DNA from: Ramlibacter paludis | GTDB lineage: Bacteria > Pseudomonadota > Gammaproteobacteria > Burkholderiales > Burkholderiaceae_C | Direction: 5' to 3' | Assembly: GCF_022012305.1 (NCBI RefSeq) | Contig: NZ_JAKLTM010000001.1 | Span: 1,178,001 to 1,242,000 of the forward strand | Length of the DNA: 64,000 bases | Shown: piece after piece, positions 1-64,000 of the stretch | Layout of the letters: each line of letters opens with the position of its first letter | Position numbering within the stretch: the first letter of the stretch is position 1 | Position numbers and translations under genes: made by a program | The notes under the pieces: generated by a model | Database searches by the model: none | What the model was told of the DNA's origin: nothing | Seen by the model: only the letters and a program-made list of their open reading frames with translations

Positions 1-624
1 GCCGTATTCGTCGTCCACGCCTTGCACCGCCAGCAGCGGGCAGCGGATGGCCGCGAGTTCTTCCTCGATGGACCAGTCGCGGAACGCGGGGGACAGCCAG
101 ATGTCGTTCCAGCCCCAGAAGGCCGAGTCGACGTCGTCGTGGTAGCGCGCGAGCCGCGCCCGCAAGTCCGTGTTGCGATAAGCCTCCCGGGCCTGCGCAA
201 TGCTGGTCACGGAGACTTCTTCCACCAGGATGTGCGGCGCCAGCACGATCGCTCCGCGCAAGGCCTGCGGAAACGCGGCGGCGTAGAGCAGGGCGATGGA
301 GCCGCCGTCGCTGTGGCCGAACAGCCAGGGCCGCTCGACCTCCAGCGCGCGCAGCAAGGCGGGCAGAACTTCGCGCGCCTGGCGGTGCATGAAGTCGGGC
401 TGCCACTGCTCGCCGGCGGCGCGCGGCGTCGACTTGCCGTAGCCCGGCCGCGAGTAGACCAGGCCGCGCACGCCGGCCGCGTCGCACAGCCGCGCCGGGA
501 AGTCGCGCCACATCGCCACGGAGCCCAGGCCCTCGTGCAGGAACACGACGACGGGCGCCGCCCGCTCCCTGTTGCCGACCCACTGGTATTCGATGCGGAC
601 CCCGTCCAACGCCACGTTCTGCAT
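1..624 (-). CDS. alpha/beta hydrolase (C-terminus missing at window edge)
   Basis: The minus-strand frame opens with ATG at 624 and runs off the left edge, giving about 208 residues of N-terminal sequence. It shows an alpha/beta-hydrolase fold: an HEGLGS oxyanion-type loop near residue 30, an SRPGYGKS strand near 58-65 and a nucleophile elbow GHSDG with Ser105. The acid and His of the triad lie near or beyond the edge. Pro/Ala-rich codon use matches its neighbours. It is divergent from the DAHP synthase gene with only about 30 bp between the starts. The substrate cannot be told; small-molecule esterases and C-C or lactone hydrolases share this layout. Confidence 0.85.
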   Translation of the reverse strand, partial: MQNVALDGVRIEYQWVGNRERAAPVVVFLHEGLGSVAMWRDFPARLCDAAGVRGLVYSRPGYGKSTPRAAGEQWQPDFMHRQAREVLPALLRALEVERPWLFGHSDGGSIALLYAAAFPQALRGAIVLAPHILVEEVSVTSIAQAREAYRNTDLRARLARYHDDVDSAFWGWNDIWLSPAFRDWSIEEELAAIRCPLLAVQGVDDEYG

Positions 625-654
625 GGCGGAAAGTGTATGCGGTACGCTTGCCGC

Positions 655-1752
655 ATGAAGCCGACCGCCGCCATGCCCGAGGGCCAGGAAGAGATGCCGC
701 AGGCCACGCGGCTGGACGACGTGCGCATCCGCGACGTGCGCCCGCTGATCTCGCCCGCGCTGCTGCAGTACGAGCTGCCCGCCGACGACGGCGTGCAGGC
801 TTTCGTGGAGCGCAGCCGCACCGCGGTGGCGCAGGTGGTGCACGGCAACGATCCGCGGCTCCTGGTGGTGGTGGGGCCGTGCTCCATCCACGACCATGCG
901 CAGGCCATGGAATATGCGCATCGCTTGCACGCGCTCGCCGGCGAGCTCGCGGACGACCTGCTGGTGGTGATGCGGGTCTATTTCGAGAAGCCGCGCACCA
1001 CCGTGGGCTGGAAGGGTTTCATCAACGACCCGCGCCTGGACGGCAGCTTTCGCATCAACGAGGGGCTGCGCCGCGCGCGCGAGCTGCTGCTGGAGATCGC
1101 GCAGCTGGGCCTGCCGGCCGGCACTGAGTTCCTGGACCTGCTCAGCCCGCAGTACATCGCCGACCTGGTGAGCTGGGGCGCGATCGGCGCCCGCACCACG
1201 GAAAGCCCGAGCCACCGCCAGCTGGCGTCGGGCATGAGCTGCGCGATCGGCTTCAAGAACGGCACCGATGGCGGCGTGCAGATGGCGGCCGATGCGCTGA
1301 TCGCGTGCCGCGCGCCGCATGCCTTCATGGGCATGACCAAGATGGGCCAGGTCGCGATCTTCGAGACCTCGGGCAACGACGACTGCCACATCATCCTGCG
1401 CGGCGGCAGCAAGGGCCCGAACTACGACGCGCCTTCGATCGAGGCGGCCTGCGGGCTGCTGCGCAAGTCGGGCGTGAGCGAACGCGTGATGGTCGATTGC
1501 TCGCATGCCAATTCGGCGAAGGACTGGAAGCGGCAGGTGGAAGTGGCCCACGAAGTGGCGCGCCAAGTGGAGAGCGGGGAGAAGCGCATCCTCGGCCTGA
1601 TGATCGAAAGCCACCTGCAAGCCGGCAAGCAGGACCTGAAGCCCGGCGTGCCGCTGCAGCACGGCGTGTCGATCACCGATGGCTGCATCGGCTGGACGCA
1701 GACGGAAGAAGTGATGCGCGCGCTCGCCGCGGCTTCGCGCGCGCGGCGTTAG
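655..1752 (+). CDS. aroG: 3-deoxy-7-phosphoheptulonate synthase (DAHP synthase, class I)
   Basis: This enzyme condenses phosphoenolpyruvate with erythrose 4-phosphate, the first step of the shikimate pathway to aromatic amino acids. The 365-residue length fits the AroF/G/H class. Visible family motifs are GPCSIHD at about 74-80, KPRTTVGWKG at 112-121 (PEP/E4P binding), GARTTESPSHRQ at 178-189, and CSHANS plus IESHL toward the C-terminus. The start chosen is ATG 655. Two downstream in-frame ATGs (673 and 694) are possible, because no strong Shine-Dalgarno marks any of them. Which feedback-inhibited isozyme this is (Phe, Tyr or Trp type) cannot be decided by eye. Confidence 0.93.
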   Translation: MKPTAAMPEGQEEMPQATRLDDVRIRDVRPLISPALLQYELPADDGVQAFVERSRTAVAQVVHGNDPRLLVVVGPCSIHDHAQAMEYAHRLHALAGELADDLLVVMRVYFEKPRTTVGWKGFINDPRLDGSFRINEGLRRARELLLEIAQLGLPAGTEFLDLLSPQYIADLVSWGAIGARTTESPSHRQLASGMSCAIGFKNGTDGGVQMAADALIACRAPHAFMGMTKMGQVAIFETSGNDDCHIILRGGSKGPNYDAPSIEAACGLLRKSGVSERVMVDCSHANSAKDWKRQVEVAHEVARQVESGEKRILGLMIESHLQAGKQDLKPGVPLQHGVSITDGCIGWTQTEEVMRALAAASRARR

Positions 1753-1835
1753 CCGCGGTTTCTTCGTCACCACGGCCTACGCGGGCCGTACATGTCGGGA
1801 ATTCGTAGGCCGTTGGTGAGCGCAGCGAACCGCGG
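1753..1835. terminator. Long imperfect inverted repeat between convergent genes
   Basis: Directly after the DAHP synthase stop, a left arm (1753-1781, beginning CCGCGGTT and ending CACGGCCTACG) pairs with a right arm (1804-1835, beginning CGTAGGCCGTTGGTG and ending GAACCGCGG). The two separate matching blocks are CCGCGGTT/AACCGCGG and CACC-ACGGCCTACG/CGTAGGCCGTTGGTG. It sits between convergent genes, so a bidirectional terminator or a REP-like hairpin is likely. There is no clear U-tract. Confidence 0.6.
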
Positions 1836-1844
1836 CTCCCCGCG

Positions 1845-2069
1845 TCAGCCTTCGTAGTTCTCCACCGTCCCCGGATCCCGCGGCGTGGCGTTGTCCGGGT
1901 TCTCGCCGAACTCGCGTTTGGCGCGGCGCTGGCGCAGCAGGTCCCAGCACTGGTCCAGCTCCACCTCCACCTGCTTCAGGCGCGCGTCGTTGCCGGCCGC
2001 GCCATCGCGCAGCTTGTGCTCTTCGTCGACGAGTTCGGTGATGTGCTGGAGGATGCTCTTGTCGTTCAT
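1845..2069 (-). CDS. DUF2630 family small protein
   Basis: A 74-residue acidic, helical protein starting at ATG 2069. It opens MNDKSILQHITELVDEEHKLR, the signature of the DUF2630 family, followed by a short charged helix with conserved Q-x-x-R-R-x-x-R and a PDNATPRDPGTVENYEG-type tail that family members also carry. The frame is preceded by an AGGAGTGG-like ribosome-binding sequence. No function is known for the family; the heptad-like spacing of Leu and Val suggests a small coiled-coil dimer in the cytoplasm. Confidence 0.85.
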   Translation of the reverse strand: MNDKSILQHITELVDEEHKLRDGAAGNDARLKQVEVELDQCWDLLRQRRAKREFGENPDNATPRDPGTVENYEG

Positions 2070-2250
2070 CTTTCGGCCACTCCTGCGCCGGGGAGCGCGA
2101 TGGTAACTCCATCTTGCGCGCTGCCGGCACTGCCGGTCGTCGGACGATTCCCACAGCGGCGGTGGAGAAGGCTGTGGACAACCGCGATGGAATCGCGTCC
2201 GAGCCGCGCCAATGCTTGCGCTCGACACGGTGCCCGGCAAAGAGGCAGCG

Positions 2251-2808
2251 TCAGGACCGCGCCCGCCACATGCGGGAGAACACTTCGTCCTTGTCCACCA
2301 GCAGGTGCTTCAGCCCGCCCAGCACGTGCAGGACGACCAGCGCCACCAGCACCCACACCAGGGTCTCGTGCAACTCGAAGAACTGTTTTGCGGTGGGACG
2401 GTCCGGCGCCGCCACCAGGTGCAGCGGCAGGCCGAAGAAGGCGAGCCCCAGGCGCGAGTAGGCCGAGCCGAGGGTGCCGGTGAAAGGCAGCACCACCATC
2501 ACCCCATACATCAGCACCTGCGTGGCGTGCGACAGCAGCACCTGCCAGCGCGGCAGGCCAGCCGGCAGCGGCGCGGGCTTGTGGAAGAGGCGCCAGAGCA
2601 GCCGCAACAGCACCAGGGTGAACACGATGAGCCCGATGGACTTGTGCAGCGCGATCCACTGCTCGCCGCCGGGCTCGTGCTCCACGGTCATCATCCACCA
2701 GCCCAGTGCGGCCATGAAGACGATGAGCGCCGCCAGCACCCAGTGCAGCACGATGGCGGGCGTCGAATAGCGCCAGGCCACGGAAGGAGAGGTCGTCGTC
2801 GATTTCAT
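2251..2808 (-). CDS. cytochrome b561-type membrane protein
   Basis: A 185-residue inner-membrane protein with four hydrophobic helices: about 17-37, 52-72, 90-112 and 145-165. Histidines suitable for bis-His haem b ligation lie in the first helix (LHW), the second (LHKS), the third-helix region (SHATQ) and the last (ELHETL, LHVLGG). This matches the YodB/CybB family of small cytochrome b561 proteins, which pass electrons between quinol and periplasmic acceptors. ATG 2808 is chosen; an ATG nine bases upstream (2817) is also in frame. It stands alone and is divergent from the aldo/keto reductase gene. Confidence 0.88.
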   Translation of the reverse strand: MKSTTTSPSVAWRYSTPAIVLHWVLAALIVFMAALGWWMMTVEHEPGGEQWIALHKSIGLIVFTLVLLRLLWRLFHKPAPLPAGLPRWQVLLSHATQVLMYGVMVVLPFTGTLGSAYSRLGLAFFGLPLHLVAAPDRPTAKQFFELHETLVWVLVALVVLHVLGGLKHLLVDKDEVFSRMWRARS

Positions 2809-2855
2809 GGCGTGCATGCTACGCGGCGGCGCGCGTCCTGGGTTAAGGTCGCGCG

Positions 2856-3665
2856 ATGCAGACGCGCGCCATCCCCTCCACCGGAGAGCTGCTGCCCGTG
2901 ATCGGCTGCGGCACCTACATCGGCTTCGACCGCGCGCCCGGCACGCCCGAGTTCGGGCGCCTGCCCGGCGTGCTGGAAGCCCTGTTCGCCGCGGGTGGCA
3001 GCGTCGTCGACAGCTCGCCCATGTACGGCAAGGCCGAGGCGGCGGTGGGCGAGTTGCTCGCCGCATCGGGCCAGCGCAGCCGCGCCTTCCTGGCCACCAA
3101 GGTCTGGACCACGGGCCGCGCCGCCGGCATCCGGCAGATGGAAGACTCGCTGCGCCTGATGCGGGCCGGCACGCTCGACCTGCTGCAGGTGCACAACCTG
3201 GTCGACTGGAAGAACCAGCTGGCGACGCTGCGGCAGTGGAAGGCGGCGGGCCGGGTGCGCTACATCGGCATCAGCCATTACACGGCCGCGCACTATGCGG
3301 AAGTGGAGGCCGTGCTGCGGGCGGAGCCGCTCGACTTCCTGCAGATCAACTACTCGATGGAAGACCGCCAGGCCGCCGAGCGCCTGCTGCCGCTGGCCTC
3401 CGAGCGCGGCGTGGCCGTGCTGGTCAACATGCCTTTCGGCGGTGGGCGCTTGCTGCGCAGCTTGCGGGGCCAGCCCTTGCCGTCCTGGGCTGGCGGCATC
3501 GGTTGCACGACTTGGCCGCAAGTTCTGCTGAAGTTTGCCCTGGCTCACCCGGCCGTGACCTGCGTGATTCCGGGCAGCGGGAATGCGGAGCACATGGCGC
3601 AGAACGTGCAGGCGGGGATGGGCAACATCCCGGGCTTGGAGTTTTGGCGGGACAAGGACTGGTGA
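2856..3665 (+). CDS. aldo/keto reductase
   Basis: A 269-residue NAD(P)H-dependent oxidoreductase of the AKR superfamily, with a complete catalytic tetrad Asp52, Tyr57, Lys82 and His113 seen in the contexts VDSSPMYG, ATKVW and LQVHN. The barrel signature RVRYIGISHY and the C-terminal VIPGSGNAEHMAQN cofactor loop are also present. It is somewhat shorter than the roughly 320-residue norm and resembles the group with a reduced C-terminal lid. The substrate is unknown; typical substrates are aldehydes and ketones. No operon partner. Confidence 0.88.
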   Translation: MQTRAIPSTGELLPVIGCGTYIGFDRAPGTPEFGRLPGVLEALFAAGGSVVDSSPMYGKAEAAVGELLAASGQRSRAFLATKVWTTGRAAGIRQMEDSLRLMRAGTLDLLQVHNLVDWKNQLATLRQWKAAGRVRYIGISHYTAAHYAEVEAVLRAEPLDFLQINYSMEDRQAAERLLPLASERGVAVLVNMPFGGGRLLRSLRGQPLPSWAGGIGCTTWPQVLLKFALAHPAVTCVIPGSGNAEHMAQNVQAGMGNIPGLEFWRDKDW

Positions 3666-3833
3666 GGCCGTTCCGCCTTCGCGCGGAAGGTCCATAATCG
3701 GGAGCTGGACCAGAGCGGCTCCATTCTCGTGCCAGGAGACCGCGATCGCGGTCTTCCCGTCTGTCATCGCACCAACCCGAGGTGCTGCAATGCAGGCCAT
3801 CCATCCCCCCCTCGCCAGGCTTCCTGGAACACC

Positions 3834-4553
3834 ATGCAGTCGCCGGTGACGGCAGGCGGCGACGTCGCGACGACGCCATCTTCGCGCCTGGGCGGCGCCG
3901 AAGGCACGGGCCTGCAGCTGGCGGCCCCTGCCTTGGCGGCAATGCAAGCGCGTGGCGGAGCGGCAAGGGCGAGAAGCAAGTGGGTCGAGCCGCTCGCGGG
4001 GCTCGCAGCCGGCCTGGCCCTGGCCTCCCTCGCCGTGTCTCTCGGTTTCGACGACGCGCTCGCCGCCATGGCGGCTGCCGCGGCGACCGCCCTGGCGCTG
4101 CTCGCCGGCATCCGGTTCATCGTGCGCCGCGTGGCGTTTGGTGCTGCCGCCATGGCCGAGGGTCCCGGTGCGGCCGACAGCAGTCGCCTCTCGGGAGGCA
4201 CGCGCAGCGCCAAGGAGCAGTTCGAGGCCCTGCAGCTGGCCAACGACGAAGGCGACTTGCAGCGGCTTCGCGAATGCCTGATCCCTGCGATGTTCGACGC
4301 GGCGCAGGCAGGGTGGCGCACGCGGCGTGGCGCCGTGCAACAGACCCAGGTGTTCGGCCTGGAGGCGCAGGTGGTCGATGCCGCCGATCTGGCGGGCGAG
4401 CATGTGGTCAGCGTCCGCTTCACCGGCCGGGTGCGCGGGCAGGCCAGCGAGGTGCCGCAGGACCTGGATGAAACCTGGCACTTCACCAAGCCGCGCGCCA
4501 GCCGCAGCGGCTGGATGCTGGCCGGCATCCAGCCGGCGCCGCCGATCTCCTGA
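3834..4553 (+). CDS. Tim44-like domain protein, membrane anchored
   Basis: A protein of 239 residues if started at ATG 3834. An N-terminal low-complexity stretch precedes two adjacent hydrophobic segments at about 55-95 (rich in Ala and Leu). A Tim44-like domain follows, recognisable from FEALQLANDEGDLQRLRE, the QTQVFGLEAQVVD strand and the terminal WHFTKP...SGWMLAGIQ. Burkholderiales Tim44-like proteins usually have a cleavable signal and a glycine-rich N-terminus and are longer; here that part is replaced or shortened. The exact role is unknown; the fold binds membranes or partner proteins. The start is uncertain because upstream in-frame codons exist. Confidence 0.7.
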   Translation: MQSPVTAGGDVATTPSSRLGGAEGTGLQLAAPALAAMQARGGAARARSKWVEPLAGLAAGLALASLAVSLGFDDALAAMAAAAATALALLAGIRFIVRRVAFGAAAMAEGPGAADSSRLSGGTRSAKEQFEALQLANDEGDLQRLRECLIPAMFDAAQAGWRTRRGAVQQTQVFGLEAQVVDAADLAGEHVVSVRFTGRVRGQASEVPQDLDETWHFTKPRASRSGWMLAGIQPAPPIS

Positions 4554-4584
4554 GCTGCGTTGCGAAGGGGACGCAGCTACCGGA

Positions 4585-5298
4585 TCAGCGGTTGTAGCCG
4601 CGCGCGTCCACGTGCGCCATCACGCGCTGCTCGCCGGCGCGAAGGACCGCCGTCGCATCGCCGAAAGCATCGGGGTTGTCGCGCTGGCGAACGGTGTAGC
4701 TGCCGACGTAGGTGCCTGGGCTTTCCTCCCGCAGCTGCAGCCAGTCGACGACGCCCGGCACGCGCACGGCGGCACGCGCGTTGGGCGTGCCTTCGACGCG
4801 AAAGTGCACTTCGCGGCCCGGTTCCAGGCGCTCTGCGCGCGGCCACATGGCGAACCTGTTCACCATCGCGCTCGCGGGGGCGGCGCCCATGGCCTGGGCC
4901 TGCAGGGCAGCCGGATAGTTGTAGGCAACGACCACCGGGCCCTCACCCCAGCCTGCGCGCAGTTTCATCTGGCGGGTCGGGTCGATGCGGTCGCTGCGAC
5001 GGATCACATACGAACCCACGTACTCGCCCGGCGAACGCTCGCGCAGGGGGACCTTGATGGCGTCCGACAGTGACAGGGCCGCAAAGCGGGCGCCCGGCGT
5101 AGCGCGAACCGAGATGCGCAGCGTGGACCCCGGCCGCAGGCCGGCGTCCGAGTCGACGGTCATTCCATTGATGGTGCCCTGGCGGCTCTGCACCACCCGG
5201 TACTGCTGTGCGGCAGCCGGTTGGGCCACCATGGCGACGCCCAGCGGCGCCAGCAGGAACACTGCGGCGGCGACCTTGCCGTGTAGAGTCGATTTCAT
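4585..5298 (-). CDS. secreted protein with two tandem homologous domains
   Basis: A 237-residue protein starting at ATG 5298 behind a good AAAGGAGAC ribosome-binding site. A Sec signal peptide (residues 1-31, ending PAAAQQ) is followed by two copies of a roughly 48-residue beta-rich unit. Copy one (about 54-101) reads LRPGSTLRISVRATPGAR, then RERSPGEYVGSYVIRR. Copy two (about 148-195) reads LEPGREVHFRVEGTPNAR, then REESPGTYVGSYTVRQ. The conserved SPG-Y-VGSY motif at the end of each copy makes the duplication clear. It is probably periplasmic or surface exposed. I do not recognise a named family and cannot assign a function. Confidence 0.78.
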   Translation of the reverse strand: MKSTLHGKVAAAVFLLAPLGVAMVAQPAAAQQYRVVQSRQGTINGMTVDSDAGLRPGSTLRISVRATPGARFAALSLSDAIKVPLRERSPGEYVGSYVIRRSDRIDPTRQMKLRAGWGEGPVVVAYNYPAALQAQAMGAAPASAMVNRFAMWPRAERLEPGREVHFRVEGTPNARAAVRVPGVVDWLQLREESPGTYVGSYTVRQRDNPDAFGDATAVLRAGEQRVMAHVDARGYNR

Positions 5299-5502
5299 GA
5301 ACTGTCTCCTTTGGATGCGATGGAGACAGGCTAAGCGCGGGCGGATGAACGCACGCTGAACGCTGCGTGGCAGGCCGTGTAGGCCGGCGGCCGGAGTCGG
5401 TGTCGGTGCAAGTCGACGCTGCCGGTTCACTGCTACTCGTCGTCTGGCGGCACGCCTGTCAGCCGTGCAATTGCGTCAGGCTTGAGCGGCCGCGGGAACG
5501 GC

Positions 5503-6060
5503 TTATTTCCTGGCGGCGATCAATTCGATCGCCGCCTTGCTGAACGCCGGAATGTCCGCCGGCTTCCTGCTCGTCACCCAGTTCCCATCCTTCACCACTT
5601 CCTCGTCCACCCACTGCGCGCCCGCGTTGCGCAGGTCGTCCTGCAGCGAGGGCCAGCTGGTCATCTTGCGGCCTTTCACCAGGCCGGCAGAGATCAGCAG
5701 CCAGGGTGCATGGCAGATCGCCGCGATCGGCTTGCCGGCCTTCTGCATGGCCTGCACGAACTCCTGCGCATGCTGGCTGTTGCGCAGCTTGTCGGCGTTC
5801 ATCACGCCGCCGGGCAGCAACACCGCGTCGAAGTCGTCCGGCTTGGCCTGCGCGAGAGTCAGGCCGACATCGAACTTGTCGGCCGGCTTGTCGTGGTGGA
5901 AGCCCTGCACCTGGCCGGGGTTCATCGCGACGATGGTGGTGGTGGCGCCGGCGGCCTGCAGCGCATCGCGCGGGCCGGTCAGCTCGACCTGCTCGAAGCC
6001 GTCGGTGGTGAGGATGGCGACCTTGCGGCCGGAAAGGGTTTGCTGCTGCTGCTGGGCCAT
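5503..6060 (-). CDS. DJ-1/PfpI family protein (type 1 glutamine amidotransferase-like)
   Basis: A 185-residue cytoplasmic protein. After a run of five glutamines, the Rossmann-like core shows ILTTDGFEQVELTGP (the conserved Glu in the ELTGP context), LLPGGVMNADKLR and the nucleophile elbow AAICHAPW with Cys116-His117, and it ends in the family's AFSKAAIELI helix. These fit the PfpI/YhbO subgroup, linked in other bacteria to stress protection and proposed protease, deglycase or glyoxalase III activity. A second, more distant DJ-1 member lies at about 23.2 kb. It is monocistronic, followed by an A/T-poor gap. Confidence 0.9.
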   Translation of the reverse strand: MAQQQQQTLSGRKVAILTTDGFEQVELTGPRDALQAAGATTTIVAMNPGQVQGFHHDKPADKFDVGLTLAQAKPDDFDAVLLPGGVMNADKLRNSQHAQEFVQAMQKAGKPIAAICHAPWLLISAGLVKGRKMTSWPSLQDDLRNAGAQWVDEEVVKDGNWVTSRKPADIPAFSKAAIELIAARK

Positions 6061-6112
6061 GAACCGTTACTCCTTGGCGTAACGGTAGCACCGGCACGCG
6101 CCGCTGTGTTGA

Positions 6113-7018
6113 CTAGGTGCTCGCCGCGTCGCGAACGCCGGCGGCCACTGCCTGCCGGTATCCGCTCGGCGTATCGCCCACATGCCGCGTGAAGAAGCGC
6201 GTGAAGTACGCCGGGTCCTCGTAGCCCAGCTCGCGCGCCACCTCGGCCACCGGCATCGGCGTGTAGGCCAGCAGGCGCCGCGCCTCCAGCATACGCCGGC
6301 CGTTCAGCAAGTCGAGCGCGGACTCGCCCGTGACCTTGCGGCAGATGCGGCTGAGGTGATCGGCGGTGACGTCCAGCGCCTGCGCATAGAAGGCCAGTGC
6401 CTGCGGACTGCGGTAATGCGCTTCCAGCAACGCGCGATAGCGCCGCACCAGCGTGTCGGGCAGCGCTTGCGCACGGCCACTTGCCTCCTGCTCGCCGCGG
6501 CAGCGCAGGAACGCGACCGCCAGCAGCGTGGCGTGGGCCAGCAAGGCCTGCACGCGGCCGGGTGCATGCGACTGGAACTCGCGGCCGAGCGTGGCGAAGG
6601 TGCGCGCGCATTCGCGGTCGGCGCCGGCCAGCTCGGCGCCGCTGCGCACGAAGGACGTGCCAAGCGCCGACTGCGCCAGGCTGTTGGCGCCCAGCAGCTG
6701 GCGCAGCGTGGCCGTCGGCAGGGTGACCTGGTGGCCGACCACGTCGCGTGTGTAGGTGAAGCCATGCACCGAGCCGGGCGCCAGCATCAGCAAGGCCGGC
6801 GCTTCCGCCTCGAAGGACTGGCCGTCGATGGCACCGCGCACCGCGCCGCGCTCGAGCAGCTGGAACTGGTGCAGCGCTTCGTGGCGGTGGGCCGGAATCG
6901 TCCAGTCCATCTCCTCGCCGCGCACGGCCACCTGTTCGTAGTGCAGGCAGTCGTCGGGCTGGTCGTGCCGGACTTCCGTGAAGGGAACCAGCAGCAGGGG
7001 CGAAGCGGCCTGTTTCAT
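6113..7018 (-). CDS. AraC-family transcriptional regulator (PobR-like)
   Basis: A 301-residue regulator. The N-terminal half is a cupin sensor (AHRHEALHQFQLLERGAVRGAIDG; LMLAPGSVHGF). The C-terminal hundred residues hold two helix-turn-helix units (LAFYAQALDVTADHLSRICRKVTG and VAEVARELGYEDPAYFTRFFTRHVG). The architecture and length match the group that includes PobR, the 4-hydroxybenzoate activator. It is divergent from the Bug/decarboxylase-dehydrogenase cluster at 7126-11720 with about 107 bp between the starts, so it is the likely activator of that cluster. An alternative start lies at 7027. Confidence 0.88.
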   Translation of the reverse strand: MKQAASPLLLVPFTEVRHDQPDDCLHYEQVAVRGEEMDWTIPAHRHEALHQFQLLERGAVRGAIDGQSFEAEAPALLMLAPGSVHGFTYTRDVVGHQVTLPTATLRQLLGANSLAQSALGTSFVRSGAELAGADRECARTFATLGREFQSHAPGRVQALLAHATLLAVAFLRCRGEQEASGRAQALPDTLVRRYRALLEAHYRSPQALAFYAQALDVTADHLSRICRKVTGESALDLLNGRRMLEARRLLAYTPMPVAEVARELGYEDPAYFTRFFTRHVGDTPSGYRQAVAAGVRDAAST

Positions 7019-7125
7019 GGACCGCATTGTCACCCGATGCCGGAAAAGTGCAGCACCCGGCACGTTTCCTCCATTTCCCGCCGGCAGCGGGCGGGCCATG
7101 ATCCAGCCATTACAGGAGACAAGCG

Positions 7126-8103
7126 ATGGACAGGAGACAACTGCTGCAGGCCGGCGCCGGCCTGGCCGCCCTCGGCGCCTTAGGCGGCGCGCGCGCCCAA
7201 TTGCCGGGCAACGCCTTCTTCATTTCCGGCTTCCCGGCCGGCGGCATGGGCGACTACGTCGCGCGTCCGCTCACGGAGAAGCTGCGCGGCAAGTACGCGA
7301 GCAACGTGCTGGTGGAAGCCAAGCCGGGCGCCGGCGGCCGCATCGCGGTGGAGTACGTCAAGCGCGCCAATCCCGACGGCCTGACCATCCTGCAGATCCC
7401 CAGCTCGCCGATGGTGCTGTACCCCAGCATCTACAAGAAGCTGAACTACGACCCCTTCGCCGATTTCATCCCGGTGACCACGATGGTGAGCTACGCCTTC
7501 GTCTTCACCGCGGGCCCCGGCCTGCCGGCGGAGATCAAGACCGTGGCCGACTACGTGAAGTGGGCCAAGGCCAATCCCAAGCTGGCCAACTACGGCATTC
7601 CCGCCGCCGGTTCGGCGCTGCACTTCGCCGGGATGATGCTCAAGCAGTCCGCCGGCATCGACCTCAACGCGGTCGCCTACCGCGGCGGCGCGCCGCTGCT
7701 GCAGGACGTGCTGGGCGGCCAGGTGCCCGTGAGCTTCAACGTGCTGGGCGAAGTGCTGCCGCACGTGCGCTCGGGCAAGCTGCGCGCGCTGGCCGTCACC
7801 ACGCCGCAGCGCTCGGGCTTCCTGCCCGAGGTGCCGACGATGGTGGAGCAGGGCTACAAGGACATCGCGATGATGGAGTACCTGAGCCTGTTCCTGCCGG
7901 CGAAGACGCCGCAGGACACGGTGCGCAGCCTCAACCGGTTCGTGCGCGAAGGCCTGTCGCAGCAGGACCTGATCGACAGCCTTGCCACCAACGGACTGCA
8001 GCCGGTGCACCAGTCGCCCGAGGAGTTCGCCAGGATGCTGCGCGAGGACGCGACCCGCTGGGCGGCCATCGCCAAGGCGACCGGCTTCACCGCGGAGGAG
8101 TAG
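7126..8103 (+). CDS. Bug-family tripartite tricarboxylate transporter substrate-binding protein
   Basis: A 325-residue periplasmic binding protein with a signal peptide of about 24 residues (RR near the start, then an Ala/Leu core ending GGARAQ). Family hallmarks are the GFPAGGMGDYVARP loop near residue 35, the KPGAGGRIAVEYV segment, NYGIPAAGSALHF and VAYRGGAPLLQDVLGGQV. Such proteins bind carboxylates for TctAB-type carriers, but no TctA or TctB gene is in the window, so it either feeds a carrier elsewhere or acts as a sensor. It begins the operon that continues into the fused enzyme six bases downstream. The ribosome-binding site is AGGAGACAAG. Confidence 0.92.
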   Translation: MDRRQLLQAGAGLAALGALGGARAQLPGNAFFISGFPAGGMGDYVARPLTEKLRGKYASNVLVEAKPGAGGRIAVEYVKRANPDGLTILQIPSSPMVLYPSIYKKLNYDPFADFIPVTTMVSYAFVFTAGPGLPAEIKTVADYVKWAKANPKLANYGIPAAGSALHFAGMMLKQSAGIDLNAVAYRGGAPLLQDVLGGQVPVSFNVLGEVLPHVRSGKLRALAVTTPQRSGFLPEVPTMVEQGYKDIAMMEYLSLFLPAKTPQDTVRSLNRFVREGLSQQDLIDSLATNGLQPVHQSPEEFARMLREDATRWAAIAKATGFTAEE

Positions 8104-8109
8104 CCCTTG

Positions 8110-11100
8110 ATGTATTTGACCGGCGCGCAGGCTTTGGTGCGCGTCCTGGCGGGGGAGTCCGTCCAATTCGCTTTCGGCATCGTCGGCGGCAAGCTGTCGC
8201 CGCTGCTGCATGCGATCGCGCAGGAGCCGCGCATGCGCTTCGTGGGCGTGCGGCACGAAGCCGCCGGTCCCATGATGGCCGCCGCGGTGAATGCGGGCTC
8301 CGGCCGCATGGCGGTGGCGCTGGGCGAGATGGGGCCGGGCGGTCTCAACATGGCGTCCGGCCTGGGCGTGGCCTTCAACAACAACCTGCCGCTGCTGGCG
8401 ATTACTTCCAACCAGCATCGCGCCGCGGCCTATCCGCACAGCGGCATGTTCATGGACCTGGACACCTGCGCGGTGACCAAGCCGATCACCAAATGGAATT
8501 GCACGGTCCATGACGGGCGTCGCATGCCGGAGCTGGTGCGGCGCGCCTTCCGCGAAGCGTTGAGCGGGCGGCCGGGCCCGGTGCACCTGGACATCCCGCA
8601 GGACGTGCTCTCCGGCACCTGCACATTCGCCGACGACGAATTCGACTTGCTGCCGCAGCACTATCGCGCCGTGTCCGGTTCGCGGCCTGCCGCAGACGCA
8701 GTGGCTGCGGCGCTCGAACTGCTGCGTGCGGCGAAGCGTCCCCTGGTGGTGGCCGGCGGCGGCGTGGTGGCGGCCGGCGCCGCGCCGCTGGTGCGCGAAC
8801 TCGCGCAGCGTTTGAACGCACCGGCCTTGCCGACGCAGATGGCGCTGGGCGTGATCCCGACCGCCAGCCCGCACTTCATCGGCCACGGCGGCCTGATCGC
8901 GGGCGAGGCGGTGAAGCAGGCCTTCGAGCAGGCCGACGTCATCGTCAGCATCGGCTGCCGCCATTCGTCGTGGATGTGGGACGAGCGCGGCCCGTACGCG
9001 CGGCGCAAGCACCGCGTGATCAGCATCAACACCGATCCGGCAGCGCTCGGCGCGCCCGTGGCGCACGAAGTGGCGATGCTGGCCGATGCGAAGCTGGCGC
9101 TGGCCGACCTGCTGGCCGCATTGGGCGCGTCGCCGGAACTGTCTGTCGAAGACGGCTGGCTGGACCGCATCCGCGCCGTGCGCGCGCGCTACGACGCCAA
9201 GCTGGCGATCATGGCCGGCGACCGCGAAGAGACCATGCACCCGGCAGCGCTGGCGCAGGCGATCGCATCTGCCTTGCCGAAGGACGCGCTGGCGGTCTAC
9301 GACGGCGGCCACACCACCTTTTGGAGCAACGACCTCACGCCGGCGCACGAGGTGCGCACGCGCTTCCACGAGCCCGGCATGAGCCACCTGGGCTTCGGCC
9401 TGCCGTACGCATTGGCATTGCAACTGCAGCAGCCCGGCAAGGCGGTGGTCAACATCACCGGCGACGGCTCCTTCGGCTTCACGCTGAACGAGCTCGACAC
9501 GGCACGGCGGCACAAGCTGCCGGTGGTCAACATCATCCACAACAACGCGGCCTGGGGCATCATCCGCGCCGGCCAGCGCATGGCGCTCGATTTCGAGATG
9601 GGCACCGCGCTGGAAGACACCGACTACGCCGCCATCGCGCGCGGCTTCGGCTGCCACGGCGAAGTGGTCACGCGCGCCGACGACGTGGCCCCCGCGCTCG
9701 AGCGTGCGCTCGCCTCGGGACTGCCCGCGGTGCTGGACTGCCGCACCAAGTTCCTGCCCCATCCCGCCATGCCGCTCTTCGGCAGCATGAACCGCTACGG
9801 CTTCGACGCGCTCACGCGTCCCACCCCTCGCAAGGAGAACACCATGAACGACATCCGCATGCTGATCGGCGGCGAACAGACCGCTTCCGCCAGCGGCAAG
9901 ACCTTCGAGCGGCGCAACCCGCTCGATGGCAGCGTGGCGACGCGCGCGCCGGCCGCCACCGCGCAGGATGCGCTGACGGCGGTGGAGGCCGCGGCCAAGG
10001 CCTTCCCCGCCTGGTCCGCGATGGGCCCGGGCGAGCGCCGCGGCCTGCTGCTGAAGGCGTCCGCCGCGCTGGAAGCGCTGACGCCCAGGTTCGTCGCCGC
10101 GATGGCTGCCGAGACCGGTGCCGCCGCGCCCTGGGCCGGCTTCAACGCGCACCTGGCCGCGGGCATGCTGCAGGAAGCCGCGTCGCTCACCACGCAGATC
10201 GGCGGCGAAGTGATCCCGTCCGACGTGCCGGGTTCGCTGGCGATGGGCCTGCGCGTTCCGGCCGGCGTGGTGCTGGGCATCGCGCCCTGGAACGCCCCGG
10301 TGATCCTGGGCGTGCGCGCCATCGCCACACCGCTCGCCTGCGGCAACACCGTGGTGCTCAAGGGCTCCGAGCTGTGCCCCGCCACGCACGGCCTGATCGT
10401 GCAGGCGCTGCAGGACGCGGGCCTGCCGGCCGGCGTGGTCAACTTCGTCACCAACGCCCCGGCCGATGCGGCCGAAGTGGTGGAGGCGATGGTGGCGCAT
10501 CCGGCCGTCAAGCGCGTCAACTTCACCGGCTCCACCAAGGTCGGCAAGATCATCGCGCAGACCTGCGCCAAGTACCTGAAGCCGGTGGTGCTGGAACTCG
10601 GTGGCAAGGCGCCCATGGTGGTGCTGGACGACGCCGACCTCGATGCCGCCGTCAACGGCGCGATCTTCGGCGCCTTCGCCAACTCCGGCCAGATCTGCAT
10701 GTCGACCGAACGCATCGTGGTCGACGAGAAAGTGGCCGACACCTTCGTTGCCAAGCTCGCCGCGCGCGCCGTCGGCCTGCCGCTGGGCGATCCGCGCAAG
10801 GGGCCGGTGGTGCTCGGCTCGGTGGTCGACATGGGAACGGTGGAACGCTGCAACGCGCTGATCGACGACGCTCTCGCCAAGGGCGCCAAGCTGGTGTGCG
10901 GCGGCAAGTCGGAGAACACCTTGATGCCGGCCACCGTGCTGGACCACGTGACTTCCGCGATGCGCATCTACCACGAGGAAAGCTTTGGTCCCGTCAAGCC
11001 CGTGGTGCGGGTGCAAGGCGTCGAGGCGGCGGTGGAATGCGCCAACGACAACCCTTATGGCCTCTCGGCGGCCGTGTTCGGCCGCGACATCGCGCGGGCG

Positions 11101-11295
11101 ATGGGCGTCGCGCGCCGCATCGAGTCCGGCATCTGCCACGTCAACGGGCCCACGGTGCACGACGAGGCGCAGATGCCTTTCGGCGGCGTCAAGGACTCCG
11201 GCTACGGCCGCTTCGGCGGCAAGGCCGGCATCGAGGCCTTCACCGAATTGCGCTGGATTACGATCCAGACGACCCCGCGTCACTATCCCTTCTGA
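8110..11295 (+). CDS. Fusion: thiamine-diphosphate-dependent decarboxylase-like enzyme + aldehyde dehydrogenase
   Basis: One uninterrupted frame of 1061 residues from ATG 8110 (ribosome-binding sequence GGAGGAG). Residues 1-578 form a complete three-domain ThDP enzyme of the acetolactate synthase/benzoylformate decarboxylase superfamily: catalytic Glu50 in VRHEAAG, a PGPVHLDIPQDV linker, and the metal-ThDP motif GDGS at 451-454 through NN at 478-479. From residue 579 an entire aldehyde dehydrogenase follows, with Glu829 (ELGGK) and Cys863 (GQICMS). A 2-oxo acid decarboxylase joined to an aldehyde oxidase would turn a 2-oxo acid into a carboxylic acid without releasing the aldehyde. The joint keeps AAGGAG plus ATG, so the second part may also be made alone. 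A lost stop codon or a sequencing error is possible. Confidence 0.8.
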   Translation: MYLTGAQALVRVLAGESVQFAFGIVGGKLSPLLHAIAQEPRMRFVGVRHEAAGPMMAAAVNAGSGRMAVALGEMGPGGLNMASGLGVAFNNNLPLLAITSNQHRAAAYPHSGMFMDLDTCAVTKPITKWNCTVHDGRRMPELVRRAFREALSGRPGPVHLDIPQDVLSGTCTFADDEFDLLPQHYRAVSGSRPAADAVAAALELLRAAKRPLVVAGGGVVAAGAAPLVRELAQRLNAPALPTQMALGVIPTASPHFIGHGGLIAGEAVKQAFEQADVIVSIGCRHSSWMWDERGPYARRKHRVISINTDPAALGAPVAHEVAMLADAKLALADLLAALGASPELSVEDGWLDRIRAVRARYDAKLAIMAGDREETMHPAALAQAIASALPKDALAVYDGGHTTFWSNDLTPAHEVRTRFHEPGMSHLGFGLPYALALQLQQPGKAVVNITGDGSFGFTLNELDTARRHKLPVVNIIHNNAAWGIIRAGQRMALDFEMGTALEDTDYAAIARGFGCHGEVVTRADDVAPALERALASGLPAVLDCRTKFLPHPAMPLFGSMNRYGFDALTRPTPRKENTMNDIRMLIGGEQTASASGKTFERRNPLDGSVATRAPAATAQDALTAVEAAAKAFPAWSAMGPGERRGLLLKASAALEALTPRFVAAMAAETGAAAPWAGFNAHLAAGMLQEAASLTTQIGGEVIPSDVPGSLAMGLRVPAGVVLGIAPWNAPVILGVRAIATPLACGNTVVLKGSELCPATHGLIVQALQDAGLPAGVVNFVTNAPADAAEVVEAMVAHPAVKRVNFTGSTKVGKIIAQTCAKYLKPVVLELGGKAPMVVLDDADLDAAVNGAIFGAFANSGQICMSTERIVVDEKVADTFVAKLAARAVGLPLGDPRKGPVVLGSVVDMGTVERCNALIDDALAKGAKLVCGGKSENTLMPATVLDHVTSAMRIYHEESFGPVKPVVRVQGVEAAVECANDNPYGLSAAVFGRDIARAMGVARRIESGICHVNGPTVHDEAQMPFGGVKDSGYGRFGGKAGIEAFTELRWITIQTTPRHYPF
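9844..11295 (+). CDS. aldehyde dehydrogenase module with its own internal start
   Basis: This is the in-frame 3-prime part of the fused gene, listed separately because ATG 9844 is preceded by AAGGAG at ideal distance. Started there, it is a normal-length 483-residue aldehyde dehydrogenase: coenzyme-binding FTGSTKVGKII, general base Glu251 in LELGGKAP, nucleophile Cys285 in GQICMS, and the C-terminal MPFGGVKDSGYGRFGG. The sequence style is closest to aromatic aldehyde dehydrogenases such as the salicylaldehyde or vanillin type. It oxidises an aldehyde with NAD(P)+. Whether the cell makes the free enzyme, the fusion or both cannot be settled from sequence. Confidence 0.7.
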   Translation: MNDIRMLIGGEQTASASGKTFERRNPLDGSVATRAPAATAQDALTAVEAAAKAFPAWSAMGPGERRGLLLKASAALEALTPRFVAAMAAETGAAAPWAGFNAHLAAGMLQEAASLTTQIGGEVIPSDVPGSLAMGLRVPAGVVLGIAPWNAPVILGVRAIATPLACGNTVVLKGSELCPATHGLIVQALQDAGLPAGVVNFVTNAPADAAEVVEAMVAHPAVKRVNFTGSTKVGKIIAQTCAKYLKPVVLELGGKAPMVVLDDADLDAAVNGAIFGAFANSGQICMSTERIVVDEKVADTFVAKLAARAVGLPLGDPRKGPVVLGSVVDMGTVERCNALIDDALAKGAKLVCGGKSENTLMPATVLDHVTSAMRIYHEESFGPVKPVVRVQGVEAAVECANDNPYGLSAAVFGRDIARAMGVARRIESGICHVNGPTVHDEAQMPFGGVKDSGYGRFGGKAGIEAFTELRWITIQTTPRHYPF

Positions 11296-11297
11296 AC

Positions 11298-11720
11298 ATG
11301 TCCATCACTCTTTCCCAAGCCAACCGGATCATCTCCGCCGCCCTCGCCAAGTCCAAGGAGTCCGGCTACCAGCCCATGGGGATCGCGGTGCTCGATGCCG
11401 CCGGCAACCTGAAGGCCTTTGCCAGCGAGGACGGCGCGAGCATGTTCCGCTTCGACATCGCGCGTGCCAAGGCCTGGGGGGCGGTGGGCATGGGCGTGTC
11501 GAGCCGCGTGCTGGGCGAGCGCGCGAAGGGCAACCCGAACTTCTTCGTGTCGCTCGCCGCCACGGCGGAAGGCAAGTTCCTGCCCCAGACCGGTGCGGTG
11601 GTGATCAAGGACGCCGCCGGCAACCTGATCGGGGCGGTCGGTGCCAGCGGCGGCACCGGCGATGAGGATGAGGCCATCTGCATGGCCGGCGTGCAGGCCG
11701 CGGGGCTGGTTTCGGGCTGA
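11298..11720 (+). CDS. HbpS/GlcG-family (DUF336) protein
   Basis: A 140-residue protein starting two bases after the fused gene's stop, so the two are probably co-translated. It has the family's fold markers: SQANRIISAALAKSKE, IAVLDAAGNLKAFASEDGA, the small-residue helix AKAWGAVGMG and the C-terminal GAVGASGGTGDEDEAICMAG glycine loop. HbpS binds haem in Streptomyces and GlcG sits in glycolate operons; in proteobacterial catabolic operons its job is undefined, although some members are lyase-like or bind small ligands. No signal peptide is seen, so it is cytoplasmic. Confidence 0.88.
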   Translation: MSITLSQANRIISAALAKSKESGYQPMGIAVLDAAGNLKAFASEDGASMFRFDIARAKAWGAVGMGVSSRVLGERAKGNPNFFVSLAATAEGKFLPQTGAVVIKDAAGNLIGAVGASGGTGDEDEAICMAGVQAAGLVSG

Positions 11721-11815
11721 ACCGAAATTCGCGGTGGCGGGGCCCAGCGAAGGGGCTCCAGCAGGTATCCTCGACCCAGATACCCCAGACCCGGCCCTGG
11801 AGCAGCCGATACGCC

Positions 11816-13681
11816 ATGCGCCCCATCCCTTCCGCTCCGTCTTCCGGTGCCGCGCGCATCATCGCCGCCACGTGCGTCGTGGCCCTGCTGTACGTCGGAC
11901 GCGAAGTGCTGGCGCCGCTGGCGCTGGCCGGCGTCCTCAGCCTCGTGCTGGCCCCGCTCAAGCGCCGGCTGGCCCGCAAGGGGCTCGGGCATGCCGCGGG
12001 CGCGGCGATTTCCGTCCTGCTGGCCACCGCGGGCATCGTCCTGGCGGGCCTCTTCCTCACCTCGCAGTTCGTCGACGTGGCGAGCGACATGCCGCAGTAC
12101 AGGCAGGCGGTCCGCAGCAAGCTGCAACGGGCGCGCGACGTGATCATCCGGCCGCTGGAAAGGATCCGCTCGGACATCGGCGAGGTGGTTCCGGAAGCGC
12201 AGGCGCCGCGCCTGCCGAACGCCCGCGCCGGCGCCGCAGTTATCGCGCCGGGAACGGAAGCCTCGTTGTCGCGCAGCGACGCCACCGCCGCGTTCCTGTC
12301 GTCCCTGTGGAGCCCGCTGTCCAAGGCCGGGATGGTGCTGGTGCTGCTGGTCTTCATCCTGCTGGGCCACGAAACCATCCGGGAGCGCGTGATCCGGCTT
12401 GCCGGGGAAGCCGAGGTCGGCGGAACCATCCAGGCCATCGAGGACGCCGCCCAGGGCGTCTCGCGCTACCTGTTCTCGCAGTTCGTCGTGAACACCACCT
12501 TCGGCGTGGTGCTGGGGCTGGCCTTGTGGATCGTCGGCATCCCCAATCCCGCGCTGTGGGGCGCGTTGGGTGCGCTGTCGAGGTTCGTGCCGTACGTGGG
12601 CGCGCTCGGCGCCGGGGTCGCGATCGCCGGCTTCGCCGCAGCGGTCGATCCCGGCTGGTCGCTGATGTTCTGGAGCATCGGCTGCTTCCTCGTCCTGTCG
12701 GGCGTGGTGGCGCACTTCGTGGAACCGCAGGTGTACGGGCACACGGCGGGGCTCGCGCCGCTGGGCGTGGTGCTCTCCGCGATCTTCTGGGGCTCGGTGT
12801 GGGGACCGCTGGGCCTGCTGCTGTCCACGCCGATGACGCTGTGCCTCGTGGTGGCGGGGCGCTACATCCGCGCCCTGGAGCCGATCACCGTCGTCTTCGG
12901 CGAGACTCCGGGCCTGTCGGAGGGCTTGCGCCTGTACCAGCAGGCCTTGTCGGGCGACCCGCAGAACATCGTGACGGCAGGGCGCCCGTACCTGCGGCGC
13001 AGCAACTTCGCGCGCTATTGCGACCAGGTCGTGCTGCCGGCGCTCGCGCTGGCCTCGGCGGACGCGCGGCAGGCGCGCATCGGCAAGGAGCAGCAGGAGC
13101 GCGTGCGCACCAGCATCCGCCAGGCGGCCGAGGCGCTGGCCCGCACCTCGAACGCGGTCGACGCGAGCCGCAGGCGCCGCTCCTCCTCGCTGCTGGATGC
13201 CGACATCGGCGCCCACCTGCGGCAGATGCGCGAGACACGCCTGAGCGTCTGGCCGGGCTCGCGCGCAGAGCTGGACTCGTCGCTGGTGCTCTGCGCCGGG
13301 CTCGGCAACGACCGCGACGAGCTGATGGGCGAACTGCTCGCCCAGGCGCTGCGTGACGAGGGCATCGAGTCCAAGAGCATCTCGGTGGACGCCGGCTGGG
13401 ACTATGGCGGCAGCCCGCCCGGCCTGACCGCGGGCAGCGGCTCCGCGCTCGTTTCCACGGTGGTGCTCGCCTATCCGCTGAAGGAGGACCACGCCGCGTG
13501 GCAGTCGGCCTCGCTCAAGGTGCGCGACGCCTACCCTTACGCGATGGTGTTGACGGTGAAGCCGCCGTACCAGGAAGGCCTGACCGACGAGATGCTGGTG
13601 CGCGGCCCGGTCGATCTGGTCGTGCGTTCGTATTCCGAGGTGGTGGCGTTCGTGCTGGCCCTGCGCGAGCCGGCGTCCTAG
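11816..13681 (+). CDS. AI-2E family transporter with long cytoplasmic C-terminal extension
   Basis: A 621-residue membrane protein. Residues 1 to about 350 form the AI-2E/PerM transporter core, with paired N-terminal helices (18-55), another at about 62-85, and helices between 170 and 345 including LWIVGIPNPALWGALGALSRFVPYVGALGAG, a family hallmark. A normal member stops near 350 residues. Here about 270 soluble residues follow, and their last part (LVLCAGLGNDRDELMGELLAQALRDEGI, then VVLAYPL and YAMVLTVKPPYQ) looks like an alternating alpha/beta Rossmann-like fold. The transported substrate is unknown; 'AI-2E' is only the family label. Confidence 0.85.
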   Translation: MRPIPSAPSSGAARIIAATCVVALLYVGREVLAPLALAGVLSLVLAPLKRRLARKGLGHAAGAAISVLLATAGIVLAGLFLTSQFVDVASDMPQYRQAVRSKLQRARDVIIRPLERIRSDIGEVVPEAQAPRLPNARAGAAVIAPGTEASLSRSDATAAFLSSLWSPLSKAGMVLVLLVFILLGHETIRERVIRLAGEAEVGGTIQAIEDAAQGVSRYLFSQFVVNTTFGVVLGLALWIVGIPNPALWGALGALSRFVPYVGALGAGVAIAGFAAAVDPGWSLMFWSIGCFLVLSGVVAHFVEPQVYGHTAGLAPLGVVLSAIFWGSVWGPLGLLLSTPMTLCLVVAGRYIRALEPITVVFGETPGLSEGLRLYQQALSGDPQNIVTAGRPYLRRSNFARYCDQVVLPALALASADARQARIGKEQQERVRTSIRQAAEALARTSNAVDASRRRRSSSLLDADIGAHLRQMRETRLSVWPGSRAELDSSLVLCAGLGNDRDELMGELLAQALRDEGIESKSISVDAGWDYGGSPPGLTAGSGSALVSTVVLAYPLKEDHAAWQSASLKVRDAYPYAMVLTVKPPYQEGLTDEMLVRGPVDLVVRSYSEVVAFVLALREPAS

Positions 13682-13691
13682 GGCCCGCGTC

Positions 13692-13895
13692 TCAGGAGGA
13701 GCGCGACAGGTTGGTCTTGCGTCCCGAGCCGCCCACCGGGCCGAACGGGACCTTGCGTGCCTTGCCGAAATTCCCGCTGCCACTGTGCAGCTTGTGGGCC
13801 GCGGCCCGAGCCCGGGCTTCGGCCTCCGGGCGCACCGTAGGTGTGCGCGGGTCCTTTGGCTGGTCGGCGGGTGCCGATTTTTTTCCGTGCGGCAT
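13692..13895 (-). CDS. small basic protein of unknown function
   Basis: A 67-residue Lys/Arg-rich protein (opening MPHGKKSAPADQPKDPRTPTV, ending in SGRKTNLSRSS) from ATG 13895, preceded by AGGAGC at proper spacing. Nearly all of it is predicted disordered (Pro, Ala, Gly, Lys, Arg), with a short helix EAEARARAAAHKLH in the middle. Codon choice in this frame is gene-like, whereas the overlapping longer frame (13678-13935) reads as an Arg/Pro/Gly shadow. Possibly a nucleic-acid or ribosome-associated peptide, but that is only suggested by charge. Confidence 0.6.
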   Translation of the reverse strand: MPHGKKSAPADQPKDPRTPTVRPEAEARARAAAHKLHSGSGNFGKARKVPFGPVGGSGRKTNLSRSS

Positions 13896-13985
13896 GGGTC
13901 GGGCTCCTGGCTATCGTCCCATGATCGGCTTCCATCCACCGTACGACGTCGGAAGGGAGCGCATCATCCCGATAGACTGGTGCCC

Positions 13986-14711
13986 ATGATCCTGCCCTCC
14001 GATCTCGCCGCCGGCGTGCGCGTCCTGGCCTTCGACATCTTCGGCACCGTCGTCGACTGGCACGGCAGCATCGTGCGCGAGATGGCCGCGCTCCACCCTG
14101 GCGTGGACGGCAGCGCTTTCGCGCTGGCCTGGCGTGAAGGTTACAAGCCGGCGATGGCGCGCGTGATGCGGGGGGAGCTGGGATGGACGCGCATCGACGA
14201 GCTGCACCGGATGATCCTGGACGACATCCTCCCGCGTTTCGGCCTCGCAGCGCTCGACGAGGCGCAGCGCGTGCACCTCAACCGCGTGTGGCACCGGCTG
14301 GATGCGTGGCCCGACAGCGTCGAGGGACTGGCGCGCCTGAAGCGCCGCTTCACCATCTGCTCGCTGTCCAACGGCAACATCGGGCTGCTGACCGACATGG
14401 CCAAGCGTGCCGGCCTGCCCTGGGACTGCATTCTCTCCGCCGAAGTGTTCCGTGCCTACAAGCCGGACCCGGCGGCCTACCTGGGCGTCGCGCGCGTCTT
14501 CGACCTGCGGCCCGAAGAGGTGATGCTCGTGGCCGCGCACCATGACGACCTGGAAGGTGCCCGGGCCTGCGGCCTGCGCACCGCGTACATCGAGCGCCCG
14601 CTCGAATTCGGCGCGGCGCATCCGAAGGACGTGTCACCGCGGCCGGGCAACGATCTCCATTGCACGAACCTGCTGGCGCTGGCGGACCTGTTGGCGCCTG
14701 GGCCGGCGTGA
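13986..14711 (+). CDS. haloacid dehalogenase, type II
   Basis: A 241-residue HAD-superfamily hydrolase. Motif I is AFDIFGTVVD with nucleophile Asp17, motif II SLSNGN, motif III Lys in FRAYKPDP, and motif IV VAAHHDDLEGARACG. The DIFGTVVDW variant of motif I, in place of DxDGTL, and the length mark the type II 2-haloacid dehalogenase subfamily, which hydrolyses 2-chloro- or 2-fluoroacids to hydroxyacids, although many relatives act on other substrates. Monocistronic, and convergent with the dienelactone hydrolase gene. Confidence 0.9.
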   Translation: MILPSDLAAGVRVLAFDIFGTVVDWHGSIVREMAALHPGVDGSAFALAWREGYKPAMARVMRGELGWTRIDELHRMILDDILPRFGLAALDEAQRVHLNRVWHRLDAWPDSVEGLARLKRRFTICSLSNGNIGLLTDMAKRAGLPWDCILSAEVFRAYKPDPAAYLGVARVFDLRPEEVMLVAAHHDDLEGARACGLRTAYIERPLEFGAAHPKDVSPRPGNDLHCTNLLALADLLAPGPA

Positions 14712-14736
14712 ACGGCCGGCCAGGGCGCGCGACCCG

Positions 14737-15579
14737 TCAGGCCAGCGCTTGCTGGAACGTGGCCAGCATCCTCGCCCAGGCCCGTTCCGACTGCGCGGCG
14801 TCGTAGACCTGCGAGTCCGGCGGGCACCAGCCGTGGGCGGCCGGGTAGACCTCGACCTCCGACGGCAGCTTGGCGGTGGCCAGCGCTTCGCGCAGCATGA
14901 CCTTGGCCTGAGGATCCTTCTGATCGTCGTTCTCCGCCACGGCGATGAGGTAGCTCGCCTTCGTCTGGGCGACCAGCCGGTGCGGGCTGTCGGGCGCCGG
15001 GGTCACCATGGCGGCGCCGTGGAAGGTGCCGACGGCGCCGACGCGACCCGGCGCGGCGACGGCGGTGCGCACGGCGATCGGCCCGCCCATGCAGTAGCCG
15101 GTGGTGCCGATCTTGCGTGCCTTGTCCACTTCGGGCTGGGCATCGAGCCAGGCGACGAAGGCCTTGCCGTCGCTCAGGTGCATGGCGGGCGTGAGCGCCT
15201 GCATCAGCGGCATCACTTCGGCGATGGGCGTCTTGCCGCCCTGCGGCGCGGTCGGCGCCTTCTTCTGCCGGTAGAACGGGTTCACCACCAGCACGCTGTA
15301 GCCCGACTCGGCGAGGCGGCGCCCCATCTGCCGGAAGGCGGGGCGCAGGCCGAAGATGTCGGGCCACACCAGCACGGCGGGCGCCGCACCGGCAGTCGGC
15401 GCGACGAAGTAGGCGTCACAAGTTCCGTCGGGGGTAGTGATCGTTACTTCACGCTCGGCCACGGCCACCGCGTTGGCCACGCTGGGGAGAGCCGTCAGCA
15501 AGGCTGCGGATGCTGTCCACGCGGCGAAATCGCGGCGGGTGTACTTCTTGAGTTCTTCCTGGTCGTTCACGTCGCACAT
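14737..15579 (-). CDS. dienelactone hydrolase family protein, exported
   Basis: A 280-residue alpha/beta hydrolase. The N-terminus YTRRDFAAWTASAALLTALPSVANA resembles a Tat signal (twin Arg, hydrophobic core, Ala-x-Ala end), so it is probably periplasmic. The core has the dienelactone-hydrolase cysteine nucleophile in GYCMGG, the conserved VVNPFYR segment and the C-terminal His in YPAAHGW. The classic enzyme opens dienelactone to maleylacetate in chlorocatechol pathways, but exported relatives have broader or unknown esterase roles. No other chlorocatechol genes are adjacent. Confidence 0.88.
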   Translation of the reverse strand: MCDVNDQEELKKYTRRDFAAWTASAALLTALPSVANAVAVAEREVTITTPDGTCDAYFVAPTAGAAPAVLVWPDIFGLRPAFRQMGRRLAESGYSVLVVNPFYRQKKAPTAPQGGKTPIAEVMPLMQALTPAMHLSDGKAFVAWLDAQPEVDKARKIGTTGYCMGGPIAVRTAVAAPGRVGAVGTFHGAAMVTPAPDSPHRLVAQTKASYLIAVAENDDQKDPQAKVMLREALATAKLPSEVEVYPAAHGWCPPDSQVYDAAQSERAWARMLATFQQALA

Positions 15580-15713
15580 GTCGGGGGGCTCCTTGAAGAT
15601 CGGGTGCGTAGTATGTCTGCTTCGGGGCAGGGATCACGTAATTACATCCAGATCGATCAGCCGGCTGCGGTCACCCAGGCGATCCTTGACGTACTTGACC
15701 TGCTGCGCTGGCG

Positions 15714-15944
15714 CTAAGTTCGCAAGCGTGCCTGCAGAAGATCGTGGCCCGCCCGTGTGAGTTGCACCCACTCGGTTCCGTACGCGTCACGGTGGCGGGC
15801 CAACAGCCCTCGCGCGTTTGCTTCCTCCCAAATGGGAAGGCGCGGGCACGACGTCTTCCACGCGTCCATCACTTCCGTGTACCTGCGCCCCCGTCCGATC
15901 CACTCGACGAGGTCGGCGACCAGGGGTTCGATGGTGTCTGCCAT
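15714..15944 (-). CDS. small conserved hypothetical protein
   Basis: A 76-residue protein from ATG 15944 with AAGGAG seven bases upstream. The pattern MADTIEPLVADLVEWIGRGRRYTEVMDAWKTSCPRLPIWEEANARGLL, ending in a strand-like GTEWVQLTRAGHDLLQARL, looks like a compact winged-helix: three helices, then a beta wing. Similar short proteins are, to my recollection, common in Burkholderiales without an assigned function. It could bind DNA, but nothing in the context tests that. Confidence 0.75.
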   Translation of the reverse strand: MADTIEPLVADLVEWIGRGRRYTEVMDAWKTSCPRLPIWEEANARGLLARHRDAYGTEWVQLTRAGHDLLQARLRT

Positions 15945-16081
15945 GGTGCGCTCCTTCGGCGCACACCTTACGCCTTCTGGAAGCACCTGTTTGCAGGGTC
16001 TGCTTCCGGCCAGGTCCACGGCTGGTGAGCCCTTCATAATCAAGGCCTGCCCCCGCCTGTTCGAGATGCCTACCTTTCGTC

Positions 16082-16564
16082 ATGGATAAATTCTTCCTGC
16101 AACAGCAGGTGGTGCAACGGCTCGCCGAAGACCTGCTGCAAGCCGAACAGGCAGTGCGGGCGGCCCATGAAACGGCGACTCATGAAGAGAACATCGCCGA
16201 AAACAAGTACGACACGTTGGGACTCGAAGCCGCCTACCTGGTCACCGGCCAGGTTCGGCGCGCCGAAGCGATCCGCCAGGCATTGGCCCATTGGCGGCAA
16301 TTCCGCCCGCGTCCCTACGACGCCAGAAAAGGGATACAGCTCGGCGCGCTGGTCTGCCTGGTCGATGCCGACGACAAGCAGCAACACGTCTTTCTCGGCC
16401 CGGATGGGGGCAGCATGAAGTTGGTCAGCGGCACCCAGCTCGTTCAGGTCATCAGCAGCGTAGCCCCTTTGGGCATCGCCCTGTTGGGCAAATGCGAGGG
16501 TGATGAGGTATCGCTACAGGGCGCTCCAAACCGACAGCAGTTTGAGGTGTTGCGGGTTCTATAG
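16082..16564 (+). CDS. GreA/GreB-like transcription elongation factor family protein
   Basis: A 160-residue protein with an N-terminal helical hairpin containing the Gre-type acidic segment HEENIAENKYDTLGLEAAYLVTGQ (about 35-58). A short linker leads to a C-terminal domain with LGALVCLVDADDKQQHVFLGPDGG and PLGIALLGKCEGDEVSL, the pattern of the GreA C-terminal FKBP-like fold. Gre factors insert the hairpin in the RNA polymerase secondary channel to stimulate transcript cleavage. This divergent class is longer at the front and its hairpin tip is not classic, so polymerase binding is likely but cleavage activity is uncertain. Confidence 0.8.
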   Translation: MDKFFLQQQVVQRLAEDLLQAEQAVRAAHETATHEENIAENKYDTLGLEAAYLVTGQVRRAEAIRQALAHWRQFRPRPYDARKGIQLGALVCLVDADDKQQHVFLGPDGGSMKLVSGTQLVQVISSVAPLGIALLGKCEGDEVSLQGAPNRQQFEVLRVL

Positions 16565-16895
16565 GCCGTCAACGACTCCTGAGGGTCGGGTGCGGACGCG
16601 GCAGATGCCCCATATTGCCGTGCTCACTGCGCAAGCGAGACACGCGATCCGTCTGCAGGGATCAAAGGCAGCAGGGCATGCCGCTCGCACGATCTGCGAA
16701 CGACGTGCCGGCTTGAACAGGCGGTAGACCTCAATTGCTGGCGTGGGGATTGAAGTCAATTGGAGAGCCGGAGGAGCGTGCGCTCACCCTTGACTTCCGG
16801 ACACAGCTGTGCGCGACCGCCGGTGCTGGCGCGCTGACCAACGCCTGTGCTACTGCGCGAGCGAGCTGCTCTACTTCACGGCGAGGGGAGTGGCA
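16565..16895. other. intergenic stretch, no gene seen
   Basis: About 330 bases between the Gre-like gene and the next plus-strand gene. Short frames on both strands lack ribosome-binding sites and plausible protein composition. No hairpin terminator, tRNA or repeat is evident. The last 30 bases hold the GAGGGGAG leader of the next gene. Confidence 0.5.
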
Positions 16896-17441
16896 ATGGC
16901 AATCTTCTGGCCGTACCGCAGAGTGGTCCTGGTCGCGGCCCTGTCTGCCGCCGCCTGGGCGGCGCAGGCGCAGGACGCGAGGGCGCAGGCTCGAACCGGA
17001 GCCGTCGCGGACGGCGTGTCGGCGGCCGTCGGCATAGCCGTCGGTGTCCCGATCAACCCGCTGCTGCCCCTCCTTGGCCTGGGATTCAAGGCAGTGACCT
17101 TGCAGCATGCCGAGAGCCTGCCGGAGACCGAGCGCCCGCTAGCGTATGCGATGGCCGCCGCCGGCTGGCAAGGCAGCGCCGCCGGCACCTCCTGCGCCGC
17201 TGCGTCGGTCCTCTCGGGAGGCTCGTTCCTGCCGGCCTGCCTCGTGGTCGGGGCGGCTTGGGGGTGGAAGACCTGGGACGAGAGCGAGCGCGAGCGGCTC
17301 GATGCCGACCGCTGCGCCGTGCTGCGTGAATTCACCGGCAAGCCGAAGCTGCCCTGCGCCCGCTTCAAGGGGCGGATCGAGCGGACGGCGGCCCCACCCG
17401 CGCGGAGCATGATTACTGCGCAGGGGCTGGTCGCGCCGTGA
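16896..17441 (+). CDS. exported protein of unknown function
   Basis: Start at ATG 16896 behind GAGGGGAG gives 181 residues. The N-terminus has a Sec-type signal (YRRVVLVAALSAAAWAAQAQ). The mature part contains two apolar, glycine-rich stretches (GIAVGVPINPLLPLLGLGFKAV and SVLSGGSFLPACLVVGAAWGW) that could be membrane segments, and paired cysteines near each half (TSCAAAS/PACL, RCAV/PCAR). I do not recognise the family. It converges with the CBASS-linked pseudogene and marks the left shoulder of the A/T-richer island. Confidence 0.6.
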   Translation: MAIFWPYRRVVLVAALSAAAWAAQAQDARAQARTGAVADGVSAAVGIAVGVPINPLLPLLGLGFKAVTLQHAESLPETERPLAYAMAAAGWQGSAAGTSCAAASVLSGGSFLPACLVVGAAWGWKTWDESERERLDADRCAVLREFTGKPKLPCARFKGRIERTAAPPARSMITAQGLVAP

Positions 17442-17530
17442 GGCGTTTGGCTACTTTGGGTGGCAGGCAGCCATCACGCTGCTACTGCGCCGGTGGCTCC
17501 GTTCAGGCCAATGCGCTGTCGGTGGATGGA

Positions 17531-18118
17531 TCATCGGCGTGGCGAAGACGGGCGGCAGCAGCGGGTGCTTGAAGCGGCCACAGCGACCGTCATACGGCAC
17601 TCCCCGGGTTTTGGCGCGCGACGGCCTCTCTGGCCGTAAACAATTTTTAACTGCCAGCCGCGGCGCTGCGTGAAGTTGTTGATGTCTTGGGCAAGTGGCG
17701 TGAAGGTGTCTATCAGCCGTCCGCACTCTGCGCCGTCGTACTTCTTGCGGGTGCGCACAAGTTCCTCTGGCACGAAGGCAGCGGGGCCAGCAACAGATTA
17801 ACATCCGTGCTCTCAACATCCCTCGCAACGGCAGTGAAATGCGCAAGCACGTTCCTGTCAGCAGATGCCTCCTGCATGCGTTTGACGAGCCTCTTCCACT
17901 CCGCCATCTGCTTGGGATTTAGAACCACCTTTGCAGTGGCCTCGACCACGCGAAGCTTCGCGCCGAAGGGAATCCTGCGCGTAGTAGATCGCCCCCACTC
18001 GCTTCAGGTCCGCGCCCTTTTCGAAGAGACCAAAGAAGAACGTGAACAGGGCCGCCTCCACGTGCTGCCATACGAGGAGTGCCATCGCATAGGAACGGAA
18101 GAACTCGTTCGGCTCCAT
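17531..18118 (-). pseudogene. HEPN-like protein gene broken by two frameshifts (third gene of the CBASS operon)
   Basis: A start at ATG 18118, six bases after the CD-NTase stop, gives MEPNEFFRSYAMALLVWQH and on to IYYAQDS, where the frame slips at a G-run near 17968. The next frame continues sensibly (GAKLRVVEATAKVVLNPKQM, then RMQEASADRNVLAHFTAV) to about 17780, where a second, opposite slip returns to the first frame (VPEELVRTRKKYDGAE, then DINNFTQRRG). The two indels cancel, so an intact ancestor would be about 195 residues. RNVLAH fits the R-x4-H signature of HEPN ribonuclease or antitoxin domains in an all-helical protein. Loss of function or two sequencing errors are both possible. Confidence 0.7.
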
Positions 18119-18123
18119 TCAGC

Positions 18124-19017
18124 CTACCAGTCGTTCCAGAGATCAATGATGGCGTTCTTAAAAGCGGCATAGTTCGCGGTCGACCAACTGGTCGGATACC
18201 CGTCGCGCAGCAGGTAATACTGTTCGTTGGCTGTTATCCAGTTCGCGTTGTCCGCAGTGCCATGCATCCACTGCAGAACCTTCAGATACGACGCGCTGTA
18301 ACTCGTACCGAAACAATCAAGAGGTGCGTTGTACAACAGGCCCTCAATAAAGTACGAGGGCGCGACACCGTCTTGGATGACCCCGTCGTTCACCAGCTTG
18401 GCGCGGGCATTCTTGAACACTCGCACCATCGGCTTCAGCCATTCTCCGGACGCTTGATGTCGCGCGGTCATGTTGTCGCCATGCTGCTTAGGGTAGTTTG
18501 CGATGCGCGTGCCCGCTTTGTCGTAAAAGCAGATGCCTTCGACGTAGTTCTGGTCATTGACGCCGTTGAACCTGAAGTAGCGGCGGAATTGGATTGCGGC
18601 GATCACATCCGCAGGTCGCCTTGCCGTTGACGGAGGCACGTAGATGGCCTTGTTTCCGGCGTTCACCTGGTCGCCGTACTCGTTCCTCAGGACTGTTAGT
18701 ACATCTCTCTTGAAGTTCACGTGCGTGTACGTGGCGTCATTGTGAGCCGCGCGCCACGCGTTCTTTTCGGCCTCACTAAGCTCGGTCAGATCACTTTGAA
18801 AGCAGTCGCTGAGCGCAATGACGATGTCAACGTCGCTTTCGCCAATGATGTTGGTGTGATTGCCGTAGGAGCCTTGCAGGAACACGGAATAATTCTTGCC
18901 GAGATAGGGCGCTACAGAATCTTTCAGAGTCTCCTTGACCAGATTGTACGTTTGGCTAGAGCCAGCGATGCTGCCGATCTTCGACCATGTCTTCAGTTGA
19001 TCTTCTGGGATCGCCAT
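18124..19017 (-). CDS. CD-NTase (CBASS cyclic-oligonucleotide synthase)
   Basis: A 297-residue nucleotidyltransferase of the cGAS/DncV-like superfamily. The active site reads LQGSYGNHTNIIGESDVDIVI: Gly49-Ser50, Asp62 and Asp64, with the third acid probably Asp137 in RRPADVIAAIQ. The rest matches the OAS-like helical lobe (GEWLKPMVRVFKNARAKL, PSYFIEGLLYNAP). On phage infection such enzymes make a cyclic di- or trinucleotide that switches on the neighbouring effector. The gene follows the patatin gene by 10 bases with its own GGAGGGG ribosome-binding site. The exact product nucleotide and clade cannot be read by eye. Confidence 0.9.
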   Translation of the reverse strand: MAIPEDQLKTWSKIGSIAGSSQTYNLVKETLKDSVAPYLGKNYSVFLQGSYGNHTNIIGESDVDIVIALSDCFQSDLTELSEAEKNAWRAAHNDATYTHVNFKRDVLTVLRNEYGDQVNAGNKAIYVPPSTARRPADVIAAIQFRRYFRFNGVNDQNYVEGICFYDKAGTRIANYPKQHGDNMTARHQASGEWLKPMVRVFKNARAKLVNDGVIQDGVAPSYFIEGLLYNAPLDCFGTSYSASYLKVLQWMHGTADNANWITANEQYYLLRDGYPTSWSTANYAAFKNAIIDLWNDW

Positions 19018-19027
19018 TGCCCCTCCT

Positions 19028-19978
19028 TCAGCTCAGCATCTGTGAAAGCACCGTCTCGCGGGACGCGAAGGAGTCCCTGCCTCGCTGACGAATCAAGTCC
19101 AGCTTGGCCAAGTCACTTTCGAGAAAGTCAGTTGCAAGTGCGGGCTCATCGAACATGTCACTGATCCGAACAGTCTGCACGTCGCTGAACAATAGCGAGC
19201 GCAATTGCTCCATCGACTTTGTGTTGACCTCGAGAATTTTTGGAGTGAGCTCGATGGTGGGGATGACCAGCCCGATGGCCCAGACGTGCGGCTTGGCTCG
19301 TTTCGCCGGGAACTCTCCGACACCCACGTTGACGACCCGGAGGTTTCGCCTGTCGCTGCCTATCGCGTGAGCGGCGTCCGCGATCGCATAAAGCGTGGGG
19401 TTGTTCGCGCAGAACCCCCCGTCGAACAGTTCTATCTCCTCGCCCTGGTCCGTGACGACCGTTGTGCGATTGAAAAACGGGTACGCGGAGCAGGACGCCT
19501 GCACGGCCTTGGCTAACGAAACTCCGAAGCCAGGGCGGAAGGAGCCTTTTCGTCCGAAAGCCTGCGCAGGGTCGCCTTTAAAGATCATTGGCAGTTCGGT
19601 CATCCACTTAGTGGCGACTATGCCAACGCGCGTCTTCATGTCAGCGAACGTGTACTTTCCGAATACTTCATCGGCAAGCGCCGCGAGGGCTGCCGACTTC
19701 TTGTCTCGGGTCCACGCGCCCATGATTGCCGGGACGTGCTGTTTGTACAGAGTGTGTATCTGGTCAACTGACTGGCCCAGTGCGAGCAAAGTACCAATGA
19801 TGGACCCTGTACTGGTGCCGTAAATCAGGTCGAATCGATCGCACAATCTACATCCGACCATGGCTTCCAGTTCATGGAGGACGCCCAGGGTGTAGAAGCC
19901 TTTGGAGCCACCACCATCTAACGTAAGGACCCGAAGACCTCCATCCGAATTGGGCACATTTTCTCCAGATTTCGCCAT
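19028..19978 (-). CDS. capV: patatin-like phospholipase, CBASS effector (CapV type)
   Basis: A 316-residue patatin-fold lipase. It has the oxyanion loop DGGGSKG (21-27), nucleophile elbow GTSTG with Ser56, and catalytic Asp186 in LFDGGFCANNPTLYA, the full Ser-Asp dyad of active patatins. In type I CBASS the CapV phospholipase sits directly before the CD-NTase gene, is activated by its cyclic nucleotide and degrades the inner membrane, killing the infected cell; the order and spacing here match. It starts at ATG 19978 and is the first gene of the operon. The lower G+C than the flanking genes is consistent with acquisition by transfer. Confidence 0.92.
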   Translation of the reverse strand: MAKSGENVPNSDGGLRVLTLDGGGSKGFYTLGVLHELEAMVGCRLCDRFDLIYGTSTGSIIGTLLALGQSVDQIHTLYKQHVPAIMGAWTRDKKSAALAALADEVFGKYTFADMKTRVGIVATKWMTELPMIFKGDPAQAFGRKGSFRPGFGVSLAKAVQASCSAYPFFNRTTVVTDQGEEIELFDGGFCANNPTLYAIADAAHAIGSDRRNLRVVNVGVGEFPAKRAKPHVWAIGLVIPTIELTPKILEVNTKSMEQLRSLLFSDVQTVRISDMFDEPALATDFLESDLAKLDLIRQRGRDSFASRETVLSQMLS

Positions 19979-20160
19979 CGTGTGGCATAGGCTAAAGCAA
20001 AAACGCGCGTATGCCTAACGTCGCAAACTGCGCGCTTGACTAGCGATTGGCGGCTCCGCTTGAGAATTACCGCGGTGGTGCGGTGCTGTGCCGTGCGATA
20101 CCCGGCGAACTATAGGCCACGCATCATCGAAGAGGTCTGAGCGCCGCAATCTCCACAGAA

Positions 20161-20181
20161 TTCTCAAAGCTCAATTGAGAA
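20161..20181. promoter_or_regulatory. TTCTCAA-N7-TTGAGAA inverted repeat before the CBASS operon
   Basis: Perfect 7-base arms (20161-20167 and 20175-20181) around a 7-base centre, the right half also forming the palindrome CTCAATTGAG. A third TTGAGAA copy occurs at 20060-20066. The site lies 27 bases past the stop of the DAC-domain gene and about 180 bases before the CBASS start. It could be an operator or a weak terminator; there is no U-tract on the minus strand. Confidence 0.45.
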
Positions 20182-20207
20182 GGTGGCCTGCAGGCTCCAT
20201 GGAAAAC

Positions 20208-21938
20208 TCAAGGCAGCAAATAACTTGGGTCCATGTTCTCGTCCGGGACAAAGGGATCGAACTCTATGTATACCTGGCCTTGCTGCTGCACTTGTGACTC
20301 AATTCGCGCGAGCGCCGCATTGGCGCGATCACACTGTGCCAAGTCCAGGTAGAAGCGACGTTCGTCCAACCAATTCCTACTCTCGTGATAATCGTCGATT
20401 GTCGCGCGTTCCAGTGTCTGAAGTTGCCTCTCCACCGCACTTCGGCTGATCCGAAGGCGCAACGGGGGAATGATGTCCATTGACCCATCGTCCGACACAA
20501 CAATAGCAAGTCTTTTGGGAGTTGGTGAGCTTATGTACCGGACGCCAGAGTTGTACCTCGACCCACGGGAAGGGGTACACAGTGAGTTGGCGTTGCCGTC
20601 CAAAATGACGCCAACCGCAAAGCAATTCCCCCATGGATCAATCAGAATCGATCCGTCGATGCCGCTGACGCAATGAAACAAAGCTGTCGTAAGGGGCACG
20701 GTCTCTATGGCGGTACCTTGTCCTAGAAGCCGCTCGGCCTCAAAGGCTGCGTCTTCGGCAATGACGATCATGCTGCCCCGGCCGATTCGCGCCGCTTCAA
20801 GTAGGAGCTTCCACAGGTGCGAATGGGCTTCAACTGCAGCGGGAAACATTCGCTGAAGGTTGTCGAAGAACAATGCCTTGTCAACCAAGTCTTTCGGAAC
20901 CCTTGGGTTGCCGAAGTCGCTTCTTATCAGACCCCGTCCTGCAAACCGCAACTCCCAATGAAACTGATCCAGGAAGTGCACCGCAAACGTTACCTGGACG
21001 CCCGGCAAGCCACCCGCCTTCGGTGTCCCTAAACCATAAATCTTCTCTGCATCGGCAACCAGGAATAGATCCGAAGTTGTCATCTGCAGCAGCTTTCTCG
21101 CCCATCGAAGCTCTCGTAGGTCAACTGGAGACCGTAGTCGGACAGCGTAATCAACACTGTCTTGAGTCGGATCGACAAGAAGTAGTACTCCGCTGCTCGC
21201 CTTCCGTTCATATGACAATGCAGAAAGCGTGTTGATGCTCTCGAATAAGGTACCGAAGAACGGCGTACTGCAGACCGCATTTGCAATTGTCTGCATGAAA
21301 TCATGCGCAGCCAATCTCGCCGCCTCTGGCCCGCTACGTTGGTACCTGAAGGAAGAAGCCGGCTCCTCTTTTGCGAGTTCCTCGCTGGCGTCATCGAGCG
21401 CCTGTTGCATGGCGGCTTCGATCAGACTACGCGGGCCACGACGGAACCAGCGATCGTGTCCGTCGAATTGCTTGAACGGAGGAAAGTCCAAGAAAATGAC
21501 TTGTGGCAGCTCGACCACCGGGACTACGTAAAAGGCGCCCACTGAGCGTGCGGGACCCGCAAACGAGCGAACTTGGTTTGTCCCGTCATGAGCGGTTAAG
21601 GCACTTTGAATGGTATGTTGAACCAACTGACAGGCTAGCAGCTCACTCCCTCGCCCGTTGTCGTCGTCTACTTTAGAGTTCTTATTGAGCGCTTGGGTAG
21701 CCGCAACAGCTTCTAACGTCAAGCGAGCGTCAGTGAACATTTCATTCGGCCGACCACTCATTTCCGGCTCGACGAGTATCGACCGCCGAGCCCCGGGGCC
21801 TCTACTTATCCCCACCAAAAATGCCTCAACGCGGTGCTCAATTCCCAGCGCAAAAAGCACGTCCTCTGCCCGTCTTTCCAAGGCGTTCCGGAACACCTCC
21901 TGTGCGGCCCAAATAGATGGCTTCACGAGATCGGGCAT
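20208..21938 (-). CDS. protein with C-terminal diadenylate-cyclase (DisA_N-like) domain
   Basis: A 576-residue soluble protein. The first 380 or so residues are not recognised and probably form a sensor. From 388 the DAC fold appears: GSMIVIAEDAAFEAERLL, then SGIDGSILIDPWGNCFAVGVIL with Asp428-Gly429-Ser430 in place of the canonical DGA, then RGSRYNSGVRYIS (Arg461-Tyr462-Asn463 where classical enzymes have Arg-His-Arg), then RLAIVVSDDG (SEE-G in the norm). About 80 helical residues follow. c-di-AMP cyclases use these motifs to bind metal and ATP; the RHR change may alter or abolish synthesis. It is co-oriented with, and 229 bases upstream of, the CBASS operon. Confidence 0.72.
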   Translation of the reverse strand: MPDLVKPSIWAAQEVFRNALERRAEDVLFALGIEHRVEAFLVGISRGPGARRSILVEPEMSGRPNEMFTDARLTLEAVAATQALNKNSKVDDDNGRGSELLACQLVQHTIQSALTAHDGTNQVRSFAGPARSVGAFYVVPVVELPQVIFLDFPPFKQFDGHDRWFRRGPRSLIEAAMQQALDDASEELAKEEPASSFRYQRSGPEAARLAAHDFMQTIANAVCSTPFFGTLFESINTLSALSYERKASSGVLLLVDPTQDSVDYAVRLRSPVDLRELRWARKLLQMTTSDLFLVADAEKIYGLGTPKAGGLPGVQVTFAVHFLDQFHWELRFAGRGLIRSDFGNPRVPKDLVDKALFFDNLQRMFPAAVEAHSHLWKLLLEAARIGRGSMIVIAEDAAFEAERLLGQGTAIETVPLTTALFHCVSGIDGSILIDPWGNCFAVGVILDGNANSLCTPSRGSRYNSGVRYISSPTPKRLAIVVSDDGSMDIIPPLRLRISRSAVERQLQTLERATIDDYHESRNWLDERRFYLDLAQCDRANAALARIESQVQQQGQVYIEFDPFVPDENMDPSYLLP

Positions 21939-22355
21939 ATGGAAAGCTCAGCTAGCTGCCGCCGAAGGTCCTCTACGGCGGAGAGCAAGTCTACTTCGCA
22001 AAGTCCTTTTCAAGCAAATTTGTTAGGCGCCGGCCGGCTTAACGCAAGTCTGATGTGATTGCTTAATAAAACTGAAATTCGCGACCATCGGAGGCGACTT
22101 AAATGGACCTTGGGAGCCTTACCCGAAGGAGCACTCTAATGCAGCACGTACAGCGCTCTCTGATCCTCCGGTGTCCATGACGACAAGAGCCAGTCGTCGC
22201 TAAGCGCAGGCGCGAATTGTCTGGCACCGGGTGCTCTCACGCCTCACGCAGCGAGGGCACCTTCACCTTAGACCTCTCAAGTAAGCAGAACTTTGTCCGC
22301 GATCCGAGGGATTGCGCTCGTGGTCTGACTACGCCGACCACAGAAGACTTCGCAG
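21939..22355. other. A/T-rich intergenic stretch, no gene seen
   Basis: About 417 bases upstream of the DAC-domain gene. The only structures noticed are a hairpin at 22022-22043 (GTTAGGC and GCTTAAC arms around a CCGGCCG core) and a 6-bp stem CCGCCG/CGGCGG (complementary strand) just before the DAC start. No frame has both a ribosome-binding site and protein-like composition. The DAC promoter should lie here. Confidence 0.45.
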
Positions 22356-22769
22356 CTAAGGATAGACTCGAATCATCCTCGGTCGGCGCCCGGCGATGTG
22401 CAGACGGAGCCACAAGAAGTGCCCGACGCCCCAGTCGAAGTGGTCTTCCTCGGCGAAAGTAAGGCGATGTGTGGAGTGCGAGTCCAGTTTCACGTCTTCT
22501 GAGTCGAAGTCGGCACTATGTATTTCGTTCCGCCTCATGAATGGCCAGCGACTGGTCCCATCTAGGAGCTCCCAGTGAGCGAGGATGAAAGGCCGCGTAC
22601 CGAGGTTCCTGATCTGGATCTGGTTCCCGATCTCTTTACTGCCACTGAACTTGTAGCTTATGTCTACCTGGAATCGGTCTCGCCACAGCTCCCAAAGCTT
22701 TACGGCTGCCAAGAGCGTTGAGAGACCTGCGCCCCACATGGCAAGGAAGGAGGAATCGATGGGTATCAC
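22356..22769 (-). CDS. small membrane-anchored protein of unknown function
   Basis: A 137-residue protein with a GTG start at 22769. One N-terminal transmembrane helix (about 8-29, FLAMWGAGLSTLLAAVKLWELW) is followed by a roughly 105-residue beta-sandwich-like domain with VDISYKFSGSKEIGNQIQIRNLGTRPFILAHWELLDG, where the NLGTRPF pattern resembles immunoglobulin-like folds. Similar one-helix proteins occur in accessory DNA of many bacteria without assigned function. It is on the same strand as the DAC and CBASS genes but separated by an A/T-rich gap. The start is uncertain. Confidence 0.6.
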   Translation of the reverse strand: MIPIDSSFLAMWGAGLSTLLAAVKLWELWRDRFQVDISYKFSGSKEIGNQIQIRNLGTRPFILAHWELLDGTSRWPFMRRNEIHSADFDSEDVKLDSHSTHRLTFAEEDHFDWGVGHFLWLRLHIAGRRPRMIRVYP

Positions 22770-23158
22770 GACCCGAGAGCATACCGGGCTAGATGATCAG
22801 CACTAGCACCCGGACCGCGGGCCCCCCGAGGTGGACGAGGAAGGCCTTGGCACCTCGAACGCATTGACCGTTGGACGTCTGCCTTCGATCCCTCGCTCGC
22901 GTCGTGCTATTGACGTCGGGGTGCTCAATGACTGCACTAGAGCCTAGTCTTTGAACTCGGCGCCCATCGACGACCGACCGCCATCGCTGCAAAGCAGTCG
23001 TTCTTGCCGCCCGCCGGGACCAGTAGCCAAAGGACGTTCCCCCCCACTCACGACCGAGCAAAAGTCCGCTCCCGGCCCGGCGCACAGAGTCAACTTCCTA
23101 CAAGCTCATCCTGGTTTCGATTCTTAGAATCTTTGTTTGCAATCAGAAAGGAATGCGC
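22770..23158. other. intergenic stretch at the right end of the island
   Basis: About 390 bases. A 98-residue minus-strand frame (22789-23085) is Arg/Ser/Gly-rich, has no ribosome-binding site and is not taken as a gene. The base composition moves from island-like to genome-like here. A palindrome at 23119-23131 lies near the next gene. No tRNA or integrase remnant is seen. Confidence 0.45.
23119..23131. promoter_or_regulatory. GATTCT-T-AGAATC palindrome upstream of DJ-1 family gene
   Basis: A perfect 6-base inverted repeat with a single central T, 27 bases before the likely start at 23159. The size and position suit a repressor operator overlapping the promoter or leader. The regulator is unknown. 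Confidence 0.4.
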
Positions 23159-23836
23159 ATGAAGATTCTCATGGTGCTGACTTCCCACGACCGGCTGGGC
23201 GACACCGGCAAGAAAACGGGCTTCTGGCTCGAAGAGCTGGCCGCGCCGTATTACGTCTTCAAGGACGCGGGCGCCGACATCACGCTCGCATCCCCCAAGG
23301 GCGGCCAGGCTCCGATCGATCCGAAGAGCGACGAGCCCGGAGCCCAGACCGACGCTACCCGCCGGTTTCGCGCCGACAAGGAAGCCATGCAAGCCCTGGC
23401 CACGACGAAGCAGCTGGCGTCCGTGCGTGGCGAGGAGTTCGACGCGGTGTTCTATCCCGGCGGGCACGGCCCGCTGTGGGACCTCGCGCAGAGCGTCGAC
23501 TCCCAGGCCTTGATCGAATCGACGATCGCTTCGGGCAAGCCCGTCGCGGCGGTCTGTCATGCACCGGGCGTGCTGCGCGATGTGAAGGCATCCGATGGAA
23601 CGCCGTTGGTGAAGGGCAAGGAGGTGACGGGCTTCACCAACACCGAGGAGGATGCGGCTGGCTTGACCCAGGTGGTTCCGTTCCTGGTCGAGGACATGCT
23701 GAAATCCGCGGGCGGCAACTACAGCAAGGGTGCCGATTGGCAGTCGCATGTGGTGACGGATGGGTTGCTCGTCACGGGGCAGAATCCGGCGTCGTCGGCG
23801 GCCGCGGCCAAGGCGTTGCTGCAGCTGCTGGCATAG
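23159..23836 (+). CDS. DJ-1/PfpI superfamily protein (Hsp31/glyoxalase III-like)
   Basis: A 225-residue enzyme of the larger DJ-1 class. Visible are KTGFWLEELAAPYYVFKDAG (conserved Glu in FWLEEL), ITLASPKGGQAPIDPKS, the FYPGGHGPLWDL loop and the nucleophile elbow AVCHAPGVL with Cys-His, then a typical ALVKGKEVTGFTN-like capping strand. Members of this group convert methylglyoxal to lactate or act as chaperones. ATG 23159 fits the AAAGGA site better than ATG 23153, which is only two bases from it. The gene stands alone; it marks the return to high-G+C backbone. Confidence 0.88.
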   Translation: MKILMVLTSHDRLGDTGKKTGFWLEELAAPYYVFKDAGADITLASPKGGQAPIDPKSDEPGAQTDATRRFRADKEAMQALATTKQLASVRGEEFDAVFYPGGHGPLWDLAQSVDSQALIESTIASGKPVAAVCHAPGVLRDVKASDGTPLVKGKEVTGFTNTEEDAAGLTQVVPFLVEDMLKSAGGNYSKGADWQSHVVTDGLLVTGQNPASSAAAAKALLQLLA

Positions 23837-23874
23837 CGCCGCGCTCGGGACCCGCACCTGCCCGGAGCGCGCCG

Positions 23875-24591
23875 TCACCTACCCCACGAAACAAGCGGCG
23901 CCTCCCCCACGAACCGGTTCCCAGCGGCCTCCTCCAGCATCCACCGTCCCAGCGACTCGTACGCCACCGGCCACCAGGAGTTGAGCGAGCCGCCCCAGTC
24001 GACGCACGCCACGGGCGGTTCCTGCCTGCCGCGCGCGCCGGTCGCGGCGCGCACGAGCGTCCAGCGCAGGGACGAGAAGGTTCCTTGTCTCAGCGCGTCG
24101 ACGACGGCCTGCTGTTCGCGCGCGCCGCGCCCCATCGTCCCGGGGAAGGATCCGAAGAAGCGCATGGCGCGGCTTGCGGCCTGACCCGGGCGGGCGGCCA
24201 GCAAGGTGTTCACGAGCACGATGCGGTCCACGCCGGAGAGCAGCATGGCGTCTTCCACGGCGTCCATGTTCGCCGAGAGCAGGGCCGAGCGGTCCTGCGA
24301 GGTCGCCGTCACGCCGGTGGCCGTCAGCACCGCATCCACGCCGAACAGCGCGTCGGCCAGCGCGTCCGCATCGGCGAGCGACGGGACCACGGCGACGCGC
24401 GAGCCGGCCGGCACCGCAGTCACGCGTTCCGGCCGGGAACGCACGATGGCGGTGAAGCGCACGCCCAGCGCGCGGCACACGCCGAGGATGCCCTGGCCGA
24501 GGCCGCCCGCGGCCCCGACGACGGCCACGTGCCTTGGAAGGTGCGCAGAGTGCGGCTTCACCGGCACTTTTCCTCCGCCGCGCGCGGGCAT
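23875..24591 (-). CDS. NAD(P)-binding, NmrA/SDR-like protein
   Basis: About 238 residues with an atypical short-chain dehydrogenase (extended, NmrA-like) fold. It shows the dinucleotide motif VAVVGAAGGLGQG near the N-terminus, AIVRSRPERV after strand two, DAVLTATGVTA, and MDAVEDAMLLSGVDRIVLVNTLLA. There is no clear YxxxK, as is usual for NmrA-like sensors or epimerase relatives. The start may be ATG 24591 or a GTG further in. It is divergent from the AraC gene at 24618 with only 26 bases between them, so that regulator may control it. Confidence 0.78.
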   Translation of the reverse strand: MPARGGGKVPVKPHSAHLPRHVAVVGAAGGLGQGILGVCRALGVRFTAIVRSRPERVTAVPAGSRVAVVPSLADADALADALFGVDAVLTATGVTATSQDRSALLSANMDAVEDAMLLSGVDRIVLVNTLLAARPGQAASRAMRFFGSFPGTMGRGAREQQAVVDALRQGTFSSLRWTLVRAATGARGRQEPPVACVDWGGSLNSWWPVAYESLGRWMLEEAAGNRFVGEAPLVSWGR

Positions 24592-24617
24592 ACACTCGCT
24601 CGCGGAGACACGCGCGC

Positions 24618-25427
24618 ATGGACCAGCCGACCGCAAGCCACTACCGGGGCGACTTCGTCGCCTGGCAGGGCGTGTGCGGCTTCCTCGGCGCCGGCCGCGG
24701 TCCGGCGCCCGCTCCGCATTCGCACTACGCGATCCAGCTGGTGATCGGCATCCCCTCCGGCTTGCGCGTGCAGTTCGGGCGGCATGGCGAATGGCAGTCC
24801 TGCGCCGCGGCGCTCGTCCCCTCGAAGGCGACGCACACCATCGACGTCAACGCCTGCGAGATGAGCGCGGTGCTCTTCGTCGAGCCCGAGACACCGCAAG
24901 GCCGCGCGCTGGCCGCACGGCTGCAGGGGCGGCTGGAGTTGCTGGATGCCGATGCGGTGGCGCCGGCGGGCCGTCGCCTGCACGAGGCCTGGCGCGAGCA
25001 GGCGAACTACGACGCGGTGCGCGCCGTCTGCCAGCAGCTGGTCCGCGACCTCTCCGGCACGGTGCACCGCGAACCCACGGATGCCCGCGTGCTCGCCGCC
25101 ATCGAGTACATCCGCCAGCGGGTGGACCAGCCCGTTTCGCTGCCGGAAGTGGCGAGCGCTGCGCACCTGTCGCCGGAGCGCTTCCGCCATCTCTTCGTCG
25201 AGGAAACGGGGATGCCCTTGCGCACCTACCTCGTCTGGCGCCGGCTGCTGCACGTCTGGACGCTCCTCATGGCGGGCGAGACGCTCTCCGGCGCAGCGCA
25301 TGGGGCGGGCTTCGCCGACTCCGCGCACCTGTCGCGGACGGCGCGCACCATGTTCGGCCTGCCGCCTTCGGTGCTGCGCATGAGCGGCCCCTTGAGCGAA
25401 AGCGTGCGCGCCCATCAGGTGGCCTGA
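24618..25427 (+). CDS. AraC-family transcriptional regulator
   Basis: A 269-residue regulator. The N-terminal cupin-like sensor starts HYRGDFVAWQGVCGFLG, with HSHYAIQLVIGIP as the beta-barrel core. Two helix-turn-helix motifs occupy the last hundred residues (VSLPEVASAAHLSPERFRHLFVEETG and LSGAAHGAGFADSAHLSRTARTMFG). The spacing fits single-barrel AraC proteins. It is divergent from the NmrA-like gene, and its 3-prime end overlaps the convergent DUF2938 gene by 13 bases. Confidence 0.88.
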   Translation: MDQPTASHYRGDFVAWQGVCGFLGAGRGPAPAPHSHYAIQLVIGIPSGLRVQFGRHGEWQSCAAALVPSKATHTIDVNACEMSAVLFVEPETPQGRALAARLQGRLELLDADAVAPAGRRLHEAWREQANYDAVRAVCQQLVRDLSGTVHREPTDARVLAAIEYIRQRVDQPVSLPEVASAAHLSPERFRHLFVEETGMPLRTYLVWRRLLHVWTLLMAGETLSGAAHGAGFADSAHLSRTARTMFGLPPSVLRMSGPLSESVRAHQVA

Positions 25428-25918
25428 ACGGCGGTGGCGGCGAGGGCCGCTGCACCCAGGTACAGGCCGAGCCCGAACACGCCGTGGTTCGCCAGCGCGC
25501 GCATGCGGTTGCGCCAGGGCGTGGCCGTCTTCGCGGCGGCGAAGCCGGCGCCCATCGCGGGCTGCATGACGAACAGCGGCATCACGACGGTCGCGAGCCC
25601 GAAGGCCAGGGCCGGCAGCACCGCCGGCTGCGCGAGCCAGCGCGCTCCCGCGAACGCGACGAGCAGCACGGCGTAGGCGATGCCGACCGCGTAATGGGTC
25701 AGCCAGCCCAGTGCGTGCTCGAAGCGGACGGCCGGCGCCTGCGCGACCGACGCGTGGGCGAAACGCCCGTGCCGCATGGCGGCGACCCAGCGGCCGACCA
25801 GCCGCCAGTCGGTGGTGGGGACGCCAAGGCGCGCAAGGGCCAGCAGCCACAGGTCCATCACCGCGGTGGCGGCGATGCCGATGGCAACGGCGGCGACCAG
25901 GACTTGGATGGCATCCAT
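25415..25918 (-). CDS. DUF2938 family membrane protein
   Basis: A 167-residue inner-membrane protein with four hydrophobic helices (about 5-25, 70-92, 97-115 and 142-160). DUF2938 markers are AATAVMDLWLLALARLGVPTTDWRLVGRWVAAMRHGRF and HALGWLTHYAVGIAYA, together with the conserved Trp-rich loop. Function unknown; members often sit near metal or stress genes. It lies 20 bases downstream of the Cys-rich mini-protein gene, with which it probably shares a transcript. Confidence 0.85.
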   Translation of the reverse strand: MDAIQVLVAAVAIGIAATAVMDLWLLALARLGVPTTDWRLVGRWVAAMRHGRFAHASVAQAPAVRFEHALGWLTHYAVGIAYAVLLVAFAGARWLAQPAVLPALAFGLATVVMPLFVMQPAMGAGFAAAKTATPWRNRMRALANHGVFGLGLYLGAAALAATAVQAT

Positions 25919-25938
25919 GGCGAGTTCGCCGGACGGCA

Positions 25939-26130
25939 TCAGGCGCAGTTGCAGGCAGCGCACGCGCAAGGCGCAGCGCACGTGCAGCCGGCTTGCGTCT
26001 CGGGGCGGGCCGCCGCGCATTGCGGGCCGCAGTCCACGCACGTGCAGGAAGCGCAGCCGCAAGCACAGGCGGCGCATTGCGCCCAGTCGTCGTTGGTGGC
26101 CAGGGCGGCGGGGGTCGGGAAGGAAGTCAT
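25939..26130 (-). CDS. 63-residue cysteine-rich (metallothionein-like) protein
   Basis: A short protein with fourteen cysteines in 63 residues, all after an ordinary-looking leader (MTSFPTPAALATNDDWAQ). The cysteines come as C-x-C and C-x2-C pairs in two clusters: eight between residues 19 and 38, then six at the C-terminus, with an ETQAG spacer. ATG 26130 is preceded by TGGAGA at six bases. The pattern suits binding of several soft metal ions such as Cu, Zn or Cd. I do not recognise a named family; classical bacterial SmtA has a different cysteine layout and a His-rich finger. Confidence 0.7.
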   Translation of the reverse strand: MTSFPTPAALATNDDWAQCAACACGCASCTCVDCGPQCAAARPETQAGCTCAAPCACAACNCA

Positions 26131-26268
26131 TGCGAATCTCCAGGGTGGGTTGGGAAGATTCGAATTCTTCGCTCTCCACGCCTGGCGGACTTGAAGGAAG
26201 CGGCTGGAGTCGCGGCCGTTTCGTTCAAGCCGCGGCGCCCGGCGCGGGCAGCTGCAGTTCTCAGCCTC

Positions 26269-28257
26269 TCACTCGATCTTCGACTTCGCCTCGGGCGGTT
26301 CCGCCAATTTCGATTTGGCATCGTCTGCGGCTTGCTTGCCGTCCCCGATGTGGCGATCCAGGAAATTCAGAACCGCAGTGAGGTAGCGGGCCTCGTCGCG
26401 GACCCAGAAGAAGCCGTGGCCCACTTTCTCCATCGGCATCCATTCGACCGACTTGCCCTGGGCCTTCAGCGCCTTGACCATGTTTTTGCTCTGCGACGAG
26501 AAGACGCGCGTGTCCTCCTCACCGTGCGCGATCAGCAAGGGGACTTGAACCTGCGCGGCATGCCTGACCGGCGACACCTCATCGAGTTCGCGGCGTGCTT
26601 GCGCGGCATCCCCGATGTGCGCGCGCATCAACTCGCGCGACGCGGCCGTCGAGTCGTCGAAGATGCTGTGGCCGAGCATCTCGCCCAGGTCACTCACGCC
26701 GGCAAAGCTGATGCCGCATTTGTACAGCCCCGGGGTCTTGATCACGCCCCACAAGGCCGCGTATCCGCCATAGCTTGCGCCCGAGATGCAGATGCGCTGG
26801 GGGTCGCTCACCTTCCCTGTGACCAGGTAATCGACGCCGTCCGTGATGTCGTCCTGCATGGCCCGGCCCCATTGCCGATAGCCCGCTTCCTCGAAGCGGC
26901 GCCCGAACCCCGCCGAGCCGCGGAACTGCGGCTGGAAGACCGCGTAGCCGCGGCTTGCAAGCAATTGCACCTCGTCGTTCCACATCCAGCGATCTCGCAG
27001 CTGCGGCCCGCCGTGGATCAGCACCACGGTGGGCGCCGGTTTGTCGCCGGCTTGCGCGGGCCGCGTGAGGTAACCCTGGACGATCATTCCGTCGCGCGCC
27101 TTGTAGCTCACGGTCTCCATCGGACGCATTCGCTTCGGATCGATGTTCGGCCGCGCCGCTCCGAGCTCGCGCATTTTTGAGGTCTTGGTATCGAGCAAAT
27201 ACCAGTGACCCGGGTCGACGTCCCCGTAGGACATGATCAGGACGAGTCCGTTCTTGTCGCCTTCCAGCACATTGATGCGGCCGGGAAGCGCCGCGTCCAC
27301 GGAGGCTTGAAGCGCAGCCCATCGTTGTTCGAACCACGTGATTTGCGGCTTGATGCCCGCGGTCACCACCTTGTCGAAGTTCGGCTGGTCGAGCCCCGTC
27401 ACGCCGACGATGTCTTCGGTCGGGTGGCCGGCCATCACCTCGACATGCTGGCGCTTGGCGGCGTCATAGCGAAACACGGCGTAGGTATCGCGTCCGTGAC
27501 GCGAGTAGACCGCCAACGTGTCAGGCTCGGGAAGGACCCGCATCGGGACCCAGTAGTCGCCGGTGACCGGGGTTTCCTCGAGCAATTGCCACGGCGCGTC
27601 TTCGCTGGTCCGATACCAGTTGCTGACCTCCGTCTTCTCGGCCCAGAAGGCCGTGTCCATCGTCGTCACTGCGCGCAACGCGCCCGACGCGTCGAATGCC
27701 CACGACAGCAACTTGCCAGGCAGCGAGAGGCGGTACTTGCGGCGCTCGCCGGTGCGCGCGTTCACGGCGTCGATGTCACCGTCCTCGACGTCGCGGTAGG
27801 CCAGCACCCAGTCGGACGACGCCCCTTTCTCAAGCATGCGCCGGATGAACCGTTCGCCGAGGGCGGCCACGCGCTTGCCGGTGAGATCGACGGAGACCGA
27901 CTCGTTGTTGGAATAGTCGACGGCAAGCAGATCGTTGCCGATCCAATGCACGGCCACCGGCCAAACGCCGTAGAGGTAGCTCGAATCGCGTTGCCATCGC
28001 GCCAGCGCGACTGGGCGCGACGTGCTCAGTTCCAGCAGGAACGCCGCCGTCTGCGCACCTGCCTGTCCGATCCCGGCCACCCATTTGCCGTCCGGCGAGA
28101 GCGTCATCGAGGAAATCCGCGGCGGCACGAGAAAATCGTTGAGCGGGATCGGGGTGGTTTGCGACCAGGTCGGCTGGGACCAGGCAAGGAACACCGTGAT
28201 GAAGGCAAGGTGCGCCCAGCGGGCGAGCGCCTTCCCTGATGCGTGAACTGCGGGCAT
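26269..28257 (-). CDS. secreted S9-family serine peptidase (prolyl oligopeptidase type)
   Basis: A 662-residue exported peptidase. The signal peptide spans about 1-32 (ending PTWSQ), followed by a WD40-like beta-propeller (about 40-380, with LSPDGKWVAGIG-type blades) and a C-terminal alpha/beta-hydrolase domain. The catalytic triad is complete: Ser495 in GASYGGY, Asp582 in HGEEDTRV and His614 in VGHGF. The enzyme should cut small peptides in the periplasm. The last 30 residues (AADDAKSKLAEPPEAKSK) are a charged tail not needed for the fold. Monocistronic. Confidence 0.9.
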   Translation of the reverse strand: MPAVHASGKALARWAHLAFITVFLAWSQPTWSQTTPIPLNDFLVPPRISSMTLSPDGKWVAGIGQAGAQTAAFLLELSTSRPVALARWQRDSSYLYGVWPVAVHWIGNDLLAVDYSNNESVSVDLTGKRVAALGERFIRRMLEKGASSDWVLAYRDVEDGDIDAVNARTGERRKYRLSLPGKLLSWAFDASGALRAVTTMDTAFWAEKTEVSNWYRTSEDAPWQLLEETPVTGDYWVPMRVLPEPDTLAVYSRHGRDTYAVFRYDAAKRQHVEVMAGHPTEDIVGVTGLDQPNFDKVVTAGIKPQITWFEQRWAALQASVDAALPGRINVLEGDKNGLVLIMSYGDVDPGHWYLLDTKTSKMRELGAARPNIDPKRMRPMETVSYKARDGMIVQGYLTRPAQAGDKPAPTVVLIHGGPQLRDRWMWNDEVQLLASRGYAVFQPQFRGSAGFGRRFEEAGYRQWGRAMQDDITDGVDYLVTGKVSDPQRICISGASYGGYAALWGVIKTPGLYKCGISFAGVSDLGEMLGHSIFDDSTAASRELMRAHIGDAAQARRELDEVSPVRHAAQVQVPLLIAHGEEDTRVFSSQSKNMVKALKAQGKSVEWMPMEKVGHGFFWVRDEARYLTAVLNFLDRHIGDGKQAADDAKSKLAEPPEAKSKIE

Positions 28258-28316
28258 CGTCGTCCTCTCCGTCTTCTCCGTTTTCCCGGATTATCGCGGG
28301 GCTGACATCCTTGCCG

Positions 28317-29204
28317 CTACGCCGCGATCCGATAGACCCGCCGCGCGTTCTCCACGAACAGTTGCGCCCGCTCCCGTTCACTGAAATCAGCGACGTAGCC
28401 AGCGAACGCTTCGAAGATGTCCGTGTACGACGCGCACAGGCTGTCCACCGGGTAGTTGCTGCCGAACATGCAGCGGCCCACGCCGAACAGTTCGATCACC
28501 TCCAGCACCACGCGCCGGTTGGCGTCGCGCCGCCACTGGTAACCCGCCTCGCCGATCCCGCTGATCTTGATCGCGACGTTCGGCTGCGCCGCCATCTGCG
28601 CCAGCGCGCTTCGCCAGGCCCGCAAGCCTTCCTCGCTGCGGTCCGACGGTACACCCGCGTGGTTGATGACGATGGGCGTGTCGGGGAAGTCGGCGGCCAC
28701 GCGCGCGGCTTCGTGCAAATGCCACCAGGGCGTCTGCAGTTCGTAGTGCAGGCCCAGGGGCTGCAGCCGCGCATAGCCTTGCAGCCAGGCCGCATCCGTC
28801 ATGCCGCCCGGCGGGCCGCCGGGTGCCGCATTGGCGCGTGGCTTCTGCCGCACGCCGCGCACGAAATCGAAAGCGGCCAGCTGTTCCAGCGTGCCGGCTG
28901 CGTCGGGCTGGTGCAGCCAGGCCTGGCCCACCGCCACCGAAGGAAGGCCGCAGTGCTCGCGCAGCGTGGCGATGAAGCGCATCTCGCCCACCGGATCCTT
29001 CGGGTCCCACTCCGCCTCGACGTGCACGCTTCCCAGCAGGTGGATGCCCGCCGTGTCGCGCCGGTAGTCGGCCGGCAGGTAGGGCCGCTTCAGCGCCGAA
29101 TGGTCACCGTAGCGATGCGGGGGCTGCCCCGCATCGTTCAGCCACGGGTAGTAGTGCGCCTGCGGATCGTAGAAGTGATGGTGGGTGTCGATCAGCGACA
29201 GCAT
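28317..29204 (-). CDS. amidohydrolase-family hydrolase (sugar-lactonase-like)
   Basis: A 295-residue TIM-barrel metal-dependent hydrolase of the amidohydrolase-2 group. It opens MLSLIDTHHHFYDPQAHYYPW (metal-binding H-x-H), with VINHAG and a C-terminal FGSNYPVD carrying the expected Asp-like position as Asn. This look is shared with L-fuconolactonase/rhamnonolactonase-type enzymes that open sugar lactones. Only seven bases after the binding-protein gene stop, it ends the sugar-like operon at 29212-34310, which supports a sugar lactone role over aromatic decarboxylation. Confidence 0.8.
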   Translation of the reverse strand: MLSLIDTHHHFYDPQAHYYPWLNDAGQPPHRYGDHSALKRPYLPADYRRDTAGIHLLGSVHVEAEWDPKDPVGEMRFIATLREHCGLPSVAVGQAWLHQPDAAGTLEQLAAFDFVRGVRQKPRANAAPGGPPGGMTDAAWLQGYARLQPLGLHYELQTPWWHLHEAARVAADFPDTPIVINHAGVPSDRSEEGLRAWRSALAQMAAQPNVAIKISGIGEAGYQWRRDANRRVVLEVIELFGVGRCMFGSNYPVDSLCASYTDIFEAFAGYVADFSERERAQLFVENARRVYRIAA

Positions 29205-29211
29205 GCTGCCT

Positions 29212-30012
29212 TTACTTGACCCACTTCTCCACGACGTCCTTCGGGATCTCGGAGCCGTGGTACTTCTTGAAGATCTCGTTGAGCTTGCCGTTCGCGTGGT
29301 TGGCCTTCACCCAGCCGTTGATCCACGCCAGCAGCTGCGGGTCGTCCTTGCGGACGCCGATGCCCAGGTCGTTGACACGCAGCACGAACTTCTGCTCCAG
29401 CTGGCGCTGCGGCGCCTTTTCCTGCATGGTCTTGAACAGCGCGCTCGACGTGCCCACCAGGTCGGCCTGGCCCGTCACCACGGCGGTGATCACGCCGGCG
29501 TCGTCGTCATAGCGCACCACGGTCGCGCCCTTGGCGTTGTCCGTCAAGTCCTTGTCCTGCGTGGTGCTGCGGTTGACGGCAACGCTCTTGCCGGCCAGGT
29601 CGGCGTAGCCCTTCACGTTGATGCCCTTCACGCCGCCCACCAGCGAGATCTGCGGTGCGTACGGAATCGAGTAGTCGACCACCTTGGCGCGCTCGGGCGT
29701 CCACGCCAGCGTGGAGATGATGATGTCCGCCTTTCCGGTCTGCAGGTTCGGGATGCGGGTGGCGCCGACGGTGGGCACCACTTCGAGGGCGACGCCGAGG
29801 TCCTTGGCCAGCAGCACGGCCACGTCGTAGTCCGAGCCCGTCGGCTTCATGTTCGCGTCGGTCATGCCCGAAGGCGGCACCGCCAGGTCGATCGACACGC
29901 GGATCTTCTTGGCCGCGCGGATGGTGTCGAGCGTGTCGGCCTGTGCGCCGAAGAAGGCCGCCGACAGGGCAGTGAGCAGCAGGACGCGGCGGAACAGGTT
30001 CGTGGGGCTCAT
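29212..30012 (-). CDS. polar-amino-acid-type ABC transporter substrate-binding protein
   Basis: A 266-residue periplasmic binding protein (family 3). A signal peptide spans 1-25 (ending FFGAQA). The family's LDTIRAAKKIRVSIDLAVPPSGM, SDYDVAVLLAKDLGVALEVVP and LQTGKADIIISTLAWTPERAKVVDYS segments are all visible. It delivers its ligand to the two permeases encoded upstream. TGGAGAC lies before ATG 30012. The operon's ribokinase and isomerase hint that the ligand could be a pentose-like or sugar-acid compound instead of an amino acid. Confidence 0.9.
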   Translation of the reverse strand: MSPTNLFRRVLLLTALSAAFFGAQADTLDTIRAAKKIRVSIDLAVPPSGMTDANMKPTGSDYDVAVLLAKDLGVALEVVPTVGATRIPNLQTGKADIIISTLAWTPERAKVVDYSIPYAPQISLVGGVKGINVKGYADLAGKSVAVNRSTTQDKDLTDNAKGATVVRYDDDAGVITAVVTGQADLVGTSSALFKTMQEKAPQRQLEQKFVLRVNDLGIGVRKDDPQLLAWINGWVKANHANGKLNEIFKKYHGSEIPKDVVEKWVK

Positions 30013-30041
30013 GGTGTCTCCAGTGGTTGTGGTGAGGGAAC

Positions 30042-30763
<722 letters not shown>

Positions 30764-30767
<4 letters not shown>

Positions 30768-31435
30768 GCTGCGGCCACCTCCACGCGGTGCGCCACGAGC
30801 AGGCGGCGTTCGAGCCGCCGGCTCCACCACGACAAGGGGAAGCAAAGCAGGAAATAGAGGCCGGCAACGAGCATGTAGACCAGGAACGGTTGGAAGATGG
30901 AGTTGTTCACCACCTGGCCGGCGCGGGCCAGTTCGACGAAGCCGACCACCGAGGCCAGCGAGGTGTTCTTGACGATCTGCACCATGAAGCCCACGGTGGG
31001 TGGCGTGGCGATGCGCAGGGCCTGCGGCAGCACCACGAGGCCCATGCGCTGCACCCGGGACAGCGCCAGGCACTCGGCGGCTTCCCACTGCGTGCGCGGC
31101 ACGGCCTGGATGCAGCCGCGCCAGATCTCGCCGATGTAGGCGCTGACGTAGATCGTCATGGAGAGGCCGGCCGCCACCAGGGCGGGCAGGCTCAGGCCGA
31201 CGATGCTGAGGCCGAAGTACGCCAGGAACATCAGGATCAGCAAGGGCGTGCCCTGGACCAGCTGCACGTAGCCGGTCGACAGCCAGCGCAGCCCCCGGAT
31301 CGGCGAGATGCGGCACAGGGCCACGATGAAGCCGAGCAGTCCGCCGCCGACGAATGCCAGCAGCGAAAGCACGAGCGTCCAGCCCGCGCCCTGCAGCAGG
31401 AACTGGAAGTGGTTCGCGTTGAAGGCGTTGTTCAC
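30764..31435 (-). CDS. ABC transporter permease (polar amino acid type)
   Basis: A 223-residue membrane protein with about five helices and the EAA loop EAAECLALSRVQRMGLVVLPQALRIATPP. A GTG start at 31435 overlaps the previous permease stop (GTGA). With its paralogue at 31432-32115 it should form the heterodimeric channel of the importer. Confidence 0.92.
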
Positions 31436-32115
31436 AGCGGCGTCCCCAGCTTGCGGCGGCGCGTGAACAGCGCCTGCCCGGCGGCCCAGAAGGCGCCGCG
31501 CATCAGGAGGGACAGCAGGAGGTAGAAGACGGCCACCACCGCATAGGTCTCGAAGGAGCGGAAGGTGTCCGACTGCACGCGGTTGGCGATGGCCGTCAGC
31601 TCCTCGGCCGAGATCTGCGAGGTGATGGAGGTGGCCAGCATGAGCAGCACGAACTGGCTGGTCAGCGCCGGATACACCCGTTCCATCGCGGGGCGCAGGA
31701 TCACGTGCCAGTAGATCTGCGCGCGCGAGAGCGCCAGGCACTCGGCGGCCTCGATCTGGCTGCGGTGGATCGACTCGATGCCGGCGCGCATGATCTCGGT
31801 GGTGTACGCGCCCACGTTGATCACCATTGCCAGCACGGCGGCGACGAATGCGGGCACCTTCAGGCCGATGCTCGCGAGCCCGAAGTACACCAGGAAGATC
31901 TGCACCAGCAGGGGTGTGTTGCGGATGGCCTCGACGTAGATCGCGCACGTGCGCGCCACGAAACGGTTGTGGCTGCCGCGGCCGATGGCGCACAGCGTTC
32001 CGATCAGCAAGCCGAGCAGGGTCGCGGCAATCGACAGCTTGAGCGTGAGCCAGGCGCCGTGCATGAACAGCGGCCACTGCGCCAGGACGCTGGTGAAGTC
32101 GAACTTGTAGGTCAC
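31432..32115 (-). CDS. ABC transporter permease (polar amino acid type)
   Basis: A 227-residue permease, GTG start at 32115 in a GTGA overlap with the ribokinase stop. The EAA-type cytoplasmic loop EAAECLALSRAQIYWHVILRPAMERVYPAL and the EAIRNTPLLVQIFLVYFG periplasmic/loop segment mark the HisM/GlnP family. It pairs with the following permease gene. Confidence 0.92.
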   Translation of the reverse strand: MTYKFDFTSVLAQWPLFMHGAWLTLKLSIAATLLGLLIGTLCAIGRGSHNRFVARTCAIYVEAIRNTPLLVQIFLVYFGLASIGLKVPAFVAAVLAMVINVGAYTTEIMRAGIESIHRSQIEAAECLALSRAQIYWHVILRPAMERVYPALTSQFVLLMLATSITSQISAEELTAIANRVQSDTFRSFETYAVVAVFYLLLSLLMRGAFWAAGQALFTRRRKLGTPL

Positions 32116-32999
32116 GCTGCGCCCAGTTCGTCCAGGTAGGGAATCGAGGACTGGGCGCCGGCCCGCGTGACGCAGACCGAGGCGGCCTGGATGCCCCGCA
32201 GGACGGCGTCGTCCATGGATTCGCCGGCCACCCGCGCCGCGCAGAGCGCGCCGATGAAGGTGTCGCCCGCGGCCGTCGTATCCACGACCTGCACGGCCAG
32301 CGCCGGGAAGTGGCGGCAGCCGGCTTCGTCGGCAACCAGAACGCCCTGGCTGCCCAGGGTGACGATCGAAGTCGACGGTCCGCGCTTGCGGATCGAGATG
32401 GCTGCCGCGGCCGCGGTTGCGGGGTCGCTGACGGGCAGACCGGCCAACTCCGAGGCTTCGATCTCGTTCAGCACGATGATGTCGACCAGGGACCAGAGTT
32501 CGTCCGGAAGCTGGCAGACCGGCGCCGGATTCAGCACCACGGTCGCACCTTGCGCGCGCATGAACTGCGCGGCGCGCACCACCTCGGGCATCGGCACTTC
32601 GCATTGCAGCAGCAGGTACTTGCCCGCGAGCGCCTCGGGCTCGGCCTTCAGCAGGTCGTTGGCGCCGGGGATGATGGTGATGCGGTTCTCGCCCGCTTCG
32701 TCGACCATGACGACCGCCACGCCGGTGGTGCCTTCGACGGTCCGCACGTTGCCTGTGGCGATGCCGTCCGCGGCCAGCGCATTGCGCAAGGTCCGGCCGA
32801 AATCGTCGTCGCCCACGCAGCCCACCATGGCGACGCGGGCGCCCTGGCGGGCGCAGGCCACGGCCTGGTTCGCGCCCTTGCCGCCGGGATTGGTGAAGAA
32901 GGATTGGCCGTGCAGCGTCTCGCCGCTGCGCGGAGCGCGCGCGACGCGGACCACGAGGTCCATGTTCATGCTGCCGAAGACGACGATGTCGGGGGTCAT
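32112..32999 (-). CDS. rbsK: ribokinase (PfkB family)
   Basis: A 295-residue carbohydrate kinase. PfkB signatures are the N-terminal GSMNMDLVVRV, NPGGKGANQAVACARQGA (sugar-binding) and the C-terminal DTTAAGDTFIGAL (240-252) with catalytic base Asp246, matching ribokinase-type length and motifs. It phosphorylates a sugar, probably a pentose, on entry. The start overlaps the GntR stop (ATGA). Located between the regulator and the importer genes, it suggests the imported compound or its product is a sugar. Confidence 0.9.
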   Translation of the reverse strand: MTPDIVVFGSMNMDLVVRVARAPRSGETLHGQSFFTNPGGKGANQAVACARQGARVAMVGCVGDDDFGRTLRNALAADGIATGNVRTVEGTTGVAVVMVDEAGENRITIIPGANDLLKAEPEALAGKYLLLQCEVPMPEVVRAAQFMRAQGATVVLNPAPVCQLPDELWSLVDIIVLNEIEASELAGLPVSDPATAAAAAISIRKRGPSTSIVTLGSQGVLVADEAGCRHFPALAVQVVDTTAAGDTFIGALCAARVAGESMDDAVLRGIQAASVCVTRAGAQSSIPYLDELGAA

Positions 33000-33766
33000 G
33001 CGCGTTGGGGGCTGCGCCGCGCGGCGGGCCGCTGGGCCTGCGCCTGCGCGGCGTCCAGGCGCAGGTTCGCGCCGATTTCGAAGTGCGCCGTCAGCAGCGC
33101 ATCCGCTTCCACCGGGTCCTTGCGCTGGATCGCCTGCAGCAAGGCCTCGTGGTGGTCGATCAGGTAGGCGTCCACCTGGGGGACGCTGGCGATCACCCGC
33201 CGGCGTTCCTGGTGGGATTCCTGCAGCAGCTTGGCGACGGCGGCGTACACGCTGGACAGCGCGGGCGAATGGGCCGCCTGCACGATCATCGTGTGGAAGT
33301 GGAAGTCGGCCGCACCGCCTTGCGCCGGGTCGTCGATGGTGGCCTTGATTGCCTGCAGCGCCTGCGCCAGGCGGTCCAGGTCCGGCGCCAGGGCGCGCGT
33401 GCAGGCCAGGCGGATGGCTTGCCTTTCGATCGCGATGCGCGCCTGCAGCACGTCGTCCACCGCGCCGGCCTGCTGGGCCAGCACCAGGCTGAAATAGTCG
33501 GCCAGCGCCGTGAAGTCCGGCTCGCGCACGACCGTGCCGTAGCCGCGCCGGATCTCGACCGCGCCCAGCGTGGAGAGGGCCGTCAGTGCCTCCCGGATCA
33601 CCGGGCGGCTGACGCCGAGGGCGCTGGCCAGGTCGCGCTCCGGCAGGAGCCGGTCGCCGGTCTTGAGGCGGCCCGACATCAGTTCGTCCCGCAGGAAGGA
33701 CATGACGCGCTCGTAGCCGTCCTCGCTGGCGTCGGCTTGCTGGGTGATCCGGATCGGCTTGGTCAT
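32996..33766 (-). CDS. FadR/GntR-family transcriptional regulator
   Basis: A 256-residue regulator. The N-terminal winged helix reads YERVMSFLRDELMSGRLKTGDRLLPERDLASALGVSRPVIREALTALSTLGAVEIRRGYGTVV, the GntR pattern. A helical FCD ligand-binding domain follows, with the metal-binding His residues in FHFHTMIVQAAHSP and DHHEALLQAI. It probably represses this operon in which it is the second gene; a matching FadR-type operator lies at 34357-34367. Confidence 0.92.
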   Translation of the reverse strand: MTKPIRITQQADASEDGYERVMSFLRDELMSGRLKTGDRLLPERDLASALGVSRPVIREALTALSTLGAVEIRRGYGTVVREPDFTALADYFSLVLAQQAGAVDDVLQARIAIERQAIRLACTRALAPDLDRLAQALQAIKATIDDPAQGGAADFHFHTMIVQAAHSPALSSVYAAVAKLLQESHQERRRVIASVPQVDAYLIDHHEALLQAIQRKDPVEADALLTAHFEIGANLRLDAAQAQAQRPAARRSPQRA

Positions 33767-33779
33767 CGCGGCAACGGGC

Positions 33780-34310
33780 TCAGCCTTGCTTCGTGCCCTG
33801 CAGCAGGGACCGCGCGGCTTCGCGCTCCAGCTCGCCGAGCTTCTCGACGCGCCGGCGGAAGTGTTCCTCCGTGCTGAATTCGGCGGCGAGGAAGGTCTCG
33901 ATGACGTCGCGTGCCACCTGCGGGCCGATGATCCAGGCGCCGATGCACATCACGTTGACGTCGTCGTGCTCCACGGCCTGGCGCGCCACGAAGGTGTCGT
34001 GGCAGACCGCGGCGCGGATGCCCGGGATCTTGTTGGCGGCGATGCAGGCGCCGGCGCCGGTTCCGCAGACGAGGATGACGCGGCGGACCTTGCCCTGCTG
34101 GATGAGGGCGATCGCCTGGCGCGTGACGTCCGGGAAGTCCACGGGGGCATCCGAGTTCGCCCCGACGTCGATGATCTGGTCGCAGTGCTGGGAGAGGACT
34201 TCCTTGACGAACCCCTTCAGCAGGAAGCCTGCGTGGTCGTTCGCGAGGCCGATCGCCGGCCAGCGGGGCACCGCGATCGCGTGCTTGGAGCGTGATTCGT
34301 CTCTGGACAT
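33780..34310 (-). CDS. RpiB/LacA/LacB-family sugar-phosphate isomerase
   Basis: A 176-residue enzyme of the RpiB/LacAB group, with IGLANDHAGFLLKGFV, VCGTGAGACIAANKIPGIRAAVCHD (the catalytic CGTG/Cys region) and NVMCIGAWIIGPQVARDVIETFL. It interconverts aldose and ketose phosphates. ATG 34310 is preferred because AAGGG stands nine bases in front; ATG 34331 is a longer alternative with no such site. First gene of the operon, 13 bases before the GntR gene. Confidence 0.88.
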   Translation of the reverse strand: MSRDESRSKHAIAVPRWPAIGLANDHAGFLLKGFVKEVLSQHCDQIIDVGANSDAPVDFPDVTRQAIALIQQGKVRRVILVCGTGAGACIAANKIPGIRAAVCHDTFVARQAVEHDDVNVMCIGAWIIGPQVARDVIETFLAAEFSTEEHFRRRVEKLGELEREAARSLLQGTKQG

Positions 34311-34356
34311 TCCGGGGATCCCTTGCGACATGCTGCAGCCGATGGCTGCCTTACCG

Positions 34357-34367
34357 TGGTCTTACCA
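34357..34367. promoter_or_regulatory. FadR-type operator TGGT-CTT-ACCA
   Basis: An 11-base perfect inverted repeat, TGGTCTTACCA, 46 bases before the isomerase start. It matches the TnGTnnnACnA class bound by FadR-subfamily GntR proteins (the PdhR and LldR type). The FadR-type regulator is encoded in this same operon, so autoregulation is the natural reading. Confidence 0.6.
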
Positions 34368-34440
34368 AGGGTAGGCCACCGGCCGGGGCATGTCATCAGG
34401 GATTGCCCGGATGATGGGCGCGGACCGCGTCCGCCTTGCC

Positions 34441-34656
34441 TCAATGCATCAGCGGCTGGTCGCCCAGTTGCTCGCGCAGGCGGCGCGCGCTCTCCTGCAG
34501 GCGACGGATCTCTGCGAGGGCGGCTTCGACCCGCTCCGAGGCGGCGCCCGCCTGCTGGAGGTCGAAGGCGCGGTCGAACGCGAGTTCGGCATTCCTGTCG
34601 ATCGCCGTGAGCTGCGAGCGCAGGCGGCCGACATTGGCAATCGATGGCGTGGTCAT
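34441..34656 (-). CDS. small coiled-coil protein of unknown function
   Basis: A 71-residue protein from ATG 34656 with TGGAGAC at suitable spacing. Almost the entire length is alpha helical (RLRSQLTAIDRNAELAFDRAFDLQQ, then RVEAALAEIRRLQESARRLREQL) with a heptad pattern of Leu, Ala and Ile, so a coiled-coil dimer is probable. It has no partner gene nearby and no recognised family. Gene-like codon usage and the ribosome-binding site support it. Confidence 0.6.
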   Translation of the reverse strand: MTTPSIANVGRLRSQLTAIDRNAELAFDRAFDLQQAGAASERVEAALAEIRRLQESARRLREQLGDQPLMH

Positions 34657-34774
34657 GGAAGTCTCCAGTCGGAAAGTCCGATGCCCGCAGTGTGGGCGCG
34701 CCCGGATCGGCGGCGCTGTAGTCAGGCGTGGATCCTTGGCGTGGGCCGCCGCCGGGCTCCCGTGTCGCCGGAAG

Positions 34775-35701
34775 TCACGGCGGGAGTGGCTCGCCGGCCC
34801 CCCGCCGGTTCACTTCGTGGAACACCCCCCGCAGCCATTTGTTGGCCGCGTCGTGCTGCATCCGCCGGTGCCAGAACTGTTGCACGTCCACCTTCGGCGG
34901 CTTGAAAGGCAGCTCCACCCGCTGGATCGCGATGTGCCGCTCCAGCACCGTGGCGATGTCGTCCGGCACCGTGGCGATGAGGTCCGAGCCGGGCAGGATC
35001 GCCAGCAGGCTCATGAAGTGCGACAACTCCAGCGCCACTTCGCGCTGCATTCCCTTCTCGGCCAGGAAGGCGTCGAGCATGTGCTCGCGCCCGTCGGGCA
35101 GCACCACCACGTGCTTGGCCGCCAGGAACTGCTTCATGGTCAGGCGCGGGCCGGCGGCCTTGTTGCGGGCGCAGGCGATGCAGGAATAGGAAGTCTTGAA
35201 CAGCGCCTGCTGGAAGAAGCCGGCGCGCTGCAGGTCGGGGAAGAAGCCCACCGCGAGTTCCGCCGTCCCGGACTCCAGCGCTTCCGCAGCCGCCTGGCGG
35301 GGCAGGGCCAAGGCGCGCAGGCGCACCTGCGGCGCCTCCTTGCGCAGCCGCCGCAGCACGCGCGGGATGAAAGCCACCTCGCCGATGTCCGGCGTCAGGA
35401 TCGTGAAGCTGCGCTGCGCGGTGGCCGGATCGAACGCCGCCGGCTGCAGGATCTGCGTGCTGATCGCCTCGATCACCGCATGCACCGCGGGCGCCAGCTC
35501 CAGCGCGCGCGGCGTGGGCTCCATCTGGGAGCCGGTGCGGACGAACAGCGCATCGTCGAACAGCACGCGCAGCCGCGCCAGCGCGGCACTGGCCGCCGGC
35601 TGGCTCAGCCCGACCGCCTCCGCCGTGCGGTTGACGCTGCGAAAGCGTGCCATGGCGTCGAAGATCACCAGCAGGTTCAGGTCGACCGAGCGAATATCCA
35701 T
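34775..35701 (-). CDS. LysR-family transcriptional regulator
   Basis: A 308-residue LysR protein. The N-terminal winged helix (MDIRSVDLNLLVIFDAMARFRSVNRTAEAVGLSQPAASAALARLR) is followed by a two-lobed ligand domain (SFTILTPDIGEVAFIPRVLRRLRKEAP). The sequence is of the NodD/LinR-like group. Divergent from the operon at 35789-41036 with about 87 bp between the starts and an inverted repeat at 35705-35723, so it should control that operon, probably activated by an aromatic intermediate. Confidence 0.9.
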   Translation of the reverse strand: MDIRSVDLNLLVIFDAMARFRSVNRTAEAVGLSQPAASAALARLRVLFDDALFVRTGSQMEPTPRALELAPAVHAVIEAISTQILQPAAFDPATAQRSFTILTPDIGEVAFIPRVLRRLRKEAPQVRLRALALPRQAAAEALESGTAELAVGFFPDLQRAGFFQQALFKTSYSCIACARNKAAGPRLTMKQFLAAKHVVVLPDGREHMLDAFLAEKGMQREVALELSHFMSLLAILPGSDLIATVPDDIATVLERHIAIQRVELPFKPPKVDVQQFWHRRMQHDAANKWLRGVFHEVNRRGAGEPLPP

Positions 35702-35704
35702 GCC

Positions 35705-35723
35705 GTGGATTTTATGTATCCAC
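35705..35723. promoter_or_regulatory. GTGGAT-N7-ATCCAC LysR-type operator candidate
   Basis: A perfect inverted repeat of 6-base arms spaced by 7 (19 bases total), three bases upstream of the LysR ATG on the minus strand and in the shared promoter region. The dyad contains the T-N11-A geometry expected for LysR operators (T at 35706, complementary A at 35718/35722). Confidence 0.5.
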
Positions 35724-35788
35724 CGCATCCCCTGTTCAGATAAGGCTGCCGTCCCTACGATCGTCGGATTACAAGGAGACAAGTGCCC

Positions 35789-36754
35789 ATGAAACGCAGA
35801 GACCTCGTCCGCGCCGCCGCGCTGCTGCCCCTGGCTCCCGCGCTGCGCGCGCAGGGCTGGCCGCAGCGGCCGGTGAAGTTCATCCTGTCGCAGCCCGCGG
35901 GCTCGGGTCCGGACATCCTGGCGCGCTACGTCGCCGACCAGCTGGCGCGCAGCTGGAACCAGGCGATCGTGATCGAGAACAAGCCCGGCGGCCAGAACTT
36001 GATCGGCGCCCAGGCCGCGGCGCGCTCGGCGCCGGATGGCTACACCTTCTACTACGCCACCACCGCGGCGATGGTCACCAACCCGTTCACCTTCAAGTCG
36101 CTGCCCTACGACCCGGCCAAGGATTTCGCGCCGGTGCGCCTGGTGGGCCGCAGCCCCTTCATCATCGCGGCGGCCGCGAACTTCCCGGCCAGGGACCTGG
36201 CCGAGGCGCTCGCCAAGGCCAAGGCCGAACCCGGCTCGGTGTCGATCGCGACCGAAGGCCCCAAGACCTTCTCCGGCATGCTGGCCGACAGCGTCGCCGC
36301 GATGGCCGGCGTGAAGCTCAATCACGTGCCTTACACCAAGGCACCCGATGCGCTGCAGGATGTGATCGGCGGCCGCGTGCAGCTGGTGTGCCTGCCGGAC
36401 GCCGCGCTCACGGCGTACATCAAGGGCGGCCAGGTGAAGCCGCTGGCGATCAGCACCGCGCAGCGCCAGCCCGACCTGCCCAACCTGCCGACGCTGGGCG
36501 AAACCTTCGCCGGCTTCGAGTACACGGGCTGGAACGGCCTGTTCGCGCCCGCCGGCACGCCGGCCGACGTGCTCACCCGCGTCAACCGCGACCTGGAAGC
36601 GGTGCTCCGGCAGCCCGAGGTGGCGCAGCGCATGCTGGCGCTCGGTTCCATCGTCGAACCCAAGATGACGGTGGCCGAATTCGACACCTTCATGCGCGGC
36701 GAGCGCGAGCGCTGGGGCAAGACGGTCAAGGTCCTGGGCATCCAGCCGGAATGA
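35789..36754 (+). CDS. Bug-family tripartite tricarboxylate transporter substrate-binding protein
   Basis: A 321-residue periplasmic binding protein. The start ATG 35789 follows AAGGAGACAAGTGCCC. A short signal (MKRRDLVRAAALLPLAPALRAQ) with twin Arg precedes the mature domain with VKFILSQPAGSGPDILARYVADQLARSW and IENKPGGQNLIGAQAAARSAPDGYTF, the family motifs. It opens the ring-cleavage operon and presumably supplies or senses an aromatic acid; no membrane partners are present in the window. Confidence 0.92.
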   Translation: MKRRDLVRAAALLPLAPALRAQGWPQRPVKFILSQPAGSGPDILARYVADQLARSWNQAIVIENKPGGQNLIGAQAAARSAPDGYTFYYATTAAMVTNPFTFKSLPYDPAKDFAPVRLVGRSPFIIAAAANFPARDLAEALAKAKAEPGSVSIATEGPKTFSGMLADSVAAMAGVKLNHVPYTKAPDALQDVIGGRVQLVCLPDAALTAYIKGGQVKPLAISTAQRQPDLPNLPTLGETFAGFEYTGWNGLFAPAGTPADVLTRVNRDLEAVLRQPEVAQRMLALGSIVEPKMTVAEFDTFMRGERERWGKTVKVLGIQPE

Positions 36755-37779
36755 ACGCGAAGACGATGCGCTGCGCCTGCGGCATCGACGCGCACGCGCA
36801 CGTCATTCCGGAGAACTTCCCGGCCTACATCGGCAGCAAGCTGCCGGGCGACTGGCCGTCCATGGCGCCGGCGCAGGCTTGCCATCGCAACGTGATGATC
36901 TCGGGCAAGGTGTATCGCACCGTCTCCGACAAGTGCTGGGACACGGGCAAGCGGCTCGCCGACCTGCCAGCCATGGGCCTGAAGCTGCAGGTGGTGTCGC
37001 CGATGCCGGAGCTGCTCTCCTACTGGATGGCCCCGGCCGACGCGCAACAGCTGCTGCGCTACCTGAACGACCAGATCGCCGGGATGGTGGCCGAGAGCGG
37101 GGGCGCTCTGGCAGGCCTGGGCGCGGTTCCGTTGCAGGACATGGACCTCGCGATCGCCGAACTCGAATACGTCGTGAAGGTGCTGGGCTTCCCGGGCGTG
37201 GAGGTCGGCAGCAACATCAACGGCATCGCCATCGGCGACCCGCGGCTCGATCCCTTCTTCGAGGCCTGCGAGGCGCTGGGCGCCGCGGTGTTCGTGCATG
37301 CGATCCGGCCCGCGGGCATGGAGCGCCTGGTGGGGCCCGCCTCGCTGCAGCAGGTGATCGGCTACCCGGGCGACGTGGGGCTGGCCGCCGCGTCGTGCAT
37401 CACCAGCAACCTGCCGGTGCGCCGGCCCAATTTGCGCATCGCCTTCAGCCACGGCGGCGGCACGCTGGCTTCGCTGCTGCCGCGGCTGGAGCAGGGCTGG
37501 GACGTGTTCCCCGCGCTGAAGGATTCCATGGCGCAGTCGCCGCGCGAGCAGGCAGGCAAGCTGTTCTACGACACCCTGGTGTTCGACACGCCCACGCTGC
37601 GCCACCTGGTGGCCAGCTTCGGCAGCACGCAGCTGCTGGTGGGCACGGACTACCCGTTCAACTTCCACGACCGCACGCCGGTGGAGCGCATCGAGGCCGC
37701 GGGCTTCGACGAGGCCACGCTGGCGCAACTCACGCATCGCAACGCCGAACGCTTCCTCGGCCTGAAAGCAAACCCATGA
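36751..37779 (+). CDS. amidohydrolase-family decarboxylase/hydrolase (ACMSD-like)
   Basis: A 342-residue TIM-barrel enzyme. The N-terminal DAHAHVIPENFPAYIG carries the metal-binding H-x-H of the ACMSD group, then VFVHAIRP (His), SHGGG (His) and the terminal GTDYPF (Asp). ACMSD-type enzymes decarboxylate aromatic or muconate carboxylates (2-amino-3-carboxymuconate semialdehyde, gamma-resorcylate, 5-carboxyvanillate). ATGA overlap with the Bug gene shows coupling. The gene order suggests it removes a carboxyl before or after ring hydroxylation. Confidence 0.88.
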   Translation: MNAKTMRCACGIDAHAHVIPENFPAYIGSKLPGDWPSMAPAQACHRNVMISGKVYRTVSDKCWDTGKRLADLPAMGLKLQVVSPMPELLSYWMAPADAQQLLRYLNDQIAGMVAESGGALAGLGAVPLQDMDLAIAELEYVVKVLGFPGVEVGSNINGIAIGDPRLDPFFEACEALGAAVFVHAIRPAGMERLVGPASLQQVIGYPGDVGLAAASCITSNLPVRRPNLRIAFSHGGGTLASLLPRLEQGWDVFPALKDSMAQSPREQAGKLFYDTLVFDTPTLRHLVASFGSTQLLVGTDYPFNFHDRTPVERIEAAGFDEATLAQLTHRNAERFLGLKANP

Positions 37780-38681
37780 GCTCCCCCTGGATCGCCGGCC
37801 TGCGCAGCGTGGCACTGAACGTGCCCGACCTCGCCGCCGCCGAGAAGTTCTACACCGAGACCTGGCAGCTCGAGGTCGTGCACCGCAAGGACAACGCCAT
37901 CTACCTGCGCGGCAGCGGCAGCGACCATCACCTGCTGGCCCTCTATGCCGGCGGCGCGGTGCCGCAGATCCGCCAGGTGACCTTGCGCGCGCGCAGCGCC
38001 GAGGCGCTGCAGGCCGTGGCCGAGGCCGTGCCGCGCGCCGGCGGAACGATCATCTCGCCGATCGGGCCGCTCACGAAGAACCCCGCCGGCGGAACCGGCC
38101 TGACGCTGCGCGACCCGCACGGCCGCGTCTTCCAGGTGGTGCATGGCGACACGCGCGTGGACGACCGCGGCGTGCAGAAGGACCGCCCGATCCGCCTGAC
38201 GCACGTCGTGCTGAACAGCCATGCGGTCGACGAGACGCAGAAGTTCCTGTCGGAAGCGCTGGGCTTCCGCCTCGCGGACCGCACCGGGATCATGGCCTTC
38301 ATGAACTGCGACACGGACCACCACACGATCGCCATCGGCATCTCGGACAACGACGCGCTGAACCACATCGCCTTCCTCATGCCCGACTACGAGTCGGTGA
38401 TGCGCGGCGGCGGCCGGATGAAGGACGCCGGCTACCCGATCCAGTGGGGCCCCGGCCGCCATGGCCCCGGCAACAACCTCTTCAACTACTTCATCGACCC
38501 CTTCGGCATCGTCATCGAATACACGGCCGAAGTGGAGCAGGTCGACGAGAACTACCAGGCGCGCGGCCCCGAGGACTGGAAGTGGCCGCCAGGCCGCGTC
38601 GACCAGTGGGGCATCTCCCCGCCGCCCGGCCCCGTCCTGAAGGAAGCGCAGAAGCGCATCTTCTTCGCCCCGACCCACTGA
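37776..38681 (+). CDS. VOC-family extradiol ring-cleavage dioxygenase-like enzyme
   Basis: A 301-residue protein of two VOC repeats. The C-terminal repeat has a complete His-His-Glu iron triad in LTHVVLNS, LNHIAFLM and GIVIEYTAEV, as in type I extradiol catechol dioxygenases such as BphC. The QWGPGRHGPGNNLFNYFIDP stretch is also typical. It should cleave a catechol-type ring next to the hydroxyls using O2. ATGA overlap with the amidohydrolase gene. A paralogue lies at 52758-53705. Confidence 0.85.
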   Translation: MSSPWIAGLRSVALNVPDLAAAEKFYTETWQLEVVHRKDNAIYLRGSGSDHHLLALYAGGAVPQIRQVTLRARSAEALQAVAEAVPRAGGTIISPIGPLTKNPAGGTGLTLRDPHGRVFQVVHGDTRVDDRGVQKDRPIRLTHVVLNSHAVDETQKFLSEALGFRLADRTGIMAFMNCDTDHHTIAIGISDNDALNHIAFLMPDYESVMRGGGRMKDAGYPIQWGPGRHGPGNNLFNYFIDPFGIVIEYTAEVEQVDENYQARGPEDWKWPPGRVDQWGISPPPGPVLKEAQKRIFFAPTH

Positions 38682-38700
38682 TTTCACGAGAGAGAACACC

Positions 38701-39567
38701 ATGCGATTCACCACCTACCTGCGCAAGGGCGAAGCCCGCCTGGCCGTCGTCGACGGCAACGACCTCGTCGACCTGAACGACGCCAATCCGCAAGTTCCGG
38801 CCGACATGCGCCTGGCCCTGAAGGCCGGCGTCGATCTCGCCCAGGCCGCCGCCGGCGCGTTGAAGGACAAGGCCAAGCGCCAGCCGCTGGCAAGCGTGAC
38901 GCTGGCCCCGCTGGTGCCCGAGCCCGGCAAGACCGTCTGCCTGGGCCTCAACTACTTCGACCACGCCAAGGAAGGCGGGCGCGAGAAGCCGGACTACCCG
39001 TGGTTCTTCTTCCGCGCCGCGTCCTCGCTGGTCGCGAGCGGACAGCCCGGCATCGCGCCGCAGGTCTCGACCAAGTTCGACTACGAAGCCGAACTCGCCG
39101 TGGTGATCGGCAAGAAGGTGCCGCGCCACACCAAGGAAGCCGACGCGCTGCAATACGTCTTCGGCTACAGCTGCTTCAACGACATGAGCGTGCGCGACTA
39201 CCAGAAGCGCACGCCGCAATGGACCATCGGCAAGAACTTCGACGGCACCGGCGGCTTCGGCCCGGTGCTGGTGACAGCCGACGAACTGCCGGAAGGCGCC
39301 AAGGGCCTGCGCATCCAGAGCCGCCTGAACGGGCAGGTGATGCAGGACGCGAACACCAGCGACATGATCTTCAGCGTGGCCGAGACGATCGCGCTGCTGG
39401 CCGACGTGTGCACGCTGGAACCGGGCGACGTGCTGGTGATGGGCACGCCGGCCGGTGTCGGCCAGGCGCGCACGCCGCCGGTGTGGATGAAGGCCGGCGA
39501 CACCATCGAGATCGAGGTCGAGCGCATCGGCGTGCTGTCCAACCCGATCGTCGCCGAGGCGAACTGA
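38701..39567 (+). CDS. fumarylacetoacetate hydrolase family protein
   Basis: A 288-residue FAH-fold enzyme: KTVCLGLNYFDHAKEGGREKPDYPWFFFRAAS, the metal ligands Glu-x-Glu in DYEAELAVVIGKK and Asp in FNDMSVRDYQ, GPVLVTADE, and the C-terminal GTPAGVGQARTPPVWMKAGDTIEIEVE. Family members hydrolyse C-C bonds of 1,3-dicarbonyls or hydrate/decarboxylate 2-hydroxymuconic derivatives, the step after extradiol cleavage. The position directly after the dioxygenase supports that role. Confidence 0.9.
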   Translation: MRFTTYLRKGEARLAVVDGNDLVDLNDANPQVPADMRLALKAGVDLAQAAAGALKDKAKRQPLASVTLAPLVPEPGKTVCLGLNYFDHAKEGGREKPDYPWFFFRAASSLVASGQPGIAPQVSTKFDYEAELAVVIGKKVPRHTKEADALQYVFGYSCFNDMSVRDYQKRTPQWTIGKNFDGTGGFGPVLVTADELPEGAKGLRIQSRLNGQVMQDANTSDMIFSVAETIALLADVCTLEPGDVLVMGTPAGVGQARTPPVWMKAGDTIEIEVERIGVLSNPIVAEAN

Positions 39568-39569
39568 AC

Positions 39570-41036
39570 ATGTACGACGTAGCGATCGTCGGCTACGGTC
39601 CGGCGGGGGTGGTGGCGGCCGGCCTGCTGGGGCAGGCGGGGCTGAAGGTCTACGCCTGCGATCGCCTGGCCGAGGTCTACCGGATCCCGCGCGCCATCGC
39701 GCTGGACCACGAGATCATGCGGGTGTTCCAGCAGCTGGGCGTGGTCGACGCGATCGCGCCCTTCTGCGAGCCGTTCACGCCCTCGGAATATTTCGGCGTC
39801 GACGGCCAGTTGATCCGCCGCATGACGATGGTGGAGCCGCCTTATCCGCAGGGCTACACGCCTTCGATCGTGTTCACGCAGCCGAAGGTGGAGCAGGTGC
39901 TGCGCGATCGCGTGGCGCAGCTGCCCAACGTGCGGGTGGACCTGGGCGTGGAGATGAAGCGCATCGTGCAGGACGCGGAAGGCGTCACGCTGGAACTCTC
40001 CAACGGCACGGTGCGCGCGAAGTACGCGATTGCCTGCGACGGCGGCAGCAGCACCGTCCGCACGCAGCTCGACATGCCGCTGGAGGACCTGGACTTCGAC
40101 GAGCCCTGGCTGGTGGTCGACGTGCTGGTCAACGAGCGGGGCCTGGCCAAGCTGCCGGAGACGAGCGTGCAGTACTGCGAGCCGGAGCGTCCCTGCACGC
40201 TGGTGATCGGGCCGAAGAACCATCGCCGCTGGGAGATTTCGCTGAAGCCCGGCGAAGACCCGAAGCAGGTCGCGACCGACGAGGAAACCTGGAAGCTGCT
40301 GGCGCGCTGGCTGACGCCGGAGGATGGCCAGCTGTGGCGGCAGGCCAGCTACCGCTTCCACGCGCTGGTGGCCGCGCAGTGGCGCAAGGGCCGCGTGTTC
40401 CTGGCCGGCGACGCGGCGCACATGCAACCGCCTTTCCTGGGGCAGGGCATGTGCCAGGGCGTGCGCGACGTCACCAACCTGGCGTGGAAGCTGGTGGCCG
40501 TGCTTCGCGGCGAAGCGCCGGATGCGCTGCTGGACACCTATGGCGCCGAGCGCAAGGCGCACGTGCGCGAGCTGACCAGCCGCATCAAGGGCGTAGGTGC
40601 CGTGATCTGCGAGCGCGACCCCGTGAAGGCGCGGGCGCGCGACGCGAAGATGCTCGCCGACTGCGGCGGTGTCGTGCAGGACACGCCGCGCCAGGACATC
40701 CTGCCGCGGCTGGAAACCGGCTTGCTGTCGGCGCAGGCGAGTTCGGCGCGGGGCAGCCTCTTTCCGCAGCCCTGGCTGAAGTCGGGGCAGCGGATGGACG
40801 AAGTGGCGGGCCATGGCTGGCGGCTTGCCCTGGCCGCGGGCGTGCAGCCGCCGGCGGCGTCCGCCGTGCGCGTCGTCTCCCTGGCGGACGAGCGCGAAGG
40901 CGTCGCCGCGGCCTGGTTCCGCAAGAACGAATGCGTGGCGGCGCTCGTTCGCCCGGACAACTACGTCTACGGCGTCGCGGCGAGCGAGGGCGAGGTCCCG
41001 GGCCTGCTTAGGGAATTTTCCGCTGCCCTCGCGTAG
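39570..41036 (+). CDS. FAD-dependent aromatic hydroxylase (MhpA-like)
   Basis: A 488-residue flavoprotein monooxygenase of group A. FAD binding shows as VAIVGYGPAGVVAAG at the start, the ACDGGSSTVR motif, and GDAAHMQPPFLGQGMCQGVRDVTNLAWKL. Its closest style is 3-(3-hydroxyphenyl)propionate hydroxylase (MhpA), although it is shorter than the roughly 550-residue enzyme. It probably adds an ortho hydroxyl to a phenol so that the extradiol enzyme can act. Last gene of the operon, followed by a receiver-domain gene in the same direction. Confidence 0.88.
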   Translation: MYDVAIVGYGPAGVVAAGLLGQAGLKVYACDRLAEVYRIPRAIALDHEIMRVFQQLGVVDAIAPFCEPFTPSEYFGVDGQLIRRMTMVEPPYPQGYTPSIVFTQPKVEQVLRDRVAQLPNVRVDLGVEMKRIVQDAEGVTLELSNGTVRAKYAIACDGGSSTVRTQLDMPLEDLDFDEPWLVVDVLVNERGLAKLPETSVQYCEPERPCTLVIGPKNHRRWEISLKPGEDPKQVATDEETWKLLARWLTPEDGQLWRQASYRFHALVAAQWRKGRVFLAGDAAHMQPPFLGQGMCQGVRDVTNLAWKLVAVLRGEAPDALLDTYGAERKAHVRELTSRIKGVGAVICERDPVKARARDAKMLADCGGVVQDTPRQDILPRLETGLLSAQASSARGSLFPQPWLKSGQRMDEVAGHGWRLALAAGVQPPAASAVRVVSLADEREGVAAAWFRKNECVAALVRPDNYVYGVAASEGEVPGLLREFSAALA

Positions 41037-41129
41037 GCCTCCTACACGCCTGGCTCGGCAGTTCGTGCGGCAATCCGGGAGATTCCACGGCATTACCCCA
41101 GAGTGCAAGAACAACCGCAGCAGGCCCCC

Positions 41130-41495
41130 ATGCGGGTCTTCATCGTCGAGGACTCTCCCAACATGCAGGTGGCCCTGCAAGACCTGGTGTGCTCCGTCAC
41201 CGAGGCCGCGATCGTCGGCGTGGTGGCCTCGGAAGACGAAGCGATCGGCTGGGGCAAGGCCCATGCCGGTGGCTGGGACCTGGCGATCGTGGACCTGACC
41301 CTGGACCAGGGGGACGGCTTCAACATCGTGCGCGGACTCAAGTCGCTGTCCGCGACCGGCGCCGTCGTCGTCTTCAGCGCCTTCGTCACCGACGTGATCC
41401 GCCGCCATTGCCGCACGCTCGGTGCCGATGCGGTGTTCCACAAGGGCGAGAGCCGCAACCTCGCCAATTACATCGAGCAGCTGGCCGCTTCGTAG
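41130..41495 (+). CDS. single-domain response regulator (receiver)
   Basis: A 121-residue receiver domain with no output domain. It has the acidic pair Glu7/Asp8, phospho-acceptor Asp55 in AIVDLTL, the Ser of VFSAF in place of the Thr position, and Lys105 in VFHKGE. These residues are all needed for phosphorylation, so it is likely active as a stand-alone CheY/Spo0F-like carrier. ATG 41130 is chosen; GTG 41103 is an alternative. No kinase gene is nearby. Confidence 0.8.
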   Translation: MRVFIVEDSPNMQVALQDLVCSVTEAAIVGVVASEDEAIGWGKAHAGGWDLAIVDLTLDQGDGFNIVRGLKSLSATGAVVVFSAFVTDVIRRHCRTLGADAVFHKGESRNLANYIEQLAAS

Positions 41496-41518
41496 GTTGG
41501 GGTCCGCGGCCCGCAACC
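41495..41518 (+). terminator. GC-rich hairpin downstream of receiver gene
   Basis: GGTTGGGG pairs with CCCGCAACC (one mismatch) around TCCGCGG, just after the TAG stop. It has no U-run, so it would be a weak or Rho-aided end for the operon and for the convergent LysR gene. Confidence 0.4.
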
Positions 41519-41562
41519 CGCCTCGTGCCGGCGCTGGTCGCCGAAAGCGCGGCGGCTCTTTC

Positions 41563-42480
41563 CTAGAGCGCCGCGTCCATGTCCGCGACGGCCGCAAAGA
41601 AGACTTCGCGCAGCCACGACAGCCCCGGATCCTTGGAGCGGTACTTGTGCCATTGCAGCGACTGCTTCATTTCAGGGAAGGCGAGCGGGGGCGCATGCAC
41701 CGTCAGGGGCAGGTAACGCGCCGCCACCTTCGCCAGCCGTGAGTGCACGGTCGCGATGCGGTCGGTGCCCACGACGAGCGCTGGCGCCGACGCGAAACTG
41801 TAGGTCGTGACCTCGTCGCGCCGGGTGAGCCCGTAGCGCTGCACCACCCACCCCTCGAACGAACTGGGCTGCGACACGGCGGGCCGCATCGAAACGTGGC
41901 CCGCCGCGGCGTACTGGTCGAAGGTGAGGGGACTGCGTCCATAGCGCCCGCCGCTCCACACCACGCAGCTGAAACCTTCGGTGAACAGCGTCTCGACCGG
42001 ATGGCTGGGCGAGCAGTAATCCACCGGCATCACCAGCAGGTCGACCTCGCCCTGTTCCAGCGAGCGCGCGGGTTCGTCCGTCTGCGGCAGCAGCGAGAAG
42101 CGCACGCCCGGCGCCTGCGCGTGCACCCGGGCCAACACGTGCGGCATCAGCGTGCTGAGCGTGAAGTCCGAGACGAAGACGCGGAACTCGCGGTCGGATT
42201 GCGCCGGCACGAACTCGGGCTGCGTCGCGATTGAAGTGTCCACGCGCAGCAGCAGGTCGTGCACGGTGTCGCGCAACGCCTCGGCCCGCGGCGTCATCTC
42301 CATGCGCCGGCCCACTTGCACCAGGAGCTCGTCGTCGAAGTATTCGCGCAGGCGAGCGAGGGCGTTGCTCATCGCCGACTGGCTCATATGCAGCTTCTCG
42401 GCCGCGCGGCTGATGCTCGACTCGGAAAGCATGGCGTCCAGCGCCACCAGCAGGTTCAGATCGAGTTTGTTGAATCGCAT
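41563..42480 (-). CDS. LysR-family transcriptional regulator (NodD/LinR-like)
   Basis: A 305-residue LysR protein with N-terminal HTH (MRFNKLDLNLLVALDAMLSESSISRAAEKLHMSQSAMSNALARLR) and ligand domain (FRVFVSDFTLSTLMPHVLARVHAQAPGV). The DLNLLVALDAMLSE opening is typical of the NodD/NahR group that senses aromatic inducers. Divergent from the fourteen-gene run starting at 42609, with the GGGTTAACCC palindrome at 42490-42499 near its own start. Confidence 0.9.
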   Translation of the reverse strand: MRFNKLDLNLLVALDAMLSESSISRAAEKLHMSQSAMSNALARLREYFDDELLVQVGRRMEMTPRAEALRDTVHDLLLRVDTSIATQPEFVPAQSDREFRVFVSDFTLSTLMPHVLARVHAQAPGVRFSLLPQTDEPARSLEQGEVDLLVMPVDYCSPSHPVETLFTEGFSCVVWSGGRYGRSPLTFDQYAAAGHVSMRPAVSQPSSFEGWVVQRYGLTRRDEVTTYSFASAPALVVGTDRIATVHSRLAKVAARYLPLTVHAPPLAFPEMKQSLQWHKYRSKDPGLSWLREVFFAAVADMDAAL

Positions 42481-42489
42481 GGACGCCTA

Positions 42490-42499
42490 GGGTTAACCC
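42490..42499. promoter_or_regulatory. GGGTTAACCC palindrome in the LysR promoter region
   Basis: A perfect 10-base palindrome nine bases upstream of the LysR start (flanked to give AGGGTTAACCCC). It is the only strong dyad in the roughly 130 bases shared with the divergent FAD-enzyme gene, so it is the best candidate for LysR autoregulation. Confidence 0.45.
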
Positions 42500-42608
42500 C
42501 GAAAGTATTTGCGCAACCGATTCCTCGAATGGATACAAACAATTTTTCAAAGATCAGCCGCCTCCCTATTCTCGCGCCACTCAACAAGTGCGGAGCAAGG
42601 GAAAGCGC

Positions 42609-43724
42609 GTGGCAAAGCCGGCAGCCTCAGGATCGAAGCGCAACGTCGCCGTCATCGGCGGCGGGCTGGCGGGCCTCGCCTGTGCGCTGGCGGCCGCCCG
42701 CGCCGGGGCTTCGGTGCAGCTGTTCGCCCTTCGCGTTGCAGGCGACCCGGCCGTCCACGTCGACGTGGTCCCCAACATGCTGCGCGGGCTGGTCCAGCTC
42801 GGTGTCGGCGATGCCTGTGTACGCGCGGGCTTTCCCTACCGCCGCACCAGTGCGATCGGCCAGCGCGGCACGCCCTTGTATTCGCTGGACGCGGCCCGGC
42901 TCGCAGGTCCGCGCTATCCGGGCGCGCTGGGCATCACCAGCGCGCAGCTGCATGCCGTCCTGAAGGCCGCGGGGGCCGAAGCCGGCGTCGTGATGCGGCT
43001 CGGCGAACCCGTGGTCGATGTGGACGTCGAGGGGCCGCGGCTGCGCTTCGCGCGCGGCGAGCCCTTGCGTGTCGATCTCGCGGTGCTGGCCTGCGGCGCC
43101 CGCGGCGGCCTGCGCGAGCGCTTCTTCGGCGCCGACGCCCTGCCGGCGGAAGCCGAATGGTCTTGCGGCCTGGCGGGTCGGCCGCTGGCGCTGGACGATG
43201 CGCTCCAGGCCACCACCGCAGCCGGCGACCGCGCGCACGTGGTGCCGGTCAGCGGCTCGCTCGCAGGGGTGCGCGTCGCGTCGCGCCAGGCGATCGGCGC
43301 ACTCGATGCGCAGGCGCTGCGCGCCCTGCTCGCGCGCTTCCCGGCGCCCATTGCCGCACTGGCCGCGCACGTGGAAGAGGGCGCGCCGGTCGTTCGCCAG
43401 CAGCTCGCTTCCGGCCTGCTCCCGCAACCCTGGGCGCGCGGTGCCGTGCTGGCCGTCGGCGACTGCGCGCATGCGCTGCCCGCGGTGTTCGGCCAGGCCG
43501 GGGCGCAAGCCATCGAAGACGCCGTCGTGCTGGGCGAGCTGCTGCGCCAGGAGGGCACCCCGGCCGCGATCGCGCAGCGTCTCGTGGCGCGCCGCTTTCC
43601 CCGCGTGCAGCAGGTGGCCGCCATCGCCATGCAGGCGGCGCGCTGGCAGGCGGCGCCCGAGGGCGACACCGACCTGCTGCAGCTGGCCCGCAGCCTCGAC
43701 GCGGTGGTGCACGAGCCCGCCTGA
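42609..43724 (+). CDS. FAD-dependent monooxygenase-like oxidoreductase
   Basis: A 371-residue flavoprotein from GTG 42609 (AAGGGAAA just upstream; GTG 42588 is an alternative). The N-terminal NVAVIGGGLAGLACALAAARAGASVQLF is a dinucleotide fold, and AVLAVGDCAHALPAVFGQAGAQAIEDAVVLGELL is the ribityl-binding GD motif, as in salicylate hydroxylase-type enzymes. The second GD residue pattern (VLACGARGGLRERFFG) is a weak DG motif. First gene of the long operon, so it may catalyse the first attack on the substrate. Confidence 0.82.
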   Translation: MAKPAASGSKRNVAVIGGGLAGLACALAAARAGASVQLFALRVAGDPAVHVDVVPNMLRGLVQLGVGDACVRAGFPYRRTSAIGQRGTPLYSLDAARLAGPRYPGALGITSAQLHAVLKAAGAEAGVVMRLGEPVVDVDVEGPRLRFARGEPLRVDLAVLACGARGGLRERFFGADALPAEAEWSCGLAGRPLALDDALQATTAAGDRAHVVPVSGSLAGVRVASRQAIGALDAQALRALLARFPAPIAALAAHVEEGAPVVRQQLASGLLPQPWARGAVLAVGDCAHALPAVFGQAGAQAIEDAVVLGELLRQEGTPAAIAQRLVARRFPRVQQVAAIAMQAARWQAAPEGDTDLLQLARSLDAVVHEPA

Positions 43725-43757
43725 CCGATCCATCCATCACAACGACCCGAGGAGACC

Positions 43758-45428
43758 ATGAGCCCCCGTTCCTTCCCCGCCCGCGGCATGCCGCGCCTGT
43801 CCGCGCTCGCCGCGGCGACCCTCCTGGCCTGCGGCGCCAGCCATGCCTTCGAGTTCGCGACCGAGAACCCCGACCTGAAGATCCGCTGGGACAACACGGT
43901 GAAGTACAGCGCGGCCGCGCGGGTGTCGGATCGCTCGCCCGGCCTGTCGCAGACGGCTTTCGGTCCCACCGGCGTGGTCGGCCCGAACAACGTCAACCAG
44001 GACGATGGCGACAACAACTTCGGCAAGGGCCTGGTGTCCAACCGCCTGGACCTGTTCAGCGAGCTGGACGCGAGCTGGCGCAACTGGGGCGCACGCGTCA
44101 GCGGCGCCGCCTGGTACGACACGCTCTACAACCGCGGCAACCAGAACACCACCGCCACGGCCAACCACGTGCCCGGCAACGAATTCCCGTCCGACACGCG
44201 CAAGCGGATGGGACAGGACGCCGAACTGCTGGATGCCTTCGTGTTCGGCAACTTCGACATCGGCAAGCACGCCGCTTCGGTTCGCCTGGGCCGCCACACC
44301 TTGCTGTGGGGCGAGAGCCTGTTCTTCGGCAGCAACGGCATCGCGGGCGGCCAGGCGCCCGTGGACCTGGTCAAGCTGCTGTCGGTGCCGAATTCCACCT
44401 TCAAGGAGATCGCGCGGCCGACCGGCAAGCTTTCGGGCTCGCTGCAACTGAGCGACGCGCTGACGCTCGGCGCCTACTACGGCTACGAGTGGGAGCCGAC
44501 GCGGCTGATGCCGGTGGGCGCCTACCTGTCCACGAGCGACGCCATGGGCCCGGGTGGCGAGCGCATCCTGGCCGGCCCGGTCGGCACCTTCGTGCGTACG
44601 CCCGACGAGGAACCGAAGAACGGCGGGCAGGGCGGCGTGCAACTGCGCTGGCGCGCCGACGCCGTCGACACCGACTTCGGCTTCTATGCCATCCGCTTCC
44701 ATCCCTACGGCCCGGCCAACATCTACACGACGCTGACCGGCTTCCCGCCCGCGCTCGCGGCCTCGGCCTACCGCTGGACCTACCACCAAGGCGCGCGCGC
44801 CTATGGCGCCAGCTTCGCCAAGACGATTGCCGAATGGGGCCTCGCCGGCGAACTTTCGGTGCGCGACAACATGCCGCTTTCCAGCAGCGGCGCGACGATC
44901 CTGCCGAACATCGGCGTGGGCACCACCTTCGACAACAAGGACAACCCGGGCTACGCCGTCGGCCGCACGGGCCACGCGCAACTGTCGTGGCTCGCGAGCC
45001 TGGGTCCCAACCCGCTGTGGCGCGAAGCGAGCTTCCTGGGCGAGATTGCCTGGAACACGCGCATGAAGGTCACCCATGGCGAGCAGTTCCTCAACCCGAA
45101 CGCCGATCGCTCCGCCACCTCGGTGCGGGTCGTGCTGGCGCCCTCCTACCGGCAGGTCGCGCCGGGCCTGGACCTCACGCCCAGCATCGGCGCCAGCTAC
45201 ACGGCCGGCCGCTCGTCGGCCGTCGGCCCGGGCTTCGGCGTCGACCAGGGCGGTGACATCACGCTGGGCCTCACCGGCGTGTACCTGAACCGCTGGACCG
45301 CGGGGATCAGCTACGTGCGCTACTACGGCCCCGAAGGCCCGACGCTGGACAACAACAGCAACGCGCAGTTCAAGCAGTCCCTGAAGGACCGCAACTTCGT
45401 GCAGGTCTCGCTGCGCACCACCTTCTGA
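43758..45428 (+). CDS. DUF1302 outer-membrane protein
   Basis: A 556-residue protein with a signal peptide (about 1-30, ending ASHAFEF). It is a predicted beta-barrel, with many alternating strands such as ELDASWRNWGARVSGAAWYDTLYNR and SVRLGRHTLLWGESLFFGSNGIAGGQAPVDLVKLL, which are DUF1302 markers. The C-terminus ends in Phe (VQVSLRTTF), as expected for Bam-assembled barrels. In other bacteria this family is encoded with DUF1329, YCF48-like and MMPL genes near hydrophobic-substrate pathways; an uptake role is inferred, not proven. Confidence 0.88.
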   Translation: MSPRSFPARGMPRLSALAAATLLACGASHAFEFATENPDLKIRWDNTVKYSAAARVSDRSPGLSQTAFGPTGVVGPNNVNQDDGDNNFGKGLVSNRLDLFSELDASWRNWGARVSGAAWYDTLYNRGNQNTTATANHVPGNEFPSDTRKRMGQDAELLDAFVFGNFDIGKHAASVRLGRHTLLWGESLFFGSNGIAGGQAPVDLVKLLSVPNSTFKEIARPTGKLSGSLQLSDALTLGAYYGYEWEPTRLMPVGAYLSTSDAMGPGGERILAGPVGTFVRTPDEEPKNGGQGGVQLRWRADAVDTDFGFYAIRFHPYGPANIYTTLTGFPPALAASAYRWTYHQGARAYGASFAKTIAEWGLAGELSVRDNMPLSSSGATILPNIGVGTTFDNKDNPGYAVGRTGHAQLSWLASLGPNPLWREASFLGEIAWNTRMKVTHGEQFLNPNADRSATSVRVVLAPSYRQVAPGLDLTPSIGASYTAGRSSAVGPGFGVDQGGDITLGLTGVYLNRWTAGISYVRYYGPEGPTLDNNSNAQFKQSLKDRNFVQVSLRTTF

Positions 45429-45448
45429 CATCCACTGGAGACAAGACC

Positions 45449-46795
45449 ATGAACCTGCGCACCTTCGCGCAAATCACGCTGGTGGCCGCTGCCGCCACCG
45501 CCCTGGTCGCGCATGCGGCGGTGGGCGCCGACGAAGCGGCCAAGCTCAAGTCCACGCTCACGCCCCTGGGCGGCGAAAAGGCCGGCAACGCCACCGGCAC
45601 CATCCCGGCCTGGACCGGCGGCTTCACCACCCCGGTCGCGGGCGACAAGGCCGGCGGCCGGCGCAGCGATCCCTTCAAGGCGGAGAAGCCGCTGTACTCC
45701 GTGACGGCCGCCAACATGGCGCAGCACGCGGACAAGCTCACCGACGGCGTCAAGGCCATGCTGCGCAAGTATCCCGACTACCGGCTGGACGTCTACCCGA
45801 CGCACCGCACCGCCGCTGCGCCGCAATGGGTCTACGACAACACCTTCAAGAACGCGACGAAGGCGCGGATGGAAGGCGACATGCCCGTGGGCGCGTACGG
45901 CGGCATTCCCTTCCCGATCCCGAAGACGGGGCTGGAGGCGATGTGGAACCACAAGCTCGCCTGGCGCGGCGCGTCGTGGCAGGCCGATTTCAACCAGTAC
46001 CAGATCACGGCCGACGGCAAGGTGGTGCTGACCACCAGCGGCACGATCAAGCAGACCATGCCCTACTACTACGAAGACGGCAATGCCGAGAACTTCGGCG
46101 GCTACTTCTGGACGGTGAACCTGGTGAACGACGGCCCGCCGATCCGCGCCGGCGAGATGATCGCCGGGCGCGAGAACGTCGATGCCGACAAGAGCGCCGC
46201 CTATGTCTACCTCACCGGGCAGCGCCGCGTGCGCAAGCTGCCCAACGCCTGCTGCGACACGCCGACGCCGGCGAGCGCGGGCCTGATGTCCTTCGACGAG
46301 CTGAGCGTCTTCTCCGGCCGCACCACGCTGTTCGACTGGAAGCTGGTGGGCAAGAAGGAGATGCTGATCCCCTACAACGAGAACCGCCTGCTGCAGTTCA
46401 AGGAAGCGGACCTCGTCAAGGGCCAGCACCTCAACCCGGACGCCGTGCGCTGGGAGCTGCATCGCGTGTGGGTGGTGGAAGCCAGCCTGAAGCCGGGCCA
46501 GCGCCACCAGGCGCCCAAGGGCATGTATTACCTCGACGAGGACACCTGGCAAGCGATGCTGGGCGACCGCTGGGACGCCAAGGGCCAGCTGTGGAAGACC
46601 TTCTGGGGCTTCAATTACGTGATGCCCGACTTCCCCGGCACCGTGCAGCAGACCTTCGGCTTCTACGACCTGCTCTCGGGCCAGGCCTACATCTCGAACG
46701 TGCTGAACGACAAGAGCTACCACCACAAGGCGGCGGCGCGCTGGCCGGACAGCATCTTCACGGGCGAGGGCCTCGCGGCCCAGGGCGTGCGCTGA
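45449..46795 (+). CDS. DUF1329 outer-membrane lipoprotein-sorting-like protein
   Basis: A 448-residue exported protein. Signal 1-24 (LVAHAAVGA), then the DUF1329 pattern: LTPLGGEKAGNATGTIPAWTGG, DPFKAEKPLYSVTAANMAQHADKLTDG, YPDYRLDVYPTHRTA, and the C-terminal GMYYLDEDTWQAML and HHKAAARWPDS. The fold resembles the LolA/LolB-like beta half-barrel that carries lipids. It follows the DUF1302 gene by 20 bases with a GGAGACAAG ribosome-binding site. It probably hands a hydrophobic ligand across the periplasm; that is an inference from the fold and neighbours. Confidence 0.88.
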   Translation: MNLRTFAQITLVAAAATALVAHAAVGADEAAKLKSTLTPLGGEKAGNATGTIPAWTGGFTTPVAGDKAGGRRSDPFKAEKPLYSVTAANMAQHADKLTDGVKAMLRKYPDYRLDVYPTHRTAAAPQWVYDNTFKNATKARMEGDMPVGAYGGIPFPIPKTGLEAMWNHKLAWRGASWQADFNQYQITADGKVVLTTSGTIKQTMPYYYEDGNAENFGGYFWTVNLVNDGPPIRAGEMIAGRENVDADKSAAYVYLTGQRRVRKLPNACCDTPTPASAGLMSFDELSVFSGRTTLFDWKLVGKKEMLIPYNENRLLQFKEADLVKGQHLNPDAVRWELHRVWVVEASLKPGQRHQAPKGMYYLDEDTWQAMLGDRWDAKGQLWKTFWGFNYVMPDFPGTVQQTFGFYDLLSGQAYISNVLNDKSYHHKAAARWPDSIFTGEGLAAQGVR

Positions 46796-46805
46796 GGACG
46801 ATGGC

Positions 46806-47846
46806 GTGAAGGGATTCCGTCTACTGCTGGCGGTCGGTGCGCTGGCCGCTTCGGCGCACGCTGCGCCCGTGGCCGACGCGCTGGAGCGCCCGGCGCTGGC
46901 CGTGCGCGAACCGGCGCGCAGCGTGCTGCTGGGCGCGGCGCTTTGCGGCAGCCGCGTCGTGGCGGTGGGCGAACGCGGCGTGGCCGCCGTGTCCGACGAC
47001 GCCGGCGTTTCCTGGCGCCAGGCCCGCGTGCCGGTGTCCGTCACCTTGACCGCGGTGCGCTGCGTCGATGCGCACAATGCCTGGGCCGTCGGCCACGGCG
47101 GCGTGGTGCTGGCGAGCGTCGACGGCGGCCTCACCTGGACGCGCAAGCTCGATGGGCGGCGTGCGGCGCAGATCGCGCTGGACGCGGCCCGGACCGGCGG
47201 CGACGCGCAGGCGCAGCAGGAGGCGCAGCGGCTGGTGGCCGACGGTCCCGACAAGCCCTTCCTCGACCTGCACTTCTTCGATGCGAAGCGCGGCGTCGTC
47301 GTGGGCGCCTACGGCCTCGCCTTCGCCACCGAAGACGGCGGCCAGACCTGGCAGCCGTGGATGCAGCGCCTGCCGAATCCGAAGGGCGCCCATCTCTATG
47401 CGCTGCGCGTGCGCGGCGACAGCGTGCTGCTGGCCGGCGAGCAGGGGCTGGTGCTGCTCTCCACGGACGCGGGCCGCAGCTTCCGCAAGCTGGAGCTTCC
47501 CTATGCAGGCAGCTTCTTCACCGCCGAACTGCCGGCGCCGCAGGAGATCGTGGTCGCCGGACTGCGCGGCAACGTCTGGCGAAGCACCGATGGCGGCGGC
47601 GCCTGGTCGCAGCTCGCTGCCCCGGCGCCGGTGTCGGTCACGGCCTCCGCACTGGCGCCGGACGGCCGGCTGCTGTTCGCCAACCAGGGCGGCGAGATCC
47701 TGAAGATTGCAGGTCCGGGCCTCGTCGCCTTGCCGCTGCCGGCCTTGCCCCCCTTGAATGCCCTGCAGCCCCTCGCCGGCGGCGCCCTGCTGGCGCTGGG
47801 CGTGCAAGGCGCCATTCCGCTGCCGGCGAACGCCGGCAAGCCTTGA
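46806..47846 (+). CDS. YCF48/BNR-repeat periplasmic protein
   Basis: A 346-residue exported protein from GTG 46806 (signal ending SAHAA). It is made of repeated beta-propeller blades with the YCF48 W-x-x-G pattern, such as GVAAVSDDAGVSWRQ, GGVVLASVDGGLTWTR, GLAFATEDGGQTWQPW and GNVWRSTDGGGAWSQ. YCF48/HCF136 relatives are assembly factors for photosystem II; in non-photosynthetic bacteria they accompany MMPL transporters. It lies between DUF1329 and the RND gene, eight bases before the latter. Confidence 0.85.
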   Translation: MKGFRLLLAVGALAASAHAAPVADALERPALAVREPARSVLLGAALCGSRVVAVGERGVAAVSDDAGVSWRQARVPVSVTLTAVRCVDAHNAWAVGHGGVVLASVDGGLTWTRKLDGRRAAQIALDAARTGGDAQAQQEAQRLVADGPDKPFLDLHFFDAKRGVVVGAYGLAFATEDGGQTWQPWMQRLPNPKGAHLYALRVRGDSVLLAGEQGLVLLSTDAGRSFRKLELPYAGSFFTAELPAPQEIVVAGLRGNVWRSTDGGGAWSQLAAPAPVSVTASALAPDGRLLFANQGGEILKIAGPGLVALPLPALPPLNALQPLAGGALLALGVQGAIPLPANAGKP

Positions 47847-47854
47847 GAATCCGC

Positions 47855-50239
47855 ATGCAAGATTTCGATCCGCGTTCCGGCTCCGCCGTGGAGCGCGCGC
47901 TCTTCAACCACCGCTGGCTCGTGCTGCTGCTGTGCGCGCTGGCCACCATCGTGCTCGGCTGGCAGGCCACGCGCCTGCAGCTCAATGCGAGCTTCGAGAA
48001 GACGATTCCCTCGGCGCATCCCTACATCCGCAACTTCCTGGCCCACCAGTCGGAGCTGTCGGGACTCGGCAACGCGGTACGTCTCGCGGTCGCGCCGCGC
48101 CAGGGCACGATCTACGATGCGCGTTACATGGAGACGCTGCGCCGGATCAGCGACGAGGTGTTCCTCGTTCCCGGCGTGGAGCGCATGCGCATGAAGTCGC
48201 TGTGGACTCCCGGCACGCGCTGGATCGGCGTCACGGAAGAAGGGCTCGACGGCGGCCCCGTGATTCCCGACAAGTTCGACGGCTCGCCGGCCAGCCTGCA
48301 GAAGCTGGCCGCGAACATCGCGCGCTCCGGCGAGATCGGCCAGCTGGTCGCGCGGGATGCGAAGTCGAGCGTGATTTTCGTGCCGCTGCTGGCGAAAGAC
48401 CCACAGGGCCGGGCGCTCGACTACGGCCAGCTGTCGGAGAAGCTGGAAACCATCCGCGCGAAGTACGAAAAGGAAGGCGTGGACATTCACGTGACCGGCT
48501 TCGCCAAGATCATGGGCGACCTGATCGCCGGCGTCCGGGCCGTGCTGGTGTTCTTTGCCATTGCCGTGGCCATCGCGGCCGCCATGGTGTTCTGGTACAC
48601 GCGCTGCATCCGTTCCACCCTGCTGGTGGTGGCGGCTTCGCTGGTGGCGGTGGTCTGGCAGCTGGGACTGCTGCCCACGCTGGGCTTCGCCCTGGACCCG
48701 TACTCGATCCTGGTGCCGTTCCTCGTGTTCGCCATCGGCATGAGCCATGGCGCCCAGAAGATGAACGGCATCATGCAGGACATCGGCCGCGGGCTGGACA
48801 AGCTGGTGGCCGCGCGCTTCACCTTCCGCCGCCTCTTCCTCGCGGGCCTCACGGCGCTGCTGGCGGATGCCGTCGGCTTCGCCGTGCTGCTGGTGATCGA
48901 CATCCAGGTGATCCGCGAGCTGGCCATCGCCGCCTCCGTGGGCGTCGCCGCGCTGATCTTCACCAACCTGATCCTGCTGCCGGTGCTGTTGTCGTACACC
49001 GGCGTAAGCCCGCGGGCTGCACAGCGCAGCCTGCGCACCGAGAACGCCGAGGCGGCGGGTGGCGCCAGGCATCCGTTGTGGGCGACGCTGGACCGTTTCA
49101 CGCGCAAGCCCTGGGCGAGCTTCGCCGTCATCGCGGCGCTCGTTCTGGGAGTCGCCGGCGTTGCCGTGAGCAGCCAGCTCAAGATCGGCGACCTGGACCC
49201 CGGCGCTCCCGAACTGCGCCCGGACAGCGCCTACAACCGCGACGTCGCCTTCATGAACGCCAGCTACGGCGCTTCGTCGGACGTGCTGGCCGTGCTGGTG
49301 AAGACGCCGGAAGGGCAGTGCGCCAGGTACGACACGCTCAAGCGCGTCGACGCGCTGGAATGGGAGCTGCGCCAGCTCGATGGCGTGGAGAGCACCAACA
49401 CGCTGGGTCTGCTGAACCGGCGCGTGCTGACGGGCCTGAACGAAGGCAACCCCAAGTGGTACGAGCTGCTGCCCAACCAGGAGATGCTCAACACGATCAC
49501 CGCGGGAGCGCCGCGCGGCCTCTACAACGAGACCTGCGGCCTGCTGACGCTCTATGTCTACCTGAAGGACCACAAGGCCGACACGCTGGCGCGCGTCGTG
49601 GCGCACGTCGCAGGCTTCGCCGCCGCCAACGACACGGCCGACGTGAAGTTCATGCTGGCGGCCGGATCGGCCGGCATCGAGGCAGCCACCAACATCGTGG
49701 TGCGGGACGCATGGCGGCAGATGCTGGTGCTGGTCTACGCGGCCGTGATCGTGCTGTGCTTCCTCACCTTCCGCTCCTGGCGCGCGGTGGTCGTCGCCGT
49801 GCTGCCGCTCATGCTCACGTCCGTGCTGGCGGAGGCCCTGATGGTCGTGCTGGGCATCGGCGTGAAGGTGGCGACGCTGCCGGTGATCGCGCTGGGCGTG
49901 GGCATCGGCGTCGACTACGCGCTGTACATCCTGTCGGTCACGCTGGCGCAGATGCGCGAAGGCAAGAGCCTGTCCGAGGCCTACTACCGGGCCTTGCTCT
50001 TCACGGGCAAGGTGGTGATGCTGACCGGCATCACGCTGGCGATCGGCGTGGTCACCTGGGTCGCCAGCCCGATCAAGTTCCAGGCCGACATGGGCCTGCT
50101 GCTCGCTTTCATGTTCCTGTGGAACATGCTCGGGGCGCTGGTGCTGCTGCCCGCGCTCGGGCATTTCCTGTTGCGGCCGCGCCGGCTTCCCGTGAATGGT
50201 GGGGTCGACTTCGTCGAACCCACCCTGCAAGTCCAATGA
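47855..50239 (+). CDS. MMPL/RND-family transporter
   Basis: A 794-residue inner-membrane protein with two halves, each with a large periplasmic loop and about five or six helices. The first helix is at about 25-45, the sterol-sensing-like cluster lies at 220-340 (AVLVFFAIAVAIAAAMVFW and LPTLGFALDPYSILVPFLVFAIGMSHGAQ), and the second cluster lies at 610-770, with GVGIGVDYALYILSVTLAQM carrying the Asp used for proton coupling. It matches MmpL-like exporters or importers linked to lipid transport. ATG 47855 is nine bases after the YCF48 stop. Probably couples the proton gradient to movement of a hydrophobic compound. Confidence 0.9.
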   Translation: MQDFDPRSGSAVERALFNHRWLVLLLCALATIVLGWQATRLQLNASFEKTIPSAHPYIRNFLAHQSELSGLGNAVRLAVAPRQGTIYDARYMETLRRISDEVFLVPGVERMRMKSLWTPGTRWIGVTEEGLDGGPVIPDKFDGSPASLQKLAANIARSGEIGQLVARDAKSSVIFVPLLAKDPQGRALDYGQLSEKLETIRAKYEKEGVDIHVTGFAKIMGDLIAGVRAVLVFFAIAVAIAAAMVFWYTRCIRSTLLVVAASLVAVVWQLGLLPTLGFALDPYSILVPFLVFAIGMSHGAQKMNGIMQDIGRGLDKLVAARFTFRRLFLAGLTALLADAVGFAVLLVIDIQVIRELAIAASVGVAALIFTNLILLPVLLSYTGVSPRAAQRSLRTENAEAAGGARHPLWATLDRFTRKPWASFAVIAALVLGVAGVAVSSQLKIGDLDPGAPELRPDSAYNRDVAFMNASYGASSDVLAVLVKTPEGQCARYDTLKRVDALEWELRQLDGVESTNTLGLLNRRVLTGLNEGNPKWYELLPNQEMLNTITAGAPRGLYNETCGLLTLYVYLKDHKADTLARVVAHVAGFAAANDTADVKFMLAAGSAGIEAATNIVVRDAWRQMLVLVYAAVIVLCFLTFRSWRAVVVAVLPLMLTSVLAEALMVVLGIGVKVATLPVIALGVGIGVDYALYILSVTLAQMREGKSLSEAYYRALLFTGKVVMLTGITLAIGVVTWVASPIKFQADMGLLLAFMFLWNMLGALVLLPALGHFLLRPRRLPVNGGVDFVEPTLQVQ

Positions 50240-51153
50240 AAAACCTGTTCTCCCTCGCCTTGTTGCTGCTGGCCGTCGGCGCTGCCGCGCAGACGCGCGT
50301 GGTCACGCTCGGCACCCAGGGCGGTCCCTTGCCTTCGGTCACGCGCGCGCAGCCGGCCAACGCCGTCGTGGTCGGCGACCGCATCTACCTGGTGGACGCC
50401 GGCAACGGCGTCGCGCGCCAGCTGGTCGCCGCCGGACTGGACTACCGGAAGGTGGGCACCGTCTTCATCACGCACAACCACGACGACCACGACGCCGACT
50501 GGGGCACGCTGCTCGGCTTGCAGTGGAGCACCGGCCGCCGCGCCGAAACGCATGTCTACGGGCCGGCCGGCACCGAATCGATGCTGCAGGGTTTCCTGCA
50601 GTACTTCGCGCCGAATGCGCGCATCCGCATGGCCGACAGCCCGGGCTACCCGGTCCCGCAGAAGTCCTGGCACGCGCACGACATCACCACGCCCGGGCTC
50701 GTGTTCCACGACGACCGGATCACCGTCACCGCCGGCGAGAACTGCCATTACGCGCCCGGCCGCGACGGCCAGGACAGGTCCTGGGCCTTGCGCTTCCAGA
50801 CACCGGACCAGGTGATCGTCTTCAGCGGGGACACCGGCCGCTGCCCGCAGCTGGTGGAGTTCGCCCGCGGCGCCGACCTGCTGGTGCACGAGGTGATCGA
50901 CCTGGCGCTGATCGAGCAGGCGATGCGCCGCGAACTGCCGCCGCAGATCGCCGAAGGCCTGATGCGCCACATGAAGGAGGAGCACACCACCGCCGAGGAT
51001 GTCGGCCGCCTGGCCGCGGCCGCGCAGGTGAAGAAGGTGGTGCTGACCCACGTCATCCCCGGGCGCGACGAACCCGACGCCGTCTACCTCGATGCGGTGA
51101 AGAAGCACTACGGCGGCTCCGCCGTCGTGGCCCGCGACCTGATGGCTTTCTGA
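50236..51153 (+). CDS. exported metallo-beta-lactamase-fold hydrolase
   Basis: A 305-residue protein with a signal peptide (about 1-19, ending GAAAQ). The metal motif is HNHDDHD: His80, His82, Asp84 and His85, followed by GENCHYAPG, FSGDTGRC (the Asp bridge) and the C-terminal THVIPG His. It resembles the RNase Z/arylsulfatase-like group of secreted hydrolases. An ATGA overlap with the RND gene shows strict coupling. The substrate may be an ester or lactone of the imported compound. Confidence 0.85.
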   Translation: MKNLFSLALLLLAVGAAAQTRVVTLGTQGGPLPSVTRAQPANAVVVGDRIYLVDAGNGVARQLVAAGLDYRKVGTVFITHNHDDHDADWGTLLGLQWSTGRRAETHVYGPAGTESMLQGFLQYFAPNARIRMADSPGYPVPQKSWHAHDITTPGLVFHDDRITVTAGENCHYAPGRDGQDRSWALRFQTPDQVIVFSGDTGRCPQLVEFARGADLLVHEVIDLALIEQAMRRELPPQIAEGLMRHMKEEHTTAEDVGRLAAAAQVKKVVLTHVIPGRDEPDAVYLDAVKKHYGGSAVVARDLMAF

Positions 51154-51162
51154 AAGAACCGC

Positions 51163-51576
51163 ATGCAAGACAGGAACCAGGCGCTGCTCGCGCTCTCCGG
51201 CCGCCTCCTCATCGCGGCGCTTTTCCTTCCCGCCGGCCTCGGCAAGATTGCCAACTTCGCCGGTATCACGGGAATGATCGCCAGCAAGGGCTTGCCCGCG
51301 CCGGCGGCGTTGGCTGCACTGGTGATCGCGCTGGAGCTCGGCGCCTCGCTCGCGCTGCTGGCCGGCTTTCGGATCCAATGGGCCGCGCTCGCCCTCGCAG
51401 TCTTCACCGTCGCCGCCGGCCTGCTGTTCCACGATTTCTGGGCTGCGCCGGCGGCGCAGGCGATGGCGCAGCAGCAGGCCTTCTTCAAGAACCTCGGCAT
51501 CGCCGGGGGCCTGCTGCTGCTCGCCGCGCTCGGCCCCGGCCCGCTCACCCTCGATTCCCGCAAAAAAGGATCCTGA
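51163..51576 (+). CDS. DoxX-family membrane protein
   Basis: A 137-residue protein with four hydrophobic helices (about 9-28, 45-66, 70-90, 110-128) and the DoxX opening ALSGRLLIAALFLPAGLGKI, and LFHDFW. DoxX relatives are annotated as quinone-reactive or redox-linked membrane subunits, though few are tested. Starts nine bases after the previous stop. Confidence 0.85.
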   Translation: MQDRNQALLALSGRLLIAALFLPAGLGKIANFAGITGMIASKGLPAPAALAALVIALELGASLALLAGFRIQWAALALAVFTVAAGLLFHDFWAAPAAQAMAQQQAFFKNLGIAGGLLLLAALGPGPLTLDSRKKGS

Positions 51577-52734
51577 ATGTTCCGCTACTTCCCCACCAAC
51601 TACATCTGGAACCTCTCCGTCGACCTCGCCATCGAAATGGGCGCGCGCATCGGCGAGATCGAGGAGATGTGCGCGCCGTTGCAGGAGGCCGCCAAGGCGC
51701 CCGATGCCGCCGGCACGCAGGCCTTCCGCGAAACCTGGCAGCGCATGGCCGACAAGCTGTGCGCGCTGGCCGAGGAAGACGAAGGCCGCGGCCGGCTGCT
51801 GTCGGCCGGCGAGAAATACAACCGCGCGGCCACCTACCTGATCACCGCGGAGCGCCTGCAGGCCCACGATGCGCCGGGCCGCCTCGCGCTGTACCGCCGC
51901 TTCCTGGAGGTGTACGCCAAGGGAATGCGGCTGTCGCGCGAAGGAACGGTGCGGGTGGAGATTCCGTATGAGGGCAAGCACCTGTCGGCGCTGTACACGC
52001 GGGCCGAGGGCGTGGAGGGCAGGGCGCCGCTGCTCGTGCAGGTCAACGGCCTGGATTCGACCAAGGAGATGAAGCAGCGCGTCGGCCTGCCCGCCTGGCT
52101 GGCGCGGCGCGGCGTCTCCTCGCTGGTGGTGGACCAGCCCGGCACCGGCGAGGCGCTGCGCCTGCACGGCATGACCGCGCGCTTCGACAGCGAACACTGG
52201 GCCAGCCGCGTGGTGGACTGGCTGGAGGGGCGCGACGACGTGGACGCGAAACGCATCGGCATGGAAGGCGTGTCGCTGGGCGGCTACTACTGCCCGCGCG
52301 CGGTGGCCTTCGAGCCGCGCTTCGCCTGCGGCGTCGCCTGGGGCGCCAACCACGACTGGCGCGACGTGCAGAAGAAGCGGCTGGCGCGCGAGGGCAACCT
52401 GCCGGTGCCGCACTACTGGGCGCACGTGCGCTGGGTCTGGGGCGCGAAGGACAACGAGGACTTCATGCGCATCGCCGAGAACGTGCATCTCGACGACGTG
52501 CTCGATCGCATCAAGGTCCCTTTCCTGGTCACGCACGGCGAGAAGGACTCGCAGATCCCGCTGCAGTGGGCGCACCGCACCTACGAGCAGCTGGTGAACA
52601 GCCCGAAGCGCGAGCTGAAGATCTTCACCCACCGCGAAGGCGGCGTGCAGCACTCGAGCTTCGACAACAGCATCAACGCCGGCCACTACATCGCCGACTG
52701 GGTCGCCGAGACCCTGGGCGGCCGCACGGCCTGA
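51577..52734 (+). CDS. alpha/beta hydrolase (prolyl-oligopeptidase-like, C-C or ester hydrolase)
   Basis: A 385-residue hydrolase with an N-terminal helical cap (about 1-130) and a catalytic domain with triad Ser233 (GVSLGGYYC), Asp324 (HGEKDSQIP) and His359 (GGVQHSSFD). The cap plus fold resembles 2,6-dihydroxypseudooxynicotine hydrolase and FrsA-type enzymes, which split C-C bonds of aryl 1,3-diketones. It starts directly after the DoxX stop (TGAATG) and sits just before the second extradiol gene, so a hydrolytic step on a ring-cleavage product or on the side chain is plausible. Confidence 0.85.
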   Translation: MFRYFPTNYIWNLSVDLAIEMGARIGEIEEMCAPLQEAAKAPDAAGTQAFRETWQRMADKLCALAEEDEGRGRLLSAGEKYNRAATYLITAERLQAHDAPGRLALYRRFLEVYAKGMRLSREGTVRVEIPYEGKHLSALYTRAEGVEGRAPLLVQVNGLDSTKEMKQRVGLPAWLARRGVSSLVVDQPGTGEALRLHGMTARFDSEHWASRVVDWLEGRDDVDAKRIGMEGVSLGGYYCPRAVAFEPRFACGVAWGANHDWRDVQKKRLAREGNLPVPHYWAHVRWVWGAKDNEDFMRIAENVHLDDVLDRIKVPFLVTHGEKDSQIPLQWAHRTYEQLVNSPKRELKIFTHREGGVQHSSFDNSINAGHYIADWVAETLGGRTA

Positions 52735-52757
52735 ATCTCAGAGAGGACAACACCCCC

Positions 52758-53705
52758 ATGAACATCATCGGACCCGACGCGCTGGTCTTCGGCGTCGACG
52801 ACGTCGCCGCCTGCACGCAGTACCTCACCGACTACGGCCTCCAGCCGGTCGGCGGAGGCCGCTTCGAAGCGCTGGACGGAACCGCCATCGTGCTGGCCGC
52901 GAAGGACGACAAGTCGCTGCCGCAGGCGCTGGGCACCGCTAGCATGCTGCGCAAGACGATCTACGGTTGCGCCGACCAGGCCACCGTGGACGCGATCGCG
53001 AACGAGCTGCGCAAGGACCGCGAGGTCAGGCAACTGCGCGGCGGCGCCATCGAGAGCGTGGACGACATGGGCTTCGCGCTCGGCTTCCAGGTCAGCGTGC
53101 GGCGCGCACTGCAGCTGCCGGCGGAGACGGTCAACGCGCCGGGCGCGCCGCCGCAACGTCCCGCCAACGTGGTCGCCGTGGATTTCAACGCGGTGGTCAA
53201 GCCGCGCACCCTGTCGCACGTCGTCTACTTCGTGCCCGACTCGGCCAGGGCCGAGGCCTTCTACGTGAAGCGCCTGGGCTTCGTCTGCACCGACCGCTTC
53301 GTCGGCGTCGGCCCTTTTCTGCGCCCGGCCGGCACCCCCGACCACCACACGCTGTTCATGATCCAGACGCCGCCGCAGATGAAGGGTTGCGAGCACTTCA
53401 CCTTCCACCTGGGCGGCCCCACGGAAGTGATGCTGGCCGGCAGCCGCTTCGTGGCCAAGGGCTACGAGTCGTTCTGGGGCCCCGGCCGCCACCAGTTCGG
53501 CTCCAACTGGTTCTGGTATTTCAACAGCCCGCTCGGCTGCCACGTCGAGTACGACGCCGACATGGATCTGCACGACGGCCAGTGGACCGCGCGCGAGGCG
53601 GCGATGGGCGCGGACGCCTCGCAGCTGTTCCTGTTCCAGTACCGCGACAAGTGGGCGCCGGGCGGACCGCCCCCCGGCGCCCAGCGCGTCGCGGTGGACC
53701 ATTGA
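52758..53705 (+). CDS. VOC-family extradiol dioxygenase-like enzyme
   Basis: A 315-residue protein with two VOC domains. The C-terminal domain has the His-His-Glu set in LSHVVYFVPD, CEHFTFHLGG and GCHVEYDADMD, and shares GPGRH-FGSN with the paralogue at 37776. Metal-dependent ring cleavage is likely. The N-terminal domain (VFGVDDVAACTQYLTDYGLQPV) has lost the matching residues, as in type I extradiol enzymes. A GAGAGGACAA site stands before ATG 52758. Confidence 0.83.
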   Translation: MNIIGPDALVFGVDDVAACTQYLTDYGLQPVGGGRFEALDGTAIVLAAKDDKSLPQALGTASMLRKTIYGCADQATVDAIANELRKDREVRQLRGGAIESVDDMGFALGFQVSVRRALQLPAETVNAPGAPPQRPANVVAVDFNAVVKPRTLSHVVYFVPDSARAEAFYVKRLGFVCTDRFVGVGPFLRPAGTPDHHTLFMIQTPPQMKGCEHFTFHLGGPTEVMLAGSRFVAKGYESFWGPGRHQFGSNWFWYFNSPLGCHVEYDADMDLHDGQWTAREAAMGADASQLFLFQYRDKWAPGGPPPGAQRVAVDH

Positions 53706-53713
53706 GGCAGGCC

Positions 53714-54067
53714 ATGCGGGTCCGCCTGTGCCATGCCGGCGAGCTGGAGGAGGGCCGCGCGCGCGGCTTCGACCCGACGGGCACGGGCCACGACACGATG
53801 TTCGTGGTCCGCCGCGACGGCCTGCATGCGTACCGCAACGAATGCCCGCACTGGGCCGACACGTCCATGGCCTGGCGCAAGGACGCCTTCCTGAACGCCG
53901 ACGGGACCCGCATCGTCTGCGCGGCGCACGGTGCGCAGTTCGACATCGCCACCGGGCTTTGCACGCTCGGTCCCTGCGAGGGCGATTCGCTCACGCGTGT
54001 GGACCTCATCGAATCGGAAGACGGGTCGCTCAGCGTCGATCCGTCGCAACTGGAGACAAGCACATGA
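53714..54067 (+). CDS. Rieske-type [2Fe-2S] ferredoxin
   Basis: A 117-residue small Rieske protein with ligands Cys44-x-His46 (ECPHW) and Cys69-x2-His72 (CAAHGAQF). No oxygenase domain or signal peptide is present, so it is a cytoplasmic electron carrier, as in toluene/biphenyl-type systems. Eight bases after the dioxygenase stop, overlapping the next FAD gene by four (ATGA). It could serve the Rieske oxygenase at 61795 or an oxygenase elsewhere. Confidence 0.88.
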   Translation: MRVRLCHAGELEEGRARGFDPTGTGHDTMFVVRRDGLHAYRNECPHWADTSMAWRKDAFLNADGTRIVCAAHGAQFDIATGLCTLGPCEGDSLTRVDLIESEDGSLSVDPSQLETST

Positions 54068-55182
54068 AGACCCTGATCATCGGCGGCGGATTCTCCGGCA
54101 TGGCGGCCGCCATCGCGCTCAGCCGCGACGGCCACGCCGTGGAACTGGTGGAAATCGATCCCGGCTGGCGCAGCTACGGCGCCGGCATCAGCCTGGGCGG
54201 CGCCACGCTGCGGGCCTTCCGCACGCTGGGCATCCTCGACGCCTTCCTGGCGCACGGCTTCGCCGGCGACGGCGTCGACATCTGCATCCCGACCGGCCAG
54301 AAGGTCGCCTCGCTGCCGACGCCGCGCATCGCCGGGCCGGACGTTCCCGGCGGCGGCGCGATCATGCGGCCGGTGCTGGCGAAGATCCTGGCCGATGCGA
54401 CGCGCGCGGCCGGCGTCGACGTCCACCTGGGCTGCAGCTTCAGCAGCATCGCGCAGGATGCTGAAGGAGTGGAAGTGGCCTTCACCGACGGCCGCCGCGG
54501 CCGCTATGAGCTGGCCATCGGCGCCGACGGCCTTTATTCGAAGACGCGCGAGGCGCTGTTCCCGCAGGCGCCCAGGCCCCGCTACATGGGCCAGGCCGTG
54601 TGGCGCGCCGTGCTGCCGCGGCCCGCGGAGGTGACGCACCCGGTGATGTGGGTCGGGCCCCGGGTCAAGGTCGGCGTGAACCCGGTCTCGCAGGAAGAGA
54701 TGTACATGTTCGTCACGGAGGACCGCGCCAGCAACGAGCACGTGGCGGCCGCCGACTTCCCCAGGCTGCTGGGCGAGCTCCTGGCGCCGTTCCCTGCGCC
54801 GCTGCTGCAGCAACTGCGCGCGCAGCTGGCCGCGCCCGAAGCGCGCATCGTGTTCCGCCCGCTCGAAGGCCTGCTGCTGCCGCAGCCCTGGCACTCGGGC
54901 CGCGTCCAGCTGATCGGCGATGCCGTGCATGCGACCACGCCGCACCTGGCCTCCGGCGCCTGCATCGGCATCGAGGACGCGATCGTCCTGGCGGAGGAGC
55001 TGAAGAAACACGGCGCCGTCGCCCCGGCGCTGGCCGCCTTCGAGGCCAGGCGCTGGGAACGCTGCCGCATGGTGGTCGAGAACTCGGCCCGCCTGTGCGA
55101 GATCGAGATCGCCGGCGGAGACAAGCAGGAACACGCCAACCTGATGCGCGAAAGCATGGTCGCGCTGGCCCAACAGATCTGA
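54064..55182 (+). CDS. FAD-dependent monooxygenase/oxidoreductase
   Basis: A 372-residue flavoprotein of the PHBH-like group. It has GGGFSGMAAAIALSRDGHAVELVEIDPG at the front, the AIGADGLYSKTR (DG) motif in the middle and QLIGDAVHATTPHLASGACIGIEDAIVLAEEL (GD motif). The length is typical. Translationally coupled to the Rieske gene, it may act as hydroxylase on the pathway substrate; a reductase role for the ferredoxin is less likely because no NAD-binding second domain is apparent. Confidence 0.85.
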   Translation: MKTLIIGGGFSGMAAAIALSRDGHAVELVEIDPGWRSYGAGISLGGATLRAFRTLGILDAFLAHGFAGDGVDICIPTGQKVASLPTPRIAGPDVPGGGAIMRPVLAKILADATRAAGVDVHLGCSFSSIAQDAEGVEVAFTDGRRGRYELAIGADGLYSKTREALFPQAPRPRYMGQAVWRAVLPRPAEVTHPVMWVGPRVKVGVNPVSQEEMYMFVTEDRASNEHVAAADFPRLLGELLAPFPAPLLQQLRAQLAAPEARIVFRPLEGLLLPQPWHSGRVQLIGDAVHATTPHLASGACIGIEDAIVLAEELKKHGAVAPALAAFEARRWERCRMVVENSARLCEIEIAGGDKQEHANLMRESMVALAQQI

Positions 55183-55189
55183 GGAGACG

Positions 55190-57469
55190 ATGATGATGAA
55201 TAGGACTTTGCGCCGGGCGACCTTGCCGCTCGCCCTTGCGGCCACCGTCGTCGCCGTGACCAGCTGCGGCGGCGGCAACACCCGCTTCGAGCAGCCCGTG
55301 ATCGGCGCGCGCCAGAAGGCCGTACTCACCGTCGACAGCTACCGCTTCCGCGACGCCAACGGCAACGGCCAGCTCGATGCCTACGAAGACTGGCGCCTGA
55401 GCGCGCAGGCCCGCGCGGCCGACCTGGTGGCCCGGATGTCCCTGGACGACAAGGCCGGCCTGATGATGATCGACACGCTGAACCCGGACTTCGGCGGCGC
55501 GGTGGCGAACCCGGCCAACGACTACCTGGTGAACCAGCGCATGCGCCGCTTCATCTTCCGCAGCACGGTGACCGGCTCGCCGGTCCTGTCCGCGAGCCCC
55601 GGCCTGAACGGCCAGGCGGTCACGCCGCTGCAGGCCGCCACCTGGACCAACGCCATCCAGGAGATCGCCGAGGCGTCATCGCTCGGCATCCCGGTGCTGT
55701 TCAAGTCGAACGCGCGCAACCACTACGACCGCGCGGCGCGCTTCGGCACCACGTCCGACGCCGGCGCCTTTTCCGAGTGGCCGAAGGAACCCGGCCTCGC
55801 CGCGACGCGCGACCTGGCGCTGATCAAGGACTTCGCGCAGACGATGGGCGCGGAGTGGAAGGCCATCGGCCTGCGTGGGATGTACGGCTACATGGCCGAC
55901 ACCGCGACGGAGCCGCGCTGGTTCCGCATCAACGAGACCTTCAGCGAAGACTTCGACCTGAATGCCGACATCGTCCGTACGCTGGTGGAGAACCTGCAGG
56001 GCGGGCCGGTGAACCCGAACACGCCGGTTGCGCTGACCATGAAGCATTTCCCGGGCGGCGGGCCGCAGGAAATGGGGCTGGATCCCCACTATTCCTTCGG
56101 CAAGAACCAGGTGTACCCGGCCGGCCAGTTCGGCAATCACCTCAAGCCCTTCAAGGCGGCCATCGACTCGGGCGTGTCGGCGATCATGCCGTACTACGGC
56201 GTGCCGATCGACGTGACCTACGAGGGCGTGCGCTACGACCAGATCGGTTTCGCGTTCTCGCAGCAGATCGTCAACGACCTGCTGCGCGGCAAGCTCGGTT
56301 TCAAGGGCTACGTCAACACCGACACCGGCGTGGTCACCGACCGCGCCTGGGGCCTGGAAGGCAAGACGGTTCCCGAGCGTGTGGCCGCCGCGATCAACGC
56401 TGGCAACGACCTGCTGTCCGGCTTTCACAGCCGCCAGACGATCCTCGACCTGGTGGCCGCCGGGCTGGTGACGCCGGGCCGCATCGACGAAGCCGTGACG
56501 CGTGTCCTGATCGAGCAGTTCCAGCTGGGCCTGTTCGAGAACCCTTATGTCGATGCCGCCCAGGCAGCCAACGTCGTCGGCAACGCCGATGCCCGCGCGA
56601 AGGCGATGGATGCCCAGCGCAAGTCCATCGTGCTGCTGCAGAACCTGCCGCGCGGCAGCGGCAAGACGTTGCCCCTGCCGGCGCCCACTGCCACCGCGCC
56701 GGTGAAGATCTACACGATGGGGCTGAACGCCGGCGTCGTCGGCGGCGCCGACTACGGGGGCTACACGGTCGTCAACGGCGACTACGGGCGCGGGACGCCC
56801 AATGCCACGCGGCCGAGTGCAGCCGGAGCGGACTACGCGATCATCCGTGTCGAAGTCACCAACCCCTATGCGCCCTCGACGGCCGGGCCTTTCGCCACGC
56901 CTACCGGCCTCTACCGCAGCAAGGATCCGCTGTGGGGCGCCAATCCGGCCTTCATCGATCCGCGCACCGGCAAGACCTGGGGCGCGCAGGACTCCTGCGT
57001 GCTTCAGCCCGTGCTCAACCCGGTCTGCGTGGACGATGCCGTCGGCCTCCTCGGGCCGGGGACCGCTGCCGGCCTGCTGTTCGGCGGCTCGCTGCCCTGG
57101 GAAGGCAACAACCTGTCGTTCACGACCATGGCCGCCTCCGCTTCGTGGCAGGTCGCCCCGAAGCTGGGCGACATCCAGGCCGTGATGAACGAGGTCGGCG
57201 CCGACCGGGTGATCCTCGCCATCTACTTCCGCCAGCCCTACGTGCTGGACGAGGCGAGCGGAATGCGGAAAGCCGGGGCGATCCTGGCCGGCTTCGGCGT
57301 GAGCGACGCGGCGCTGATGGACGTGGTCACCGGCAAGTTCGCTCCCAAGGGCAAGCTGCCCTTCGCCCTGGCGAACAACCTGCAGGCCGTGATCGCCAAC
57401 GACCCCGATGCGCCGGGCTATCCCGCGGCGGACACGCTGTTCCCCTTCGGCTTCGGCCTGGGCTACTGA
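55190..57469 (+). CDS. glycoside hydrolase family 3 lipoprotein (beta-glucosidase-like)
   Basis: A 759-residue enzyme. The start has three consecutive ATG codons behind GAGGAGA; the N-terminus has a lipoprotein signal with lipobox VTSC (Cys26). GH3 catalytic-domain markers include the DLVARMSLDDKAGLMM opening, the MKHFPGGG motif (Lys-His) and the nucleophile Asp378 in GYVNTDTGVV. The C-terminal domain (IVLLQNLPRGSGKTLPLP, LPFGFGLGY) supplies the acid/base region. It would release beta-linked sugars from a glycoside at the cell envelope. Its place in a ring-cleavage operon is unusual. Confidence 0.88.
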   Translation: MMMNRTLRRATLPLALAATVVAVTSCGGGNTRFEQPVIGARQKAVLTVDSYRFRDANGNGQLDAYEDWRLSAQARAADLVARMSLDDKAGLMMIDTLNPDFGGAVANPANDYLVNQRMRRFIFRSTVTGSPVLSASPGLNGQAVTPLQAATWTNAIQEIAEASSLGIPVLFKSNARNHYDRAARFGTTSDAGAFSEWPKEPGLAATRDLALIKDFAQTMGAEWKAIGLRGMYGYMADTATEPRWFRINETFSEDFDLNADIVRTLVENLQGGPVNPNTPVALTMKHFPGGGPQEMGLDPHYSFGKNQVYPAGQFGNHLKPFKAAIDSGVSAIMPYYGVPIDVTYEGVRYDQIGFAFSQQIVNDLLRGKLGFKGYVNTDTGVVTDRAWGLEGKTVPERVAAAINAGNDLLSGFHSRQTILDLVAAGLVTPGRIDEAVTRVLIEQFQLGLFENPYVDAAQAANVVGNADARAKAMDAQRKSIVLLQNLPRGSGKTLPLPAPTATAPVKIYTMGLNAGVVGGADYGGYTVVNGDYGRGTPNATRPSAAGADYAIIRVEVTNPYAPSTAGPFATPTGLYRSKDPLWGANPAFIDPRTGKTWGAQDSCVLQPVLNPVCVDDAVGLLGPGTAAGLLFGGSLPWEGNNLSFTTMAASASWQVAPKLGDIQAVMNEVGADRVILAIYFRQPYVLDEASGMRKAGAILAGFGVSDAALMDVVTGKFAPKGKLPFALANNLQAVIANDPDAPGYPAADTLFPFGFGLGY

Positions 57470-57478
57470 GGAGCGCGC

Positions 57479-58636
57479 ATGAAGTCCCCCGACAACTGGT
57501 CCGGCCGCATCGCGCTGATGGTGGCGCATTGCGCGGGCATGGTGGATCTTGTGGCGCTGCCCGTCTGGGTGGGCACGCTGATCGCGCGCTACGGCTTCGA
57601 TCCGCAGCAGGCCGGCGCGCTGGCCACGCTGTTCCTGGCCGGCGCCGTGGTGGCGAGCCTCTGGGTGGCGCCGCGCTTCCACCGCGTGCAGCCGCGATGG
57701 GTGGCACCGGCCGCCTACGGATTGGCGGCGATCGCGTTCATGGGCTGCAGCCAGGCGACGCAGTTCGGTTCGCTCGCCATCCTGCATGCGCTGGGCGGCC
57801 TGGCGGCCGGCACCGGGCTGAGCGTGACGCACGGGACGGTGGGACGCAGCGCCAATCCGCACCGCCTGTTCGGCATCATGGGCACCGCGCTGGGCGTCTT
57901 CGGCGTGGTCTTCATGGCGGCGGCGCCGCAGATCATCGCCGCGGTCGGTGGCCCGGCGTTGTTCCTGGTGTTCGGCGGCGTGATGGTCGTGGCCTGCCTC
58001 GTGACCGCGCTGCTGTTTCCCGACCACGCGATGCCTCGCGCCGGCCAGAAGCCCAAGGCGTCGGCCCTGCCGCGCCAGGTGTGGTTCGGCATCCTGGGCA
58101 TCAGCTGCATGGCGCTGGTGCAAGCCATGGTGTTCAGCTTCCTCGAGCGCATGGGCGCCGACCGGGGCTTCGGCACCGCGGCGGTGAACGGGCTGCTGAT
58201 CGCGCTGGGCCTCATCAACCTCGTGCCGGGTGGCCTGGCCGCCGCGCTGCAGCGCAAGCTCGATCCCCGCAGCGTGGTGCTGGCCGGCGCGGCGCTGCAG
58301 GCGGTGCTGGCGCTGGTGCTTACCTGGAGCACCGGCTTCCCGCCCTATGCGGCAGCCGGCGCGGTCTTCGTCGCCGTGATGATCTTCAGCCATACCTTCT
58401 GCTTCGGCCTGCTCGCGGCGCTGGACCCGAGCGGCCGCGCGGTGGCGGCCACGCCCGCCATGCTGATGGTCGGCTCCGCCATCGGCCCCATCCTGGGCGG
58501 CACGCTGGTGAAGGGCTTCGGCTATCCCGCGCTGGGCGCCGTGGCGCTCGTGATCGACGTCGCCGCGCTGGTCCTGTTCGCGCGGCTGGTCGGAGGGCGT
58601 CCCGCCGTTGCGGCAGTTAAAGGCGCGGCAACGTGA
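57479..58636 (+). CDS. MFS transporter
   Basis: A 385-residue integral membrane protein with about 12 helices. The N-terminal half has RIALMVAHCAGMVDLVALPVWVGTL and LGGLAAGTGLSVTHGTVGRSANPHRLFGIMGT, and the C-terminal half holds FGLLAALDPSGRAVAATPAMLMVGSAIGPILGG. It lacks the classic long A-motif but has a related pattern. Probably imports or exports the pathway compound. It follows the GH3 gene by nine bases and overlaps the amidohydrolase start. Confidence 0.87.
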   Translation: MKSPDNWSGRIALMVAHCAGMVDLVALPVWVGTLIARYGFDPQQAGALATLFLAGAVVASLWVAPRFHRVQPRWVAPAAYGLAAIAFMGCSQATQFGSLAILHALGGLAAGTGLSVTHGTVGRSANPHRLFGIMGTALGVFGVVFMAAAPQIIAAVGGPALFLVFGGVMVVACLVTALLFPDHAMPRAGQKPKASALPRQVWFGILGISCMALVQAMVFSFLERMGADRGFGTAAVNGLLIALGLINLVPGGLAAALQRKLDPRSVVLAGAALQAVLALVLTWSTGFPPYAAAGAVFVAVMIFSHTFCFGLLAALDPSGRAVAATPAMLMVGSAIGPILGGTLVKGFGYPALGAVALVIDVAALVLFARLVGGRPAVAAVKGAAT

Positions 58637-59970
58637 GCGCGCGCACCATCGTCCGCTGCGCGCGCTTGTTCACCGGCCTGGAGGAACAGGCGCGCAGCAA
58701 CCAGACCCTGGTGATCGAGGGCGGCGTCTTCCGGCACGTAGTCCCCACGGCCGAGGCGCCACCGCAGCAACCCGGCGACAGCGTGATGGATGCCGGCGCG
58801 CATTTCGTCATGCCGGGCCTCGCCGACGCCCACACCCACCTCGTGTTCGGCAATGCGCGCAGCGAGGAAGACATCGACTTCTGGACCACGCCGGAATTCC
58901 GGGCGCTGCGCGGCCTGTTCTTCGCGCAGCGCGTGCTGGCGGCCGGCTACACCTCGGTGGTGGTGCCGGGCGATGCGGGCAACTGCAGCATCGCCGTGCG
59001 TGACGCGATCAATGCCGGCCTGTTCACCGGCCCGCGCATCGCCGCCAGCAGCAACGTGATCGCCAACCGGCACAGCCTGAACGACTGGTTCCCGGAGCAC
59101 GTGGGCACGCCCGACTACGTGAGCGGTCGCCTGTGCACCACGCGCGAGGCGCAGCTGGCCGAGGTGCGGCGCCAGGCCAAGGCCGGCGTCGACTGCATCA
59201 AGGTGGCCATGGACGGCACCCACTTCCGCGAGGACGGCACGCACATCGCCGCCTTCACCCAGGACGAAATCAGCGCGATGGTCGACGAGGCGCATCGGCT
59301 GGGCAAGAAGGTGGTGACGCATGCCTACGGCAAGGAAGCGGTGCTGTACGCGGCGCGCGCCGGCGTCGACGTGATCAACCACGCCTTCTTCGCCGACGAT
59401 GCCTGCATCGAGGCGATGCTGCGCTCCGGCAGCAAGGTATCGCCGACCCTGACCTTCCTGCGCAACAACGTGGAGTTCTCCGCGGACCATGAGCCGTCGG
59501 TCGGCTCGGGCTACAAGGCGGCGCAGCTGCGCGTGATCGAAGTGGCGAAGAAGACCCTGCGCCGCATGCGCGAGGCCGGCGTGCCTTTCGTGGCGGGCAG
59601 CGACTCCGGCTTCGCCGTCACGCCGTACGGCGAGTGGCATGCGCGCGAGATCGAGATCCTGGTCGACTGGATCGGCTTCACGCCGGGCGAGGCGCTGCGC
59701 ATCGCCACCAGCGGCACCGCGGCGCTGCTGCCGCGCGGCAACACGCTGGGCGCGATCGCGCCGGGCCGCCGTGCCGACTTCCTGTTCGTGGCGGGCGATC
59801 CGCTGCAGGACGTGCGCATCCTGCAGCGCAAGGACGCGATCGCGGCGGTGCACCTGGATGGCCGGGCCGTGCGCATCGAGGAGCGGGCGTACGACCCGTA
59901 CAAGGTGACCCACCTAAGCTCGCTGAAGTGGACCGAGGTGTACACCCGGGAGCGGGTGGCGGCGAAGTAG
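58633..59970 (+). CDS. amidohydrolase (imidazolonepropionase/prolidase-like family)
   Basis: A 445-residue metal-dependent hydrolase of the amidohydrolase superfamily with a GTG start at 58633 (GTGA overlap). Metal ligands: DAHTHL (His-x-His), a Lys in VDCIKVAMDG (likely carbamylated), HAYG and INHAFF (His-His), and GSDSGF (Asp). The composite beta-sandwich plus barrel architecture fits amide, cyclic-imide and lactam hydrolases. The target is unknown; being last in a long operon, it may process an amide or ester linkage of the starting substrate. Confidence 0.86.
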   Translation: MSARTIVRCARLFTGLEEQARSNQTLVIEGGVFRHVVPTAEAPPQQPGDSVMDAGAHFVMPGLADAHTHLVFGNARSEEDIDFWTTPEFRALRGLFFAQRVLAAGYTSVVVPGDAGNCSIAVRDAINAGLFTGPRIAASSNVIANRHSLNDWFPEHVGTPDYVSGRLCTTREAQLAEVRRQAKAGVDCIKVAMDGTHFREDGTHIAAFTQDEISAMVDEAHRLGKKVVTHAYGKEAVLYAARAGVDVINHAFFADDACIEAMLRSGSKVSPTLTFLRNNVEFSADHEPSVGSGYKAAQLRVIEVAKKTLRRMREAGVPFVAGSDSGFAVTPYGEWHAREIEILVDWIGFTPGEALRIATSGTAALLPRGNTLGAIAPGRRADFLFVAGDPLQDVRILQRKDAIAAVHLDGRAVRIEERAYDPYKVTHLSSLKWTEVYTRERVAAK

Positions 59971-59981
59971 CGCGGCTCGCG

Positions 59982-60542
59982 TCAGCCGCGCGTGCGCCGG
60001 GCAGGGCGCGCCCCGGCTGCCGGCGGCGGCGTGTCGTCCGGCGCCTGCGGCATCTGCAGCGGCGCGCGGCTCTGCTCGTTGTTCACGTGCACGAACTTGC
60101 GCAGCAGCTCGATGAAGTGCTCGCGCTCGTCCGGCTCCAGCGCGCCCAGCAGCTCGCTGCGCATGCGGTGCACGCCCTGCACCAGGCCATCGAGGAGCTT
60201 TTCACCGTCGGCCGTCAGGTGCAGCTGCAGCTGGCGGCGGTTGGTTTCCACCACGCTGCGCGTCAGCAGGCCCTTGCCTTCCAGGCGCGCGGCGGCGGTC
60301 GCCGTCGTGGACGTGTCCAGTGCAATGCGTTTCGCCAGGCCCACCTGGTCGATGCCGGGAATCTCGTGGACCATGCGCAGGATCGCGTACTGGATGGGCG
60401 TGACCTCGCGTCCCACGTGCTCGTCGAACATGCCTTGCGCGATCTGGTGCGCGCGCCGGATCAGGTGCCCGGGCTGCTCGTAGAGGTCTTCCCCGACCTC
60501 GCGCTTCTTCTTCACGACGCGCTTTGCGCTGCTTGCTGCCAT
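59982..60542 (-). CDS. MarR-family transcriptional regulator
   Basis: A 186-residue winged-helix repressor. The pattern is MFDEHVGREVTPIQYAILRMVHEIPGIDQVGLAKRIALDTSTTATAAARLEGKGLLTRSVVETNRRQLQLHLTADGEKLLDGL, the complete MarR fold. A disordered Pro/Ala/Arg tail follows. Divergent from the binding-protein/Rieske oxygenase operon, with two palindromic half-overlapping operators (60589-60615) between the starts. It should release DNA when an aromatic ligand binds. Confidence 0.92.
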   Translation of the reverse strand: MAASSAKRVVKKKREVGEDLYEQPGHLIRRAHQIAQGMFDEHVGREVTPIQYAILRMVHEIPGIDQVGLAKRIALDTSTTATAAARLEGKGLLTRSVVETNRRQLQLHLTADGEKLLDGLVQGVHRMRSELLGALEPDEREHFIELLRKFVHVNNEQSRAPLQMPQAPDDTPPPAAGARPARRTRG

Positions 60543-60588
60543 GCGCGCATTCTCCGGGAAAACCCGTGCGCCCGGCCCGGGCGTACAT

Positions 60589-60615
60589 TCAGTATACTGA
60601 CAATCAGCCTACTGA
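60589..60615. promoter_or_regulatory. Tandem MarR operators TCAGTATACTGA and TCAGCCTACTGA
   Basis: The first copy (60589-60600) is a perfect 12-base palindrome; the second (60604-60615) is an imperfect copy sharing TCAG...ACTGA. Centres are 15 bases apart. They lie 47 bases before the MarR start and 15 bases before the binding-protein ATG, ideal to repress both. Confidence 0.65.
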
Positions 60616-60629
60616 ACGTGAGTCCAACC

Positions 60630-61793
60630 ATGCACCGTCGCCGTTCCCTTGCCGCCTGCCTGCTGGCAGCCCTCCCGCTCGTTTCGCCGGCACAGTCCGC
60701 GCCCTTCAAGGTCGGCCTGGTCCTGCCGATGACGGGGCCCTTCGCCTCCACCGGCAAGCAGATCGATGCCGCCGTGCGCCTGTACATGGCGCAGAACGGC
60801 AGCAATGTCGCCGGCCGCACCGTCGAAGTCCTGTTGAAGGACGACCAGGGCGTGCCCGAGACCACGCGCCGCATCGCGCAGGAGCTGATCGTCAACGACA
60901 AGGTCGACGTGCTGGCCGGCTTCGGCGTGACGCCGGCGGCGCTGGCGGTCGCGCCGCTGGTCACGCAGGCCAGGACACCCGCGGTCATCATGGCCGCCGC
61001 CACCTCCAGCATCGTGGCGGCCTCGCCCATGTTCGTGCGCACCAGCTACACGCTGCACCAGTCCGCCTCCACCATGGCGGAGTGGGTGCACAAGGAAAAG
61101 ATCGGCAACGTGGTGACCATGGTGTCCGACTACGGCCCGGGCATCGACGCCGAGAAGGTCTTCAAGGAGCGCGTCGAAGCCAATGGCGGCAAGGTGCTCG
61201 AATCGATCCGCGTTCCCATGCGCAACCCCGACTTCGCGCCCTTCCTGCAGCGGGTGCGCGACCGCAAGCCGGAGGCCGTGTTCGTCTTCATTCCCTCGGG
61301 GCCGGCCGCTGCGCTGATGAAGCAGTTCACCGAGCGCGGGCTGGACAAGGCCGGGATCCGCCTGATCGGCGACGGCGGGGTCACCGATGACGACCTGCTC
61401 GATGGGATGGGCGACGCCTCGCTGGGCGTCGTCACCTCCTTCCACTATTCGGCGGCGCACCCCTCGCCGGCCAACCGGAAGTTCGTGGACGCCTTCAAGG
61501 CCGCCAACGCGGGCATGCGGCCCAACTTCATGGCCGTGGGCGGCTACGACGGCATGCGCGTGATCTACAAGGCGCTGGAAGCGACCCAGGGCAAGGGAGG
61601 CGGCGCCGCGCTGGTGGCCGCGATGCGCGGCCAGACCTTCGAGAGCCCGCGCGGGCCGGTGGTGATCGACGCGCAGTCGGGCGAGATCATCCAGGACGTC
61701 TATATCCGCCGCGTGGAGCGCAAGGACGGCCAGCTGTGGAACGTGGAGATCGACGTGAACAAGGCGGTGCGCGACCGCTCCGCGAGGAGCTGA
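60630..61793 (+). CDS. branched-chain-amino-acid-type ABC substrate-binding protein
   Basis: A 387-residue periplasmic protein (LivJ/K type). Signal 1-22 (ending VSPAQ), then FKVGLVLPMTGPFASTGKQIDAAVRLYM, GRTVEVLLKDDQGVPETTRRIAQEL and FVFIPSGPAAALMKQF. Such proteins also bind benzoates and other aromatic acids in Burkholderiales and Rhodopseudomonas. No Liv permease or ATPase genes are in the window. It precedes the Rieske oxygenase by one base after the stop. Confidence 0.9.
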   Translation: MHRRRSLAACLLAALPLVSPAQSAPFKVGLVLPMTGPFASTGKQIDAAVRLYMAQNGSNVAGRTVEVLLKDDQGVPETTRRIAQELIVNDKVDVLAGFGVTPAALAVAPLVTQARTPAVIMAAATSSIVAASPMFVRTSYTLHQSASTMAEWVHKEKIGNVVTMVSDYGPGIDAEKVFKERVEANGGKVLESIRVPMRNPDFAPFLQRVRDRKPEAVFVFIPSGPAAALMKQFTERGLDKAGIRLIGDGGVTDDDLLDGMGDASLGVVTSFHYSAAHPSPANRKFVDAFKAANAGMRPNFMAVGGYDGMRVIYKALEATQGKGGGAALVAAMRGQTFESPRGPVVIDAQSGEIIQDVYIRRVERKDGQLWNVEIDVNKAVRDRSARS

Positions 61794-61794
61794 C

Positions 61795-62841
61795 ATGGGC
61801 ATCGAAACGAAACCCGCGCACCTGGCGCCCTTTCCGTCCGATCAATGGTGGGTGGCCGGCTTCGGCTGGGAACTGAAGGATAAGCCGCTGGCGCGCACCT
61901 TGTTGGGCGTGCCGCTGGTACTGTTCCGCACGCCGGAAGGCCAGGTCGCCGCGCTGGAAGACCGCTGCTGCCACAAGGAGCTTCCGCTGTCGCTGGGCGC
62001 GATCGAGCCGCGCGGCCTGCGCTGCGGCTACCACGGCCTGCTGTTCGACTGCGCGGGAACCTGCATCGAGGTCCCGGGGCAGGCAATGATCCCGCCGAAG
62101 GCCCGGGTGCGCGCCTATGAACTGCGCGAGCGCGACCAGATCCTGTGGATCTGGTTCGGCGCCACGCCCGACAGCCGCCCGGTGGACGAGCCGCCGGCCT
62201 ATCGCTTCCACGGCGACCCGGAGTACAGCTTCGGCGGCGACATGGTGCATTACGACGCTCCCTACCAGCTGGTGCACGACAACCTGCTGGACCTGAGCCA
62301 CCTGGGCTACGTGCACGTGCACACCATCGGCGGCAACCCGGGCGTGCACATGAACGCCCAGATGAAGGTCACGCAGGACGGCGACGTGGTGAAGGTGGTG
62401 CGCCACATGCGCGGCTCCGAAGCGCCGCCCACCTATGCGCAGGCCTGGCCCTTCAAGGGCCGGATCGACCGCTGGCAGGAGATCGAGTTCCACGTGTCGC
62501 ACATGCGGATCTGGACCGGGGCGGTGGACGAGGGCGAAGCGCCGCTGGACGATCCGCAGCGCGGCGGCTTCCACATGCGCGGCTTCCATGGCGTGACGCC
62601 GGAGACGGCGACCACCAGCCACTACTTCTGGACGATCTCGACCAACCCGCGCTCCAATCGCGAGGAAGTCACGAAGGTCGTGGTCGACCAGACCGCCCGC
62701 ACCTTCCTCGAGGACAAGGACATCATCGAGGCGCAGTGGAAGAACCAGCAGCGCTTCGGCTTCCGCCCGCAGGTGGACTTCCACGTCGACATCGGGCCGA
62801 ACCGCGCGCGGCGGGTGATCCAGCGGCTGGCGGGCTCCTAG
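61795..62841 (+). CDS. Rieske non-haem iron oxygenase (VanA-like, ring-hydroxylating or O-demethylating)
   Basis: A 348-residue oxygenase. Rieske cluster ligands are Cys58-x-His60 and Cys77-x2-His80. The mononuclear iron site is in DNLLDLSHLGYVHVH with His169 and His174 and a preceding Asp. Length and fold match vanillate O-demethylase and toluenesulfonate-type monooxygenases (class IA). It probably starts attack on a methoxy- or carboxy-aromatic. Needs a reductase not present here; the ferredoxin at 53714 might help. Confidence 0.9.
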   Translation: MGIETKPAHLAPFPSDQWWVAGFGWELKDKPLARTLLGVPLVLFRTPEGQVAALEDRCCHKELPLSLGAIEPRGLRCGYHGLLFDCAGTCIEVPGQAMIPPKARVRAYELRERDQILWIWFGATPDSRPVDEPPAYRFHGDPEYSFGGDMVHYDAPYQLVHDNLLDLSHLGYVHVHTIGGNPGVHMNAQMKVTQDGDVVKVVRHMRGSEAPPTYAQAWPFKGRIDRWQEIEFHVSHMRIWTGAVDEGEAPLDDPQRGGFHMRGFHGVTPETATTSHYFWTISTNPRSNREEVTKVVVDQTARTFLEDKDIIEAQWKNQQRFGFRPQVDFHVDIGPNRARRVIQRLAGS

Positions 62842-63749
62842 AAGATCGAAAGCCCCGTCCTGGCCGTGAACAGCTCCAGCGCCTTCATGCCCAGCAGGGA
62901 GTTTCCGCTGGGCGCCAGGGCCGGCGACCACACGCACAGGGTGAGCCGGTCGGGCACTACGGCCACGATACCGCCGCCGACGCCGCTCTTGCAAGGCAGG
63001 CCGACGCGAAACGCGAACTCCCCGGCCGCATCGTAGGTGCCGCACGTGAGCATCAGCGCATTGATGCGCCGCGCCTGCCGTTCCGTCAGGACCTGCTCGC
63101 TGGAACATGGATGCGCTCCGTCCCGGCACAGGAAGCCGGCCGCGCGGGCCAGCTGCAGGCAACTCATGCGAAGCGCACAGGCGTGGAAGTACACGTCGAG
63201 CACCGTGCCGACCTCGTTGTCGATGCGGCCGAAGCTTTTCATGAAGTTGGCCAGCGCCACGTTGCGGAATCCCGTGGCCGCCTCGGACGCCGCAACTTCC
63301 TCGTCGAACGCGATCGCTTCGCCGCACAGGCTGGACACCAGCTTCAGCAGCTCGGTCTTCGCATCCAGCCGGCTGACCAGGCGATCGGTGACGGCGATCG
63401 CGCCTGCATTGATGAAGGGGTTGCGCGGGATGCCCTGCTCGGACTCGAGCTGCACCAGGGAATTGAACGCGTTGCCCGAGGGCTCGCGGCCCAGGCGCTC
63501 CCACAGGGCCTCGCCCAGCTCGCGCATGCCGAGCGTCAGCGTGAACAGCTTGGAGATGCTCTGGATGGAGAAGGGGGTCTTGCTATCGCCGGCATGCGCT
63601 TCCTCGCCTTCGCGGGTGCGCAGGGCGATCCCGAGCTGCGCGGCCGGGACCCTGGCGAGGGCGGGAATGTAGCTGGCGACCTGGCCCTCGCGGCCCAGGT
63701 CAGCGCGGAGCTCAGCGACGATTTCCTCGAGGAGGGGCTGGAATTGCAT
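62838..63749 (-). CDS. glsA: glutaminase
   Basis: A 303-residue glutaminase A of the serine beta-lactamase-like fold. Catalytic Ser64-x-x-Lys67 is in FSIQSISKLFT, with IPRNPFINAGAIAVTD and SSLCGEAIAFDEEVAASE and the conserved GGGIVAVVPDRLTLCVWSPAL. It converts glutamine to glutamate and ammonia in the cytoplasm. It converges with the Rieske oxygenase gene with an overlap of four bases. No linked nitrogen genes. Confidence 0.95.
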   Translation of the reverse strand: MQFQPLLEEIVAELRADLGREGQVASYIPALARVPAAQLGIALRTREGEEAHAGDSKTPFSIQSISKLFTLTLGMRELGEALWERLGREPSGNAFNSLVQLESEQGIPRNPFINAGAIAVTDRLVSRLDAKTELLKLVSSLCGEAIAFDEEVAASEAATGFRNVALANFMKSFGRIDNEVGTVLDVYFHACALRMSCLQLARAAGFLCRDGAHPCSSEQVLTERQARRINALMLTCGTYDAAGEFAFRVGLPCKSGVGGGIVAVVPDRLTLCVWSPALAPSGNSLLGMKALELFTARTGLSIF

Positions 63750-63771
63750 GGGGCATTGTGCGTGCTCCGCC

Positions 63772-64000
63772 CTATTGCTGCGAAGGCTGCAGCAGCTTGA
63801 TTCCGTCGAGCTGGAAGTGAAGCAGCGTGTCCTGCAACGTGACGCCGCCGGTGCTGAAGCCGCCTTCGCGGACCATGTCGAAGCGATGCACCTGGTAATC
63901 GCGCGGCGCGTCGGTGCTCCCCAGCACCTGCGGCTTGGACGCCACCATCCACAGCGTCATGAACCCCACCGGGTAGCTGGTGCCGTCGATGACGGCGGGA
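63772..64000 (-). CDS. unknown protein, N-terminus beyond window edge
   Basis: The last 75 or so residues of a longer frame entering from the right edge (reads PAVIDGTSYPVGFMTLWMVASKPQV through LLHFQLDGIKLLQPSQQ at the stop). Beta-rich with no clear membrane segment. It is on the same strand as glutaminase with a 22-base gap, so could be its operon partner. I do not recognise the family. Confidence 0.6.
   Translation of the reverse strand, partial: PAVIDGTSYPVGFMTLWMVASKPQVLGSTDAPRDYQVHRFDMVREGGFSTGGVTLQDTLLHFQLDGIKLLQPSQQ

What the first reader, a model, noticed from the sequence alone, without database searches (positions are those of the whole stretch)
20208..21938. Divergent diadenylate-cyclase-like protein beside CBASS
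A 576-residue protein ends in a DAC-type fold whose DGA motif reads DGS and RHR reads RYN. The first 380 residues form an unrecognised domain. It is co-oriented with the CBASS operon, 229 bases upstream. A second nucleotide-signalling enzyme or a degenerate nucleotide sensor feeding into the CD-NTase/lipase pair would be a new arrangement. The adjacency is seen; the functional link is inference.
Basis: partly seen in the sequence, partly recalled or inferred. Interest (0 to 1): 0.8.

Follow-up and report, generated by a model that had tools for sequence, protein, structure and literature searches.

The report
DAC-fold partner of a CBASS operon
A bacterial gene next to an anti-phage alarm system belongs to an already reported three-gene defence system (DS-2) that pairs two different nucleotide-signal enzymes; relatives of the gene also occur beside an alarm effector with no other signal enzyme found nearby, which raises the testable idea that it can raise the alarm alone.

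Summary
The 576-aa ORF is real, co-oriented, 229 bp upstream of a patatin and a CD-NTase. It is not new in kind: all three genes exceed NCBI's DS-2 cut-offs, and DS-2 was reported to protect E. coli, with defence lost when either of two predicted catalytic DAC residues was mutated (PMC13092281). The DAC fold is predicted (CdaA 6huw: Z 13.2, rmsd 2.7 over 119). DGS and RYN are not decay: D428, G429, R461, S482 and D484 are invariant in 77 aligned members. The N-terminus is Pfam DACNG + DACNH; DACNH itself resembles a second DAC fold. The CBASS half looks like CdnE/CapE (cUMP-AMP). Of the 80 relatives kept (of 170), 37 lie within 5 kb of CBASS parts: 17 with patatin and CD-NTase, 13 with Cap15 and CD-NTase, 4 with Cap15 and no CD-NTase found, 3 other. 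The DAC stays while effector and predicted CD-NTase product change. Best reading: an active second cyclase that licenses CdnE-CapE; product and target unknown. New member of a known kind; the Cap15-only pairs are the novel lead.

The parts
20208..21938 (-). DS2_3-family protein, 576 aa: DACNG + DACNH + DAC-fold domain + helical C-terminal tail
   Evidence: ORF; NF053872 638.2 bits, residues 7-573; only one match in its genome
21294..21914 (-). DACNG domain (residues 9-215), putative sensor; weak roadblock/GAF-like resemblance
   Evidence: PF21752 E 2.1e-30; best Z 6.3 and 5.7, MglB first, then IclR and LuxR-type domains among others, below the level that can be trusted
20904..21248 (-). DACNH region (residues 231-345); predicted structure resembles a second DAC fold with unrecognisable sequence
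   Evidence: PF21750 E 3.9e-24 over 231-332; model of residues 1-345, pLDDT 88.3; the first 7 of 50 rows are DACs (2fb5 counted as one from recall), Z 7.4-9.2, next row Z 5.7; no sequence-profile similarity to the DAC domain
20463..20882 (-). DAC-fold domain (residues 353-492)
   Evidence: Z 13.3, rmsd 2.5 over 134 to 2fb5; Z 13.2 to CdaM 8ofj and CdaA 6huw; Foldseek best E 1.6e-6, DisA 9y4s
20649..20657 (-). DGS (428-430), counterpart of the DGA motif
   Evidence: D428 and G429 invariant in 77 rows; profile aligns with HDGA of 2fb5 at a weak score, E 0.06
20550..20567 (-). RGSRYN (458-463), counterpart of the GTRHR motif
   Evidence: R458, G459 and R461 invariant, N463 nearly so; aligns with LGTRHR of 2fb5
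20487..20495 (-). SDD (482-484), counterpart of the SEE of 2fb5
   Evidence: S482 and D484 invariant; aligns with SEE of 2fb5
19028..19978 (-). CapE-like patatin phospholipase (316 aa), CBASS effector
   Evidence: NF053870 467.3 bits, cut-off 400; E 6.1e-113 to PDB 9iom, 'cUMP-AMP-activated phospholipase'
18124..19017 (-). CdnE-type CD-NTase (297 aa), predicted cUMP-AMP synthase
   Evidence: NF053871 433.9 bits, cut-off 350; E 7.9e-51 to 6e0k; GSY, D62, D64, D137 and lid-1 Asn N174 invariant in the 9 rows of A4; no (R/Q)xW motif
17500..22900 (.). low-GC island holding the system (about 0.55-0.58 G+C against 0.61-0.74 in the flanking windows)
   Evidence: NF053872 found in 1 of 399 family genomes, the own one

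Best explanation
The ORF is the third subunit of a DS-2 type CBASS. Its C-terminal DAC-fold domain is an active dinucleotide cyclase, probably ATP-using, held inactive until the N-terminal DACNG/DACNH module detects something about infection. Its product licenses or switches on the CdnE-type CD-NTase. CdnE then makes cUMP-AMP, which activates the CapE-like phospholipase, damages the membrane and aborts infection. SHOWN HERE: family membership, predicted DAC fold, invariant motif positions, conserved linkage, CdnE and CapE type. REPORTED for the E. coli relative: phage defence, lost when either of two predicted catalytic DAC residues is mutated. INFERRED: that this copy is active, its product, the trigger, and that the DAC acts at the CD-NTase rather than at the effector.
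For: All three genes score over NCBI's DS-2 cut-offs. DS-2 genetics. DAC fold. D428, G429, D447, R461, S482 and D484 invariant in 77 rows. In a starred clade of 33 rows that includes the window protein, 30 lie near CBASS parts. The DAC stays while the effector changes (patatin in 17 and Cap15 in 19 of the 80 kept loci, 2 loci having both) and while the CD-NTase's predicted product changes: 21 of 22 patatin-linked, DAC-bearing CdnE lack (R/Q)xW, and 11 of 11 readable Cap15-linked ones have it (rule from passages of PMC10442399). So the DAC tracks the signalling layer, not one effector. The DS-2 phospholipase of E. coli AR_0128 is identical over its 320 aa to PDB 9iom, whose recorded name gives cUMP-AMP as activator. 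The window's genome shows no PF02457 DAC and no CdAMP_rec receptor, so a c-di-AMP-like signal would meet no known host pathway of those two kinds.
Against: No activity was measured, here or in the passages read. Patatin+CdnE pairs exist without a DAC on the same plasmid: of 17 records with a close patatin relative, 14 carry CdnE and have no DAC hit, 2 have all three, 1 has the patatin alone; a DAC elsewhere in those genomes was not sought. Of the 80 kept DAC relatives 43 have no CBASS parts found within 5 kb by my models, and 17 of the 80 have under 2 kb of flank on one side. The window copy is the most diverged of 20 relative to its CD-NTase (identity ratio 0.779) and departs at 22 positions that are at least 90% conserved in 32 clade members. 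The window's gene order (DAC first on the same strand, 229 bp gap) is matched by none of the 21 patatin loci listed.
Confidence: 0.6

Rival explanations
1. Inhibitory or guard logic, as in Panoptes: the DAC constantly makes a dinucleotide that keeps an effector off or acts as bait, and phage sponges or nucleases that remove it release the effector.
For: mCpol, a diadenylate cyclase, restrains a Cap15-like 2TM-beta effector in Panoptes, which often lies beside CBASS (passages of PMC12657218 and PMC12657230). An mCpol/2TM-beta pair lies near DS-2 in E. coli AR_0128. DAC+Cap15 pairs with no CD-NTase found nearby exist.
Against: Catalytic DAC mutants of DS-2 lose defence, and no toxicity is mentioned in the passages read, whereas Panoptes effectors are toxic without an active cyclase. 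In a tree of 28 Cap15/OptE proteins the 3 OptE form their own clade; Cap15 of L037, L046 and L027 group with Cap15 beside CD-NTases. The place of L070's Cap15 is unsure there (long branch, weak join).
Confidence: 0.15
2. The DAC product acts at the effector, as co-activator of the phospholipase or as the direct activator of Cap15, in parallel with the CD-NTase.
For: Cap15 (Pfam: cyclic dinucleotide receptor domain) sits beside a DAC with no CD-NTase found within 5 kb in 4 of 80 loci; L089 has a TIR-STING gene about 120 bp upstream of a DAC.
Against: The patatin pair occurs without a DAC; 9iom is named for cUMP-AMP activation. Genomes of 3 of the 4 Cap15-only loci hold another CD-NTase-like (SMODS) gene elsewhere that could act in trans.
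Confidence: 0.15
3. The DAC fold is catalytically dead and serves as a nucleotide sensor or scaffold.
For: DGA reads DGS, RHR reads RYN, no PF02457 hit in the window copy.
Against: The same positions are fixed in 77 aligned members, 47 of which still hit PF02457 at E<=0.01. DS-2 loses defence on mutation of predicted catalytic residues, though that would also follow if the residues only bind a ligand.
Confidence: 0.12
4. Chance neighbour: the DAC is a separate gene with its own job.
For: 43 of 80 kept relatives have no CBASS parts found nearby, some in shared neighbourhoods (for instance Pedobacter L082, L086, L093, L094); gap of 229 bp in the window.
Against: Linkage in several orders and orientations, 30 of 33 rows of the window's clade near CBASS parts, DS-2 genetics.
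Confidence: 0.04

Closest known systems
DS-2 (DefensePredictor discovered system 2; NCBIfam NF053870, NF053871, NF053872)
   Same: Same three genes: phospholipase, CD-NTase, DAC. All three window proteins exceed NCBI's cut-offs.
   Different: The DAC lies first on the same strand with a 229 bp gap; E. coli AR_0128 and most listed relatives have patatin, CD-NTase, DAC. The window DAC is about 40% identical to the E. coli one and only just over the cut-off.
CdnE/CapE type CBASS (cUMP-AMP)
   Same: Patatin and CD-NTase match 9iom and 6e0k; lid-1 Asn kept, no (R/Q)xW.
   Different: Carries the additional DAC.
Diadenylate cyclases DisA, CdaA, CdaM (PF02457)
   Same: DAC fold, Z 11.8-13.4 in the first 40 rows; motif positions correspond.
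   Different: DGS (mostly DGT in the patatin-linked group) for DGA, RxN for RHR, SxD for SEE; DACNG and DACNH in front; activity unknown.
Panoptes (mCpol/OptS + OptE)
   Same: A diadenylate cyclase with a 2TM-beta effector, often beside CBASS; parallel to the DAC+Cap15 pairs.
   Different: Cyclase of another fold (polymerase palm, like Cas10 and GGDEF); the 3 OptE at hand form a clade apart from the DAC-linked Cap15; no mCpol match in the window's genome.

Membership tests
NCBIfam DS2_3_antiphage (NF053872) | whole-protein score at or over 630 bits, full length | tested here: met
   638.2 bits, residues 7-573, profile 3-576 of 576; 637.9 in the six-frame search: close to the cut-off
DS-2 system | phospholipase, CD-NTase and DAC encoded together | tested here: met
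   all three models over cut-off within 18124-21938
DS-2 system | protects against phage and needs the DAC's predicted catalytic residues | not testable with these tools
   reported for E. coli DS-2; not tested for this copy
Diadenylate cyclase DAC (PF02457) | Pfam score over cut-off | tested here: not met
   no hit for the window protein at E<=1; 47 of 77 aligned members hit at E<=0.01
Diadenylate cyclase DAC (PF02457) | DAC fold | tested here: met
   predicted model, pLDDT 87.1; Z 13.2 to CdaA 6huw, rmsd 2.7 over 119 residues
Diadenylate cyclase DAC (PF02457) | literal DGA and RHR motifs (motif names recalled; both seen in the 2fb5 sequence) | tested here: not met
   DGS and RYN; R-x-N is family-wide. 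Hence filed as DS2_3 with a DAC fold, not as a PF02457 member
Diadenylate cyclase DAC (PF02457) | makes c-di-AMP from ATP | not testable with these tools
   needs biochemistry
CBASS | CD-NTase with GS...D-x-D and a third Asp, next to an effector | tested here: met
CBASS type I | no Cap2/Cap3 or other type II-IV partners | not tested
   no model for these was run on the window; none is named among the seven ORFs scanned
Panoptes | mCpol domain synthase | tested here: not met
   no PF18182 match at E<=0.001 in the window's genome

The most novel reading that the evidence does not exclude
DS2_3-type DACs are stand-alone alarm synthases that can replace a CD-NTase. In 4 of 80 kept loci (Methylomonas L027, Psychrobacter L037, Acinetobacter rudis L046, Amycolatopsis L070) a DAC sits directly beside a Cap15 effector with no CD-NTase found within 5 kb. 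In L037 and L046 it takes the tail-to-tail position that a CD-NTase holds beside two related plasmid Cap15 genes (L129, L130), and in the L037 genome none of three CD-NTase models finds a match. DS-2 would then be a two-cyclase hybrid. In addition the catalytic DAC carries a DAC-fold-like domain (DACNH) in cis, so the enzyme could work as an internal pseudo-dimer with an asymmetric active site and a product other than c-di-AMP.
Probability: 0.35. Interest if true: 0.85.

Novelty: new member of a known kind. Interest (0 to 1): 0.52.

Why it matters
CBASS is normally described as one cyclase and one effector. DS-2 needs two cyclases of unrelated folds, and the papers I could read do not say what the second one makes or acts on. 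This locus is a diverged natural variant outside E. coli whose CBASS half is close to a solved, cUMP-AMP-activated phospholipase. The comparison makes the question testable: the DAC persists across two effector classes and two predicted CD-NTase products, and appears with Cap15 alone. If a DAC drives Cap15 by itself, DAC-made dinucleotides would join the immune alarm signals.

Tried and rejected
Degenerate-enzyme reading: weakened by invariance of the motif positions in 77 aligned members.

A tempting residue signature: Thr/Ser at position 430 in 30 of 41 CBASS-linked rows against 2 of 42 unlinked ones. The tree leaves only 7 independent pairs, of which about 3 differ, and no significance (median p 0.625); not used as evidence.

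Panoptes-like reading of the DAC+Cap15 pairs: the 3 OptE proteins at hand form a separate clade from the DAC-linked Cap15; only 3 were available, and joins with the long branches L070, L053, L028_c28 and L045 are unsure.

DACNG fold: best Z 6.3 and 5.7, too low to trust; roadblock/GAF-like is only a hint. DACNH against DAC by sequence profile: no similarity (probability 4%), so the second-DAC reading rests on predicted structure alone.

The first scan of genome contigs with the single protein found nothing; alignment A2 then gave 170 relatives, of which 80 were kept. These are the closest to the query and so biased towards the window's clade. A profile of A1 had no match in the PDB at E<=10; A3 had 2fb5 at E 0.06. 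No relative in 50,697 phage records at E<=1e-3; 4 loci in viral contigs, not analysed. The mCpol survey of 398 genomes gave 8 genomes with matches inside ORFs of 478-643 aa, not examined further, and no new OptE was taken from it. Flank genes were sought in 21 congeners (11 and 7 with a match), but the empty site was not compared. A mistyped Pfam accession (WhiA_N) was searched and means nothing here. PHROGs had no match for the ORF.

Rows dropped: L002, L086 and L091 (match split in two pieces) from the 87-row DAC alignment; L008, L009, L010 and L030 (short) from the 83-row tree; L030, L086, L091, L099 and all plasmid and E. coli rows from A3.

Literature: a search for the DACNx names gave one unrelated paper, and Galperin 2023 is not held. 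A DAC+Cap15 pair without CD-NTase was not seen in print: 8 papers listed; one, PMC10442399, holds both terms, and its passages mention DACs only as general background; 6 listed; 15 of 737 listed. Galperin 2023 may hold it.

Full report
WHAT IS THERE. The window holds an intact 576-aa ORF on the minus strand, 21938..20208, followed after 229 bp by a 316-aa patatin (19978..19028) and a 297-aa CD-NTase (19017..18124). The stretch from about 17.5 to 22.9 kb has 0.55-0.58 G+C, against 0.61-0.74 in the flanking windows. The NF053872 family is found in 1 of 399 genomes sampled from the same family, the own one; Pfam DACNG is in 2 of 398 genomes sampled from the phylum, the own one included. This looks like an acquired defence island; the empty site was not examined.

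FAMILY. All three proteins exceed the cut-offs of NCBIfam models of one system: NF053872 DS2_3 (638.2 bits, cut-off 630), NF053870 DS2_1 (467.3, cut-off 400) and NF053871 DS2_2 (433.9, cut-off 350). The source is DefensePredictor (DeWeirdt, Mahoney and Laub, Science 2026, PMC13092281; I read the abstract, sections 5, 7 and 15 and passages); that the NCBI models stem from it is my inference from the shared name and gene content. There DS-2 is a phospholipase, a cGAS and a DAC; it was tested on a low-copy plasmid in E. coli MG1655; two predicted catalytic DAC residues were mutated and in each case defence was eliminated; 15 of 30 DAC homologues lay beside a CBASS; and the authors suggest a CBASS with two cyclase genes.

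DOMAINS AND FOLD. Pfam finds DACNG (9-215) and DACNH (231-332), 'probable sensor domains', but not DAC. All 77 members of alignment A3 (the window and 76 relatives) hit DACNG and DACNH, and 47 hit PF02457 at E<=0.01. AlphaFold2 on A3 gave pLDDT 87.1, pTM 0.79. Residues 353-492 match DAC structures: CdaM 8ofj and CdaA 6huw Z 13.2 (rmsd 2.7 over 120 and 119), and 2fb5 Z 13.3 (rmsd 2.5 over 134), which is deposited as a hypothetical membrane spanning protein and counted as a DAC from recall. The first 40 of the 50 rows shown are DACs, then Z drops to 6.3; Foldseek agrees (DisA, E 1.6e-6). A separate model of residues 1-345 (pLDDT 88.3, pTM 0.88), which lacks the catalytic DAC, also finds DACs first: 2fb5 Z 9.2 (rmsd 7.0 over 166), MsDisA Z 8.9 (3.8 over 107), CdaA 6hvm Z 8.2 (3.6 over 110); the first seven rows are DACs, most of them aligned over residues 222-345, and the next row has Z 5.7. 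So DACNH may be a second DAC-fold domain. Sequence profiles do not show it, and four of the seven Z values lie under 8, where common arrangements occur. DACs work as dimers with a shared active site (recalled), so an internal pseudo-dimer is a natural guess, untested.

MOTIFS. A profile of the family aligns IDGA with HDGA, RGARYN with LGTRHR and SeD with SEE of 2fb5, at a weak score (E 0.06). In the 77 rows D428, G429, D447, G448, R458, G459, R461, S482 and D484 are invariant and N463 nearly so. RYN is therefore the family's own signature, and DGS a variant of DGA: Thr or Ser stands there in 30 of 41 CBASS-linked rows and 2 of 42 others, which may reflect descent alone (independent pairs, median p 0.625). 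The window copy is the most diverged of 20 relative to its CD-NTase and departs at 22 clade-conserved positions, none of them inside the three motifs.

THE CBASS HALF. The patatin matches PDB 9iom, 'cUMP-AMP-activated phospholipase', at E 6.1e-113; the E. coli AR_0128 DS-2 patatin is identical to it over 320 aa. The CD-NTase matches 6e0k, a CdnE (RmCdnE, recalled), at E 7.9e-51. By the rule in PMC10442399 (passages read), lid-1 Asn selects uracil at the acceptor and an (R/Q)xW motif selects a pyrimidine donor. The window enzyme keeps the Asn and lacks the motif, so cUMP-AMP is predicted.

SURVEY. A search of contigs of 84,980 species gave 170 relatives, of which the best 80 were kept. By HMMs made here for patatin, CdnE and Cap15, within 5 kb of the DAC, 17 of 80 have patatin and CD-NTase (two of them with a Cap15 as well), 13 have Cap15 and CD-NTase, and 4 have Cap15 and no CD-NTase; 3 more have other CBASS parts by weak matches and clustering (L045, L053, L089), and 43 have none found. 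Other CBASS gene types would be missed, and 17 of the 80 have under 2 kb of flank on one side. Cap15 was confirmed by Pfam PF18153 in the 6 of 6 candidates sent (L070, L027, L037, L046, L029, L097), and by PADLOC '2TM' effector models in the 4 sent. Of 22 patatin-linked CdnE with a DAC, 21 lack (R/Q)xW (L054 has QQW), as do 7 of 7 without a DAC; of 12 Cap15-linked CdnE, 11 have it and one is masked there; the thirteenth locus, L020, has a CD-NTase of another subfamily and was not in that list. The tree of 83 DACs puts the window in a starred clade of 33 rows, 30 of them near CBASS parts, with patatin and Cap15 loci intermixed. In E. coli, 18 of 5426 genomes hold the DAC gene, several records being near-copies with the same coordinates, and 18 have at least 80% of the stretch from upstream of the patatin to the DAC. 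Against obligate coupling: of 17 plasmids with a close patatin relative, 14 carry CdnE but no DAC hit, 2 carry all three, and one (Ancylobacter) has neither.

DAC WITH AN EFFECTOR AND NO CD-NTASE. In L027 Cap15 precedes the DAC by 5 bp, in L070 it follows by 31 bp, and in L037 and L046 the two are tail to tail. Cap15 of L037 and L046 falls in one starred clade with Cap15 of two Acinetobacter plasmids (L129, L130), whose tail-to-tail partner is a CD-NTase-like protein of 367-370 aa; the Cap15 of L027 joins that of L029, a locus with both CD-NTase and DAC. Whole-genome searches found no CdnE-like or PDLC00772-like gene in the L027, L037 or L046 genomes, while the two controls of each search were found; L070's genome has one weak partial match. 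A SMODS model, however, finds another CD-NTase elsewhere in the L027, L046 and L070 genomes, on contigs of other lengths than those of my loci, in stretches with no Cap15, patatin or DAC match, so action in trans is open for these three. L037's genome has no match to any of the three models; the SMODS model barely sees CdnE (E 0.069 for L029), and a gap in that assembly is not excluded. L089 adds a TIR-STING gene upstream of a DAC, with a CBASS operon on the other strand nearby.

HOW IT MOST LIKELY WORKS. The DAC persists while the effector and the predicted CD-NTase product change, so it most likely acts at the level of signal making or triggering: infection activates the DAC through its N-terminal module, its dinucleotide licenses CdnE, cUMP-AMP then fires CapE. 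An effector-level role and an inhibitory, Panoptes-like role remain possible. Loss of defence in DAC mutants of DS-2 argues against the latter for DS-2, but does not distinguish the former.

VERDICT. Its novelty claim is superseded by DS-2, its sensor alternative is disfavoured, and its main inference was right. What is left to discover is the DAC's product and target, and whether DAC+Cap15 pairs are a system of their own.

Noticed in passing
window 17451-18118, minus strand: A broken ORF overlaps the 3' end of the CD-NTase gene; its pieces lie in more than one frame, and the two pieces searched match nothing in the fetched loci except the own genome.
   Followed up: partly
L028 12547-13011 (-) and L053 6075-6518 (+): A 147-154 aa protein with HDGF and, further on, RGSRYR (L053) or TGAR (L028), weak PF02457 hit in L053 (E 0.009) and none in L028, adjacent to a Cap15-like protein in both: possibly a minimal stand-alone DAC with its own effector.
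   Followed up: partly
L019 21011-21982 (-): A Panoptes-like pair (mCpol and a Cap15-family protein) lies near DS-2, a type II-like CBASS and Hachiman in E. coli AR_0128; L020 also has an mCpol pair near its DAC.
   Followed up: partly
L089 3598-6429: TIR-STING (CAP12/PCTIR_TIR + prok_STING) about 120 bp upstream of a DAC on the same strand.
   Followed up: partly
L052 2017-3255; L064 6446-6937; L085 and L092: Other genes beside DACs without CBASS parts found: a SIR2-like protein, an unassigned 163-aa protein, and proteins that look like restriction or ATPase genes by eye.
   Followed up: no
L082, L086, L093, L094, L098: In Pedobacter and a sphingobacterial MAG the DAC lies in a shared neighbourhood without CBASS parts found, which suggests a non-defence role for part of the family.
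   Followed up: no
L010 3836-4624 (-): A gene annotated 'nucleotidyltransferase' lies divergent from the shorter DAC relative on a Priestia plasmid; it was not among the CdnE hits.
   Followed up: no
L012-L018 (plasmids): Patatin+CdnE pairs without a DAC in the stretch, some next to DUF4145 proteins or a metallophosphoesterase.
   Followed up: partly
L125 2328-4052: A DAC relative (41% identity, residues 3-574) on a contig of the viral collection.
   Followed up: no
window 22356-22769, minus strand: A 137-aa ORF inside the low-GC island, upstream of the DAC, with no Pfam or PHROG match.
   Followed up: no
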